Positions 1 through 44,225 of a stretch of 44,225 nucleotides of DNA are shown here, piece after piece. Origin of the DNA: Planctomycetota bacterium (GTDB lineage: Bacteria > Planctomycetota > Planctomycetia > Pirellulales > Thermoguttaceae); NCBI GenBank assembly GCA_029550925.1, contig JAKPGL010000141.1, forward strand, positions 1-44,225. The letters are read 5' to 3'. Position 1 is the first letter of the stretch. Each line of letters starts with the position of its first letter. The translations under genes and the position numbers were made by a program. The notes below the pieces were generated by a model that was given only the letters and a program-made list of their open reading frames with translations, did not search any database and was not told the origin of the DNA.

Positions 1-1
1 G

Positions 2-91
2 CGGAGAGGACAGGATTCGAACCTGCGGAGGGCTAAAAGCGCCCTCATCGGTTTAGCAAACCGACGCTTTCGACCACTCAGCCACCTCTCC
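2..91 (-). tRNA. tRNA-Ser (anticodon GCT)
   Basis: On the minus strand this folds as a class II tRNA. A 7-bp acceptor stem pairs GGAGAGG with CCTCTCC. The anticodon stem-loop carries TTGCTAA (anticodon GCT, reading AGC/AGT serine codons), followed by a long variable arm with GAGGGCG and CGCCCTC-like pairing and a T-arm with GGTTCGAATCC. The discriminator base is G, as usual for bacterial tRNA-Ser. The 3' CCA is not encoded. It sits at the very left edge, complete apart from any flanking signals. Confidence 0.96.
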
Positions 92-142
92 GGAATCTTC
101 CCTCGGCCTATCTGGGACGCCGAAGGAAGGGTTTTTCTTTCG

Positions 143-332
143 GTAATACTTCAGCCGAATGCAGCCCCCTCTCTTGTCATCCCCGCGAAAGCATCCGATC
201 CAGGTCCCCCTCACCCAGCCAAACCTGTCGTTTGGCCGGCCTCTCGACGGCCAGGGGAGAGGCGTAGATCCAGGACTGCCGCCTGGCGCGGGAATGGCAA
301 TGGCAAACTACTGCATTCGGTTAAAATGTTAC
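143..332. repeat. MITE-like unit a, terminal inverted repeats
   Basis: The left end (143-164) and the reverse complement of the right end (311-332) match at about 18 of 22 positions; both contain CCGAATGCAG. The same end sequence bounds units at 689-800 and 6159-6358. The interior has no reading frame, so if it is mobile it is non-autonomous. Confidence 0.55.
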
Positions 333-688
333 GGATAGTCTTCTCCCAAAAACAGATACTCAATTCACTCGGCTGACCTCTTACCCGAATTGTAGTTTAT
401 TTTAACATTTCGGGGAAGGTTCTGCACCCCAGTTTTTGCCATTTTTGAGGTACTTTCGTGTTCCAGCGGAACAGTCGCCCGAAAGGGGGCGTCCCAACCT
501 GGGATAGGTAGGGATGAACGGATTCTGCCTCACCTCCTGCGCCGTGAAAGGGGCCGTGTCCCCCTATAGGATTCGGGCCTCTTCTCATCGGAAGGGTAAT
601 TTGGTATGACTATAAACGGAATGGGAACTTTTCCGAACCAATTGCTTTGCAAGGACCTGTGTGCGGCCGGGTGGAAATAGGGAGGTAG

Positions 689-800
689 GTAACATTTCAG
701 CCGAATGCAAAGGAGGCTTATTTTTGGGCGAAATTTGCCCAAGATTCTCACTGCCGCTTACGCAACAGCGACAAGGTACTGCATTCGGCTAACATGTTAC
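689..800. repeat. MITE-like unit b, terminal inverted repeats
   Basis: Positions 689-709 and the reverse complement of 780-800 agree at 19 of 21 positions, beginning GTAACAT and ending CCGAATGCA. The interior (about 70 bp) contains a small hairpin, GGGCGAAATTTGCCC. It is the best conserved of the three units and lies about 160 bp upstream of the GYD gene, so it could be carried in that gene's leader. Confidence 0.6.
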
Positions 801-960
801 GGAGGTGGATTTTCTTGCTAGCCCGTGGAGGTGGGCGTATAGAGGGCCTTCCGGGAAAGTGAAAGTAAAAGGTTACGGACTGGCCGTTGGCGGGGGCCAG
901 GACCGTTGGGTGTGGAAAGGCGAAAAGGTCAAGAGGTGCTCGTGGAAAAGGAGGCTGACG

Positions 961-1245
961 ATGGCTACGTTTTTGATGTTCGGCAAGTACAGTCCGGAGG
1001 CGTTGAAGGGGATTAGCGGCGCTCGGACCAAAAAGGCGACTGCCTTGATCGAAAAGCTGGGCGGTCGGGTGAAGGGCATCTATGCCCTACTGGGCCAGTG
1101 GGACCTGGTGTGCATTGTCGAGATGCCCAGCATTCAGGCGGCCATGCAGGCTTCTGTGGACCTGGGCAAAATGACAGGCATCGGGTTTACCACTGCTCCG
1201 GCGGTGCCGGTCGAAGAGTTCGACCAACTCATGGCCGAGAAGTAG
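961..1245 (+). CDS. GYD-domain protein
   Basis: A 94-residue protein that fits the GYD family (PF08734), small single-domain proteins of unknown biochemical role with a ferredoxin-like alpha/beta fold. The start MATFLMFGKY, the middle stretch YALLGQWDLVCIVEMPS and the segment with DLGKMTGIGFTT match the family layout of beta-alpha-beta units. The ATG at 961 is preferred over an in-frame start at 805, because AAAGGAGG lies 8 bases upstream and the extra N-terminus has no family likeness. It stands alone between the tRNA region and the convergent glgX. Family knowledge does not give a substrate, so function is left open. Confidence 0.85.
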   Translation: MATFLMFGKYSPEALKGISGARTKKATALIEKLGGRVKGIYALLGQWDLVCIVEMPSIQAAMQASVDLGKMTGIGFTTAPAVPVEEFDQLMAEK

Positions 1246-1500
1246 GCGTCCGTCCAGGGCCGTTCGGTTTCTGGCATTTGCGGCGACAAAGCTCGACCCC
1301 GGCTCGACTCCAAGAGAGGATTTGCCGGGTCTGACGCTTAAACTATGTTTGGGCGGCATATCTAGGCGCGGGGGGCCTATTTTCCGCAGCGGGCCGGGGC
1401 GAGAGGGACGGGCAAGTCATCAGGCCAACAAGACAATAGGTATTCCGAAGGTATTCCGGAACTATTCTGATCTTCGCGGTTTCAAGCCGCTTCGATCGGA

Positions 1501-3663
1501 TCAATCCGATTCGGCCAGAGCGACATAGCAGACGAAGGATCGGCCTTCGAGGCGGATGCGTCCATTGGCGGGCAGCGGCGGGCCGTTCAGCTCTGGGTAG
1601 ATGTCTTGCGGGGGTGGGGCGGCGGTTTGGATGAACAGTCGCCACGGAAGCCCCAGGGCCGCCCGAGGCACAGTAAACGTGCGGGGTTCGGGAGCGGCAT
1701 GGAAGCACATTAAAAGATGATGGGTTGGGGGCGAAAGCGGCGATGGTTTCGGTCTGGCCGCCCACAGGCACACCAGGGAGGATTCTCCTCGAACCCAGTT
1801 CATCGGCCCGCCGTCTGGGCCGTACCAACTGACATCCGGCAGTCCACCCGGCTTGACCGGTCGGCCCGTCATGAAGTTGGTCTGCCGAACGGTTGGCTCC
1901 GCCTTTCGGAAGGCAATCAGTGCCTGTACGAAGCGAACCAAGCTCTTGTGGCGACGGACCCGGCGCCAATCGAACCAGGAAATCTCATTGTCCTGGCAAT
2001 AGGCGTTGTTATTGCCCCACTGAGTGCGTCGGCATTCGTCGCCAAACAGCAGCATGGGCACCCCTTGGCTTAACATCAGGGTGGCCAACATGTTTTTAAT
2101 CTGGCGTGTGCGGATGGCATTGATGGTGCGATTCCGGGTGGGACCTTCGCAACCGTAATTGGCGCTGAGATTGTTGTTTTCGCCGTCCTGGTTGTTTTCG
2201 CCGTTGGCTTCGTTGTGTTTGCGTTCGTAGGAGACGAGGTCGTTGAGGGTAAAGCCGTCGTGGGAGGTAATAAAATTGATGCTGTGGTAGGGTTTCCGAC
2301 CGCTGGGCTGATAGAGGTCGCTCGAGCCGGCGATTCGGGTGGCTAGGAGTCCCACCATATGAGGCTCGCCCCGCCAAAACCGCCGCACATCATCCCGGAA
2401 CCGGCCATTCCACTCTGCCCATCGAAGGTTGGCGAAGGTCCCCACTTGATAGGCGCCGGCGGCGTCCCACGCCTCGGCGATGATTTTGGTGTCGGCCAGG
2501 AGTGGGTCTTCGGCAATATGTTCTACGACCGGGGGATTCGGGATGAGATTGCCTTGCTGGTCCCGGCTCAAAATGGAGGCCAAATCGAATCGAAATCCGT
2601 CGATATGGTAATTGTGGACCCAGTGGCGGAGGCAATGGAAGATCATCTCTCGGACCACGGGATGGTTGCCGTTGAGCGTGTTGCCGCACCCGCTGTAATT
2701 GCGGTAGTATTTGCCGCCGCCTTCCAGCATGTAATAAACCCGATTTTCCAGTCCTTTCAGGCTGAGGATGGGGCCTTCGTGGTTGCCTTCGGCCGTGTGG
2801 TTGAAGACCACATCGAGGATCACCTCAATGCCTGCCCGGTGGAGGGCAAGGACCATTTCCTTAAACTCTCGGACTTGAGCGCCCGGCTCTTTGCTCACGG
2901 CATACCCCCGATGTGGGGCGAAAAAGCACAAGGGATCATACCCCCAGTAGTTCGGTCGGGGGGGGCGTCGGCCGGTGATGTCGTTGATGGGGAACTCGTG
3001 CACCGGCATCAATTCGACTGCGGTAACCCCTAACGATTGCAGATAGGGGATCTTTTCAATCACTCCTAAATACGTACCCGGATGTTTTACCCCGCTGGAA
3101 GGGGATTGGGTAAAACCCCGAACGTGCATTTCATAGATGATCGTTTCCGACAGAGGCCGCCGAAGATGCCGGTCCCCTTGCCAATCAAACACGTCGTTGA
3201 CCACGACACACTTGGGGGGGCGGATGATGCCATCATCGTTGGGTTGGAAACAACCAGCCAAAGCCTTCGCATAAGGGTCGATCAAACGGGCTTTGGGCTG
3301 GAAGAGATAGCCTCGGTCGGGCTGATAAGGGCCATCGGCCTGAAGGTGATAGAGTTGGCCGGGGTTGAGTCCCGGCACAAAGATGCTCCAAACATCTCCC
3401 CAACGGTTCAAATCCGGATCGAATTCAATCACTTCGGTGGGGTCTCGGTCTTCCACCCGGTCATATAAGAGGACTCGCATTGCGGTAGCCGACCGGCTGA
3501 AGACCACAAACTGAACGCCATCTTCATGGACAATGGCCCCATAAGGCAGCGGATGGGTAAAGATCGGGGAGGGATGGCGTTCAAACATGTTTTCGGCTGG
3601 CGCCGGATGCCCCGGCGTAAAGACCCACTCAGTCGGTTCCCAGAAACGGATGTTGGCGTTCAT
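1501..3663 (-). CDS. glgX: Glycogen debranching enzyme / isoamylase (GH13)
   Basis: 720 residues, normal for GlgX/TreX, which hydrolyses alpha-1,6 branches of glycogen. An N-terminal CBM48-type domain (about 25-140) precedes the GH13 barrel. The four conserved regions are visible: DVVFNH; GFRFDL with the nucleophile Asp near residue 360; AEAWD with the acid/base Glu near 397; and FITSHDG with the third Asp near 469. The ATG at 3663 gives MNANIRFWEPT; a longer frame starts at 3732 but adds a stretch unlike the family. No other glycogen gene is adjacent. It is convergent with the GYD gene across a 255-bp gap with nothing recognisable. No clear ribosome-binding site is seen. Confidence 0.95.
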   Translation of the reverse strand: MNANIRFWEPTEWVFTPGHPAPAENMFERHPSPIFTHPLPYGAIVHEDGVQFVVFSRSATAMRVLLYDRVEDRDPTEVIEFDPDLNRWGDVWSIFVPGLNPGQLYHLQADGPYQPDRGYLFQPKARLIDPYAKALAGCFQPNDDGIIRPPKCVVVNDVFDWQGDRHLRRPLSETIIYEMHVRGFTQSPSSGVKHPGTYLGVIEKIPYLQSLGVTAVELMPVHEFPINDITGRRPPRPNYWGYDPLCFFAPHRGYAVSKEPGAQVREFKEMVLALHRAGIEVILDVVFNHTAEGNHEGPILSLKGLENRVYYMLEGGGKYYRNYSGCGNTLNGNHPVVREMIFHCLRHWVHNYHIDGFRFDLASILSRDQQGNLIPNPPVVEHIAEDPLLADTKIIAEAWDAAGAYQVGTFANLRWAEWNGRFRDDVRRFWRGEPHMVGLLATRIAGSSDLYQPSGRKPYHSINFITSHDGFTLNDLVSYERKHNEANGENNQDGENNNLSANYGCEGPTRNRTINAIRTRQIKNMLATLMLSQGVPMLLFGDECRRTQWGNNNAYCQDNEISWFDWRRVRRHKSLVRFVQALIAFRKAEPTVRQTNFMTGRPVKPGGLPDVSWYGPDGGPMNWVRGESSLVCLWAARPKPSPLSPPTHHLLMCFHAAPEPRTFTVPRAALGLPWRLFIQTAAPPPQDIYPELNGPPLPANGRIRLEGRSFVCYVALAESD

Positions 3664-4487
3664 CACAATTATTACACGCGGTAAAGAAGCGAAAATCGTA
3701 CCAAATTCCTGGGCCCCTGGAGCAAAGTCCAACGGGGGGGCAGGGAATTCTTTCGGAATCCAAAGGGAGAAAGATAGAGTCCAAAATGGGTTTCAGCCTA
3801 CTTTTGTCCTTTCGGAAGGCTTGTCCTATCGAACAGGACGCCTAATCCAAGGACTAAAACCATCCCGAAAAAGGCGGCCAAACCGAATACACCAACCAGA
3901 CTAGGGCCTGGAGAGAATCCTGCTTTTAAAGCAGTTTCTGGGACCTCCGTCTGGTGGTGATATCGCCCCCTTAAAATGTGTAGGCAGGAAGAGAGGGCCC
4001 TTTTTGGCGAATGGATTTCTTATTCGACTAGGTCTTTTTTGGGGGATGTTTTCCCTAATCAGAGGGGAAAACTAGAGAGCAAATAAGACTCTCGATCCCC
4101 ACTCCCCCAAAACCAATCTTTCCTCTAAAAGCCCCGTTTTGAGCTGGAAAATAGGAGATCCCATTTGGGCTGGCAACGCGGTGGATGCCCTTTTTTCTAA
4201 TCCACTCAATCGGGCCGCAAACCGCTAAATTGGGGGAAATACCTCCTCCTCTGCTTGACAGGCCGGGCATTTGCCGGTATCGTTACAGGATTACGAAGAG
4301 CCGAGTTTTATCTTCGATTGAGCCAGATTCCCGCATTTTTTTGTGGGCAAGTGCGGGAAGAAGGGATATTGTGTTTTTAAAAGGCATTTAAGCCTCTTGG
4401 AACTTTTTAGGCCAGACTGACTGGGGAGCTAGGGATTAAAAAAGCTCCTTAATGGAAATCGGATGGAATGGGGGAGCACAGAAGCCG
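3664..4487. other. Intergenic region, divergent glgX/nusA
   Basis: About 820 bp between the divergent starts of glgX and nusA hold no supported gene. In many bacteria rimP lies directly before nusA, but no RimP-like frame is present here. Apart from a possible promoter at 4255-4283 and A/T-rich sequence just before nusA, I see nothing in it. Confidence 0.5.
4255..4283 (+). promoter_or_regulatory. Possible sigma-70 type promoter for the nusA operon
   Basis: TTGACA at 4255-4260, a 17-bp spacer and TATCGT at 4278-4283 (4 of 6 matches to the -10 consensus). It lies about 200 bp before the nusA start and reads in the right direction. This is pattern match only; the leader would be long. Confidence 0.35.
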
Positions 4488-5810
4488 ATGAATCCCAGCG
4501 AATTGCTTCGGATGGTTGATGTCATCCATCGGGAAAAGAATATCGACAAGGAGATCGTGTTTGCAGGAATAGAAGCTGCGCTGGTCTCGGCGGCCAAGAA
4601 ACATTACGGCGAAGACCAGGAGATCATCATTCAGATTAACCGGGAGAATGGGACCATTACCGGTACGCATAACGGCGTCCTGATGACGCCGGAAGAGATG
4701 GCCGAGCGGATCGGGGCGCAGACGGCCAAACAGATCATGATCCAAAAGATCCGCGAGGCGGAGCGGGATGCGCTCTACGCCGAGTATAACGAATTGATGC
4801 ACCAGTTGGTTACCGGAGTGGTTCAGCGGATCGAAGCGGGGGCCTTGATAATTGGTTTGCCGAATACGGAGGCAATTCTGCCCAAAGCGGAACAAATTCC
4901 TGGGGAAAGCCATCACATCAACGAGCGGGTTCGGGCGATTGTCTGTGAAGTGAAAAAAAGAGGGACCCGGGTCAACGTGGTCCTGAGCCGATCGCGGGTG
5001 CAATTTGTCGAACGGCTTTTCGAGCAGGAGATTCCGGAAATTGCCGACGGAGTGATCCAGATCCGGGCGATTGCCCGAGAACCTGGGTATCGGACGAAGG
5101 TTGCCGTCAGCAGCACCGATCCTCGAGTGGACCCGGTAGGTGCGTGTGTAGGAATCCGCGGCAATCGGATCAAAAATATCGTGGATGAACTGGGGGGCGA
5201 ACGGATTGACATTGTTCCCTATATCGACGATATGCAAAAGATGGTTCCCAACGCACTTCAGCCAGCTCAGGTGGAAGAAGTGATTTTATGCCCCATGCTG
5301 GGTCGGGCCATCGCCTTGGTCCGCGAGGATCAGCTTTCTTTGGCCATCGGAAAACGAGGGCAAAATGTCCGGTTGGCGAGCAAGTTGTGCGGTTGGGACA
5401 TTGAAATCATGACCCGGGAAGAACTGGATGAACAGATTGAGAAAGCCGTGGTCGGCTTCACGAGTTTGGATGGGGTTTCCGATGAGTTGGCCGAAAAACT
5501 GATCGGCGAGGGGTTCCTTTCCTACGATGATCTGTCGGTCATTGAACCTAGCGACTTGATGGCCATGGGGAATCTCACCGAGGCCCAGGTCGAACAGATC
5601 ATCCAACAGGCCGAGTTGAAGGCCGAGGAAGCCGAACGCTTGGCCGAGGAACAACGTCGCCGCCAGAAAGAAGCCGAACAACGGGCGCCCGCCGAGGTTT
5701 CTTCGGAGGAGCCGGAATCCTCGCCCGAACCGCCCAGTGGTTCCGAGGCCGGGGACCAGGAAGAATCGGCCCCGGCCGATACGTTGCAGTCTTCCCCGGA
5801 GTCGGAATGA
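4488..5810 (+). CDS. nusA: Transcription termination/antitermination factor NusA
   Basis: About 440 residues. NusA binds RNA polymerase and nascent RNA and modulates pausing, termination and antitermination. The N-terminal RNAP-binding domain ([14 protein letters not shown] onward) is followed by an S1 domain (about 120-190), then two KH domains with the [14 protein letters not shown] and [12 protein letters not shown] signatures. A helix-hairpin-helix-like segment ([17 protein letters not shown]) follows, and a charged tail rich in Glu, Pro and Ser ends the protein. An in-frame ATG at 4452 would add 12 residues; the ATG at 4488 fits the family N-terminus and has GGGGGAG upstream. It is the first gene of the conserved nusA-infB-rbfA cluster. 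Confidence 0.96.
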
Positions 5811-6043
5811 TCCTTCGGGAAAACGGAGACCTCCGAAGAGTTCCGTTCCCCGAATGGCCGGAAAGTCTTTTCCCCAAGGTGGGATTAGGAAGGGTTGCTT
5901 GGATGACGCCCTGGGCATGTCGAAAAAGCCGTATTTTAGGGGGGTGCCCGTCGGTCGGTCGGATAGACCATTGGCAAAAGGAGGCCGCATATCTGGCCTA
6001 TATGGAAGCGAAGGGGGCCATCGCTTGGGGGGATAAAATATAA
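5807..6043 (+). CDS. Possible small protein overlapping the nusA stop
   Basis: A 78-codon frame whose ATG overlaps the nusA stop as ATGA, an arrangement typical of translational coupling. It occupies the slot where many bacteria carry ylxR between nusA and infB. The product (start [14 protein letters not shown], tryptophan-rich, two cysteines) does not show the YlxR signature and I do not recognise it. Overlapping frames are also open here because the region is G+C rich. It may be spurious. Confidence 0.22.
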
Positions 6044-6158
6044 GGCAGAAAGGGGAGGAGGGAAGTATAATTAGGTAATCATATAGAAAGCGCTTAGCCG
6101 TCTGAAGGAAACTGCCCATTGGTATTATCCAAGGGCGTTTTTTGTCAGTAACATTAGA

Positions 6159-6358
6159 GTAACATTTCAACCGACTGGAGGAGTCGCATTTTCGTCTCTT
6201 TCCTTCTCTCCTGGTGGGAGGGTTGCCTACTGCCCCCTCTCCGCGGGGTGAGAGGGCCAGGGGGATGGGGAAAAGGGAAATCACCATTTTGTCCTCTCGC
6301 CAGGCTAGCCGGCCTATCCTGCGGGGGAGGCGGTTTTCTTCACTCGGTTGAAATGTAA
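6159..6358. repeat. MITE-like unit c, terminal inverted repeats
   Basis: The left end (6159-6176, TAACATTTCAACCGACTG) pairs with the right end around 6341-6358 (CACTCGGTTGAAATGTAA) with about two mismatches. The end sequence is related to those at 143-332 and 689-800. The interior has C/T-rich and G-rich tracts able to pair but no reading frame. Together with the small frame at 5807 it accounts for most of the 614 bp between nusA and infB, and it ends about 65 bp before infB. Confidence 0.5.
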
Positions 6359-6424
6359 GAAAGATAAGAGAGATAGGTTTCCCGGTGCGAAGCCTAAGGC
6401 TCGTTTTGCCGAAGGAGGCGCCTC

Positions 6425-9196
6425 TTGCCGATTCGGATTTATACGTTAGCAAAAGAACTTCATGTGGATAACAAGGTGATTTTAGATGCCTGCGAGAAGG
6501 CGGGCATCACGGGCAAGGGGTCTGCGCTAGCTAGTCTGACGGATGAAGAAGTCAGCCAGGTGAAGGCGATTCTTGCCGGCGGGGGGAAATCGGCCGGAGG
6601 GAAAGTCAGCGCTGCTCCAGCGGTGGCCAAACCGGCTTCGGGTTCGCCTTCGGTGCTTCGGCGGGAAGATTATATTGGGCCTTCCGGGGCGGCGGGTGGC
6701 AAAGTGCCTGTGTTGTCAGGCAAATTAGCCCGTCCTTCGACCGCCAAAAAGGCTGCGGAACCAGAACCTCCGATACCGGAGGCAGAAAAAGGGGCTGAAA
6801 TACCCGAACCGCCCAAGGTGGTGGAAAAACCGCTTGAAAAACCGGAAAAGCTCATAAAACCCATTAAACCAGAGAAACCTGCCAAACCTGAAAAACCCGC
6901 CAAACCCGAAAAGCCGGAAAAAGCGGCGCCCGTGGTGAAATTAGCCCGGATGCCGACCCCTCCACCTCCTCCCGCTCCCCCCAAGCCGGAAGAACCCCCT
7001 CCGCAAAAGCCAGATTTACGCCTTCCGGCGGATGTGATTCGGGCCAGTAAAATGGGTATCCCTGTAGGCCCGCTCGTGAAAGAAAAAGAGGTCAAGGAGA
7101 AAAAGGAGAAAGAGGCAAAAACTGTGCCTTCGGCGGCTGAGGGACCGCCGAAACCCCCCACTTGGCCGGAGGAAAAACCTGCTCCTGCTCCAGGGGAACG
7201 CAAACCGGAACGTCCGAAGCGTCCCGGGAAAGCGGCGGGGGAAGAGGAAGAGTTTAGCGCCGGTCTGGGTGGCCGGGAACAACGCCAACTGAAGCGGAAA
7301 CAGGCCCTCAAAAGCCGAAAAGCCAAAACCGCAGAAGAGGAAGAAGAACCGACCCAGGCGCCTCAGCGGGCTAAGCGTCTGGTCCACACGGGCCGGGATA
7401 CTTCTCAGCCTCGCAAACAAAAAATTGTGGTGCAAACTCCATGTACGGTGCGAGATTTTTCCGAAGCGGTTGGTGCGCCGGCCCGCACCATCCAAAAGAA
7501 GCTCATGGAGATGGGGCAGTTGGCCACCCTGAACACGCTGCTGGAGCAAGAGACTTGTGAGCTGTTGGCGTTGGAGCTGAATCTGAACGTCGATATTCGT
7601 CCCCCAGAGCGATTAGAGGAAAAGCTCCGTGATTTGGAACAGGCGCCGGATGATCCTGCGCTGTTGCAGCCTAGGCCGCCGGTGGTTACTTTTCTGGGGC
7701 ATGTGGATCACGGCAAGACCTCGCTATTGGATCGGATTTTAGGGCTGTCGATTGCCGCCAGCGAAAAAGGAGGGATCACCCAACATATTCGAGCCTATCA
7801 GATTCTCAAAGACGGTCAGCCAATCACTTTTGTGGATACGCCTGGGCATGAGGCGTTTACAGCGATGCGGGCGCGGGGGGCGAATGTAACCGATATTGCG
7901 GTGCTGGTGGTGGCGGCCGATGACGGGGTGATGCCGCAGACGGAAGAGGCCATCAGCCATGCACGAGCCGCCGGCGTACCGATCCTTGTGGCCCTGAACA
8001 AAATCGACTTGCCGGTTTCCCAGACGAAAATCGACCGGATTTATCAGGACCTGGCGACCAATGGCCTGTTGCCGACCGAATGGGGTGGGGAAACCGAAGT
8101 CGTCAAAACCAGTGCGCTGACCGGAGCGGGAATCGATCAGCTTTTGGAGACCATTCTCACCCTGGCAGAATTGCACGAGTATAAAGCCAATCCGAACCGT
8201 CCGGCGATGGGAACCTGCTTGGAAGCGGAGTTGCAGGAACATCGTGGGGTGGTGACCAAACTCTTGGTGCAAAATGGGACGCTTCGGGTGGAAGATATTG
8301 TGGTCTGCGGGGTCGCCCACGGTCGGGTCCGAGCGTTGTATGATACCTTGGACCCGTATAAGAAATACGAGGCGGTGGGGCCAGGCACGCCGGTGCACAT
8401 GATTGGGCTGGATACGCCGCCGGGGGCGGGCGACCGGTTTTATGTGTTGGAGGACATCGGCTTGGCCCGCCAATTGGCCGAACAACGTCGAAAGGCCCTC
8501 CGGCAGGAAGAACTGGCCGGCATTCGGCCTCGGGTTACCCTGGAAAATTGGAAAAACTTGGTTCAAAAAGAAGACAAGAGCCAAACGTTGAATTTGATTC
8601 TACGGGCCGATACGCGAGGCTCGATCGAAGCCCTGCGGAAAGAGATCAGCAAACTGGAGAATCCGGAGGTGGAGATCAGAATTCTCCAAGCCATGGTGGG
8701 CGGGATTTCCGAGGCCGACGTGTATCTGGCCGAGGCGTCGGAGGCCGTCATTATCGGCTTCAATGTGGTTCCGGATGAGTCGGCTCGACAGTTGGCCGAC
8801 CAACGCGGGGTCCAAATCCGCCGCTATGAAATCATCTACCAAGTAACCGAAGACCTTAAAGCCGCTATCGAAGGGATGCTCCGACCCATCCAACGGGAAG
8901 AAGAACTCGGACGGGTCCTGGTCAAACAAATCTTCCATATTAGCCGGATTGGCACGGTCGCCGGTTGTCAGGTGCTTTCCGGGATTGTGGCTCGAGACGC
9001 CCGAGTCCGTCTTATTCGCGACAGTCGGATTATCGGGGACTACCCCATCGAATCCCTCCGACGAGAAAAGGACGACGTCCGGGAAGTCCGGACCGGGTTG
9101 GAGTGCGGTATTAAACTCAAGGGCTTCGAAGACATCAAAGAAGGCGATCTGTTGGAAGTCTATCGGATCGAAGAAGTCGCTCGGACACTCTCGTAA
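6425..9196 (+). CDS. infB: Translation initiation factor IF-2
   Basis: 923 residues. This GTPase brings initiator tRNA to the ribosome. An IF2_N domain (1-52) is followed by a long lineage-variable linker (about 60-330), rich in Pro, Lys and Glu with [11 protein letters not shown]-type repeats. A second IF2_N segment (about 350-400) and the G domain follow, with GHVDHGKT (P-loop, from residue 425), DTPGH, NKID and SALTG, then domains II to IV. The start is TTG at 6425, set by AGGAGG six bases upstream and by the classic N-terminus (M)[11 protein letters not shown]. It is followed after only 7 bases by rbfA. The repetitive linker is usual for IF-2 but long here. Confidence 0.97.
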
Positions 9197-9203
9197 AATT
9201 GCT

Positions 9204-9641
9204 ATGGATTCTTCCCGCCGCGCTCAAAAATTGGCAGAAATCGTTCGAGAAGTGGTCGGTATGGCCATTCTTCGGGAACTGAAAGACCCCCGAATTCGGA
9301 ACGCCACGGTAACGTATGTTGAAGTTTCCGGGGACCTTCGGCTGGCGAAAGTACACGTATCGGTGATGGGCACTGAGACCCAACAGCAATTGACGTTGTG
9401 TGGTTTGCAGAGTGCGGCGGGGTTTTTGCAGTCCAAGCTCCGGGAGCGGGTCGAGACCCGGTACCTTCCTAAGTTGACCTTCCATCTGGACCAGGGGGTG
9501 AAGAAATCGATCGCGGTGGCCCAGATTCTCAAGCAGGTCTTGCCTTCTTCCGGTCCAGCCGCCGAAAGCCCTCCGTCGTCGGAAACATCGCCTGAGAATC
9601 CCCCAGAGGATTTCTTAGAAAGTCCTTCCGAGAACTCGTAA
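9204..9641 (+). CDS. rbfA: Ribosome-binding factor A
   Basis: 145 residues. RbfA is a KH-type factor needed for late 30S maturation and 16S 5'-end processing. Diagnostic parts are MDSSRRAQKLAEIVREVV, LKDPRI, the strand with DLRLAKVHVSV and LPKLTFHLDQGVKKS. A Ser/Pro/Glu-rich tail of about 25 residues follows the fold. The ATG at 9204 lies 7 bases after the infB stop without its own clear ribosome-binding site, suggesting coupled translation. An in-frame start further upstream overlaps infB in another frame and is not used here. Confidence 0.94.
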   Translation: MDSSRRAQKLAEIVREVVGMAILRELKDPRIRNATVTYVEVSGDLRLAKVHVSVMGTETQQQLTLCGLQSAAGFLQSKLRERVETRYLPKLTFHLDQGVKKSIAVAQILKQVLPSSGPAAESPPSSETSPENPPEDFLESPSENS

Positions 9642-9701
9642 CCTTCCAGGCATTCAGAGGTCCCTAACCTATTTGGCGTCCTGTCGGTATAGGGTTTTCC
9701 T

Positions 9702-10805
9702 ATGACCCCATCCAGTCGAGCCAGTCAGTTTGATAAACTTTTCAAAGTGCTCCGGAAATACTACAAACCGGTCTTTCCCGATCCGAACCTGCCTGTGTTG
9801 GACCATCTGCTCCGGGCCTGTTGTTTAGAGAACGCCAGTTATCAGGCGGCGGAGACCGCCTTGGCAGGTTTGTTTCACGAGTTTTTCGACCTCAACGAAA
9901 TCCGAGTGAGCACGGCGCGGGAATTGGCGGAGGTCATGGCGAGTTTACCCGATCCGGCCGCCGCTGCGCAGCGAATCAAACGTATCTTGCAGCATGTCTT
10001 TGAAGAAAGCTACACGTTCTCCCTGGAAGAACTTCGGAAGGGGACCCTGGGGTCGGCTATAGAACGGCTCCAGAAAATCGACGGGGTCAGTCCGTTTGCA
10101 GTGGCGTATGTGGTCCAGTCGGCTTTGGGCGGCCATGCCATCCCCATTGACTCCGGGACGATGGAAGTGCTGAAAATCCTGGACTTGGCGACCGACAAAG
10201 AGGCGGCTTCCTGGCAGGTATCGGGGCTGGAACGGGCCATACCGAAAAGTAAAGGCGTTGAATTCGGCTCTCTGTTGCATCAACTGGGCGCAGACTTCAC
10301 CCTCAACCCCTATAATCCGGCGGTTCATGAAATCCTGACGGCGGTCTATCCCGGGGCGAAAGATCGGTTGCCGAAACGCCGAAGCGGCCCGGCCCCTGGG
10401 AGCTTAGAGATGGCTCTGGGACAAGAGAAGACAGACGTTGCCCCGGCAGCAGGGGACGCCGCTGCCGCCTGTGTTGGACAGACCGGGCAAACAGCTCCTC
10501 AAGCCTCCTCTGCCCAGCTTCCGGAGCAACCTCCCAAAACCCGGGGGAGAAAGAAAAAAACCGCCGAAACAAAAACAGAATCTTCTTCCACGCCAGAACC
10601 TGGAACAAAAACGAAAGGTCTCTCCGTCCCTCCGTCTGAGGGAGAAAAAAAACCACTTTCTTCCAAGGCGTCTTCCGAATCGTTAAAGGACAGTTCGGAA
10701 TCGGTTCCCTCTTCATCCCGGCAGGGAGGAGCGAGAGAGACTCCCCCTCGCCACTCCAAACGTTCTCCTTCTACCGCGAAACTTTCCAAAAAGAAACCTC
10801 GGTAA
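9702..10805 (+). CDS. HhH-GPD (endonuclease III-like) protein with disordered tail
   Basis: 367 residues. Residues about 10-225 resemble the HhH-GPD DNA glycosylase fold, with a hairpin segment LQKIDGVSPFAVAYVV and a following IPIDSGTMEVLKIL that lines up with the Asp-containing PVDTHVxRV motif of Nth/MutY. The catalytic Asp is kept. The Nth lysine position after the hairpin glycine appears replaced, and the four-cysteine iron-sulphur cluster is absent. From about 230 onward the protein is Lys/Ser/Pro/Glu-rich and probably disordered, as in planctomycete nucleoid-type tails. It follows rbfA by 60 bp and is probably in the same operon. It may bind DNA without being an active glycosylase. The product assignment rests on motif alignment by eye. 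Confidence 0.7.
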   Translation: MTPSSRASQFDKLFKVLRKYYKPVFPDPNLPVLDHLLRACCLENASYQAAETALAGLFHEFFDLNEIRVSTARELAEVMASLPDPAAAAQRIKRILQHVFEESYTFSLEELRKGTLGSAIERLQKIDGVSPFAVAYVVQSALGGHAIPIDSGTMEVLKILDLATDKEAASWQVSGLERAIPKSKGVEFGSLLHQLGADFTLNPYNPAVHEILTAVYPGAKDRLPKRRSGPAPGSLEMALGQEKTDVAPAAGDAAAACVGQTGQTAPQASSAQLPEQPPKTRGRKKKTAETKTESSSTPEPGTKTKGLSVPPSEGEKKPLSSKASSESLKDSSESVPSSSRQGGARETPPRHSKRSPSTAKLSKKKPR

Positions 10806-10985
10806 TTGGAGAGAATGGCTTTTCGTTGGAGGGGCCAACGGCGCAGCAGCCGATCTGTACCATACAACGCCGTCTGTCAGAAAGTTGCCCCGTTTCCTAT
10901 TTCCGCCCCCCTTTTTAGGTGGGAGAGCTTTTTCAAACTTTCTTCCTAGGCGAGAATAAATAATAAGATCCAAAATAGATGCTAG

Positions 10986-11020
10986 TTCCGCTGAATGGGG
11001 GAACCTATCATTCGGCGGAA
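10986..11020 (+). promoter_or_regulatory. Hairpin in the leader of the YebC-type gene
   Basis: TTCCGCTGAATG (10986-10997) and CATTCGGCGGAA (11009-11020) pair at 11 of 12 positions around an 11-nt loop. The element lies 38 bp before the start codon. It is not followed by a T-run, so it is more like a leader structure or operator than a terminator. The 250-bp gap it lies in has no other clear feature. Confidence 0.35.
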
Positions 11021-11058
11021 TGGGACCGAATAACCTATCTCCTGCGAGGAACCTTTTT

Positions 11059-11823
11059 ATGGCAGGCCATTCCCATTGGGCAAGTATTAAACACAAAAAG
11101 GCACTTGTGGACGCCAAACGGGGTAAACTGTGGAGCAAGCTCACCAAGGCGATCATCGTGGCGGCTCGGCTGGGCGGAGGCGATCCCGATCTGAATGCCC
11201 GGCTTCGGGACGCCATCGACGACGCCAAAGCCGCCGGCATCCCCAAAGACAATATCCAGCGGGCGATCAAGCGGGGGACCGGTGAACTGGAAGGCGCGGG
11301 AAACCTCGAATCGGTAGTTTACGAAGGCTATGGACCGGGCGGAGTCGCTGTCTTGTGCGAAGTGCTCACCGATAACCGCAATCGCACCGCTCCGGAAATC
11401 CGCAAAATCTTCGAACTCTCGGATGGAAAGCTCGGACAATCCGGCAGCGTGGCTTGGATTTTTGAAAGTAAGGGAGTCTTCTGGATTTCTCAGCAGCAGG
11501 CCCAAGAGGACGCCTTGATGGAGATCGCTCTGGAGGCGGGCGCCGACGACGTTACTCGGGAGGGAGACAAATTCTGTATCACTTGCGATCCGAGCGTCTT
11601 TCGTCTGTTGAGCGAAAAGCTTCAAGCCGCCGGTATTGAGCCGGAATCCAAAAAACTTACCCTCATGCCCAAAACCACGCTCGACATCACCGATCCGGAT
11701 ATCGCCCGAAAGGTGCTCAAACTCATGGACCGCCTCGACGACCACGACGACGTGCAAAACGTGGCCAGCAACTTCAATATCCCAGACGAAATCATGGCCC
11801 AATTGGCCAAGGAGTCGGAATAG
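11059..11823 (+). CDS. YebC/PmpR family protein
   Basis: 254 residues, the usual size. The hallmark N-terminus MAGHSHWASIKHKKALVDAKRGKLWSK-like segment, the ARLRDAI..AKAAGIPKDNIQRAIKRG stretch and the acidic C-terminus with DDVQNVASNFN are all present. The family includes DNA-binding regulators (PmpR) and ribosome-associated factors acting on stalled polyproline stretches; sequence alone does not decide which. The ATG at 11059, with GAGGA upstream, is preferred over an in-frame start at 11020. The gene is transcribed alone and is convergent with the DUF1570 gene, separated by 46 bp. Confidence 0.93.
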   Translation: MAGHSHWASIKHKKALVDAKRGKLWSKLTKAIIVAARLGGGDPDLNARLRDAIDDAKAAGIPKDNIQRAIKRGTGELEGAGNLESVVYEGYGPGGVAVLCEVLTDNRNRTAPEIRKIFELSDGKLGQSGSVAWIFESKGVFWISQQQAQEDALMEIALEAGADDVTREGDKFCITCDPSVFRLLSEKLQAAGIEPESKKLTLMPKTTLDITDPDIARKVLKLMDRLDDHDDVQNVASNFNIPDEIMAQLAKESE

Positions 11824-11869
11824 TTCGGCTTGTGGTCGCCGGTTGGGGACGGGTTCCTTTGGGGCCTGC

Positions 11870-13219
11870 TTATCGGAGTTTCGTCATAAATCGCAAGAAT
11901 TCGGCGTCCAAGGTTTGAAGGTCTTGACCGAAGACGGCTTGGAACTCTTGGAGTCGTGCAGCCGGCTCGTCCCGCAGGAGCGGTTTTTTCCGCGAAATCC
12001 GTTCCAGATATTCCAGATATTGCTTGGGGCGTTGTTTGAGCAGGAAATAGGTAAGCGCCCATGCCTCCGCATACGCATCCAAGCCCGTCTGAGGATTGCG
12101 AAACCGATCGTCCTTTTCAATGAGCGTCCGAAGCGAATCCGGAGGCCGATTCTTCAGGTATGTGGAAAATTGCGTCATTCGCGCCCGATTGATCGCCCCG
12201 ATGCTCTTCCAGCCTTTCGAGCTAGACAGATCGGGCGTCTCGAAGTAAATGGCGATTCCTTCGCTCACCCACAACGGACAATCGCTCAACCGCTGGTGCA
12301 GCCCGCAGTTGAAGGCGATCTGGTGGGTTGCTTCATGGATGATGGTGGCTACGGTGCGTTCCGCTTCCGGATGAGCCAGGATTTGGTTGATCTGGCCGGT
12401 GGTCATGCGAGATCGGGACGCCCCTGGTCCGCTCGACTGTTCCAGGCCCGTCAGATCGTACATCGTCATCCGATTGGTCATCAAACTATAGTAGGCGATG
12501 ATCTTTTCTCCCGCCTCGCCCAATTCCTCCCGCGAAAACTCCTGATAACCTTTCCGATCGGCAAATACGACGGCGATCAACGGAAACTCCGGCTTGGAAA
12601 GTTGGAAACCCCGGCGCTGCCAATAATTGGTGAACCCTGTAAAAAGTCGTTCCAACAGGGCGCCGCACCATTGGGCGTATGCTTTGGATGTGTTGTGAAA
12701 CACCAGATAATTGGCCGTCTCGTGGACTTCAAAACCCGCCGGCAACAGGCGGAGGAGTTGGCTGGCGAATTCTTCTCGGCTCAAAGGGGAGAAGGGGGCG
12801 TCGTCTCGGCTAATGCGTATTTGTTCATCTGGCGGGACGGCCCACAGCAGACCGTCCCGGGCCAACAAAAGAACGCCGCCGTCTTTGGCGGTTACCAGCA
12901 CCCGGCCTACGATGGTCTGTTCCTGATTGTTCCGGCGGAACAGGACCGTTTCGACGGCCCAGGCGTTCATCGCAACCGACGCCAACAACGCCGCCGCCAG
13001 CCCCCAGACCCAATCCGGCGGCCTTCGGGAACCCGCGCCACTTCGGCGTCCCACTCGTCCGGGGACCAATTCCCTCGAGGACCGCCGCCTACAAGAAAAA
13101 AAGGCCAAGGCAAAACAACCCCGTAGCAATTCTCGCACCCCTGGACGACGCACATTCACAGGATGGACCCTCGGCTGGTAGAGACGCTTCACTTCCTCTG
13201 GCTGGCATGTTGGCTTCAA
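11870..13219 (-). CDS. DUF1570 family zinc-metallopeptidase-like protein
   Basis: 449 residues. A basic N-terminus is followed by a hydrophobic segment (about 69-87, WVWGLAAALLASVAMNAWA) that should export or anchor the protein. The C-terminal half carries HEATH at 295-299, the HExxH zinc motif, followed by WVSEGIAIYFE with a Glu placed like the third ligand of gluzincins. This layout is that of DUF1570 proteins common in planctomycetes, of unknown substrate. The long hydrophilic N-terminus before the membrane segment may be non-native; a shorter start is possible but no better site is evident. It is followed on the other side by a 235-bp gap holding an A/T-rich TATATATA stretch that may be its promoter. 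Confidence 0.82.
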   Translation of the reverse strand: MKPTCQPEEVKRLYQPRVHPVNVRRPGVRELLRGCFALAFFSCRRRSSRELVPGRVGRRSGAGSRRPPDWVWGLAAALLASVAMNAWAVETVLFRRNNQEQTIVGRVLVTAKDGGVLLLARDGLLWAVPPDEQIRISRDDAPFSPLSREEFASQLLRLLPAGFEVHETANYLVFHNTSKAYAQWCGALLERLFTGFTNYWQRRGFQLSKPEFPLIAVVFADRKGYQEFSREELGEAGEKIIAYYSLMTNRMTMYDLTGLEQSSGPGASRSRMTTGQINQILAHPEAERTVATIIHEATHQIAFNCGLHQRLSDCPLWVSEGIAIYFETPDLSSSKGWKSIGAINRARMTQFSTYLKNRPPDSLRTLIEKDDRFRNPQTGLDAYAEAWALTYFLLKQRPKQYLEYLERISRKKPLLRDEPAARLQEFQAVFGQDLQTLDAEFLRFMTKLR

Positions 13220-13454
13220 AAAACCGTTAGGAGGCTATGGGCGGCGGTGTCGTCGCCATTTCTCCGTACTATATATATTGTAGCCCAGAACGCCGGTCGG
13301 GGAATGAACAAGCCCCCGCGTGAAGCAGAGAAAATAATCCAGCCGACCGCCCGCCTTTCATGAACTTTTGTTCATTTATCAGGAAGACGGCAAACGGATT
13401 GGCAAAAGCGATAGCGCGGATCGGCGGACGAAACAGATCGGCGGGCGGTCCAAG

Positions 13455-14327
13455 TTAGCGTTTGCCTAGCGAAACGTCGATCATCGCCAAGATGGCGTCT
13501 CGGGTCCGCTGCGGCATGGTAGGCCAGGCGTCTATGACTCGGCTGAGCTGCGGGTCGAGTTTGCCCCGGATCATTGTTACCGAACTGAAGCCGCCGCGAG
13601 AAGGCTCGGAATACGCCTCCAGACTTCCGATGGGCAAACTGGGCTGTCCAGGCGCCGGCGGCTCAATCGGCGCCGGCTCGAACAGACGCCGACGATCCAC
13701 TCCCGGACGCCGGACAGAGTTCGGCTGGTCTGCTTCCAAGACCATCTCTTCCAAGAGCACTTCTCCCCCGGACGTGTCCTCCTCCAACGTCGGACGCGCC
13801 GCGGGCATTTCTACGGTTCGCCCGCCGGCTCCACTGGGGCTATTTTTCTTTGCCGAAGTGGGTACACCGGCTCGTTCCACACAGGCCACCAGTTCCGATG
13901 CGCTTACCTGACCTTTGGGAGAATCGGACGCTGCCGAAGGACTCTCTGGAGGCGTTTTTCGCTCCGGATTCGGCCTGGCCCCGGAAGAACCCCCTGCTAA
14001 GGAAACGACCGGAGCAGGAGGAGCCTCGGAAGGTATAGGTTTGCTCTTCTCTTTCCTCGTACCGGCAACAGGGGCAGAAATACACCCCCCCGTGGAGCTG
14101 GCCCCAGCAGAAGAAGCAGAAGAAACCGGCGCCCCGACGGACGCTCCTGGATCGGAGGGTTCACTCCTTTTGGGAGAAGAAGTCGCTTCCCGCCGGGAAC
14201 CGTCCCGACAGACCACTCCCCAGCAAGCCGATCCTCCAGCCACCGGAGACTTCTTTTCGCCTTGCGCAAATACTCCGCCAAGACGATCATGCTGGGACCA
14301 CGGAATGGGTGTTGGCGTCGGGGTCAT
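13455..14327 (-). CDS. Unknown Pro/Ser/Ala-rich protein, possibly frameshifted at the 5' end
   Basis: 290 residues, strongly low-complexity (Ser, Pro, Ala, Glu, Gly) and probably disordered over most of its length. The last 35 residues look folded: DPQLSRVIDAWPTMPQRTRDAILAMID, a C-terminal segment type I associate with planctomycete proteins of several kinds. I do not recognise the whole. From 14290 a different minus frame begins MIVLAEYLRKAKRSLRWLED, which looks more like an ordinary folded N-terminus than the start of this frame, so a frameshift near 14150-14200 or a wrong start is possible. No cysteine cluster, signal peptide or membrane segment is evident. It lies 250 bp downstream of the 112-aa unknown. 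Confidence 0.5.
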   Translation of the reverse strand: MTPTPTPIPWSQHDRLGGVFAQGEKKSPVAGGSACWGVVCRDGSRREATSSPKRSEPSDPGASVGAPVSSASSAGASSTGGCISAPVAGTRKEKSKPIPSEAPPAPVVSLAGGSSGARPNPERKTPPESPSAASDSPKGQVSASELVACVERAGVPTSAKKNSPSGAGGRTVEMPAARPTLEEDTSGGEVLLEEMVLEADQPNSVRRPGVDRRRLFEPAPIEPPAPGQPSLPIGSLEAYSEPSRGGFSSVTMIRGKLDPQLSRVIDAWPTMPQRTRDAILAMIDVSLGKR

Positions 14328-14521
14328 AACCTGCTATTTACCTGGGAAGTCCAAAAAGGGGTGTGCTCCGTTCGTTCTAATCCCGTTTTCCCTCATCCCC
14401 CTGAGGCCGGAAGGGAAACGCCCTCCGAAGAGGCCTATGGTTCGTTTTACCGCCTCGTCCCCTATTCCCTCCAAGTCCACCACTAGGAAAGCCCTCTTTT
14501 TCGATGCTTTCCCAAATCTCC

Positions 14522-14561
14522 GGAGGCTGCCGTCTCAACGACGGCGGCGCAAGACGCCTCC
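14522..14561 (-). terminator. Strong hairpin after the 112-aa unknown gene
   Basis: GGAGGC at 14522-14527 pairs with GCCTCC at 14556-14561, and an inner GCCGTC pairs with GACGGC around TCAAC. The hairpin begins 16 bases after the stop of the minus-strand gene at 14577. No T-run follows, so intrinsic termination is uncertain. Confidence 0.35.
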
Positions 14562-14576
14562 GAAACAGAGGTTCTT

Positions 14577-14915
14577 CTAGGCGGCTTCGGCCGAAGATTT
14601 CACTTCGCTCCAGGTGCGTTTATATTGGAGGGCTTCCAAAAGTTCGGTCAGCGTCAGGGTCTTGTTGTCCAGTTCCAGAGGGATTTCCATGCCCGGATCG
14701 CACACCAAATCTACGGTTCCGTCTTCGCCAATCAAATGGTCAAATTCCCGGAGCAATCCGTCCTGGACCGCTTGACGCACCAGATGGCCCCGAGTGGCTG
14801 CCACTTCATGGGCGCGTTCCCCCAAACTGTCGGCCGCCCGCTTGGCCAAAGCCGGCAGATATTCGCTGGGGATATCCACGATTTTGGGCACATACACTTT
14901 CACTTGCATCGGCAT
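14577..14915 (-). CDS. Hypothetical protein, 112 residues
   Basis: The ATG at 14915 is fixed by GGAGGAG five bases upstream. The product begins MPMQVKVYVPKIVDIPSEYLP, continues with a helical segment (LAKRAADSLGERAHEVAATRGHLVRQAV) and ends with LELDNKTLTLTELLEALQYK. No signal peptide, membrane segment or metal motif is seen. Balanced composition and a good ribosome-binding site support a real gene. I do not recognise the family. It may be co-transcribed with the disordered-protein gene downstream, although a hairpin lies between them. Confidence 0.7.
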   Translation of the reverse strand: MPMQVKVYVPKIVDIPSEYLPALAKRAADSLGERAHEVAATRGHLVRQAVQDGLLREFDHLIGEDGTVDLVCDPGMEIPLELDNKTLTLTELLEALQYKRTWSEVKSSAEAA

Positions 14916-15173
14916 GTCTCCTCCGAGTCGAAAAAAACAAAACCGCCCGGGGGTGTTCTTGACCATAGTCCCCCAGCCTGCTTGGCGGTCCTTGGCTCAG
15001 TGTCCCAATCGGTTATCGGCTGAGAAGGTATAACGATTGTAGGGATTTTTGGGAATTTGCCAGTTTGGGGAGGCCCTGGTGCCTCCCTTCTCCCTCAAAA
15101 AGGGGGATTCCAAGGCCGCCTCCATGATAAAATTCTCCCCATCCGGGTTGTTTTGGCGGCCTATTGCCCCGGC

Positions 15174-15275
15174 GCCGGTTGCGTTGTAGGACTTCAACCA
15201 CTATGGTTTGAAACTGGTTAGCATCAGGATGCGATCCCAAGCGGTCGTAGCTCGGAGGCGACACCACACCGGTTC
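15174..15275 (+). repeat. Long nested palindrome, copy A
   Basis: First of three copies (others at 18580-18680 and 42317-42405). Outer arms GCCGGTTGCG and CACCGGTTC, a middle arm ACTTCAACCACTAT, a central TAGCATCAGGATGCGA (15219-15234; a perfect palindrome in copy C) and the conserved tail GGAGGCGACA. This copy is the most degenerate. It lies in the 430-bp gap between the divergent 112-aa unknown and glpD, where nothing else is evident. Confidence 0.65.
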
Positions 15276-15345
15276 ATTGTCCAGGAACTTGTAGGATTTC
15301 TCCATCGCTGGTAGCATGTTGATTTACCGCTTATGGAGCCTGGAC

Positions 15346-16881
15346 ATGAACACTACGGGGCCGACGGACCGGTGGCGGACGACCCGCGAGGAGTTTTCTA
15401 CGGGGCTGTTTGATCTGCTGGTCATCGGCGGCGGAATTGTAGGGGCCGGGGTGGCCAGGGATGCCGCCCTGCGGGGACTGCGGGTGGCCCTATGCGAACA
15501 ACACGATTTCGCCTTCGGCACGAGTAGCCGAACTAGCCGACTCCTGCACGGCGGCCTTCGCTACCTGGCCCAAGGTCGGCTCGGCCTAGTCTATGAGGCA
15601 AGTCGGGAAAAATGCACCCTGCATCGCATCGCCCCGCATCTGGCCCAGCCGCTAGAGTTTGTCTTTCCCACCTATCGCCGATCGGGTTGGCCTCGGTGGC
15701 AGTTGGCCATCGGAGTTAAACTCTACGATCTTCTTTGCGGAGGACGAAACCTGGGCCCTTCCCGCTGGCTTTCGCCGGACGGGGTGCGGCGGATTCTGCC
15801 CGGCCTTCGGCCCGAAGGACTCACCGGCGGAGTGGCCTACTACGACGCCCTGACCCAGGATGCCCGTTTGGTCCTGGATACCCTCCGCTCCGCGCATCGG
15901 GCCGGGGCAGTCTTGGCCAATTATATGAAAGTCCTCCAAGCCCACAGGACCGACACCGGCTGGCAGGTCCAGGTGGAGGATCAACTAACCGGCCAGGCCT
16001 TAGAGGTTTCGGCCCGGGCTATTGTCCATGCCGCCGGTCCTTGGGCCGAACAACTGCCGCAATCCTCCCTCCGCCTGCGCCGGACCAAAGGAGTGCATCT
16101 AGTATTAGACCTCCATCGGCTGGACATCCGTCCAGAAGGAACTGGCCCAACACCTCCAGCAGACGACTCGCCTTCCGGCGCCTGTCCGGCGATTGTCCTG
16201 GCCGAGCGAAGCCGGATCGTCTTCCTCATCCCCTGGGGCAATCGGCTCATTCTGGGTACCACCGACACCGATTACACCGGTCCCAACGAAGCCGTGCGCA
16301 CCGAACCGGAAGACGTTCAGTATCTTCTAGCCGTGGCCAATCAGTATTTCCCCGACGCGAAATTAACCGAGTCGGATATTTTGGCCAATTGGGCTGGGAT
16401 TCGCCCGCTGATCTATACCGGCCGAGGCGGGCCGTCGGATATTTCCCGCGCCCATTTGATTCGGTCGCCGCAGCCCGGTTGGATCGACGTGGCCGGCGGC
16501 AAATTGACCACCTACCGGCATATCGCCGAAGAGGTGGTGGATGCGTTAGGCCGACAATGGGGCCAACGCTTACCGCCCTGCCGCACTGCGGAACTACCCC
16601 TGCTGGAATCTGCCGGGGATGCCCGATGGAGCGGCATTCTGCCGCCGCCTGTGTCCGCCGAAGCGGTCCAGTATTTCTGCCGGCACGAATGGACCTACCA
16701 CCTGGACGACCTGATGCTCCGGCGGACCAGTTGGCATTATTACCTGCCCGATCCTGCCCGGACAGCCCACGAGGCGGCCGGTTGGATGGCTCAACAGCTC
16801 GGCTGGACCGCTCAGCAACAGGAAGTAGAATATAACCGGTATTTGGAAGCGGCTGGCGTCATACAGAACCGGTACAATTAG
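15346..16881 (+). CDS. glpD: Glycerol-3-phosphate dehydrogenase, FAD-dependent
   Basis: 511 residues. It oxidises sn-glycerol-3-phosphate to dihydroxyacetone phosphate, passing electrons to quinone at the membrane. An N-terminal dinucleotide-binding segment FDLLVIGGGIVGAGVARDA and the family marker TSSRTSRLLHGGLRYL bind FAD. The C-terminal half has GTTDTDY, WAGIRPL and GGKLTTYR, all characteristic of GlpD/GlpA. ATG at 15346 has GGAG 7 bases upstream; an in-frame ATG at 15316 would add 10 residues. The gene stands alone, with no glpF or glpK nearby. Its stop overlaps the convergent lipoprotein gene stop by four bases. Confidence 0.94.
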   Translation: MNTTGPTDRWRTTREEFSTGLFDLLVIGGGIVGAGVARDAALRGLRVALCEQHDFAFGTSSRTSRLLHGGLRYLAQGRLGLVYEASREKCTLHRIAPHLAQPLEFVFPTYRRSGWPRWQLAIGVKLYDLLCGGRNLGPSRWLSPDGVRRILPGLRPEGLTGGVAYYDALTQDARLVLDTLRSAHRAGAVLANYMKVLQAHRTDTGWQVQVEDQLTGQALEVSARAIVHAAGPWAEQLPQSSLRLRRTKGVHLVLDLHRLDIRPEGTGPTPPADDSPSGACPAIVLAERSRIVFLIPWGNRLILGTTDTDYTGPNEAVRTEPEDVQYLLAVANQYFPDAKLTESDILANWAGIRPLIYTGRGGPSDISRAHLIRSPQPGWIDVAGGKLTTYRHIAEEVVDALGRQWGQRLPPCRTAELPLLESAGDARWSGILPPPVSAEAVQYFCRHEWTYHLDDLMLRRTSWHYYLPDPARTAHEAAGWMAQQLGWTAQQQEVEYNRYLEAAGVIQNRYN

Positions 16882-17342
16882 GGCGTCAGGGCGAAGTCGA
16901 GGCTGCTGCTGCCCTCTTCAGGGACCGTAGCGGTAAGGGTGGTGCGTTGCAAGTCGCTATAACGAGGGGGGAGCACTTGGCGGGCGGGCGAATCGGCCGG
17001 ACCTACGCCAGCCTCGGGCGTATAATCCGAGCCGTCCGGCATGACCAGTTTCATGATCGTTACGCGGTAGGCGCCCGGTGCGGCCCCCCGACCTTGCTGG
17101 GAGGCAAGCTCGTACCGGCCTTGCGGGTCGGTGCGTCCCTCGGCAACCGGTCCCCGGGTCGCACCGGTAGGGACGAAAGTAACCATAGCTCCAGACAGTG
17201 GTTTACCGGCTAAGGTAACTCGGCCGCCAGCCGGTACAACCCGGGGCAGGTTCGGATCTCTCCCGCCGCACCCGCTCCCGGCCGCCATCGTAAAAGCCAG
17301 CACCCAAAACATGACGTACTTCGTGTATGGAAGCATCTTCAT
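16878..17342 (-). CDS. Lipoprotein with carboxypeptidase-regulatory-like beta domain
   Basis: 154 residues. A type II signal peptide is visible: basic start, hydrophobic [17 protein letters not shown] with the lipobox cysteine near residue 25. The mature part reads as a transthyretin/CarboxypepD_reg-like beta sandwich ([20 protein letters not shown], then [10 protein letters not shown] and a C-terminal strand SLDFAL). The start overlaps the DUF1559 stop as ATGA, so the two are surely co-translated. The same pairing occurs at 33556-35364. The family is abundant in planctomycetes and has no assigned biochemical role. Confidence 0.85.
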
Positions 17343-18400
17343 GGGATAGACGCCACCTCCCCGCCTGCCATGGTCGAAAGCCGCTGAAGCACCACCGAAT
17401 CCGTGTTCTCCGAGAGGAAATGCACGGAGCCATCGGCCATCAGCACATGGGCGCCGCCCGGATGGAGACTGCCCATGTGGCCCCAACTGCGCAACTGTCC
17501 CCGCCGCGGATTGGCGATGATGCCGGGCCATTCCCAGCGGTTGATTCCGTAATTACCTACGTCAATGCCCACCATGACCCAACCCCGGTATCCCCAGGCG
17601 GCGCACTTGCCGTTATAGACATCGTACAACGTCTCGGCCATGGCGATCGTGTTGGCCGTGCCATCGAGAATGTCGGCGATGCGAGTCCCGGTGTCCTCGC
17701 CGAAGATTCGCCGGGTGGTGGGCGACTCCTTAGCCCAGGCTCGGCAATCGTAGCGGTAGCTGGTGCTGAAGTCGTAGTTAGTCTTTGCGCCGCGCAGGCC
17801 GCTTCCGGGTTTGATGCCATAATGAGGGCTATCGGCCGGAAGGTAAGGATCTCCATTGTCCGAAGGACATGAAAAGACGCTCAACCGGGTGGATACCACC
17901 GCCCCGTTGCCGCTAGCCACCGCATCGCCTGCCAATATGCCTGTAGCTGTGCAAGGACTGCAACAGCCCGTGTTGCCGTACATCGCGTTGCACGCACACT
18001 GCCGCCGGTCATATTTGTCATACAGCGGTTGCTGCTCCAGATAGGGCAGGAGCATCAACAGACCATTGGCGTTCAGCACAATGGGCGCAGCGCCTTGCTC
18101 CGGATAGGTACACCAGCCGTACCCAATCCCCGCTGGCGGAAAACTCCTCAAAGCCGCATGGTAATTGTGCAGAGCCAGGCCGATCTGCTTGAGATTGTTG
18201 GAGCATTGCATGCGCCGGGCCGCCTCCCGGGCCGCCTGCACCGCCGGCAAAAGCAAGGCGATCAATATCCCAATAATCGCAATAACGACCAATAGTTCCA
18301 CCAACGTGAAACCATGTAGCCCTGGGCCAAAGGCATTAGACCTCCGGCCAGGAAGTTGTGGAGCCATCCCCCTCCGTATGCCCGGCCCAATCCCCCCCAT
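17339..18400 (-). CDS. DUF1559 pseudopilin-like protein
   Basis: 353 residues. It has a prepilin-type N-terminus ([34 protein letters not shown]) with the Gly-Phe cleavage site. The first 90 residues carry [16 protein letters not shown], and the C-terminus has [19 protein letters not shown], the H-x9-DG motif of the family. Such proteins should be cleaved and methylated by a prepilin peptidase and assembled by a type II secretion or pilus-like machine; their exact role is unknown. ATG at 18400 has AAAGGAG upstream and is preferred over an ATG at 18433. It is translationally coupled to the lipoprotein gene. Confidence 0.92.
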
Positions 18401-18568
18401 AGCCCTGCTCCTTTCCGGATTGGAACGACACATTTGCCCTGGCGTTTCAAAGGCCTGGCCTTATAGATACTCATTAGGAAGCATTCTGGTAGTTTAAGAC
18501 CCACAGAATTGGCCTGTCAAGAGTGAGGCTAATCGAGGCACTCCCCAAAAGGCCTGAATCGGCGGCAA

Positions 18569-18599
18569 TCCCCCACTGCGAGCCGGTTGCAGTGGGGGA
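18569..18599 (+). other. Perfect 11-bp hairpin
   Basis: TCCCCCACTGC (18569-18579) pairs perfectly with GCAGTGGGGGA (18589-18599) around the nine-base loop GAGCCGGTT. It overlaps the left end of palindrome copy B. No T-run follows, so it may be a structural part of the repeat instead of a terminator. Confidence 0.4.
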
Positions 18600-18680
18600 C
18601 TTCAACTCCTATAGCTTGAGTAGCATTATGATGCTATCACAAGCAGTTGTGGGGCGGAGGCGACAACGCAACCAGTTCGA
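18580..18680 (+). repeat. Long nested palindrome, copy B
   Basis: Second copy of the element, with GAGCCGGTTGC at the left, central TAGCATTATGATGCTA (18621-18636, palindromic with one mismatch pair) and the right end GGAGGCGACAACGCAACC. It lies between the DUF1559 promoter region and tRNA-Lys. This gap of about 475 bp (18401-18875) holds no supported gene; open frames here are read through the repeat or antisense to the tRNA. Confidence 0.7.
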
Positions 18681-18875
18681 GCCTTCCAGGCTGCCCCTTG
18701 TTTTCTTGGACGGGGGAAATAAAATGGAGTTTTTCGGGCTTTGGAGAGGCAATCGTTTAGAGCAGACCTCTGAATTTCGCACTTTAGACAGGAGGATTCC
18801 GGAGAATACGCCTACTTCGGGAGCGGGGAGGTACCCTTGCCTGGAAAGTCCCGGTCTCTTGGCCGAGCTTCCCGG

Positions 18876-18948
<73 letters not shown>

Positions 18949-19077
18949 CTAAGTCTTTGTATTGGAATGGGTTGCGACAAGAAAGTTCTGGCGTAATCTG
19001 GAAAACCTCTAATTCTCGCGTCGAAATATCCCTAAAAAATTTCTGGGGTGAAGACGGGGAGTTGGTATCTGCTCTAT

Positions 19078-19341
19078 TTATTTAGGCTCCACCCATTCGA
19101 GGATCGAAACCACTGCGTTGGAGCGGGCGTTGTGATTGACGATCCTCAGAAGGAGTTGGCCCGGGTTGGTCAGGGGTGGGCCGACCGGCGTTTCGATCCA
19201 TTTGCCTTCCTCAAAGTTTTTGACTAGGCCAATCGACAGCTCCCCAAAAAGACCTCTTGGTCCCTGCCGTCCAGTCAAGACCAATTGCCTACCCGCCGAG
19301 CACAATGTCAGGAAATTGCTTGGGGGCGCTTGACAAGCCAA
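19078..19341 (-). CDS. Possible small protein with beta-rich C-terminus, TTG start
   Basis: 87 residues from a TTG at 19341. GGGAGGAT lies directly before it, but the spacing (about 2 bases) is shorter than usual. The C-terminal half (KWIETPVGPPLTNPGQLLLRIVNHNARSNAVVSILEWVE) reads like strands of a beta sandwich and not like random translation. Upstream in frame a stop occurs 24 bases before the TTG. I do not recognise it; it could be a short gene or the remnant 3' end of a larger one. Confidence 0.4.
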   Translation of the reverse strand: MACQAPPSNFLTLCSAGRQLVLTGRQGPRGLFGELSIGLVKNFEEGKWIETPVGPPLTNPGQLLLRIVNHNARSNAVVSILEWVEPK

Positions 19342-19457
19342 ATCCTCCCATCTGGAATGACGTTAGTTGTCCCGTTGCCGTGGGGTTCCTGCGGGCATCG
19401 CAAGACTAAGAACCCCGTAAACAGTCGCGGCGTCTTTTTGGCGAAAGGAATTTTCTC

Positions 19458-20828
19458 ATGATTTCAGGGCGTAAACGACTGGGGCGTAGAGTGACTCGGC
19501 GGGAATTCTTGCGGCGATCGGCGAGCGTGGTCGGGCTTGCGGGCTTGCCTACGCTGATTCCTGCTTCCGCGCTGGGGTTGGCGGACAAACCGGCTCCATC
19601 CGATCGGATAGTGCTGGCCTGTATCGGCATGGGCATTCAGGGCATGGGCAATATGCGCACTTTCCGCGGCAATCAGGACGTACAGGTCGTCGCCGTCTGC
19701 GATGTCCATCAGACGCAGCGCCAGCGGGCTAAGCAGGCCGTCGATGAATTTTATGACAATAAAGACTGCGCCGCCTACAACGATTTCCGCGAGCTGCTGG
19801 GACGAAAGGACATCGATGCGGTTCAGATTACCACTCCCGACCATTGGCATCCGATCATTGCGGTCGAGGCGGCCCGCCGCGGCAAACACATGTATTGTGA
19901 AAAGCCGATCGGCTGGAGTTTCCGTGCGGCCCAGGTGGTCCGAAAAGTCGTCAAAGAAACCGGTGTGGTGTTCCAGTTTGGCACCCAGCAGCGGTCCGAT
20001 CGGAAGTTTCGGTTTGCCTGCGAGCTGGTCCGTAGCGGGAAGATCGGCCAGTTGAAGACGATTCTGGTCGGTGTGCCGCCCAGTTGGACTTGTCCCAAGC
20101 AGCCGACTGAGCCGGTGCCGAAGGAGCTGGACTACCAGATGTGGCTTGGCCCGGCCCCGGAAGCCCCCTACTGTTATCAACGGTGCCGACCCTGGACGGA
20201 AAAGGAAGGCTATAGCGTCTGGTACAGCATCCTGGACTACTGTATGGGGATGATCGGCAATTGGGGTGTGCATCATCTGGACATTGCCCAGTGGGGCAAC
20301 GGCACCGAACTGAGCGCCCCCGTGGAAGTCCAGGGAAAAGGTGTTTTCCCTAAGGACATGTTGACCAATGCGGCCACCAGTTGGCAGGTGGAAAACCGGT
20401 ATGCCAACGGGGTGGTGCTGGTCCACATGGACGATCATACGGCCAAAAAGCACCCGCAGCAGGTGGCCGGGCATGGACATGGTGTTTTGTTCATCGGCAC
20501 GGAGGGCTGGATCCACGTCGATCGACAGAAATTGGAAGCCGAGCCGAAGTCGCTCCTGAAGCTAAAGCTCGGCCCCAATGATGTGCACCTCCAGGAGAGC
20601 AACAACCATCACGGCAACTTCATCGACGCAGTGAAGGGACTAACGAAGCCGGTCGCTCCGATCGACGTGGCGGTGCGTGTGGACGCCCTCTGCTGGTTGC
20701 AGCAGATTGCCATTTTGCTGGAGCGGCCTCTGCGGTACGATCCGACCGCTGAGGCGTTTGTCAACGATGAGGAGGCCAACCGCCTGCTGGACCGGCCCAT
20801 GCGCGCGCCGTGGAAATTAGAGGCCTAA
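19458..20828 (+). CDS. TAT-exported Gfo/Idh/MocA family oxidoreductase
   Basis: 456 residues. A twin-arginine signal peptide is clear: RRVTRREFLRRSASVVGLAGLPTLIPASA. The Rossmann domain (IVLACIGMGIQGMGNM, binding NAD(P)) carries the family markers TTPDHWHPIIAVEAARRGKHMYCEKPIG with the conserved Lys. The C-terminal alpha/beta substrate domain follows. TAT export of the folded, cofactor-loaded protein is typical of the large planctomycete branch of this family. The ATG at 19458 has AAAGGA upstream. The ceramidase-like gene starts 86 bp downstream on the same strand, so the two may form an operon. The substrate is probably a sugar or cyclitol, by family only. Confidence 0.92.
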   Translation: MISGRKRLGRRVTRREFLRRSASVVGLAGLPTLIPASALGLADKPAPSDRIVLACIGMGIQGMGNMRTFRGNQDVQVVAVCDVHQTQRQRAKQAVDEFYDNKDCAAYNDFRELLGRKDIDAVQITTPDHWHPIIAVEAARRGKHMYCEKPIGWSFRAAQVVRKVVKETGVVFQFGTQQRSDRKFRFACELVRSGKIGQLKTILVGVPPSWTCPKQPTEPVPKELDYQMWLGPAPEAPYCYQRCRPWTEKEGYSVWYSILDYCMGMIGNWGVHHLDIAQWGNGTELSAPVEVQGKGVFPKDMLTNAATSWQVENRYANGVVLVHMDDHTAKKHPQQVAGHGHGVLFIGTEGWIHVDRQKLEAEPKSLLKLKLGPNDVHLQESNNHHGNFIDAVKGLTKPVAPIDVAVRVDALCWLQQIAILLERPLRYDPTAEAFVNDEEANRLLDRPMRAPWKLEA

Positions 20829-20914
20829 GGTTCGGCGTTCCTTCGGTTGAACAAATAGTCGCAGGCCGTTTTTTTCTTTTTCTCTTGAACCCCCTGCTTG
20901 AAGGAGCACTTCCC

Positions 20915-22372
20915 ATGAAAGTTTTCGGCTGCGTTGTTCGAGCGGGTTTGGCGATTGCGGTAAGTGCGGCGTTTTGGGCGGCCGGTCTGACGGCGGCTTG
21001 TGGGGGCGAACTTTGGGTCGGATCGGCTACGGTCGATATCACCCCCGATAAACCCGTCGCCTTGCAGGGCCAGTTTCATCTGCGGATTTGCAAGGGTGTG
21101 GATAATCCCCTACGGGCCGTCGCCGTCGCCCTGGAAACCCGGCAGGCCGACCATGCCGAAGACCAGGCCATTTTCATCTCCTGCGACCTGACCGGCATTA
21201 CCGAGGAGTTGCAACAGAAGTTGCGGGATCGGCTTCGGCAGGAGTTGGCCGATTTTGATGGGCGGAAGCTCGTGCTTACAGCCACCCATACCCATACCGC
21301 CCCGGTGCTCAATTCTTCCTGGTATGAGATTCCCAAACAGGGCGTCATGCAGCCGGCGGAGTATCTGGATTTTCTGGTGGATCGGCTGGTGCAGTTGGCC
21401 AGCCAGGCCTGGAAAGGCCGAAAGCCAGGCGGCGTTAGTTGGGGGCTGGGGTATGCGGTGGTAGGGCACAATCGGCGGGCCGTCTATGCGGACGGCTCGG
21501 CCATCATGTACGGCCCAACCAACCGGCCCGACTTCCAAAACTTCGAAAGCGGCGAAGACCACGGCGTGGAAATGCTCTTTTTCTGGGATGGGCAAAAACA
21601 GCCTATTGCCGTGGCCATTAACGTCGTTTGCCCGTCGCAGGAACTCGAAAGCCGCACAACGATCAACGCCGACTTTTGGCATGATGTGCGGGAGCAATTG
21701 GGGGCCAAATATCCGGGGCTTTGTGTGTTGGCTTGGCCTGGGGCCGCTGGCGACCAATCGCCGCATCTCATGTACCGAAAGGCGGCAGAGGAGCGGATGC
21801 AGAGGCTTCGCAAACTTTCGTCCACCCAGGAGATCGCCCGCCGGATTGCCCGAGAGGTGGAAGACGTTTTGGAACTTACCCGGCAGGATATCCATACTGA
21901 TGTACCGCTCGTGCATCGTGTGGAGGACCTGGAGCTGCCCAAGCGGAAGGTTACGCCGGAGGAAGCCGCCGCCGCCCAGGCCGAGGTAGATGCCCTCCTG
22001 AAGAAAGCCTCGCCCGGCCCGGCTGATCACGCCCGCCGGGTCTGGCACCAAAAAGTGATCGATCGGTTCCAAATCCAGGAAAAAGAGCCGAACCTGACCA
22101 TCGAGCTCCACGTAATTCGGCTTGGCGAGGTGGCCATTGTTACCAACCCGTTTGAGCTGTTTCTGGACTATGGCCTGCGTATGAAAGGCCGGAGCAAGGC
22201 GCTGCAGACCTTTGTGGTCCAGTTGACGGCCGGTTCGGCCGGGTATCTGCCCACGAAAAAGGCGGTGGCCGGCGGCGGCTATAGTGCGGTGGTTCAGAGC
22301 AGCCGGGTCGGTCCCGAAGGCGGCCAAAAACTGGTCGATCGCTCCGTTGAACTGATCAACAGCCTGTGGTAA
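20915..22372 (+). CDS. Secreted neutral/alkaline ceramidase-like protein
   Basis: 485 residues with a Sec signal peptide (about 1-30, ending TAACGG). The mature N-terminus ELWVGSATVDITPDKPVALQGQ is the start of the neutral/alkaline non-lysosomal ceramidase N-terminal domain. The ATHTHTAP histidine cluster and AWPGAAGDQSPH are present; the latter resembles the GDxSP segment holding the nucleophilic serine of true ceramidases. Planctomycetes have many such proteins and the real substrates are unknown. The ATG at 20915 follows AAGGAG; upstream in-frame starts overlap the previous gene. A shorter, more diverged relative lies at 42516. Confidence 0.85.
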   Translation: MKVFGCVVRAGLAIAVSAAFWAAGLTAACGGELWVGSATVDITPDKPVALQGQFHLRICKGVDNPLRAVAVALETRQADHAEDQAIFISCDLTGITEELQQKLRDRLRQELADFDGRKLVLTATHTHTAPVLNSSWYEIPKQGVMQPAEYLDFLVDRLVQLASQAWKGRKPGGVSWGLGYAVVGHNRRAVYADGSAIMYGPTNRPDFQNFESGEDHGVEMLFFWDGQKQPIAVAINVVCPSQELESRTTINADFWHDVREQLGAKYPGLCVLAWPGAAGDQSPHLMYRKAAEERMQRLRKLSSTQEIARRIAREVEDVLELTRQDIHTDVPLVHRVEDLELPKRKVTPEEAAAAQAEVDALLKKASPGPADHARRVWHQKVIDRFQIQEKEPNLTIELHVIRLGEVAIVTNPFELFLDYGLRMKGRSKALQTFVVQLTAGSAGYLPTKKAVAGGGYSAVVQSSRVGPEGGQKLVDRSVELINSLW

Positions 22373-22523
22373 GAGCGGGGCCATCCATTGGACCGATGCA
22401 ACACCCACGGAAGAGTTCCTGGTGGAACCGCGGGCCGATGGGGAAGAAGACCTCTGAATCTGGATGGAATCGAACTCATGCTCGGCGCCTAAAAAACTTC
22501 CGATCCTGCTGATTTAGAAGCTT

Positions 22524-22598
22524 TAACAAAACGGCCTTGCCTACTCACTTCCTCCCGCGGGGAGAATAGATTGCATCTTTTGGGGCTTCGTTTTGTTA
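22524..22598. repeat. Inverted repeat, TAACAAAACG arms
   Basis: TAACAAAACG (22524-22533) pairs perfectly with CGTTTTGTTA (22589-22598). The 55-bp interior has its own small hairpin, CTCCCGCGGGGAG. It begins about 150 bp after the ceramidase-like gene and could be a termination structure or a small insertion. The rest of the gap up to 23041 holds an operator, a promoter-like site and hairpin array 1. Confidence 0.4.
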
Positions 22599-22688
22599 GA
22601 GCCTCTTAGACATTCTACCCAAGTCCTCCTCATCTCACCGGATGAGTGCTCACTGATTGGCTAGGCTGGAAAAAGTCGCAAAAGGCGA

Positions 22689-22724
22689 GCGCAAAACAGT
22701 ACAAAAATAGCGCAAAACGGTACG
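22689..22724 (+). promoter_or_regulatory. Operator a: GCGCAAAAC direct repeat, 21-bp period
   Basis: GCGCAAAAC at 22689-22697 and again at 22710-22718, with matching flanks (AGTAC and GGTAC). The same arrangement occurs at 33409 and, on the other strand, at 37875-37906. Two direct half-sites exactly two helical turns apart is the usual layout for AraC/XylR-type activators. A -10-like TATACT follows 78 bp from the first half-site. Confidence 0.6.
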
Positions 22725-22766
22725 TACCGACCCTCTGCGGCTGTCCGATTTGCCTGTCGGGGTGGT

Positions 22767-22772
22767 TATACT
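22767..22772 (+). promoter_or_regulatory. Candidate -10 for the glycosidase operon
   Basis: TATACT, 5 of 6 to the sigma-70 consensus, with no recognisable -35. A weak -35 with an upstream direct-repeat operator fits an activator-dependent promoter. The resulting leader (about 265 nt) would include hairpin array 1. Confidence 0.4.
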
Positions 22773-22825
22773 AAAAAAAGTAGCTGCCCAAGGCCTCCGC
22801 GGAGCGGAAAATCGCCTTGCCGACG

Positions 22826-23013
22826 GGTAACGCCGTCTGTTAGCCGGCGACCGTACCATCCGCTGTCCAGAGGGCGGTTGATTCAGCCAGGACAGGCTGT
22901 TACGTAACGTCCGCTGTCTAGCGGGCGAATTCCTCAGCCTGGACAGGCTAAGTTACGTTATGGGCTCAGCCTGGACAGGCTAAGCTACGTAACGTCGGTT
23001 GTTAGCCGGCGAT
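22826..23013 (+). repeat. Hairpin array 1
   Basis: About seven short hairpins in a row, separated by TACGTAAC-type linkers. Examples are AGCCTGGACAGGCT (5-bp stem, four-base loop), and CGCCGTCTGTTAGCCGGCG. All share a core of the form GCT-GTNN-AGC or its complement. The array lies just before the glycosidase gene start. The orientation is the same as in array 3 and opposite to arrays 2 and 4. Confidence 0.7.
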
Positions 23014-23041
23014 CAGTCCAACAGTGTTGGAGCACCATCTC

Positions 23042-26000
23042 ATGAAGAACTTTTGGCGGTTTGTTTGGGTCTTTGGGATCGCAGTGGGAGGGGCGGCGGG
23101 ACTCCGGGGTGTCGCTGCGGCGGAAGGGGTGCAGCCGGTACCAGCGGATTGGACTCCGACGGACATGCGCCCGGTGTTTCCGGTCGAGGCGACGGCTTCG
23201 TCCACCTTCTTGGGAGCAGGCGGTCCTTATGCGCCCGAGCTGGCCATTGACGGCGACCGGCGCACCAAATGGGTGGCCGAGAAACAACCTACTGCCCAGT
23301 CGCCCCAATGGATCGTCTTGGAGCTTGCAGGGGAGCAGGAGGTGGTGGGATTGGCCCTTTTTGGCGAGCGGACCGACAACGATGGGGTGCTGGATGCTCA
23401 GGTGCAGTCGGCCGGCCCGGGACAGGATGGGTTCACCACCGTCGCCGAGGTCAAGGACGCCCAAACCGCCTTCTGGCTAGTGCGGTTTGCGCCGGTGAAG
23501 ACGAGCAAGGTGCGGCTTTTGATCACTCGATCCGGCGGACCCAGCACGCATACGGATATCTATGAGATTGTTCTCTTGGGTCGGCCTCTGTCGCCGGAGC
23601 AGCTCAAGGCCGAGGTTGCCGCCCATCTCCGCACTGGCGAGGAACAGATGAAAACTGTTCAGGAGGCCATCGGCAAATGGCCCACCGATCAACTCGCCGC
23701 GATCCCATCGGTGGTGCAACGGGCCAACGCCCTAGCCGAGCAGTGGAAGACACTGGCCGCCCGGTTTGCCCAGTGGGACCGCCTGGACGCAGACGCCCAG
23801 AGGGAACTGGCCGAGACGGCCCAGCGATCAGCCATATATTGGAAGAGGTATGGTCCCCGTCTCCAGGAGGCGGCGGCGATCTGGTCGGGCAGGCTGGCGG
23901 AGATGCAATCCCTGCGGCGGTCGGCCCAGGAAGTCGGCCCGGTCGAAAAGGCGGCGGCTGCCCGTACCGAAAAAGGTATTCGACTTCTCAACCAGCATGT
24001 GTTTGTTCGGTTAAACGAAGCGGACAACCAGTGGGAAGCCGTCTGGTCGGGGCCGGTGGAGGCCGCCCTCCGAGGCGTATGCATGGCGGTCGAGGTGAAC
24101 GGTCAGCCGCTGGCGATCCCTCCAAGCAAGGCGGAAATCGTTCCGGTTACCGACAAATTAGGCGCCGGCGTCTCGGTGCGACAACATTGGGAACAGGGCG
24201 GCCTGGTGGTCGAACGAGAGATCAAACTCTATGACGGCAAACCAGCGGTTGTGCTTACGGGCCGGATCATCAATCGCACTGATCGCGAGGCGGCGATTGG
24301 CCACGTGCGGTTGGTGGATATGGAGGACGGCCAGAACGCCTGGTGGTATGCGGGCGATCCGGTCCAGGCGCCAGGGGCGGTCTATGTAGCCGGTATTTCG
24401 GAGCTTTCCAGCCAGCCGATTGTCAAATCGTTCGAATCGGAAGGCCAGCGCCGGCAGTTTGCCGGTACGTGTGTGCTGGCCATGGGGCATGAGGCCCCGG
24501 GCGGGGCGCTGGTGTTGGGATACCTGACCGCGCTGGAGGCGAGGCCGGATGTCTATGCTCGGTTTGAGGCCCCGCGGGCCGGTGCGGCCCTGAGGACGGA
24601 GCAACGTTTTCTGGACCGAAAACTGCCGGCTGGGGCGACGTTCGAACTGGATGCGGTTTATGTGTCGGCGCACCGGGACGTGTATGAAGCCCTGGAACAT
24701 TACGGGGACGCCGTTGCCGCCGCCAGCCGACTGCCGGTACGAAAAGGTCCTACTTCGCTTTGGTGCAGTTGGTACGCCCATCGGATGGCCATGACCGAGG
24801 AGTTGGTCTTGGCCAATGCGGCGGTAGCGGCCAAGCACTTCAAACCCCTTGGGATGGAGATCATCCAACTAGACCACGGTTGGCAACGCGGCGACATTAC
24901 CGGGGATTGGGTCCCGAACGAGCGGTTTCCGCACGGGTTGGCCTGGCTGGCCGACGAGTTGAAAAAACGCTATGGGTTCCAATTGGGCGTATGGATTTCG
25001 CCCACGGATGTGGCCGAGACCAGCCAGACCTTCCGCCAACATCCGGACTGGATGCTCAAAGACGAGCAGGGTCGGCCTCGGATCAATTGGCGATGGTATT
25101 GGAAGCCCAATCCAAATTGCTACGAGCTGGACGCTTCGCATCCGGAGGCGGCGAGGTTCATTCGGGAGACGTTCGCTCGGCTTTCCGGCGAAGGGGTGCG
25201 GTATTACAAGATCGATTTCATTGGGGCCTGTGCGGGCGAACATTTCGTGCAACACGACCCGACGGTTACCCGCGGTTGGGGCGTGCTGCGGCGGGCGATG
25301 GAGGCCGTGCGCGAAGGAGCTGGCCCGGAGGCCTGGATCCGCTACTGTCAGACGCCGCCCCTGTTGTCGGTGGGGTTGGCCAGTAGCGCCTACGGCGGCT
25401 CGGATACGCTGGACGCCGGCCTGGGCGGTCGGATCGACGTATTGCGCACCAACGCCCACAGCCTGGCCGCCGGCTACTGGATCAATGACCGCCTCTACCA
25501 CCGGGAAGTCTGCGATATGAGCGTACGAATGCACGCGCCGGTGGAAGAGGTGCGGATACGACTGGCCATGATGGCCCTAGCGGGCTGTAGCATTTCGTTT
25601 AGCGACGAGTTCCAGTATCTGCCGCCCTCGCGGATTCGTATGATGCAACAGGCCCTACCGCCCGGATCGCCGCCGATGAGGCCGCTCGACCTGCTCCAGC
25701 GAACAATTCCTTCGGTCTGGCATCTTCGTTGCAAGACCGAGGCGGATCAGTGGGACGTGGTGGGACTATTTAACTTTGAGGATCGGCCCGAAGAGCGGAC
25801 CGTGGAGTTGGCCCGACTTGGGCTAAAACCGGACGAACCCGTAATAGCCTTCGAGTTTTGGGAAGAAAAATTGTTAGGCGTGATGCGAGATCGGCTTACC
25901 CTCTCCATGCCGCCGCAAAGCAGCCGGATTGTCTTCTTACGCCCCTTGGCGGGCCGACCGCAATTTGTGGGTACAAATATGCATCTATTGGGCGGCTGGC

Positions 26001-26290
26001 ATGAACTTCAAAAGCTCCATTGGGACGGGCAGAAAAGGGTGCTCTCTGGCCGATACCATCGGGCGCCGGGCTTGGAAGGCAAAACTTTTTTCTACGTCCC
26101 GCCGGACTACCAGCCGCATTTCGATTTCCCCTTGAACCCCAGCTCCGCCCGGCTGACCAATGTGGGCGGCGGCCTGTGGATGCAAGAGGTCCAGTTCCAA
26201 CAGGCCGATGTCGAATGGTCCATCCCGTTCGACGGTCCAGAGGGTAAGCCCGAACCGACCCCAAAACAAGAACCCAACCAAACCCAATAA
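23042..26290 (+). CDS. Secreted GH36/clan GH-D alpha-galactosidase-like glycosidase
   Basis: 1082 residues with a Sec signal peptide (about 1-28). Residues about 45-180 are an F5/8 type C (discoidin) domain with AIDGDRRTKWVAE. A helical stretch follows (about 190-310), then a beta-rich N-terminal supersandwich domain and a TIM barrel. The barrel shows LDHGWQ, WISPTD, YYKIDFI with the likely nucleophile Asp725, and GGRIDVLRTN with the likely acid/base Asp799, as in melibiases. After a C-terminal beta domain there is an extra beta-rich segment (about 970-1075) and a short Pro/Glu tail. The ATG at 23042 has GGAG upstream. It is first in a five-gene operon and probably cuts alpha-linked sugars outside the cytoplasm. 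Exact linkage cannot be read from sequence. Confidence 0.88.
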   Translation: MKNFWRFVWVFGIAVGGAAGLRGVAAAEGVQPVPADWTPTDMRPVFPVEATASSTFLGAGGPYAPELAIDGDRRTKWVAEKQPTAQSPQWIVLELAGEQEVVGLALFGERTDNDGVLDAQVQSAGPGQDGFTTVAEVKDAQTAFWLVRFAPVKTSKVRLLITRSGGPSTHTDIYEIVLLGRPLSPEQLKAEVAAHLRTGEEQMKTVQEAIGKWPTDQLAAIPSVVQRANALAEQWKTLAARFAQWDRLDADAQRELAETAQRSAIYWKRYGPRLQEAAAIWSGRLAEMQSLRRSAQEVGPVEKAAAARTEKGIRLLNQHVFVRLNEADNQWEAVWSGPVEAALRGVCMAVEVNGQPLAIPPSKAEIVPVTDKLGAGVSVRQHWEQGGLVVEREIKLYDGKPAVVLTGRIINRTDREAAIGHVRLVDMEDGQNAWWYAGDPVQAPGAVYVAGISELSSQPIVKSFESEGQRRQFAGTCVLAMGHEAPGGALVLGYLTALEARPDVYARFEAPRAGAALRTEQRFLDRKLPAGATFELDAVYVSAHRDVYEALEHYGDAVAAASRLPVRKGPTSLWCSWYAHRMAMTEELVLANAAVAAKHFKPLGMEIIQLDHGWQRGDITGDWVPNERFPHGLAWLADELKKRYGFQLGVWISPTDVAETSQTFRQHPDWMLKDEQGRPRINWRWYWKPNPNCYELDASHPEAARFIRETFARLSGEGVRYYKIDFIGACAGEHFVQHDPTVTRGWGVLRRAMEAVREGAGPEAWIRYCQTPPLLSVGLASSAYGGSDTLDAGLGGRIDVLRTNAHSLAAGYWINDRLYHREVCDMSVRMHAPVEEVRIRLAMMALAGCSISFSDEFQYLPPSRIRMMQQALPPGSPPMRPLDLLQRTIPSVWHLRCKTEADQWDVVGLFNFEDRPEERTVELARLGLKPDEPVIAFEFWEEKLLGVMRDRLTLSMPPQSSRIVFLRPLAGRPQFVGTNMHLLGGWHELQKLHWDGQKRVLSGRYHRAPGLEGKTFFYVPPDYQPHFDFPLNPSSARLTNVGGGLWMQEVQFQQADVEWSIPFDGPEGKPEPTPKQEPNQTQ

Positions 26291-26362
26291 CCGGCCGAAA
26301 CGCCGTCGCCATTTCCACGGCAGATCGGAGTTTTGCCTGCGCCCTGTGTAGGAAAAACGTCC

Positions 26363-28066
26363 ATGTATAACGCCTTCGATTTTCTGTTTTTTCTGGGGAC
26401 GCTCTTGGGCGTGATGGCAGTGGGGTTCTGGACGGGTCGGCAAGAGAAGAAGTCGGTGAGCGGGTATTTTCGCGGCGGCAACCAACTGCCCTGGTATGCG
26501 ATCGGCTTTTCCATTGTGGCCGCCGGCATTAGCTCCGAGCAGTTCGTCGGCGAAATGGGCTACGCCTACAAGCTGGGGATGCCGGTGGTGAATTGGGAAT
26601 GGTTGGTGTTTCCGGCGTTGTCGGTTCTGCTGTGGATTTTCGTGCCTTTGTATGTACGGCATGGGATCACCACGATGCCGGAGTATCTCCAAAAACGATT
26701 CGGCCCCCACACGCGAACCATCTATGCGTACCTATCGACGGTAAGCTATATCTTCGTCAATTTTGCGTTGGTGTTTTATACGGGCGGGTATGCGTTGGAG
26801 CAGATGTGGGGGCTGGATCGGCTGTGGGCGGTGTGGGGGCTGGCATTGCTGACTGGACTGTACACGGTCTATGGCGGGCTGTCGGCGGTGGCATGGACCA
26901 GTTCGCTTCAGTGTATCTTGTTGCTAGGGGGCGGACTGTACGTATTTTTTTCCGGCATGTGTGCAATCCAGTGGGATTTCCGAGCGATGTTGGGCGAGGG
27001 CCAGCAGGCCCACCTGGCTGTCCCGGCGGACCACCCTGAAGTGCCTTGGCCCGCCTTGATCATCCTGGCCCTTTCGACCAATCCTTGGTACTACGCCGCC
27101 AATCAGTACATCAACCAACGGTGCCTGGCCGCCCGGGATGAATGGCATGCGAAAATGGGGGTACTTTTTGCGGGCGGCTTGCAACTGCTGATTCCATTGG
27201 CGACTTGTTTCCCGGCGATGGCGTACCGGGTGATCCAACCGGCGCTGAGCGACCATAATGCGGCGTATCCCGCCTTGGTGGCGGCGTTTGTGCCGGTTGG
27301 TTTGCGGGGGCTGGTGGCCGCGGCGATTGTGGGCGCCATTATGTCCACTATCTCTGGACTGGTCAATTCGACTTCGACCATCGTTACGTTGGACATTGTC
27401 CGGCGGGGCGTGGGGCGAGATTGGTCCGAGGAGCGATTGGTTCGGGTGGGCCGATGGTCTGGTGCGGCGGCTCTGTTGATCGGCGCCCTGTTTGCGCCGG
27501 TGGTCATGCGATGGGAAAGCCTGTTTCGATACGCCCAGGACATTTGGGCGCCCATGGCTGCTCCGGTGGTGGTCGTCTTTTTGGCCGGCGCGCTATGGGA
27601 AAAGGCCGATCGGCGAGGCGCCAACTGTTGTCTTTGGCTCGCCTTGTTCACCGTACCGTTGACCCTGACCAAGTCCCTGCTGGCGGACAGGGGAATCCAC
27701 TTTTTGCCGGAAAACTTGGAAAATCCCATGGTTTTGGCCGGCGCAGTCAGTTTGGCCTCTTGGGCGCTGATGGCGGTGTTTTCCTTGGTGCGATCCTGGG
27801 CGGCGGCCCTAGCGCTGGCGGCGTTGGGCTGGGGACTGATCGGTCTGATTGCGGTCCAAAGTCCGGCGGCCACGGCCCTGCTGCTGGCGGCGGTGATGGG
27901 CTTGACGGTGGGCTGGCCTCTGGTGCGAAGGAAGGCCCCGGCTGCTGCCCTGTGGGACCGCTCCATGTTGCAAACGCCGGGTCAGCGGCCTTGGTACGGG
28001 AACTTATCGTTTTGGTGGGGCTTGTTTGCCGGCGTTTTGGGCTTTTTGTATTTCCTATTTTGGTAA
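26363..28066 (+). CDS. Sodium:solute symporter (SSS family)
   Basis: 567 residues with about 14 hydrophobic segments. The N-terminus NAFDFLFFLGTLLGVMAVGFWTGR and the cytoplasmic loop with SVSGYFRGGNQLPWYAIGFSIVAAGISSEQFVG are the opening of the SSS/SGLT family, which couples Na+ influx to uptake of sugars, amino acids or vitamins. Sequence identity by eye is closest to the sugar-type branch (GYAYKLGMPVVNWEW). The ATG at 26363 follows AGGAAA. It lies 72 bp after the glycosidase gene and 12 bp before the MttB-like gene, so it probably imports a product of the glycosidase or the substrate of the next enzymes. Confidence 0.92.
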   Translation: MYNAFDFLFFLGTLLGVMAVGFWTGRQEKKSVSGYFRGGNQLPWYAIGFSIVAAGISSEQFVGEMGYAYKLGMPVVNWEWLVFPALSVLLWIFVPLYVRHGITTMPEYLQKRFGPHTRTIYAYLSTVSYIFVNFALVFYTGGYALEQMWGLDRLWAVWGLALLTGLYTVYGGLSAVAWTSSLQCILLLGGGLYVFFSGMCAIQWDFRAMLGEGQQAHLAVPADHPEVPWPALIILALSTNPWYYAANQYINQRCLAARDEWHAKMGVLFAGGLQLLIPLATCFPAMAYRVIQPALSDHNAAYPALVAAFVPVGLRGLVAAAIVGAIMSTISGLVNSTSTIVTLDIVRRGVGRDWSEERLVRVGRWSGAAALLIGALFAPVVMRWESLFRYAQDIWAPMAAPVVVVFLAGALWEKADRRGANCCLWLALFTVPLTLTKSLLADRGIHFLPENLENPMVLAGAVSLASWALMAVFSLVRSWAAALALAALGWGLIGLIAVQSPAATALLLAAVMGLTVGWPLVRRKAPAAALWDRSMLQTPGQRPWYGNLSFWWGLFAGVLGFLYFLFW

Positions 28067-28078
28067 ACGGGCGTGAAT

Positions 28079-29518
28079 ATGGAATTGGCCAAACTTCGAG
28101 TCCTTTCGGACAAAGAAATCCAACAGATTCATGAGGCTACGTTGGAGATTTTATCGCAGTGCGGCGTGAAGATGCACCACCGGCCCATGCTCTGCTTTTT
28201 GAAAGAAAAGGGAGTGACGGTGGACATGGAGTCGGGAATCGTGCGATTTTCTCGCAGTGCGATTGAAGACGCCTTGGCCGCTGCGCCGCCGCAGTTTGAG
28301 GTGTTTGATCGGCAAGGGCGGTTGGCGTATGTGCTGGGGGACCGCCGAGCGAAGATAGCGGCCGGGCACAATGCGGTGTTTTGGGTGGATAGCGAGACGG
28401 GCCAGACCCGTCCGGCCCGCGTGGCCGACGTGGAACTGTTCGCCCGCATCTGCCAACAGTTGGAATGCATCGACATGATCGGCATCCCGGTCATGCCGCA
28501 GGACGTGCCGGAACCCAGGGCGACGCTCCTCTATGGCGTGCGTGCGGTGATCGAAAACAGCACAAAACCGATCTATTTTTCCACGGACAACGGGAAGGCG
28601 AATCGGGCGTGCATCGAGTTGGCCAGAGCGGCCTTTGCCGGGCGGTTGGAAGAACAGGTCTATGCCATTAGTCAACTTTCGTCCACTAGTCCGCTTTACT
28701 GGGAAGGCGGCGTGTTGGACGCCATTATGGATACGGTTCCGGCGGGCGTCCCGCTGGCCATCCTGCCGGAGCCGATCGCCGGATTCACCGCCCCATACAC
28801 CTTGGCCGGCCTGGTAACGATGAATAACGCCGAATGCCTGTCCGGGTTAGTGATGATCCAATTGCTCCAGCCGGGGGCAAAGTTTCTGTACGCCAACTCC
28901 TGGACCACGCTGGACATGCGAACCGCCTCGGCCCTGGTGGGTTCCACGGAAACGAGCATCTGCCGAATCGCCGGGGCGCAATTGGCCCATTTTTATCGGC
29001 TTCCCTGCCATACGACCGCCCCCAACTCGGACAACCACGCCCACGACGAGCAAAACGCCTGGGAAAAGACCTTTAGCCAATTCTGCGCCATTGCCGCCGG
29101 CAACGACCTGATCGTCAACTGCGGGATGTTCGCCACCGGGTTGACGTGTAGCCATGAACAATTGATCATGGACGAAGAAATCTCGGCGATGGCCCGCCGG
29201 ATCGCCGAGGGCCTGCTGGTCAGCCCAGAGACCATCGCCGCGGACCTAATCCGGCAGATCGGCCCGCGCGGCGAAGGGTATCTGACCTGTGAGCATACGC
29301 TTCAATGGCTCCGGTCGAAGGAATATGTGCGTCCGCGGCTTTCGGTGTGCGGTCCGCGCACGGTGTGGGAAGCCCGCGGGGCCAAGGACACCTACCAGAT
29401 CGCCCGGGACAAAGTGCGTCAGTATGCGGCGCAGACCGAGCCAACCGACCCTCTGCCGGAGTCCATCCGCCGACACTTGACGGAAATCATCGCTTCCTTT
29501 GAAAGGGAATTGCCATGA
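28079..29518 (+). CDS. MttB-family (trimethylamine methyltransferase-like) protein, non-pyrrolysine
   Basis: About 479 residues, full length for the MttB superfamily (PF06253), TIM-barrel enzymes that move a methyl group from a quaternary amine to a corrinoid protein. The N-terminal KLRVLSDKEIQQIHEATLEIL and the run VAPNSDNHAHDEQ-type acidic/His segment in the C-terminal half fit the family. There is no in-frame TAG, so it lacks pyrrolysine and belongs with MtgB-like members. No corrinoid (MttC-type) gene lies in the window, which is odd for a methyltransferase. A GTG at 28073 is an alternative start. Its stop overlaps the next start as ATGA. Confidence 0.88.
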   Translation: MELAKLRVLSDKEIQQIHEATLEILSQCGVKMHHRPMLCFLKEKGVTVDMESGIVRFSRSAIEDALAAAPPQFEVFDRQGRLAYVLGDRRAKIAAGHNAVFWVDSETGQTRPARVADVELFARICQQLECIDMIGIPVMPQDVPEPRATLLYGVRAVIENSTKPIYFSTDNGKANRACIELARAAFAGRLEEQVYAISQLSSTSPLYWEGGVLDAIMDTVPAGVPLAILPEPIAGFTAPYTLAGLVTMNNAECLSGLVMIQLLQPGAKFLYANSWTTLDMRTASALVGSTETSICRIAGAQLAHFYRLPCHTTAPNSDNHAHDEQNAWEKTFSQFCAIAAGNDLIVNCGMFATGLTCSHEQLIMDEEISAMARRIAEGLLVSPETIAADLIRQIGPRGEGYLTCEHTLQWLRSKEYVRPRLSVCGPRTVWEARGAKDTYQIARDKVRQYAAQTEPTDPLPESIRRHLTEIIASFERELP

Positions 29519-30927
29519 GTTCTTCTACGATGAGTAAACCCATCTTGGCAATCAACGGTGGTCCGAAGGCGTTTCCTGGTCCTCGGGGCCGAATGCAACC
29601 GAAGATCGGCCCAGAAGAATTTCTTTCGGTGGCCGAACGATTCGGTCTGCCGCCCGAAGCGATCGAAAAGATTCGCGCGGTCGTCTGCGCGGTCGATTGG
29701 GGCCGGGGACCAACCCTCTCCCGCTACGCCACGGCCCATCCCCGACCGTCCAAAGGCGAAGTGCTGGAACAGGCGGCCAAGGAGATATTCGGCGTCCGAT
29801 ATGTGCTGCCAGTCAGTTCGGGCACCGGGGCGTTGCACAGCGCTTTTGTGGCCGTCGGCGTCGGACCAGGCGCAGAAGTGATCGTTCCGGCGATCGGCTT
29901 TTTCGCCACGGCCTCTGCGGTGGTGATGGCCCGCGGCGTGCCTGTCTTTTGCGATGTGGATGAGTCGTTGCACATCGACCCGGCGAAACTCGAGGAAAAG
30001 ATCACGCCGCGGACCGTTGCCATTGCGCCGACCTGCGTGATGGGTGGTGTGCCGGACCTGGAACCCATCCTTCAGATCGCCCGTCGGCATGGATTGAAGG
30101 TGGTGGAAGACTGCGCCCAGTCGCCGGGGGCCAAGTACAAAGGGAGGTATGTGGGCGCGTGGGGCGACATAGGTTGTTTCAGCATCTCGGCTTACAAGGT
30201 GGTTGGGGGCGGAGAGGGGGGCTTGGTAGTAACAAATGATCAACGACTCTACGAGCGGGCCTGCCAGTTGGCCGAGGCAGGCGGACTGTGGCGACCCGAC
30301 CGTTTTGCCCCGCCCCGGTACCCAGGGGAACTCTTCTGCGGCACAAACTACCGGATGTCGGAACTGGAAGCCGCCGTCAATGTGATCCAGTTGCGCAAAA
30401 TGCCGGGTTTGGTCGAACGATATAACTGGGTGCAGCGGATGATTCTCGGTCGGCTGAAGACATACCGGGAAGTGCAGCCGGTGCGACGCAACGACCCGGA
30501 AGGCGGCGTGGGCTATAATATCCGGTTTTTCACTTCGTCGGTCGAATTGGGCCGGAAGATCGCCGCCGCCCTGAACGCCGAGGGGATTGGTTGCGGCCAA
30601 TTTCTCTGGCCAGCCGAGTGTGCGATCCGCGGGCCGGATGCCCCGCCCGACTGGCATGTGTATCGGTATATGTTTCCTCTGATCCTCCAGGGCGCACCGA
30701 CGGAAACGCTCTGTCCGTTCGAGTGTCCGGTATATCGTGAGCGAGGCGGCCAGATCAACTATCGGCCCGACGATTGCCCCACCGCCGCCGACCTATTTGA
30801 CCGAAACATCATGATCTGGTTGGAGTCCTGGTACAACGACGAGGATTGCCAGGCCATCGCCGCTGGGATCAATAAGGTGCTAGACGCCTATTGCACGGAA
30901 GACCCTTCAGCGCCCGGTTGGGTATGA
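29515..30927 (+). CDS. DegT/DnrJ/EryC1/StrS-type aminotransferase
   Basis: 470 residues. A PLP enzyme of the sugar aminotransferase family: the PLP-binding SSGTGALHSAF, the EDCAQSPGA segment with the ring-nitrogen Asp, and FSISAYKVVGGGEGG with the likely internal-aldimine Lys228 are in the usual order. Such enzymes aminate keto-sugars or keto-cyclitols, or run in reverse. A non-canonical stretch of about 40 residues near 270-300 and the long C-terminus make it longer than typical (about 380). Translational overlap with the MttB-like gene implies the two products work together. Confidence 0.92.
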   Translation: MSSSTMSKPILAINGGPKAFPGPRGRMQPKIGPEEFLSVAERFGLPPEAIEKIRAVVCAVDWGRGPTLSRYATAHPRPSKGEVLEQAAKEIFGVRYVLPVSSGTGALHSAFVAVGVGPGAEVIVPAIGFFATASAVVMARGVPVFCDVDESLHIDPAKLEEKITPRTVAIAPTCVMGGVPDLEPILQIARRHGLKVVEDCAQSPGAKYKGRYVGAWGDIGCFSISAYKVVGGGEGGLVVTNDQRLYERACQLAEAGGLWRPDRFAPPRYPGELFCGTNYRMSELEAAVNVIQLRKMPGLVERYNWVQRMILGRLKTYREVQPVRRNDPEGGVGYNIRFFTSSVELGRKIAAALNAEGIGCGQFLWPAECAIRGPDAPPDWHVYRYMFPLILQGAPTETLCPFECPVYRERGGQINYRPDDCPTAADLFDRNIMIWLESWYNDEDCQAIAAGINKVLDAYCTEDPSAPGWV

Positions 30928-30958
30928 GGCGGCTGGCTGACGGAAAGGAGCACTTGGG

Positions 30959-31780
30959 ATGATCACCATAGGAGTTTGTCTGGAGACGGTGTTTACGGAT
31001 CGGCCTGCGCCGGAGCGGATCGCTCGGATCCGCCAAGCAGGGTTTAGCGGTGTGGAATTTTGGCATCCGGAGGGCACCTGGGACGGATCGACCATTCGGC
31101 GGGATTGGGCCAAAGATCCGCAACAGCTCCGAGAGGCCGCCGAACAGCAGGGAGTGGTCCTCACGGATTTTGCCCTTCATGCGTGGGATGGGTCGATTGG
31201 CGGTTCGCCGGTCAACCCGGCCGATCATCCGAAATATATCGATCAGGTCCGGCGGATGCTTGCCTTTGCCCAAGCCGCCGGCATCCGCAAGGGAATCACC
31301 CTGTCCGGCACGGCGGCGCCTGGCTTATCCCGAACACAAATGCGGGAGCATCTGGAAAAGGCCCTTCTCCAGGCGGTCGAATTGGCCCGACAGGCCGATT
31401 TCCTTCTCCTGTTGGAGCCGCTCAATACGCTGGTGGATCACCCCGGCTACTATCTGGACTCCAGTCGGGAGGCGGTCCAGATCATCCGCTCCATTGGCAG
31501 CCCGCATCTAAAAATGCTCTACGACATTTACCACATGCAGATCATGGAAGGCAACGTACTAGCGACGATCGAACAACACCTGGACTGTATCGGGCATTTC
31601 CACGCCGCCGGCGTCCCCGGCCGAGGCGAACTGTTCACCGGCGAGCTTCACTATCCGAATATCCTTCGCCGATTGGAGTCGCTGGGATACGAAGGCAGTT
31701 TCGGCCTGGAGTATTTTCCGACGCTGCCTGACCCGCAGGAGTCGCTCCGGCAGACCTACCGATACGTATTCGGCGGTTAG
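30959..31780 (+). CDS. Hydroxypyruvate isomerase-like TIM-barrel sugar isomerase
   Basis: 273 residues of the AP-endonuclease-2 / sugar phosphate isomerase fold. The Hyi-type signatures are LLEPLN (Glu153), YDIYHMQIMEGN, GHFHAAGVPGRGEL with a tract leading to HYPNI, and FGLEYFP (Glu251). The two Glu residues are at the positions expected for the metal-bound proton transfer. ATG at 30959 follows AAGGAG. It is last in the glycosidase operon. It could act on hydroxypyruvate or on a keto-sugar produced by the aminotransferase; context favours the latter. Confidence 0.88.
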   Translation: MITIGVCLETVFTDRPAPERIARIRQAGFSGVEFWHPEGTWDGSTIRRDWAKDPQQLREAAEQQGVVLTDFALHAWDGSIGGSPVNPADHPKYIDQVRRMLAFAQAAGIRKGITLSGTAAPGLSRTQMREHLEKALLQAVELARQADFLLLLEPLNTLVDHPGYYLDSSREAVQIIRSIGSPHLKMLYDIYHMQIMEGNVLATIEQHLDCIGHFHAAGVPGRGELFTGELHYPNILRRLESLGYEGSFGLEYFPTLPDPQESLRQTYRYVFGG

Positions 31781-31788
31781 CCGAGGCA

Positions 31789-32955
31789 TCATTCCTGCTG
31801 CCGGAGTTGGCATTGGCGTCGGTATTCGCTGGGCGTCATGCCGGTCAGTTTTTGAAACACGACGGAAAGGCGCTGCGGGGTGGAGAATCCGCAGCGGCGG
31901 GCGATTTGGAGCAATTTCCAATCCGTTTCGTTGAGCAACTGTTTGGCGTATTCGATCCGGGCGTGATGGATTTCTTCCAGGACCGAGCGACCCAAAATTT
32001 TACGGAACTTCTCCTCCAGGGCGCGACGGCGGACGATCAATTGGTCGGCCAGTTCGGCCACTTTGAATCGACGGTCCACATGGTTTCGGATCAGGTGTAG
32101 GGCCTCCGCCACCACCGGGTCTTCGACCGCCAAGGTACTGGTGGATTGTCGGGCGACCACTCGAAGCGGCGGCAGGAAAAGTGGTTTGGCAGGCGGCGGA
32201 TGGCCCGAAAGCATCCGATCCAGCACCCAGGCCGCCTCATACCCAATCCGCTCTCCAGGAATCGCTACGCTGGAAATCGGCGGAAACGCCAACTGACATT
32301 CCAACTCGTCGTTATCCACGCCCAAAATAGCCGCCTGTTCCGGCACACGGAGCCCTATCTGTTGGCAGGCGTCGGCCAGATCGTGGGCCGCCACATCATG
32401 GTCGGCCAAAATCGCCACCGGCTTGGGCAGGTTCTCCAACCATCGCCGAACCTGCTGATCTACCCGCTTCCAACTGACCGGCGCCGGCAGCCTCGGAATG
32501 TATTCCACATGGCAGGAGGAAACTGGAAAGCCTGCTTTCTCGATCTGTTGGCGGAAACTGGCCTCCCGAAGCCGACTATAATACGCCGTCCCGCTCCCAT
32601 AAAATCCATAATGCCGATAACCGCGCTGGAGGAAATGCTCGGCGGCCAGTCGGCCAACCGCCTCGTGATCTACATCGACCACCGGGACCTTGAACCCCTG
32701 GAGCACACAGCCGGTATCCACCACCGGTTTGCGCAGCCGCAAAATCTGCCGAGCAAACTGCACATCGACCAAATGGGCGATGATCCCGTCCGGTTGCCAC
32801 TCCCGCACCACGGGCGTAATCGCCGGTTCTGCCGGCGCATTGCGAAACACCCAGTCCCGCTTCTGAAGACCGTAGGCGTGAATCCCCCGAAGCACCTGTC
32901 GGTGGAATTCTGCATCCTGCCCCATTAACAGCGCAATCCGCCGCACTCGCCCCAT
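31789..32955 (-). CDS. XylR-type transcriptional regulator (LacI-like sensor + AraC DNA-binding domain)
   Basis: 388 residues. The N-terminal two thirds (about 5-275) is a periplasmic-binding-protein-like sensor (RRIALLMG..., DGIIAHL, FYGSGTAYYSRLREASF, VDNDELECQLAFPPISSVAIP) as in XylR. The C-terminus has two AraC-type helix-turn-helix segments (FKVAELADQLIVRRRALEEKFRKILG and LLQIARRCGFSTPQRLSVVFQKLTGMTPSEYRR). These proteins bind a sugar and activate transcription from direct-repeat half-sites. ATG at 32955 has GGGAGG at 6-bp spacing; a TTG at 32961 is less likely. It is convergent with the operon and is the best candidate for reading the GCGCAAAAC repeats. Confidence 0.93.
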   Translation of the reverse strand: MGRVRRIALLMGQDAEFHRQVLRGIHAYGLQKRDWVFRNAPAEPAITPVVREWQPDGIIAHLVDVQFARQILRLRKPVVDTGCVLQGFKVPVVDVDHEAVGRLAAEHFLQRGYRHYGFYGSGTAYYSRLREASFRQQIEKAGFPVSSCHVEYIPRLPAPVSWKRVDQQVRRWLENLPKPVAILADHDVAAHDLADACQQIGLRVPEQAAILGVDNDELECQLAFPPISSVAIPGERIGYEAAWVLDRMLSGHPPPAKPLFLPPLRVVARQSTSTLAVEDPVVAEALHLIRNHVDRRFKVAELADQLIVRRRALEEKFRKILGRSVLEEIHHARIEYAKQLLNETDWKLLQIARRCGFSTPQRLSVVFQKLTGMTPSEYRRQCQLRQQE

Positions 32956-32965
32956 CGGCAACCTC

Positions 32966-33402
32966 CCTACGTAACTAGGCTGTCCAGGCTGAGCAATGCG
33001 CCCGCTGGACAGCGGGCGTTACGTAACTTAGGCTGTCCAGCCTGAGTTGCCGCCGGCTAAACAGCCGGCGTTACAATCGCCGGCTTGACAGCCGTCGTTA
33101 CGAGTAACCGCTGTTTACACACCCGGCGCTACGGCCAACACCTACTTTTATAGAATACCCTGCCTTCTGGCGACAGAGCAAGTCGGTTACGTAACTTAGG
33201 CTTTCCAGGCTGAGGAATGCGCCCGCTCGACAGCGGGCGTTACGTAACTTAGGCTGTCCAGCCTGAGTCAGCCGCCGGCTAAACAGCCGGCGTTACAATC
33301 GCCGGCTTGACAGCCGACGTTACATCTGGGCCCGCTCGACAGCGGGCGTTACGTAGCTTGGCCTGTCCAGCCTGAGTCAACCGCCGGCTAAACAATCGGC
33401 GT
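32966..33402 (+). repeat. Hairpin array 2
   Basis: The longest array. A higher-order unit of about 130 bp occurs twice (33000-33110 and 33215-33330) with the order: GCCCGCTGGACAGCGGGC (33000-33017); AGGCTGTCCAGCCT (33030-33043); GCCGGCTAAACAGCCGGC (33052-33069); GCCGGCTTGACAGCCG (33079-33094). A 55-bp non-repeat spacer lies near 33125-33180. It fills the gap between the regulator and the DUF1559 promoter region; the only other thing here is operator b. Confidence 0.75.
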
Positions 33403-33408
33403 GGTGGG

Positions 33409-33443
33409 GCGCAAAACGATACCAAAATGGCGCAAAACGGCAC
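33409..33443 (+). promoter_or_regulatory. Operator b: GCGCAAAAC direct repeat, 21-bp period
   Basis: GCGCAAAAC at 33409-33417 and 33430-33438, followed by GGCAC. The spacer ACCAAAATG resembles those of the other two sites. A -10-like TATATT lies 78 bp from the first half-site, the same distance as in operator a. Confidence 0.6.
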
Positions 33444-33486
33444 CTATTCGACCGGTTGCGTTCTCCCGTTTTTTTCAGGTCCGAAT

Positions 33487-33492
33487 TATATT
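33487..33492 (+). promoter_or_regulatory. Candidate -10 for the DUF1559/lipoprotein unit
   Basis: TATATT within GAATTATATTG, about 64 bp before the start codon. No good -35 is present, as for the other two operator-linked promoters. Confidence 0.4.
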
Positions 33493-33555
33493 GAAACAAA
33501 AGGACCCGCCTGTTTCAAAAATGTTCCCGACGCCGATCCGAAAGAAGGTCTCGTG

Positions 33556-34554
33556 ATGAGCCAATCTGCTCTGACGCAAAAGCGAGTTTGCTCTCCCTCT
33601 CCAAGGTTCTTTAGGTTCCCCGAGAGGGTTCATGGTTTCACGTTGGTCGAACTGTTGGTGGTCATTGCCATTATTGGGATTTTGATTGCTTTGCTTTTGC
33701 CGGCGGTGCAGGCGGCCCGCGAGGCGGCCCGACGCGCCCAGTGCTCGAATAACCTCAAACAGATCGGCCTGGCTCTGCACAATTACCACTCCGCGTTCCG
33801 GTGTTTTCCTGCCGGCACGGTGGTCAATGTGCCGACCGCCTGCAACGGCAGCGATTGCCGCGGCACGAGCATGATGGTCGTCATCCTCCCCTATATGGAA
33901 CAGAGTGCGATCGAACAAATCTATCAGCCCTACTACCGGACGAATCGAGCTTGGCTCAATTTCGTCAGCGAAAACCCCCAAAACGCCGCCAACTCCGTCA
34001 TCCCTACCTATCTCTGCCCAAGCCAAGGTAAATGGGGCAATATCCTCAATCGGAAAGACTATTTCGGCTGCGCCGGCGGCAAGACGGCTAGCTATCGCCA
34101 CTTCCGCGGCGATTCCTATGTCGATGGCGTTTTCTATGTCAACAGTTTCACTCGGATCGATCACGTGCGCGACGGCACGTCGAGTACCATTGCCATGGGC
34201 GAAAGTGTGCATCCGCATCCGTATGGGATAGGCGACGGCTACGGCAATATGAACGTGGGCGGGCCGACGTATTGGTTCGACGGCGGCGGCCTGTACGCCG
34301 ATCTGCCGGCAGAACAAGGGCAAGGGTATGGCCGATGTCTGATGACTACGAAATACCCCATCAACAGCGTCCATATCCCGATGACCCCTGACTTTGAAAA
34401 CGACGTGCCCTACGGCAGCCGACATCCCGGCGGCGCCCAGTTCGTCTTCTGCGACGGGCACGTTGTCTTCCTGAGCGAAACGATTGACATGGCCGTCTAT
34501 CAAGGGCTTTCCACCCGCGACGGCGGCGAAGTCGTCAAAGCCGACGCCTTCTAG
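33556..34554 (+). CDS. DUF1559 pseudopilin-like protein
   Basis: 332 residues. The prepilin-type segment [24 protein letters not shown] begins near residue 25, followed by [19 protein letters not shown]. The C-terminal H-x9-DG motif reads SRHPGGAQFVFCDGHVVFLSE. Assembly into a pseudopilus-type structure is family knowledge; function is unknown. An in-frame ATG at 33427 lies inside operator b and is rejected; GTG 33553 or ATG 33556 follow GAAGG. It pairs with the lipoprotein gene 330 bp downstream, with hairpin array 3 between. The pairing repeats that at 16878-18400. Confidence 0.92.
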   Translation: MSQSALTQKRVCSPSPRFFRFPERVHGFTLVELLVVIAIIGILIALLLPAVQAAREAARRAQCSNNLKQIGLALHNYHSAFRCFPAGTVVNVPTACNGSDCRGTSMMVVILPYMEQSAIEQIYQPYYRTNRAWLNFVSENPQNAANSVIPTYLCPSQGKWGNILNRKDYFGCAGGKTASYRHFRGDSYVDGVFYVNSFTRIDHVRDGTSSTIAMGESVHPHPYGIGDGYGNMNVGGPTYWFDGGGLYADLPAEQGQGYGRCLMTTKYPINSVHIPMTPDFENDVPYGSRHPGGAQFVFCDGHVVFLSETIDMAVYQGLSTRDGGEVVKADAF

Positions 34555-34571
34555 TCCGCCCAGGTAATGTG

Positions 34572-34832
34572 GTCTGTCAAGCCGGCGATTGTAACGTCGG
34601 CTGTTGGCCGGCGGCTAACTCAGGCTGGACAGCCTAAGCTACGTAACGCTCGCTGTCCAGCGGGCGATTGTAACGTCGGCTGTCAAGCCGGCGATTGTAA
34701 CGTCGGTTGTTTAGCCGGCGGCTAACTCAGGCTGGACAGCCTAAGTTACGTAACGCTCGCTGTCCAGCGGGCGCAGATGTAGCGCCGTCTGTTAGACGGC
34801 GGTTGCTCAGGTTAGACAGCCTAAATTACACC
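34572..34832 (+). repeat. Hairpin array 3
   Basis: Nine or so hairpins in the reverse orientation of array 2, e.g. CGCTGTCCAGCG, GGCTGTCAAGCC and GGTTGTTTAGCC, joined by TACGTAACG-type linkers. GCCGTCTGTTAGACGGC (34784-34800) has a changed inner base pair on both sides relative to the common GCCGGCT/AGCCGGC stem, so pairing is preserved. It fills most of the 327-bp gap between the DUF1559 gene and its lipoprotein partner. Confidence 0.75.
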
Positions 34833-34881
34833 TATAGCCCCAAGTTTTTTGACGCCAATCCGGCACGAGAAAGGAGATACG

Positions 34882-35364
34882 ATGAGACGGAAATGGTTGG
34901 GGGGTTTACTTTTGGCTGGGTGTGTTTTGGTCGGGAACCTCTGGCTGACGGGGTGCGGGTCGAATCGGCCAAGTGCCGCGCCGGTGCAGGGGAAGATCAC
35001 CTGCGGCGGCCAGCCGGTCCCTGAAGGCGTGGTTACCTTCTATCCGGAACAGGGCCGACCGGCCACTGGACGCATTCAACCAGATGGAACTTACCGTTTG
35101 ACCACCTTTGAACCAGGCGACGGCGCCCTTGTGGGCAAACATAAGGTAACCATCGAGGCAGTCCGGTTCAGCGGCGACGGCCCGCAACCGAAAAGCATGG
35201 AAGAAGAAATCCGAATGGCGATGGAAAAAAAGCCAGCCAAGAGCGGCCCGTCGCAACCGCAGTGGCTTGTGCCGCCCCGCTATGCGAAGCGAGAAACCAC
35301 CCCTTTGGTCTTCGAGGTCCGGCCAGGGGAGAACACCGCCGACTTCGACCTGCCCCGGCAGTAA
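34882..35364 (+). CDS. Lipoprotein with carboxypeptidase-regulatory-like domain
   Basis: 160 residues. Signal peptide II: MRRKW, a hydrophobic stretch and the lipobox LTGC near residue 25. The mature domain has GKITCGGQPVPEGVVTFYPEQ and RIQPDGTYRLTTF, the same beta-sandwich type as the protein at 16878. A basic/acidic helix (residues about 110-130, EEEIRMAMEKKPAK) is an insertion relative to that paralogue. ATG at 34882 has AAAGGAG upstream. It probably serves the same unknown surface role together with the DUF1559 protein. Confidence 0.85.
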   Translation: MRRKWLGGLLLAGCVLVGNLWLTGCGSNRPSAAPVQGKITCGGQPVPEGVVTFYPEQGRPATGRIQPDGTYRLTTFEPGDGALVGKHKVTIEAVRFSGDGPQPKSMEEEIRMAMEKKPAKSGPSQPQWLVPPRYAKRETTPLVFEVRPGENTADFDLPRQ

Positions 35365-35365
35365 C

Positions 35366-35545
35366 CCGTAACTTAGCCTGACCAGGCTGAGGAATGCGCC
35401 CGCTGGACAGCGGGCGTTACGTAGCTTGGCCTGTCCAGGCTGAGTCAGCCGCCGGCTAAACAGCCGTCGTTATAATCGCCGGCTTGACAACCGGCGTTGC
35501 ATCTGCGCCCGCTGGACAGCGGGCGTTACATCATGTGCCGGCTAA
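35366..35545 (+). repeat. Hairpin array 4
   Basis: Five or more hairpins in the orientation of array 2, including two copies of GCCCGCTGGACAGCGGGC and one GCCGGCTTGACAACCGGC with a mismatch. It lies between convergent genes, running to the stop codon of the PEP-CTERM gene, so it could act as a two-way transcription end. Confidence 0.7.
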
Positions 35546-37731
35546 GAACTGATGTTACGCGCGGTTACTCGACGCAGAAGGGCTAACCCCACCATCGCCA
35601 GTCCGCCCAGACCCAGGAGCACCCAACTGGCAGGCTCCGGCACAATCGACGCATAGTAGTGGGCGTAGATCTCCTCGGCGCTGAGCACCCGTTGGTAGAT
35701 GGCCAATTCCTGGAAGTCTGCGTTAGGAATCCGCTGGTTGCCCCTCCGGGACCCTAAAAAGAACGGCGCGACCAAGTTATCAATCGCACTCGGCACTCCG
35801 GAAGTAACCAAACTGACCTGTTGGCCGTTCAGAAAAATCCGGGCCTCGCCGGCCACGCCGTCATAGACAAGCGCCACATGCTGGAAAACGTCCTCGATCA
35901 AAGTGAGTTGGCCCACCAGCGCCGTGTCATTGATGTACCACCTAGGAGTTAGCGTAGAGCCTTCTAGTGAGAAATGGCTCAGGCCGTCATTGCCGTACTC
36001 CAAGTAGTGGATGCTCGATTGGTTTTCATTGGGTCGAACCCAAAATTCGACAGTCAACTCCGACTGGCCGCCGAAGAGCGTCTGTCCCAGGGCGTCGCCG
36101 GTCGAGAAGGTTCCGCTGGCGCCCCGATAGCCGATCGCACTGGCATCGGTTTCGTTTACCAGGGCGCCGGGCGTGATGCCGAATGTTTCGCCGCGGCCGT
36201 AGGAGCCGCGTACCTGGTTAGTTACCTGGTCCCATGGGCCGGGGCTGCCCGATTTCTCGCCCAGACGCCAATAGGCCGCCGGATAATCCTCCAGCACCGC
36301 CCGTGCATAGGCCCTCAGGTTCCACACCCGACCGTTCGGCACGATATTGTCAATCCGAAGGGTTTCACCGCCGTCGAACCGGAATCCTATGGTGTTCCAA
36401 GAGGCGGGCGGCGCTGCGCTGGCCCCGTTTAGGTTCAGCGGGATGTTCTGAAGCCCAGAGACAGGAGTCAATGTAGCATCGCCGCGGGTGAGATTCTGAT
36501 AGTAAAGGCTTCCCACGCCGTTGCCGCCGCCAGCGGTAAAATCTGTCCGAAGCTGCAACCGGACCCATTCCCCGGCGCTGACAGCCCCGCCAAGGTCGGC
36601 GCTATACTCCGCTCCGCCGCCTGCTTGGCGGATATAGAACTGGCTGGGGTTCGAGCCGATCCGGGCGATGCCAAAGAACGGGCCAACAGCCTGGGTCGTA
36701 TCGTTGCCCAGGGCGACCGACGCTCCAGAAAGGAAGCTAGCGTCGCCCCAATAAAGGTCGAACTGGATAATGGCATTGGTTTCGGCGCCGCTGAACGGCA
36801 AAAAGGCGAAACTGCCGTTATTGGGTCGGCCCATGATCGATACCGAAGTTGTTCCGGCGGCGTTTTTCGTCGTGTTCAGCCCAGAGCCGGTCGTTACTTG
36901 GGAATCTTGAGTCTCCCAGAGATTCACCCAGTTATCCTGGCCGGCTAGGCCGCCTAGAGAAAGAGTTTCAAAATCGTAGAGGAACCGGGATCGGCGCGGT
37001 CCGGGGTTGGCATCCGTGATGACCGTCCGACCGCTGGCAGTCAAGCGGGCCTGAAGGGTTCCGGACTTGGCACTGAGCAGGCCGCCCAGCGTGGGATCGG
37101 CTAGTTTGTCTCCGTCGATGACGACTCGGCCTCGCTCGCCAACCCTCCAAAGGACGGTTCCCGAATTGCTCCGGACTGCGCCTCCGGCGCCGATGGAAAG
37201 CGTCCCGTAGCCGCCCACATTCAGGTAGAACATGCCCGTGGTCCCAGCTTCGTCGCTAAAAAATCGGATTCCGTTGGCCTGGATCAATCCGCCGGTCAGA
37301 TCGACATAGGCATGGGCGGCGGCGCTTCGCGGTCCGAATAGATCGCCGGTACACTTCATCCAGCCGCCCGTTACATTCAGGGACGCGTCGGCTCCATCGG
37401 CGATGGGACATCCGGAAAAAATCGCCCCTGTACCAGTCGGTACGTTGAAGATGGCGCTGCCGTCCATCGCACCTACACTATGATAGAGACTCCGATAATC
37501 ATATACATATTTTCCATCCAGAGTAACGATGTGTTCGCCTACGAGAAAAATGTTATTGGTCCATATCCCGTCGTTGGCGTTGAATGGCGTGCTATCCCAA
37601 ATGGCCGGATTGCTCCAGTAGCCGCTTGCAATGAGCGTGGCGGCCAGGGCGTTGGAACCGAGGCCCAAACAGCACCCCATCATCAGAAGGCCCATCCAGA
37701 ATCCCCGCCGAATCGCTAATGGACGAGTCAT
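35542..37731 (-). CDS. PEP-CTERM exported protein with LamG/concanavalin-type domain
   Basis: 729 residues. A Sec signal peptide (1-30, ending ALA) is followed by a repetitive beta-helix-like region (about 35-230, GGWMKCTGDL, GGLIQANGIRF, GGYGTLSIGAGGAV), a beta-sandwich middle, a LamG-like domain (about 470-690: LTVEFWVRP, FQHVALVYDG, ARIFLNGQQ) and a C-terminal PEP-CTERM anchor: VPEPASWVLLGLGG, hydrophobic helix and LLRR. The sorting signal implies processing by an exosortase, none of which is in the window. ATG at 37731 has GGAGG upstream. Operator c lies about 145 bp before it. LamG suggests glycan binding at the cell surface. Confidence 0.9.
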   Translation of the reverse strand: MTRPLAIRRGFWMGLLMMGCCLGLGSNALAATLIASGYWSNPAIWDSTPFNANDGIWTNNIFLVGEHIVTLDGKYVYDYRSLYHSVGAMDGSAIFNVPTGTGAIFSGCPIADGADASLNVTGGWMKCTGDLFGPRSAAAHAYVDLTGGLIQANGIRFFSDEAGTTGMFYLNVGGYGTLSIGAGGAVRSNSGTVLWRVGERGRVVIDGDKLADPTLGGLLSAKSGTLQARLTASGRTVITDANPGPRRSRFLYDFETLSLGGLAGQDNWVNLWETQDSQVTTGSGLNTTKNAAGTTSVSIMGRPNNGSFAFLPFSGAETNAIIQFDLYWGDASFLSGASVALGNDTTQAVGPFFGIARIGSNPSQFYIRQAGGGAEYSADLGGAVSAGEWVRLQLRTDFTAGGGNGVGSLYYQNLTRGDATLTPVSGLQNIPLNLNGASAAPPASWNTIGFRFDGGETLRIDNIVPNGRVWNLRAYARAVLEDYPAAYWRLGEKSGSPGPWDQVTNQVRGSYGRGETFGITPGALVNETDASAIGYRGASGTFSTGDALGQTLFGGQSELTVEFWVRPNENQSSIHYLEYGNDGLSHFSLEGSTLTPRWYINDTALVGQLTLIEDVFQHVALVYDGVAGEARIFLNGQQVSLVTSGVPSAIDNLVAPFFLGSRRGNQRIPNADFQELAIYQRVLSAEEIYAHYYASIVPEPASWVLLGLGGLAMVGLALLRRVTARNISS

Positions 37732-37832
37732 GGCTTTTTCCTCCAGAGAGCAACCTACTCAAAACCCCAATCTGCCGACGCTTCCCCTTTCGGAAAGTAC
37801 GAAAGCAGATTCGCCGATGGAAACCAGTTTCC

Positions 37833-37838
37833 ATTATA
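37833..37838 (-). promoter_or_regulatory. Candidate -10 for the PEP-CTERM gene
   Basis: TATAAT on the minus strand, perfect -10. It lies 67 bp from the start of the first half-site of operator c, one helical turn less than the 78 bp in the other two promoters. No -35 is evident. Confidence 0.45.
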
Positions 37839-37874
37839 ATTTCTGGCGGATCAGACCGGGCGGAAAAGGGATGT

Positions 37875-37906
37875 CGTTTTGCGCTATTTTTGTATCGTTT
37901 TGCGCC
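37875..37906 (-). promoter_or_regulatory. Operator c: GCGCAAAAC direct repeat, 21-bp period
   Basis: On the minus strand GCGCAAAAC occupies 37905-37897 and 37884-37876, with GATACAAAAATA between. The spacing and spacer match operators a and b. It faces the PEP-CTERM gene; the divergent hydrolase gene is 170 bp the other way. Confidence 0.6.
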
Positions 37907-37988
37907 TTCGCGGCGGCCAGCCGAAAGCGTCCCAGACCGCACTCTCCGACGGTCGTCGGGTGGTAAAACCTCCCTTGTCAGAAAAATG

Positions 37989-38016
37989 TTGTTCCTGAAA
38001 TGAGAGGACTTATAAT
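37989..38016 (+). promoter_or_regulatory. Sigma-70 type promoter for the hydrolase gene
   Basis: TTGTTC at 37989-37994, a 16-bp spacer and a perfect TATAAT at 38011-38016. The start codon is about 55 bp after the expected transcription start. It looks constitutive compared with the operator-linked promoter facing the other way. Confidence 0.45.
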
Positions 38017-38076
38017 AGACCGGTACAGAGAACAACTGTCAGAAAATCTCTCCCACTATTTAGCAAGGTGTTTGCC

Positions 38077-40176
38077 ATGAGACTGGCCGCAGTTTTATGC
38101 ACGTTGGGATTGGGATATGTGGGGGCGGCAAGCGTTTTGGCTGCGGAGGCGTGGCCGTCGGCGCCGCAGACGCCTTCAACGGTCGCCTCGGCAGAACCCT
38201 CAGCACTGTCGGCCAAAGTGCTGGAGGCGGCGCTGGCCAGGCCGATCATCGGACCTACCATTCCGCTGGCTGAGGTGCAGCGGTTTTGCGATGTGCGGAT
38301 CCCCCGGATGAAAACTTACAAAACCTTGCAGGAGTGGCAGACCGACGCCGAGCGAATCCGAACGGAACTTTTGGATCGGGTGGTTTTTCGCGGCAAGGCG
38401 GCCCAGTGGCGGCAGGCCCCTTGCCGGGTGGAATGGCTCGGGCAGATCGAAGGCGGCCCCGGCTACCGAATCAAAAAGCTCCGGTACGAGGCCCTGCCCG
38501 GCCTGTGGATTCCCGCCCTCTTGTATGAACCGGAAAAACTGGAGGGCAAAGTGCCCGCCATTCTGAACGTCAACGGCCATGTCGGCCCGGTGGGCAAGGC
38601 CTATACGCCCAAACAGATCCGCTGCATCAACCAGGCCAAGCGGGGTATGTTGGCCCTGAACGTGGAATGGCTCGGCATGGGGCAGTTGAGCGTGCCCGGC
38701 TTTGCCCACTCCCGGATGAACCAATTGGACCTGTGCGGCACGAGCGGGCTGGCGCCGTTCTATTTGGCCATGAGCCGGGCCATTGATCTTTTGCTAACAC
38801 TGGAACATACCGACCCCGAACGGGTGGCAGTAACCGGGCTATCCGGCGGCGGCTGGCAGACCATCTACATTAGTTCCCTAGATACCCGAGTGAAACTGGC
38901 CAACCCCGTGGCCGGCCATTCCAGCTTCCTCACCCGCACCTATCACCTCAAAGACCTGGGTGATTCGGAGCAGACGCCCTGCGACATGGCCACCGTGGCC
39001 GACTACACCCACCTGGGCGCCCTGATGGCCCCCAGACCGCTGCTATTTACCTACAACGCCAAGGACGACTGCTGTTTCGAGGCCGGCTATGCCCTGGGGC
39101 CGGTCCTGGAGGCGGCCAAGCCGATCTACGAACTTTTCGGCAAACCGGCCAACCTGCGAAGCCATGTCAACCAAGATCCCGGCACCCATAACTACGAACT
39201 GGACAACCGCCAGGCGCTCTACCGAATGCTGGGTGAGTTTTTCTATGCGGGCCAGAGCGGCTTCGATCCGAAAGAAATCCCTTCGGACAAGGAAGTGAAA
39301 ACGCCTGAGCAACTCCAGGTGGAACTGCCGCCAAAAAATGAAGATTTTAACACGTTGGCTCTTGCCCTGGCCAAGGACCTGCCCCGGCAACCCGATTTGC
39401 CCAAGGAAAAGGCGGCGGCCCAGGACTGGCAGAAACAGCGGCGGCCGGTGCTTCGGCAAATTGTTCGGTTGAAAGACTATCCGGTCCAGGCCCTGCAAGA
39501 CGCCGCTGAAGAAAACCAGGGACTGAAGATCACCTACTGGAAACTCCAGATGGGCGCCGATTGGACCGTCCCGGCCGTAGAACTGGTCTGGGGCCAACCG
39601 AAGCAGACGGCCATTCTCGTCTCCGAAAAGGGACGGAAGGCGCTGGCCGAGGAGGCGGCCCGGCTGCTAAAGGCTGGCTACCGGGTGCTGGCCTTGGATC
39701 CGTTCTATTTCGGCGAGTCCAAAACGCCAAGCCATGATTATCTGTTTGCCTTGTTGGTCGCCTGTGTGGGCGAGCGGCCGATCGGGTTGCAGGCGTCCCA
39801 GGTAGCGGCGGCTGCCCGATGGGCGGCTGCGAAATTCCAAACCGGGCCGGTGCATCTGGCGGCCGTCGGCCCACGAGCCAGTACGTTCGCCCTGATTGCC
39901 GCCGCCCTGGAGGAAAAGGCCATCGGTTCCGTGGAACTGGCCGACGCCTTGGGAAGCCTCAAAGAAGTGCTCGAAAAAAATTGGTCCGTCGATCAGACGC
40001 CGGAGATGTTTTGTTTTGGCCTGTTGGAGGAGTTCGACATCCGGCAGATCTCGGCCCTGGCATCGCCTCGGCTGGTGCGGTTCCGCCAACCGAGCGAGCG
40101 GGTCAAACAGGAGTTGGCCCCGCTGGCCGATTGGTACCGACTGCTGGACGCCGCCTGCAATCCGCTGGGCCAGTAG
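38077..40176 (+). CDS. Secreted two-domain alpha/beta hydrolase (acetyl xylan esterase-like)
   Basis: About 699 residues with a signal peptide (1-22). The first hydrolase domain (about 90-400) has GLSGGG with nucleophile Ser256, NAKDDCCF (Asp330/331) and DPGTHNYE (His371), giving a complete triad in the right order. A second domain (about 430-690) repeats the fold pattern (ILVSEKGRKAL, RVLALDPFYFGES) but at the nucleophile elbow reads AAVGPRASTFAL, so no GxSxG serine is present. This looks like a degenerate or binding domain. The ATG at 38077 is preferred over GTG 38068. Likely deacetylation of plant or algal polysaccharide, by family and context. Confidence 0.82.
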   Translation: MRLAAVLCTLGLGYVGAASVLAAEAWPSAPQTPSTVASAEPSALSAKVLEAALARPIIGPTIPLAEVQRFCDVRIPRMKTYKTLQEWQTDAERIRTELLDRVVFRGKAAQWRQAPCRVEWLGQIEGGPGYRIKKLRYEALPGLWIPALLYEPEKLEGKVPAILNVNGHVGPVGKAYTPKQIRCINQAKRGMLALNVEWLGMGQLSVPGFAHSRMNQLDLCGTSGLAPFYLAMSRAIDLLLTLEHTDPERVAVTGLSGGGWQTIYISSLDTRVKLANPVAGHSSFLTRTYHLKDLGDSEQTPCDMATVADYTHLGALMAPRPLLFTYNAKDDCCFEAGYALGPVLEAAKPIYELFGKPANLRSHVNQDPGTHNYELDNRQALYRMLGEFFYAGQSGFDPKEIPSDKEVKTPEQLQVELPPKNEDFNTLALALAKDLPRQPDLPKEKAAAQDWQKQRRPVLRQIVRLKDYPVQALQDAAEENQGLKITYWKLQMGADWTVPAVELVWGQPKQTAILVSEKGRKALAEEAARLLKAGYRVLALDPFYFGESKTPSHDYLFALLVACVGERPIGLQASQVAAAARWAAAKFQTGPVHLAAVGPRASTFALIAAALEEKAIGSVELADALGSLKEVLEKNWSVDQTPEMFCFGLLEEFDIRQISALASPRLVRFRQPSERVKQELAPLADWYRLLDAACNPLGQ

Positions 40177-40318
40177 CCATTCAGGTGGGTAAAGAGGACA
40201 TTCGGTTGTCTGTGGTGGGGCTTAGGCGGTCATTCCCGCGCAAGCGGCAGTTTAGGCCTGTCTCATTTGGCCGGTCTGGCGGAGGGTCGGCTTCTACAGG
40301 CTCTGGGGTGGAGGGCAG

Positions 40319-42037
40319 TCAAGATCGGCCGAGCAACTGTTTCAGTTCTGGCCAGGGGCGGGTGTTGGCCACGTCTTGTTTGGTCAAACCGCCGCGCCGG
40401 GCCTGCAACACGCCGTATCGGAGAACATCCAGGCCGGTGGTGGAATGGGCGTCGGTAGAGATGACCACCGGCACGCCGAGCTTCCGGGCCGCCGCACAAC
40501 CCACGTCATCCAAATCGAGCCGGGCTGGGTGAGAGTTCAACTCGATCGTCTTTCCATACTTTTTGGCCGACTCCAACACCGCCTCCAGATCAATCGCATA
40601 CGGCGGCCGTTCGTTCAGCAGCCGTCCGGTCGGATGGGCAAACACGCAAACGGCCGGATGGGCCAAGGCATCCACGACCCGCTTGGTGATCTGCTCGCGC
40701 GACTGATTTTGGCCGTAATGGACGCTGGCTACTACCCAATCCGCCTCGGCCAAGACCTTATCCGGCAGGTCCAAGCCGCCCCGCTCCAAAATATCGACCT
40801 CCACACTCTTCAGAAGCCGAAAGTCCCGCCAACGCTCATTGAGCCGGTCGATCTCGTCCCATTGCCGACGGAGCCGATCCGCGTCCAAGCCGTGGGCCAT
40901 GCTGACCCGCTTGGAATGGTCGGCGATGGCCAGGTATTGGAGGCCGCGCTGGCGGGCGGCCTCGGCCATCTCTTCCAACGTGTTTTGGCCGTCGGTCCAA
41001 TCGGTGTGGGCGTGCAGGTCGCCCCGAATATCGGCCAATTCCACCAGGACCGGCAATTGGCCCTGGGCCGCCCAATCAAACTCCTCCCTCGCCTCCCGCA
41101 ATTCCGGCGGAAAACAGGGCAGGTCCAACACCCCATAGACCTCCTCTTCGGTCCGACCAGCAATCCGCTTCTGGCCGCGAAAGACGCCGTATTCGTTGAT
41201 CTTCAATCCCTTCGCCTTGGCCATGCCGCGCAGGACCACATTGTGGGCCTTCGAGCCGGTGAAATACTGCATCGCCGCCCCGAACGACTCCTCCGGCACG
41301 ACCCGCACATCGACCTGAACACCGATCGCAAGCCGAACCGACATCTTCGTATCGCCACGGGCCAGTTCCTGGGCGATGCCGTCCAGTCGGCTGAAATGGT
41401 CCATCACGGCGGCCGGTTTGCCCGTGATGACCAAAAAATCCAGATCGCCGACCGTGTCTTTGCCGCGCCGATAGCTGCCCGCAGGCTGGATTGTACGGAC
41501 TTCTTTGCATTGTTTCATGTGGCCTAGGATGTTTTGGACCAATTGATCGGCCACGGCCCAGAGGGTGCGCCGCCCGGCCTCGGCGGCCAGTTCGATGCCT
41601 TGCAGAATTTTTTCCTCCGTTTTGGCCCCAAAGCCGGGCAAGTCCCGCACCTTCTGCGCCGTGCAGGCTTCCCGCAATTGCTCTAACGAACTGACGCCCA
41701 ATTCCCGATACAAAGTGGCCGCCCGTTTCGGCCCCAACCCCGGCACCCGCATCACCTCCAAGACGCCAATCGGCGTCTGCTCCCGAAGCTCCTCCAATAG
41801 CGGCAACGAACCAGTCCTGACCAGCAGGGCGATTTTGTCGGCCAGATCGGCCCCAATGCCGCTAATCTCCTGCAAAGAGGCCGGATTGTTATAGACCATC
41901 TGTTCGAGCGATTCGGTAAGCTCGCGGAGTGTACGAGCGGCGTTCCGATAGGCCCGGACCCGAAATGGATTGGCCCCTTGAAACTCTAGAAGATCGGCAA
42001 TCTGATCAAATACGTCCGCGATTTCGGCGTTGGTCAT
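40319..42037 (-). CDS. polX: DNA polymerase X / PHP hydrolase
   Basis: 572 residues, the normal bacterial PolX length. N-terminal HhH-containing segments (ISGIGADLADKI, VPGLGPKRAATLY, LPGFGAKTEEKIL) precede the nucleotidyltransferase core with GSYRRGKDTVGDLDFLV. The C-terminal PHP domain shows DLHAHTDWTDG, IADHS, VASVHYGQ, HPTGR and STDAHS. PolX fills short gaps and its PHP domain has 3' exonuclease and related activities in base-excision repair. The start at 42037 has AAGGAG about 12 bases upstream. It is transcribed alone. The 142-bp gap downstream holds nothing recognisable. Confidence 0.95.
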   Translation of the reverse strand: MTNAEIADVFDQIADLLEFQGANPFRVRAYRNAARTLRELTESLEQMVYNNPASLQEISGIGADLADKIALLVRTGSLPLLEELREQTPIGVLEVMRVPGLGPKRAATLYRELGVSSLEQLREACTAQKVRDLPGFGAKTEEKILQGIELAAEAGRRTLWAVADQLVQNILGHMKQCKEVRTIQPAGSYRRGKDTVGDLDFLVITGKPAAVMDHFSRLDGIAQELARGDTKMSVRLAIGVQVDVRVVPEESFGAAMQYFTGSKAHNVVLRGMAKAKGLKINEYGVFRGQKRIAGRTEEEVYGVLDLPCFPPELREAREEFDWAAQGQLPVLVELADIRGDLHAHTDWTDGQNTLEEMAEAARQRGLQYLAIADHSKRVSMAHGLDADRLRRQWDEIDRLNERWRDFRLLKSVEVDILERGGLDLPDKVLAEADWVVASVHYGQNQSREQITKRVVDALAHPAVCVFAHPTGRLLNERPPYAIDLEAVLESAKKYGKTIELNSHPARLDLDDVGCAAARKLGVPVVISTDAHSTTGLDVLRYGVLQARRGGLTKQDVANTRPWPELKQLLGRS

Positions 42038-42515
42038 GGAGGCCCGATCTCCTTAGAAAAATCTACCCGGGTTCCTGTTCGAATAAAAAGAAACCCTCGT
42101 CCTGGAATTCCTCCGAAACCTGGAACCGTTCACCTTGCGATCTCGATACCCAAGTCAGAGGCATTTTCCAAACCAGTCAAAAAAACACCTCCCTATTGAT
42201 TAATGTATCACGGCAGGGCCAACTTGCCTATGGACCTAAGATGGGGGCCTAAACCGAGCACAAATAATCGGCCCCACCCGGCCAAGAGAAATATAGAGGT
42301 TACATTGACCCGCAGAGAGCCGGTTGCGTTGTCGCCTCCCACATACCACCGCTTGCGATAGCATCATGATGCTAGGTTCAAGCGATAGTGGTTGAAGACC
42401 CGGCTTGGCCCCCAGACTCTGCAAGTAGAAAGATGCACTTCTCTATTGTACAATGACGGCAAGCCGACGTGTGGTATTGTCTTGCCTTTTTCCTTGTCCA
42501 TGAAAGGAGCGGATC
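42038..42515. other. Intergenic region before the second ceramidase-like gene
   Basis: Divergent gap of 478 bp between polX and the ceramidase-like gene. Besides the nested palindrome at 42317-42405 it holds no supported gene; the open frames here run through the repeat. Confidence 0.5.
42317..42405 (-). repeat. Long nested palindrome, copy C
   Basis: Third copy, in inverse orientation to A and B. It has GAGCCGGTTGCG, then CGCTTGCGA, the perfect 16-bp palindrome TAGCATCATGATGCTA at 42359-42374, and TCAAGCGATAGTGGTTGAAG. Nested arms allow one long hairpin. It is the least degenerate copy. Confidence 0.75.
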
Positions 42516-43922
42516 ATGCCAAGGGGGCGAACGTGGTTGAGCCTGTGGTCATGGGTCGGTCTGGCGGGGTTGGCGGCAAGCGTGGGAGTGGGCTGGCCGG
42601 AGGCGTTCGGCGCAGAAACCGCTCCAGAGACCAAAACCCCGCCTGCCGCGCAAAACGAGCTTCGGGTGGGGGCAGCCGCCGTGGAACTGCAAGCCGACGA
42701 CAACATGCCCATTGCCGGCAGCATCCACGCCTGGTATGCCAAAGGGCAAGAGGGCAAACTCCGGGCTTTGGCCGTCGTGCTCCAAAAAGCCGACCAGCCG
42801 CCGGTAGCCATCGTGGCCTGTGATATTCTGATCATGGCGCAAGACCTCCTGTCGCCGGTTTTCGACCAGATCGAGCGGCGCTGTAAGATCCCAGCAAGCC
42901 ATGTACTCGTCCATGCCACCCACACACACCACGCGCCCAGCACATGCCGGGTCCACGCTTACGGGCCGGACGAACGGTTTTGCCGGGAGGTGCAAAAGGC
43001 CATTCCCGAGGCGGTTGCCGCAGCCCAGGCCCGGCTTGCTCCAAGCCGATTTTTCTACGCCAAGGGCGAAGAAAAGACCATCGGCCAGAATAGTCGGCTC
43101 CTGCTGCAAGACGGTGCGATCTTTTGGATCGGGCCTCGGAACGATGTGGTTCGGCCGACCGGGCCGGTCGATCCCGATGTGCCGGTGCTAGTGTTTCGTT
43201 CGCCGGAGGATAAACTTCAGGCGATGCTTTTCGGCCATTCGGCCCATACGATCGGCGGCCTCAAGGGCGGCGTGCGGTCGCCTGCCTTTTACGGTCTGGC
43301 CGCCCAAAGTCTGGAAGAACAATACGGCGGCATCGTGGGGTTTTTAGAAGGGGCCAGCGGCTCGACCCATCGGCTGGATGTGTCGGCGGCGGATGCTTAC
43401 AAGCGGATCCGCCAGGTAGTGGAACAGACGATGCAATCGGCCAAGCCGACGCCTGTCGATAAACTGGCCGCCCTGAAAAAGCCGTTCACCTTCCGATATC
43501 GGCGTTTCGACGAATCGGCCGAGGAAAAGGCGGTTACCGAGTATTGTCAGAAGCGGGTGGGCGGCCAAAGGGCGGAGTCCATTGCCGCCGTCTTCCGCCA
43601 GATGCGCAAAGAGCTGGCCCCCTTGCAGGGCAAAGAAAAAACCACCTGGCTTCAGGTCCTACGCATTGGGCCGGTGGCTGTGGTGGGAGTGCCGGGCGAA
43701 ATGTTTACCGCTCTGGGCGTGGAGATCAAACGCCGATCGCCGTTTAAGGAAACCGTAGTCGTAGAACTGGCCAACGACTGGATCGGCTACATCCCGGACG
43801 CCGAAGGCCATCGGTTGGGCGGTTACCAGGTCTGGACCGGCCTCCACAGTTACGTGGAACCCGGCACCGGCGAGCGCATGGTCGATCAAGCCGTCGAAAT
43901 GCTCCGCAGCCTGGCCGACTAA
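42516..43922 (+). CDS. Secreted ceramidase-like protein, diverged
   Basis: 468 residues with a signal peptide (about 1-32). The mature N-terminus ELRVGAAAVELQADDNMPIAGS and VHATHTHHAPSTCRV retain the metal-binding His cluster of the neutral/alkaline ceramidase N-terminal domain, and the tail DWIGYIPDAEGHRLGGYQV matches the protein at 20915. The serine-bearing GDxSP stretch is not found; the equivalent place reads LEGASGSTHRLD. It may therefore hydrolyse a different amide or ester. ATG at 42516 follows AAAGGAG. It is isolated, downstream of the third nested palindrome. Confidence 0.82.
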   Translation: MPRGRTWLSLWSWVGLAGLAASVGVGWPEAFGAETAPETKTPPAAQNELRVGAAAVELQADDNMPIAGSIHAWYAKGQEGKLRALAVVLQKADQPPVAIVACDILIMAQDLLSPVFDQIERRCKIPASHVLVHATHTHHAPSTCRVHAYGPDERFCREVQKAIPEAVAAAQARLAPSRFFYAKGEEKTIGQNSRLLLQDGAIFWIGPRNDVVRPTGPVDPDVPVLVFRSPEDKLQAMLFGHSAHTIGGLKGGVRSPAFYGLAAQSLEEQYGGIVGFLEGASGSTHRLDVSAADAYKRIRQVVEQTMQSAKPTPVDKLAALKKPFTFRYRRFDESAEEKAVTEYCQKRVGGQRAESIAAVFRQMRKELAPLQGKEKTTWLQVLRIGPVAVVGVPGEMFTALGVEIKRRSPFKETVVVELANDWIGYIPDAEGHRLGGYQVWTGLHSYVEPGTGERMVDQAVEMLRSLAD

Positions 43923-44095
43923 ACCGAGTTGAACAGACTGGGAACCAAGGATGGTGCAGATGCCCTGGAGTGATGAGTGGAGTTTTGCAAAACGGGCTTG
44001 TTCAGGTGTTCGCAGACTGAACAGGTCCCTCAAAAGTTCCGAGATTTTTAAAGGTCGATCGTGTACAGGATCAGGGGAACTCTCCAAAACTCCAG

Positions 44096-44225
44096 TCATG
44101 AGTTTGGGGGCGGCTGGTCGTGGGGGAGGTGTTCGATCCGACGGGCAGCTAGCACCAGGCCGAAGGCTAAAATGATCACCACCACCCCGATGGCGGTCAG
44201 CAGAAACAGCGGATGGTTTAGCAAG
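44096..44225 (-). CDS. 3' end of a membrane protein gene (partial)
   Basis: The last 43 codons of a frame that runs off the right edge. The visible product reads LLNHPLFLLTAIGVVVIILAFGLVLAARR, a transmembrane helix, then a short soluble tail IEHLPHDQPPPNS. The stop TGA is at 44096-44098. Only the C-terminus is visible, so no family can be assigned. It is convergent with the ceramidase-like gene. Confidence 0.5.
   Translation of the reverse strand, partial: LLNHPLFLLTAIGVVVIILAFGLVLAARRIEHLPHDQPPPNS

Follow-up and report, generated by a model that had tools for sequence, protein, structure and literature searches.

A recurrent MttB-like gene neighbourhood with carbohydrate genes in Planctomycetota, and a corrinoid partner probably encoded in trans

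What does an MttB-superfamily protein do when its gene lies among carbohydrate genes with no corrinoid protein gene beside it? An adjacent corrinoid gene is usual, though not universal, in corrinoid-dependent methyltransferase systems. The question is raised by positions 23042-31780 of a 44,225-nucleotide stretch of planctomycete DNA (GenBank assembly GCA_029550925.1, contig JAKPGL010000141.1), here called the window. The genes, with their profile matches, are as follows.

23042..26290, + strand: secreted glycosidase, GH36/melibiase-type (PF00754, 1.3e-10; PF02065, 7.8e-15)
26333..28066 (alternative ATG 26363), + strand: sodium:solute symporter, SGLT type (PF00474, 1.6e-59)
28079..29518, + strand: MttB-superfamily protein (PF06253, 6.7e-83)
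29515..30927, + strand: DegT/DnrJ/EryC1/StrS aminotransferase (PF01041, 1.5e-67)
30959..31780, + strand: AP_endonuc_2 protein, a xylose-isomerase-like TIM barrel (PF01261, 2e-35)
31789..32961, - strand: XylR-type regulator (PF13377, 5.1e-38; PF12833, 3.2e-19; PF22177, 3.7e-05)

All six frames named in an earlier sequence-only reading are open and matched by profiles; five form an operon in one direction, and the regulator gene is convergent with it. That reading had joined the genes by ATGA overlaps or short gaps. An overlap is present where the DegT start meets the mttB-like stop (CCATGAG), there is no second one, and the remaining genes are separated by short gaps of about 42-72 nt (glycosidase to symporter), 12 nt (symporter to MttB-like) and 31 nt (DegT to AP_endonuc_2). 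Promoter and terminator scans of the locus gave no more matches than shuffled sequence, and an Rfam search gave none within the operon.

The fold and family membership of the MttB-like protein are firmly established. It scores 278.8 bits against PF06253 (curated cut-off 25), and its AF2 model (mean pLDDT 88.3) is predicted to cover the MttB/MtgB fold over its full length, with Z values of 45-46 across 464-466 residues. The closest structures are MtgB, the glycine betaine:corrinoid methyltransferase of Desulfitobacterium hafniense (2qne/9yce; Z 46, rmsd 2.8 over 464 residues, 27-28% identity), and the trimethylamine:corrinoid methyltransferase MttB of Methanosarcina barkeri (7xcl; Z 45). The protein falls below the cut-off for MttB proper (TIGR02369; 363 bits against 525) and its gene has no in-frame amber codon; like MtgB, it belongs to the non-pyrrolysine members of the superfamily, with Asn316, invariant in 47/47 sequences, at the position of Pyl334. 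The C-terminal region with the dimerisation loop, which contacts MttC in 7xcn, is shared with MttB and conserved in the clade, as is an invariant glycine (Gly354) equivalent to the corrinoid-contacting Gly372 (PMC9842639).

The putative substrate pocket differs from those of both relatives. Where MttB has pyrrolysine, Met249 and Tyr364, the aligned residues are Asn316, Glu231 and Val346. The aligned pocket columns of MtgB, the one member compared of the quaternary-amine methyltransferases (MtgB, MtpB, MtcB, MtyB, MthB), differ as well, with Y replaced by H97, L by E231, L by N316, H by N347 and A by C348. Around the former Pyl/Tyr sites H97, E231, H311, H320, H322, N347 and C348 are invariant in the clade; model confidence is low in loops 315-324 and 349-354 (pLDDT under 50).

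The two downstream enzymes have kept residues of their families. The DegT protein (PF01041, 228.8 bits; best PDB match KdnA, 5k8b, 5.7e-47) has an intact PLP lysine, K228, which is retained in 25/26 aligned neighbour DegT sequences. The AP_endonuc_2 protein is hydroxypyruvate-isomerase/ketose-epimerase-like, scores 173.8 bits against a cut-off of 353 for hydroxypyruvate isomerase itself (TIGR03234), and retains the metal-ligand set of the fold, its putative ligands E153, D189, H215 and E251 being kept in 20/20 neighbours.

Upstream, the glycosidase has a signal-like N-terminal stretch, an F5/8 type C domain and a GH36/melibiase-type barrel; it is a predicted GH36 member (PF02065, 55.1 bits; cut-off 27), and its best PDB relatives are α-galactosidases (6lcj, 9.4e-32; 1zy9). 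The solved structure nearest to the symporter is vSGLT (8.9e-72), followed by SGLT1/2, with others far lower. At what we take to be the sugar-contact positions of vSGLT, Q69, E88, N260 and Q428 are kept, while K294 is replaced by Q and S91 by V. The regulator combines a PBP-like sugar-binding part with an AraC HTH.

The earlier reading took the genes, carbohydrate enzymes among them, for a unit not described before, and the neighbourhood survey (53 loci; counts are for 48 clade members) supports this and shows the unit to be conserved. The MttB-like proteins form a tight, monophyletic and uncharacterised clade (support 0.999; identity mostly 59-77%) in Planctomycetota, Hydrogenedentota, Lentisphaerae, Armatimonadota, Spirochaetota and others. 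Within 10 kb of the gene a DegT gene is found in 21/48 members, an AP_endonuc_2 gene in 20/48 and both in 16/48; within 1.4 kb the figures are 13/48 for DegT and 14/48 for AP_endonuc_2, whereas other MttB genes give 0/28 and control regions from the same genomes 0/20. Gene order is thus conserved well above chance, and loss of this order among relatives, which would have spoken against the proposal, did not appear. DegT linkage is seen too in neighbouring spirochaete families. The glycosidase was dropped as a general fixed component of the unit, being present in few loci; others carry a GH2 or a different GH36 enzyme, a protein resembling pectate lyase, or no such gene. Literature searches gave no relevant result for MttB with DegT, MttB with hydroxypyruvate isomerase, or a sugar-linked MttB.

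The lack of a corrinoid gene nearby is confirmed: no B12-binding gene occurs in the operon, no counterpart of mtgC, mtgA or mttC is linked to it, and 0/48 clade members have one within 1.6 kb, a distance covered by sequence on both sides in 31/48. A corrinoid gene conserved beside close homologues, the other result that would have told against the proposal, was therefore not seen. The further inference that a partner is missing is not supported, and the absence of a linked gene is not evidence that the corrinoid is absent. The window genome has corrinoid proteins (contigs C225 and C42) and a reductive activase (C84). Its stand-alone MttC-like protein on C225 (best PDB matches 1y80 and MttC, 7xcn_M) adjoins a PF00809 methyltransferase, and a RACo reactivase lies on C84. 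Of the clade genomes, 43/48 encode a stand-alone MttC-like protein and 48/48 a RamA/RACo reactivase; among the other genomes sampled from the window's phylum the figures are 115/389 and 122/389. The idea that no corrinoid partner exists was rejected on these counts and on the C225 protein; the five clade genomes with no good corrinoid match (G394, G398, G399, G401, G420) count against a partner in trans, though they may be incomplete drafts. All nine genomes in which a clade member is the only MttB gene have a stand-alone corrinoid gene. The helper is thus probably encoded elsewhere in the genome.

Judged from the gene complement, the C225 protein probably doubles as the corrinoid subunit of a split methionine synthase: the window genome has the C225 corrinoid and PF00809 proteins, a stand-alone PF02574 protein of 315 aa (C78) and RACo (C84), and no full-length MetH. 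Two genomes of the same family with no MttB match (G167, G357) also have a C225-type protein, so its presence could reflect methionine synthesis alone. MttB enzymes that share one corrinoid protein in trans have been described (PMC8604678, PMC12478193). In Ruegeria pomeroyi, where the gene set (MtgB/MtgC/MtgD) likewise comprises a stand-alone corrinoid protein, PF00809 and RamA-like proteins, a stand-alone PF02574 protein and no full-length MetH, the corrinoid subunit of the split methionine synthase, which is encoded apart, serves the demethylase (PMC12478193); that enzyme acts on glycine betaine, and genetics established the pairing, whereas we surmise the pairing of the MttB-like and C225 proteins. 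In Eubacterium limosum one corrinoid protein, MtqC, is common to MtpB, MtcB and MtyB (PMC8604678), although this host is an acetogen and the substrates are quaternary-amine acids.

From these data the reading we favour, at slightly better than an even chance, is a corrinoid-dependent demethylase that uses a shared, trans-acting corrinoid protein and belongs to an operon that breaks down a methylated compound resembling a sugar or cyclitol. This compound would be freed from a (galacto)side by the exported GH36-type enzyme and taken in by the SGLT-type symporter. The MttB-like enzyme would strip the methyl group onto the C225 corrinoid protein, from which the adjacent PF00809 protein would hand it to tetrahydrofolate, and RACo would rescue oxidised cobalt. 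The DegT protein (amino/keto exchange) and the metal-dependent isomerase/epimerase would then pass the skeleton into central metabolism. The SGLT-type transporter and sugar-type regulator count for a sugar or cyclitol, and a methylated amino-sugar or cyclitol is compatible with the neighbouring genes; the small number of loci with a GH gene counts against this reading. To our knowledge, no member of the MttB family is known to strip a quaternary amine all the way to the primary amine that DegT would use. Each characterised MttB relative uses a methylammonium compound and none a sugar (PMC12155760).

The last point favours an ordinary betaine-type demethylase, with its corrinoid in trans, that lies beside carbohydrate genes by chance or co-regulation. 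Fold and family agree with this, the known non-pyrrolysine members all take acidic quaternary amines (PMC12155760), and trans partners have precedent (PMC8604678). We nevertheless regard it as unlikely: the linkage to DegT, AP_endonuc_2 and sugar genes recurs across phyla, with DegT also in the spirochaete families, the importer is SGLT-like rather than a betaine carrier, and the pocket positions differ from those of MtgB and MttB. Different chemistry, as had been suggested earlier, is possible but no longer needed to explain the missing linked gene. A corrinoid-free enzyme on the MttB fold, such as a lyase or isomerase that needs a metal and takes a sugar acid or keto-sugar as substrate, would suit the 0/48 loci with a linked corrinoid gene, and the seven invariant residues could form a candidate metal (zinc) site. 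This site is a guess, however, and the occurrence of RACo in 48/48 and of a corrinoid protein in 43/48 genomes, together with the retained Gly354 and C-terminal partner-binding region, makes such a departure from methyl transfer improbable. In addition, a related family member (L094:18225-19670), which shares H97/N98/Q199/W275/H311/H320/N347 with the clade, has a corrinoid gene ~40 nt downstream of it. Very improbable, finally, is a biosynthetic operon in which the MttB-like and DegT proteins modify a sugar or cyclitol destined for a polymer of the cell surface. Most DegT families are sugar aminotransferases of biosynthetic pathways and at least one locus (L087) adjoins a glycosyltransferase, but the secreted glycosidase, importer and sugar-type regulator speak for catabolism, and the known role of MttB enzymes is to donate methyl groups to corrinoid rather than to methylate other compounds.

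A more specific and rather doubtful proposal is that the clade as a whole demethylates a non-amine, namely an O-methylated sugar or cyclitol (e.g. a pinitol/ononitol-type ether released from an α-galactoside), borrowing the corrinoid subunit of the split methionine synthase. Literature searches gave no relevant result for corrinoid demethylation of O-methyl sugars or for pinitol demethylation; if correct, the proposal would add a methyl ether to the substrates of MttB-family enzymes for the first time and provide a way to demethylate methoxy-sugars without oxygen. As of 2025 physiological substrates were known for only six MttB-superfamily members, all of them amines (PMC12155760). A true tie of the clade to sugar catabolism, in uncultured Planctomycetota as well as in several further phyla, would widen the chemistry of the family and could explain the oxygen-free use of methylated sugars; the MttB-like, corrinoid and reactivase genes make a ready test set. 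A URO-D-like gene, for which a search of the window genome gave no match and which is therefore not essential, adjoins the MttB gene in about 7/48 loci, including that of the 94% twin (L045).

All six genes named by the sequence-only reading, five forming the operon and one encoding its regulator, were found in the window where that reading had placed them. The genome is a Planctomycetota draft with a completeness of 97.5%, and the window spans one of its contigs (C125) from end to end. Pfam assigns the genes as follows.

Glycosidase gene: F5/8 type C domain and Melibiase
Symporter gene: SSF
MttB-like gene: MTTB
Aminotransferase gene: DegT_DnrJ_EryC1
Isomerase-like gene: AP_endonuc_2
Regulator gene: XylR-like AraC regulator

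The MttB-like protein scores below the curated NCBI equivalog cut-off for trimethylamine methyltransferase and the AP_endonuc_2 protein below that for hydroxypyruvate isomerase; they are thus relatives of these enzymes rather than the enzymes themselves. DegT and the isomerase both look catalytically intact, since neighbour sequences share the PLP lysine 228 of the former and the metal-ligand set of the latter. We read the operon as one whose products would take up and break down a methylated sugar- or cyclitol-like compound, the methyl group being removed by way of a shared corrinoid protein. The gene anatomy, its conservation and the occurrence of the corrinoid module in the genome were observed; which corrinoid protein is the partner, the direction of the pathway and its substrate are inferred. 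The main rival is a quaternary-amine substrate for the MttB-like protein, the predicted structure of which (pLDDT 88.3) matches both MtgB and MttB along its full length. The closest relatives of the symporter are the galactose transporter vSGLT and SGLT1/2, which speaks for a polyol-like cargo over a betaine. Our guess at a candidate substrate is an alpha-galactoside of an O-methyl inositol, attractive because each gene would get a job.

Aligned to MttB, the protein carries Asn316 (invariant) in place of Pyl334, Glu231 in place of Met249 and Val346 in place of Tyr364. All 47 sequences share His97, His311, His320, His322, Asn347 and Cys348, residues that MttB and MtgB lack at the aligned positions. 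Gly372 of MttB, which contacts the corrinoid (PMC9842639), is kept as Gly354, and the C-terminal region with its partner-binding loop is conserved. The face towards the corrin thus looks retained, whereas that towards the substrate looks remodelled.

An alignment of three orthologues, run against 84,980 species genomes, gave 53 loci, about 50 of them in one clade, which is monophyletic (support 0.999 in a comparison with 33 other sequences of the superfamily). Identities are 59-77%, except for two outliers at 43% and the nearest record found, from a Thermoguttaceae MAG, whose MttB-like protein is 94% identical. By MAG label, with some bins possibly contaminated, the hosts are Planctomycetota, Hydrogenedentota, Lentisphaerae, Armatimonadota, Kiritimatiellota and Spirochaetota, with single records under Chloroflexi, Acidobacteria, Actinomycetota, Omnitrophota and others. 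The MttB-DegT linkage noticed in the sequence does recur: within 10 kb, DegT accompanies 21 of 48 clade genes, AP_endonuc_2 20 and both 16, and within 1.4 kb DegT accompanies 13/48 and AP_endonuc_2 14/48, all lower bounds because many loci are cut by contig ends. Neither occurs within 1.4 kb at 28 other MttB loci (Fisher p ~0.001 versus the clade) or in 20 regions of the same genomes used as controls. DegT linkage is also seen in neighbouring spirochaete MttB families. SSF symporters, GH36, GH2, Gfo/Idh/MocA, an MR_MLE-type enolase and a second AP_endonuc_2 recur around the clade genes, and a URO-D-like family adjoins MttB in about 7/48. In the 94% twin such a gene (L045:7111-8292) lies between glycosidase and symporter; no match to it was found in the window genome.

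The local absence of a corrinoid gene was borne out, with none within 1.6 kb at 48 clade loci, whereas 6 of 28 other MttB loci taken from the phylum have one (p 0.002). In a spirochaete region (L094:1-21422) holding several MttB-like genes of different families with DegT, URO-D, fucose-isomerase-like and corrinoid genes, a corrinoid gene lies about 8 kb from the clade member, beside a different MttB; across that genome, MttB matches number at least 25 and corrinoid matches at least 11. The window genome has a second MttB-like gene, following an SDR gene (L042:2702-5030, contig C15); similar proteins at loci L028 and L029 adjoin a corrinoid gene, but this one does not.

The partner regarded as missing has candidates elsewhere, the genome encoding two stand-alone corrinoid proteins and, on contig C84, a complete RACo. 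The corrinoid protein on C225 has both B12-binding domains, its top solved relatives being 1y80 and MttC (MttB-MttC complex), above any methionine synthase, and a PF00809 protein adjoins its gene. A stand-alone PF02574 protein is on C78, and the genome contains no full-length MetH. The second corrinoid protein (C42:39031-39648) sits beside a URO-D/MtaA-like protein, possibly a separate methyl-transfer system. Corrinoid proteins (E < 1e-30) occur in 43/48 clade genomes versus 115/389 others of the phylum sample, and RACo domains in 48/48 versus 122/389, a comparison uncorrected for relatedness and made between two sets that differ in phylum composition. Within the phylum sample, 28/29 genomes with any MttB relative have a corrinoid protein, versus 90/363 without. 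Where the clade member is the sole MttB (nine genomes), all nine have a stand-alone corrinoid gene. Presence alone does not prove pairing, since two genomes of the same family that lack any MttB match encode the C225-type protein as well. In Ruegeria, a split methionine synthase and a glycine betaine demethylase of the MttB family both draw on a stand-alone corrinoid protein and a PF00809 protein (PMC12478193), and several MttB relatives of E. limosum share MtqC (PMC8604678). Given these precedents and the genome-wide module, a shared corrinoid protein acting in trans is the simplest explanation.

Palindromic REP-like repeats lie upstream of the regulator gene (32965-33400); GACAGCGGGCGTTACGTA has 13 copies in the genome, four on this contig, versus none for the reversed control. 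Two neutral-ceramidase-like proteins are encoded at 20918-22372 and 42516-43922, the former 0.65 kb upstream of the operon, with a Gfo/Idh/MocA gene immediately preceding it.
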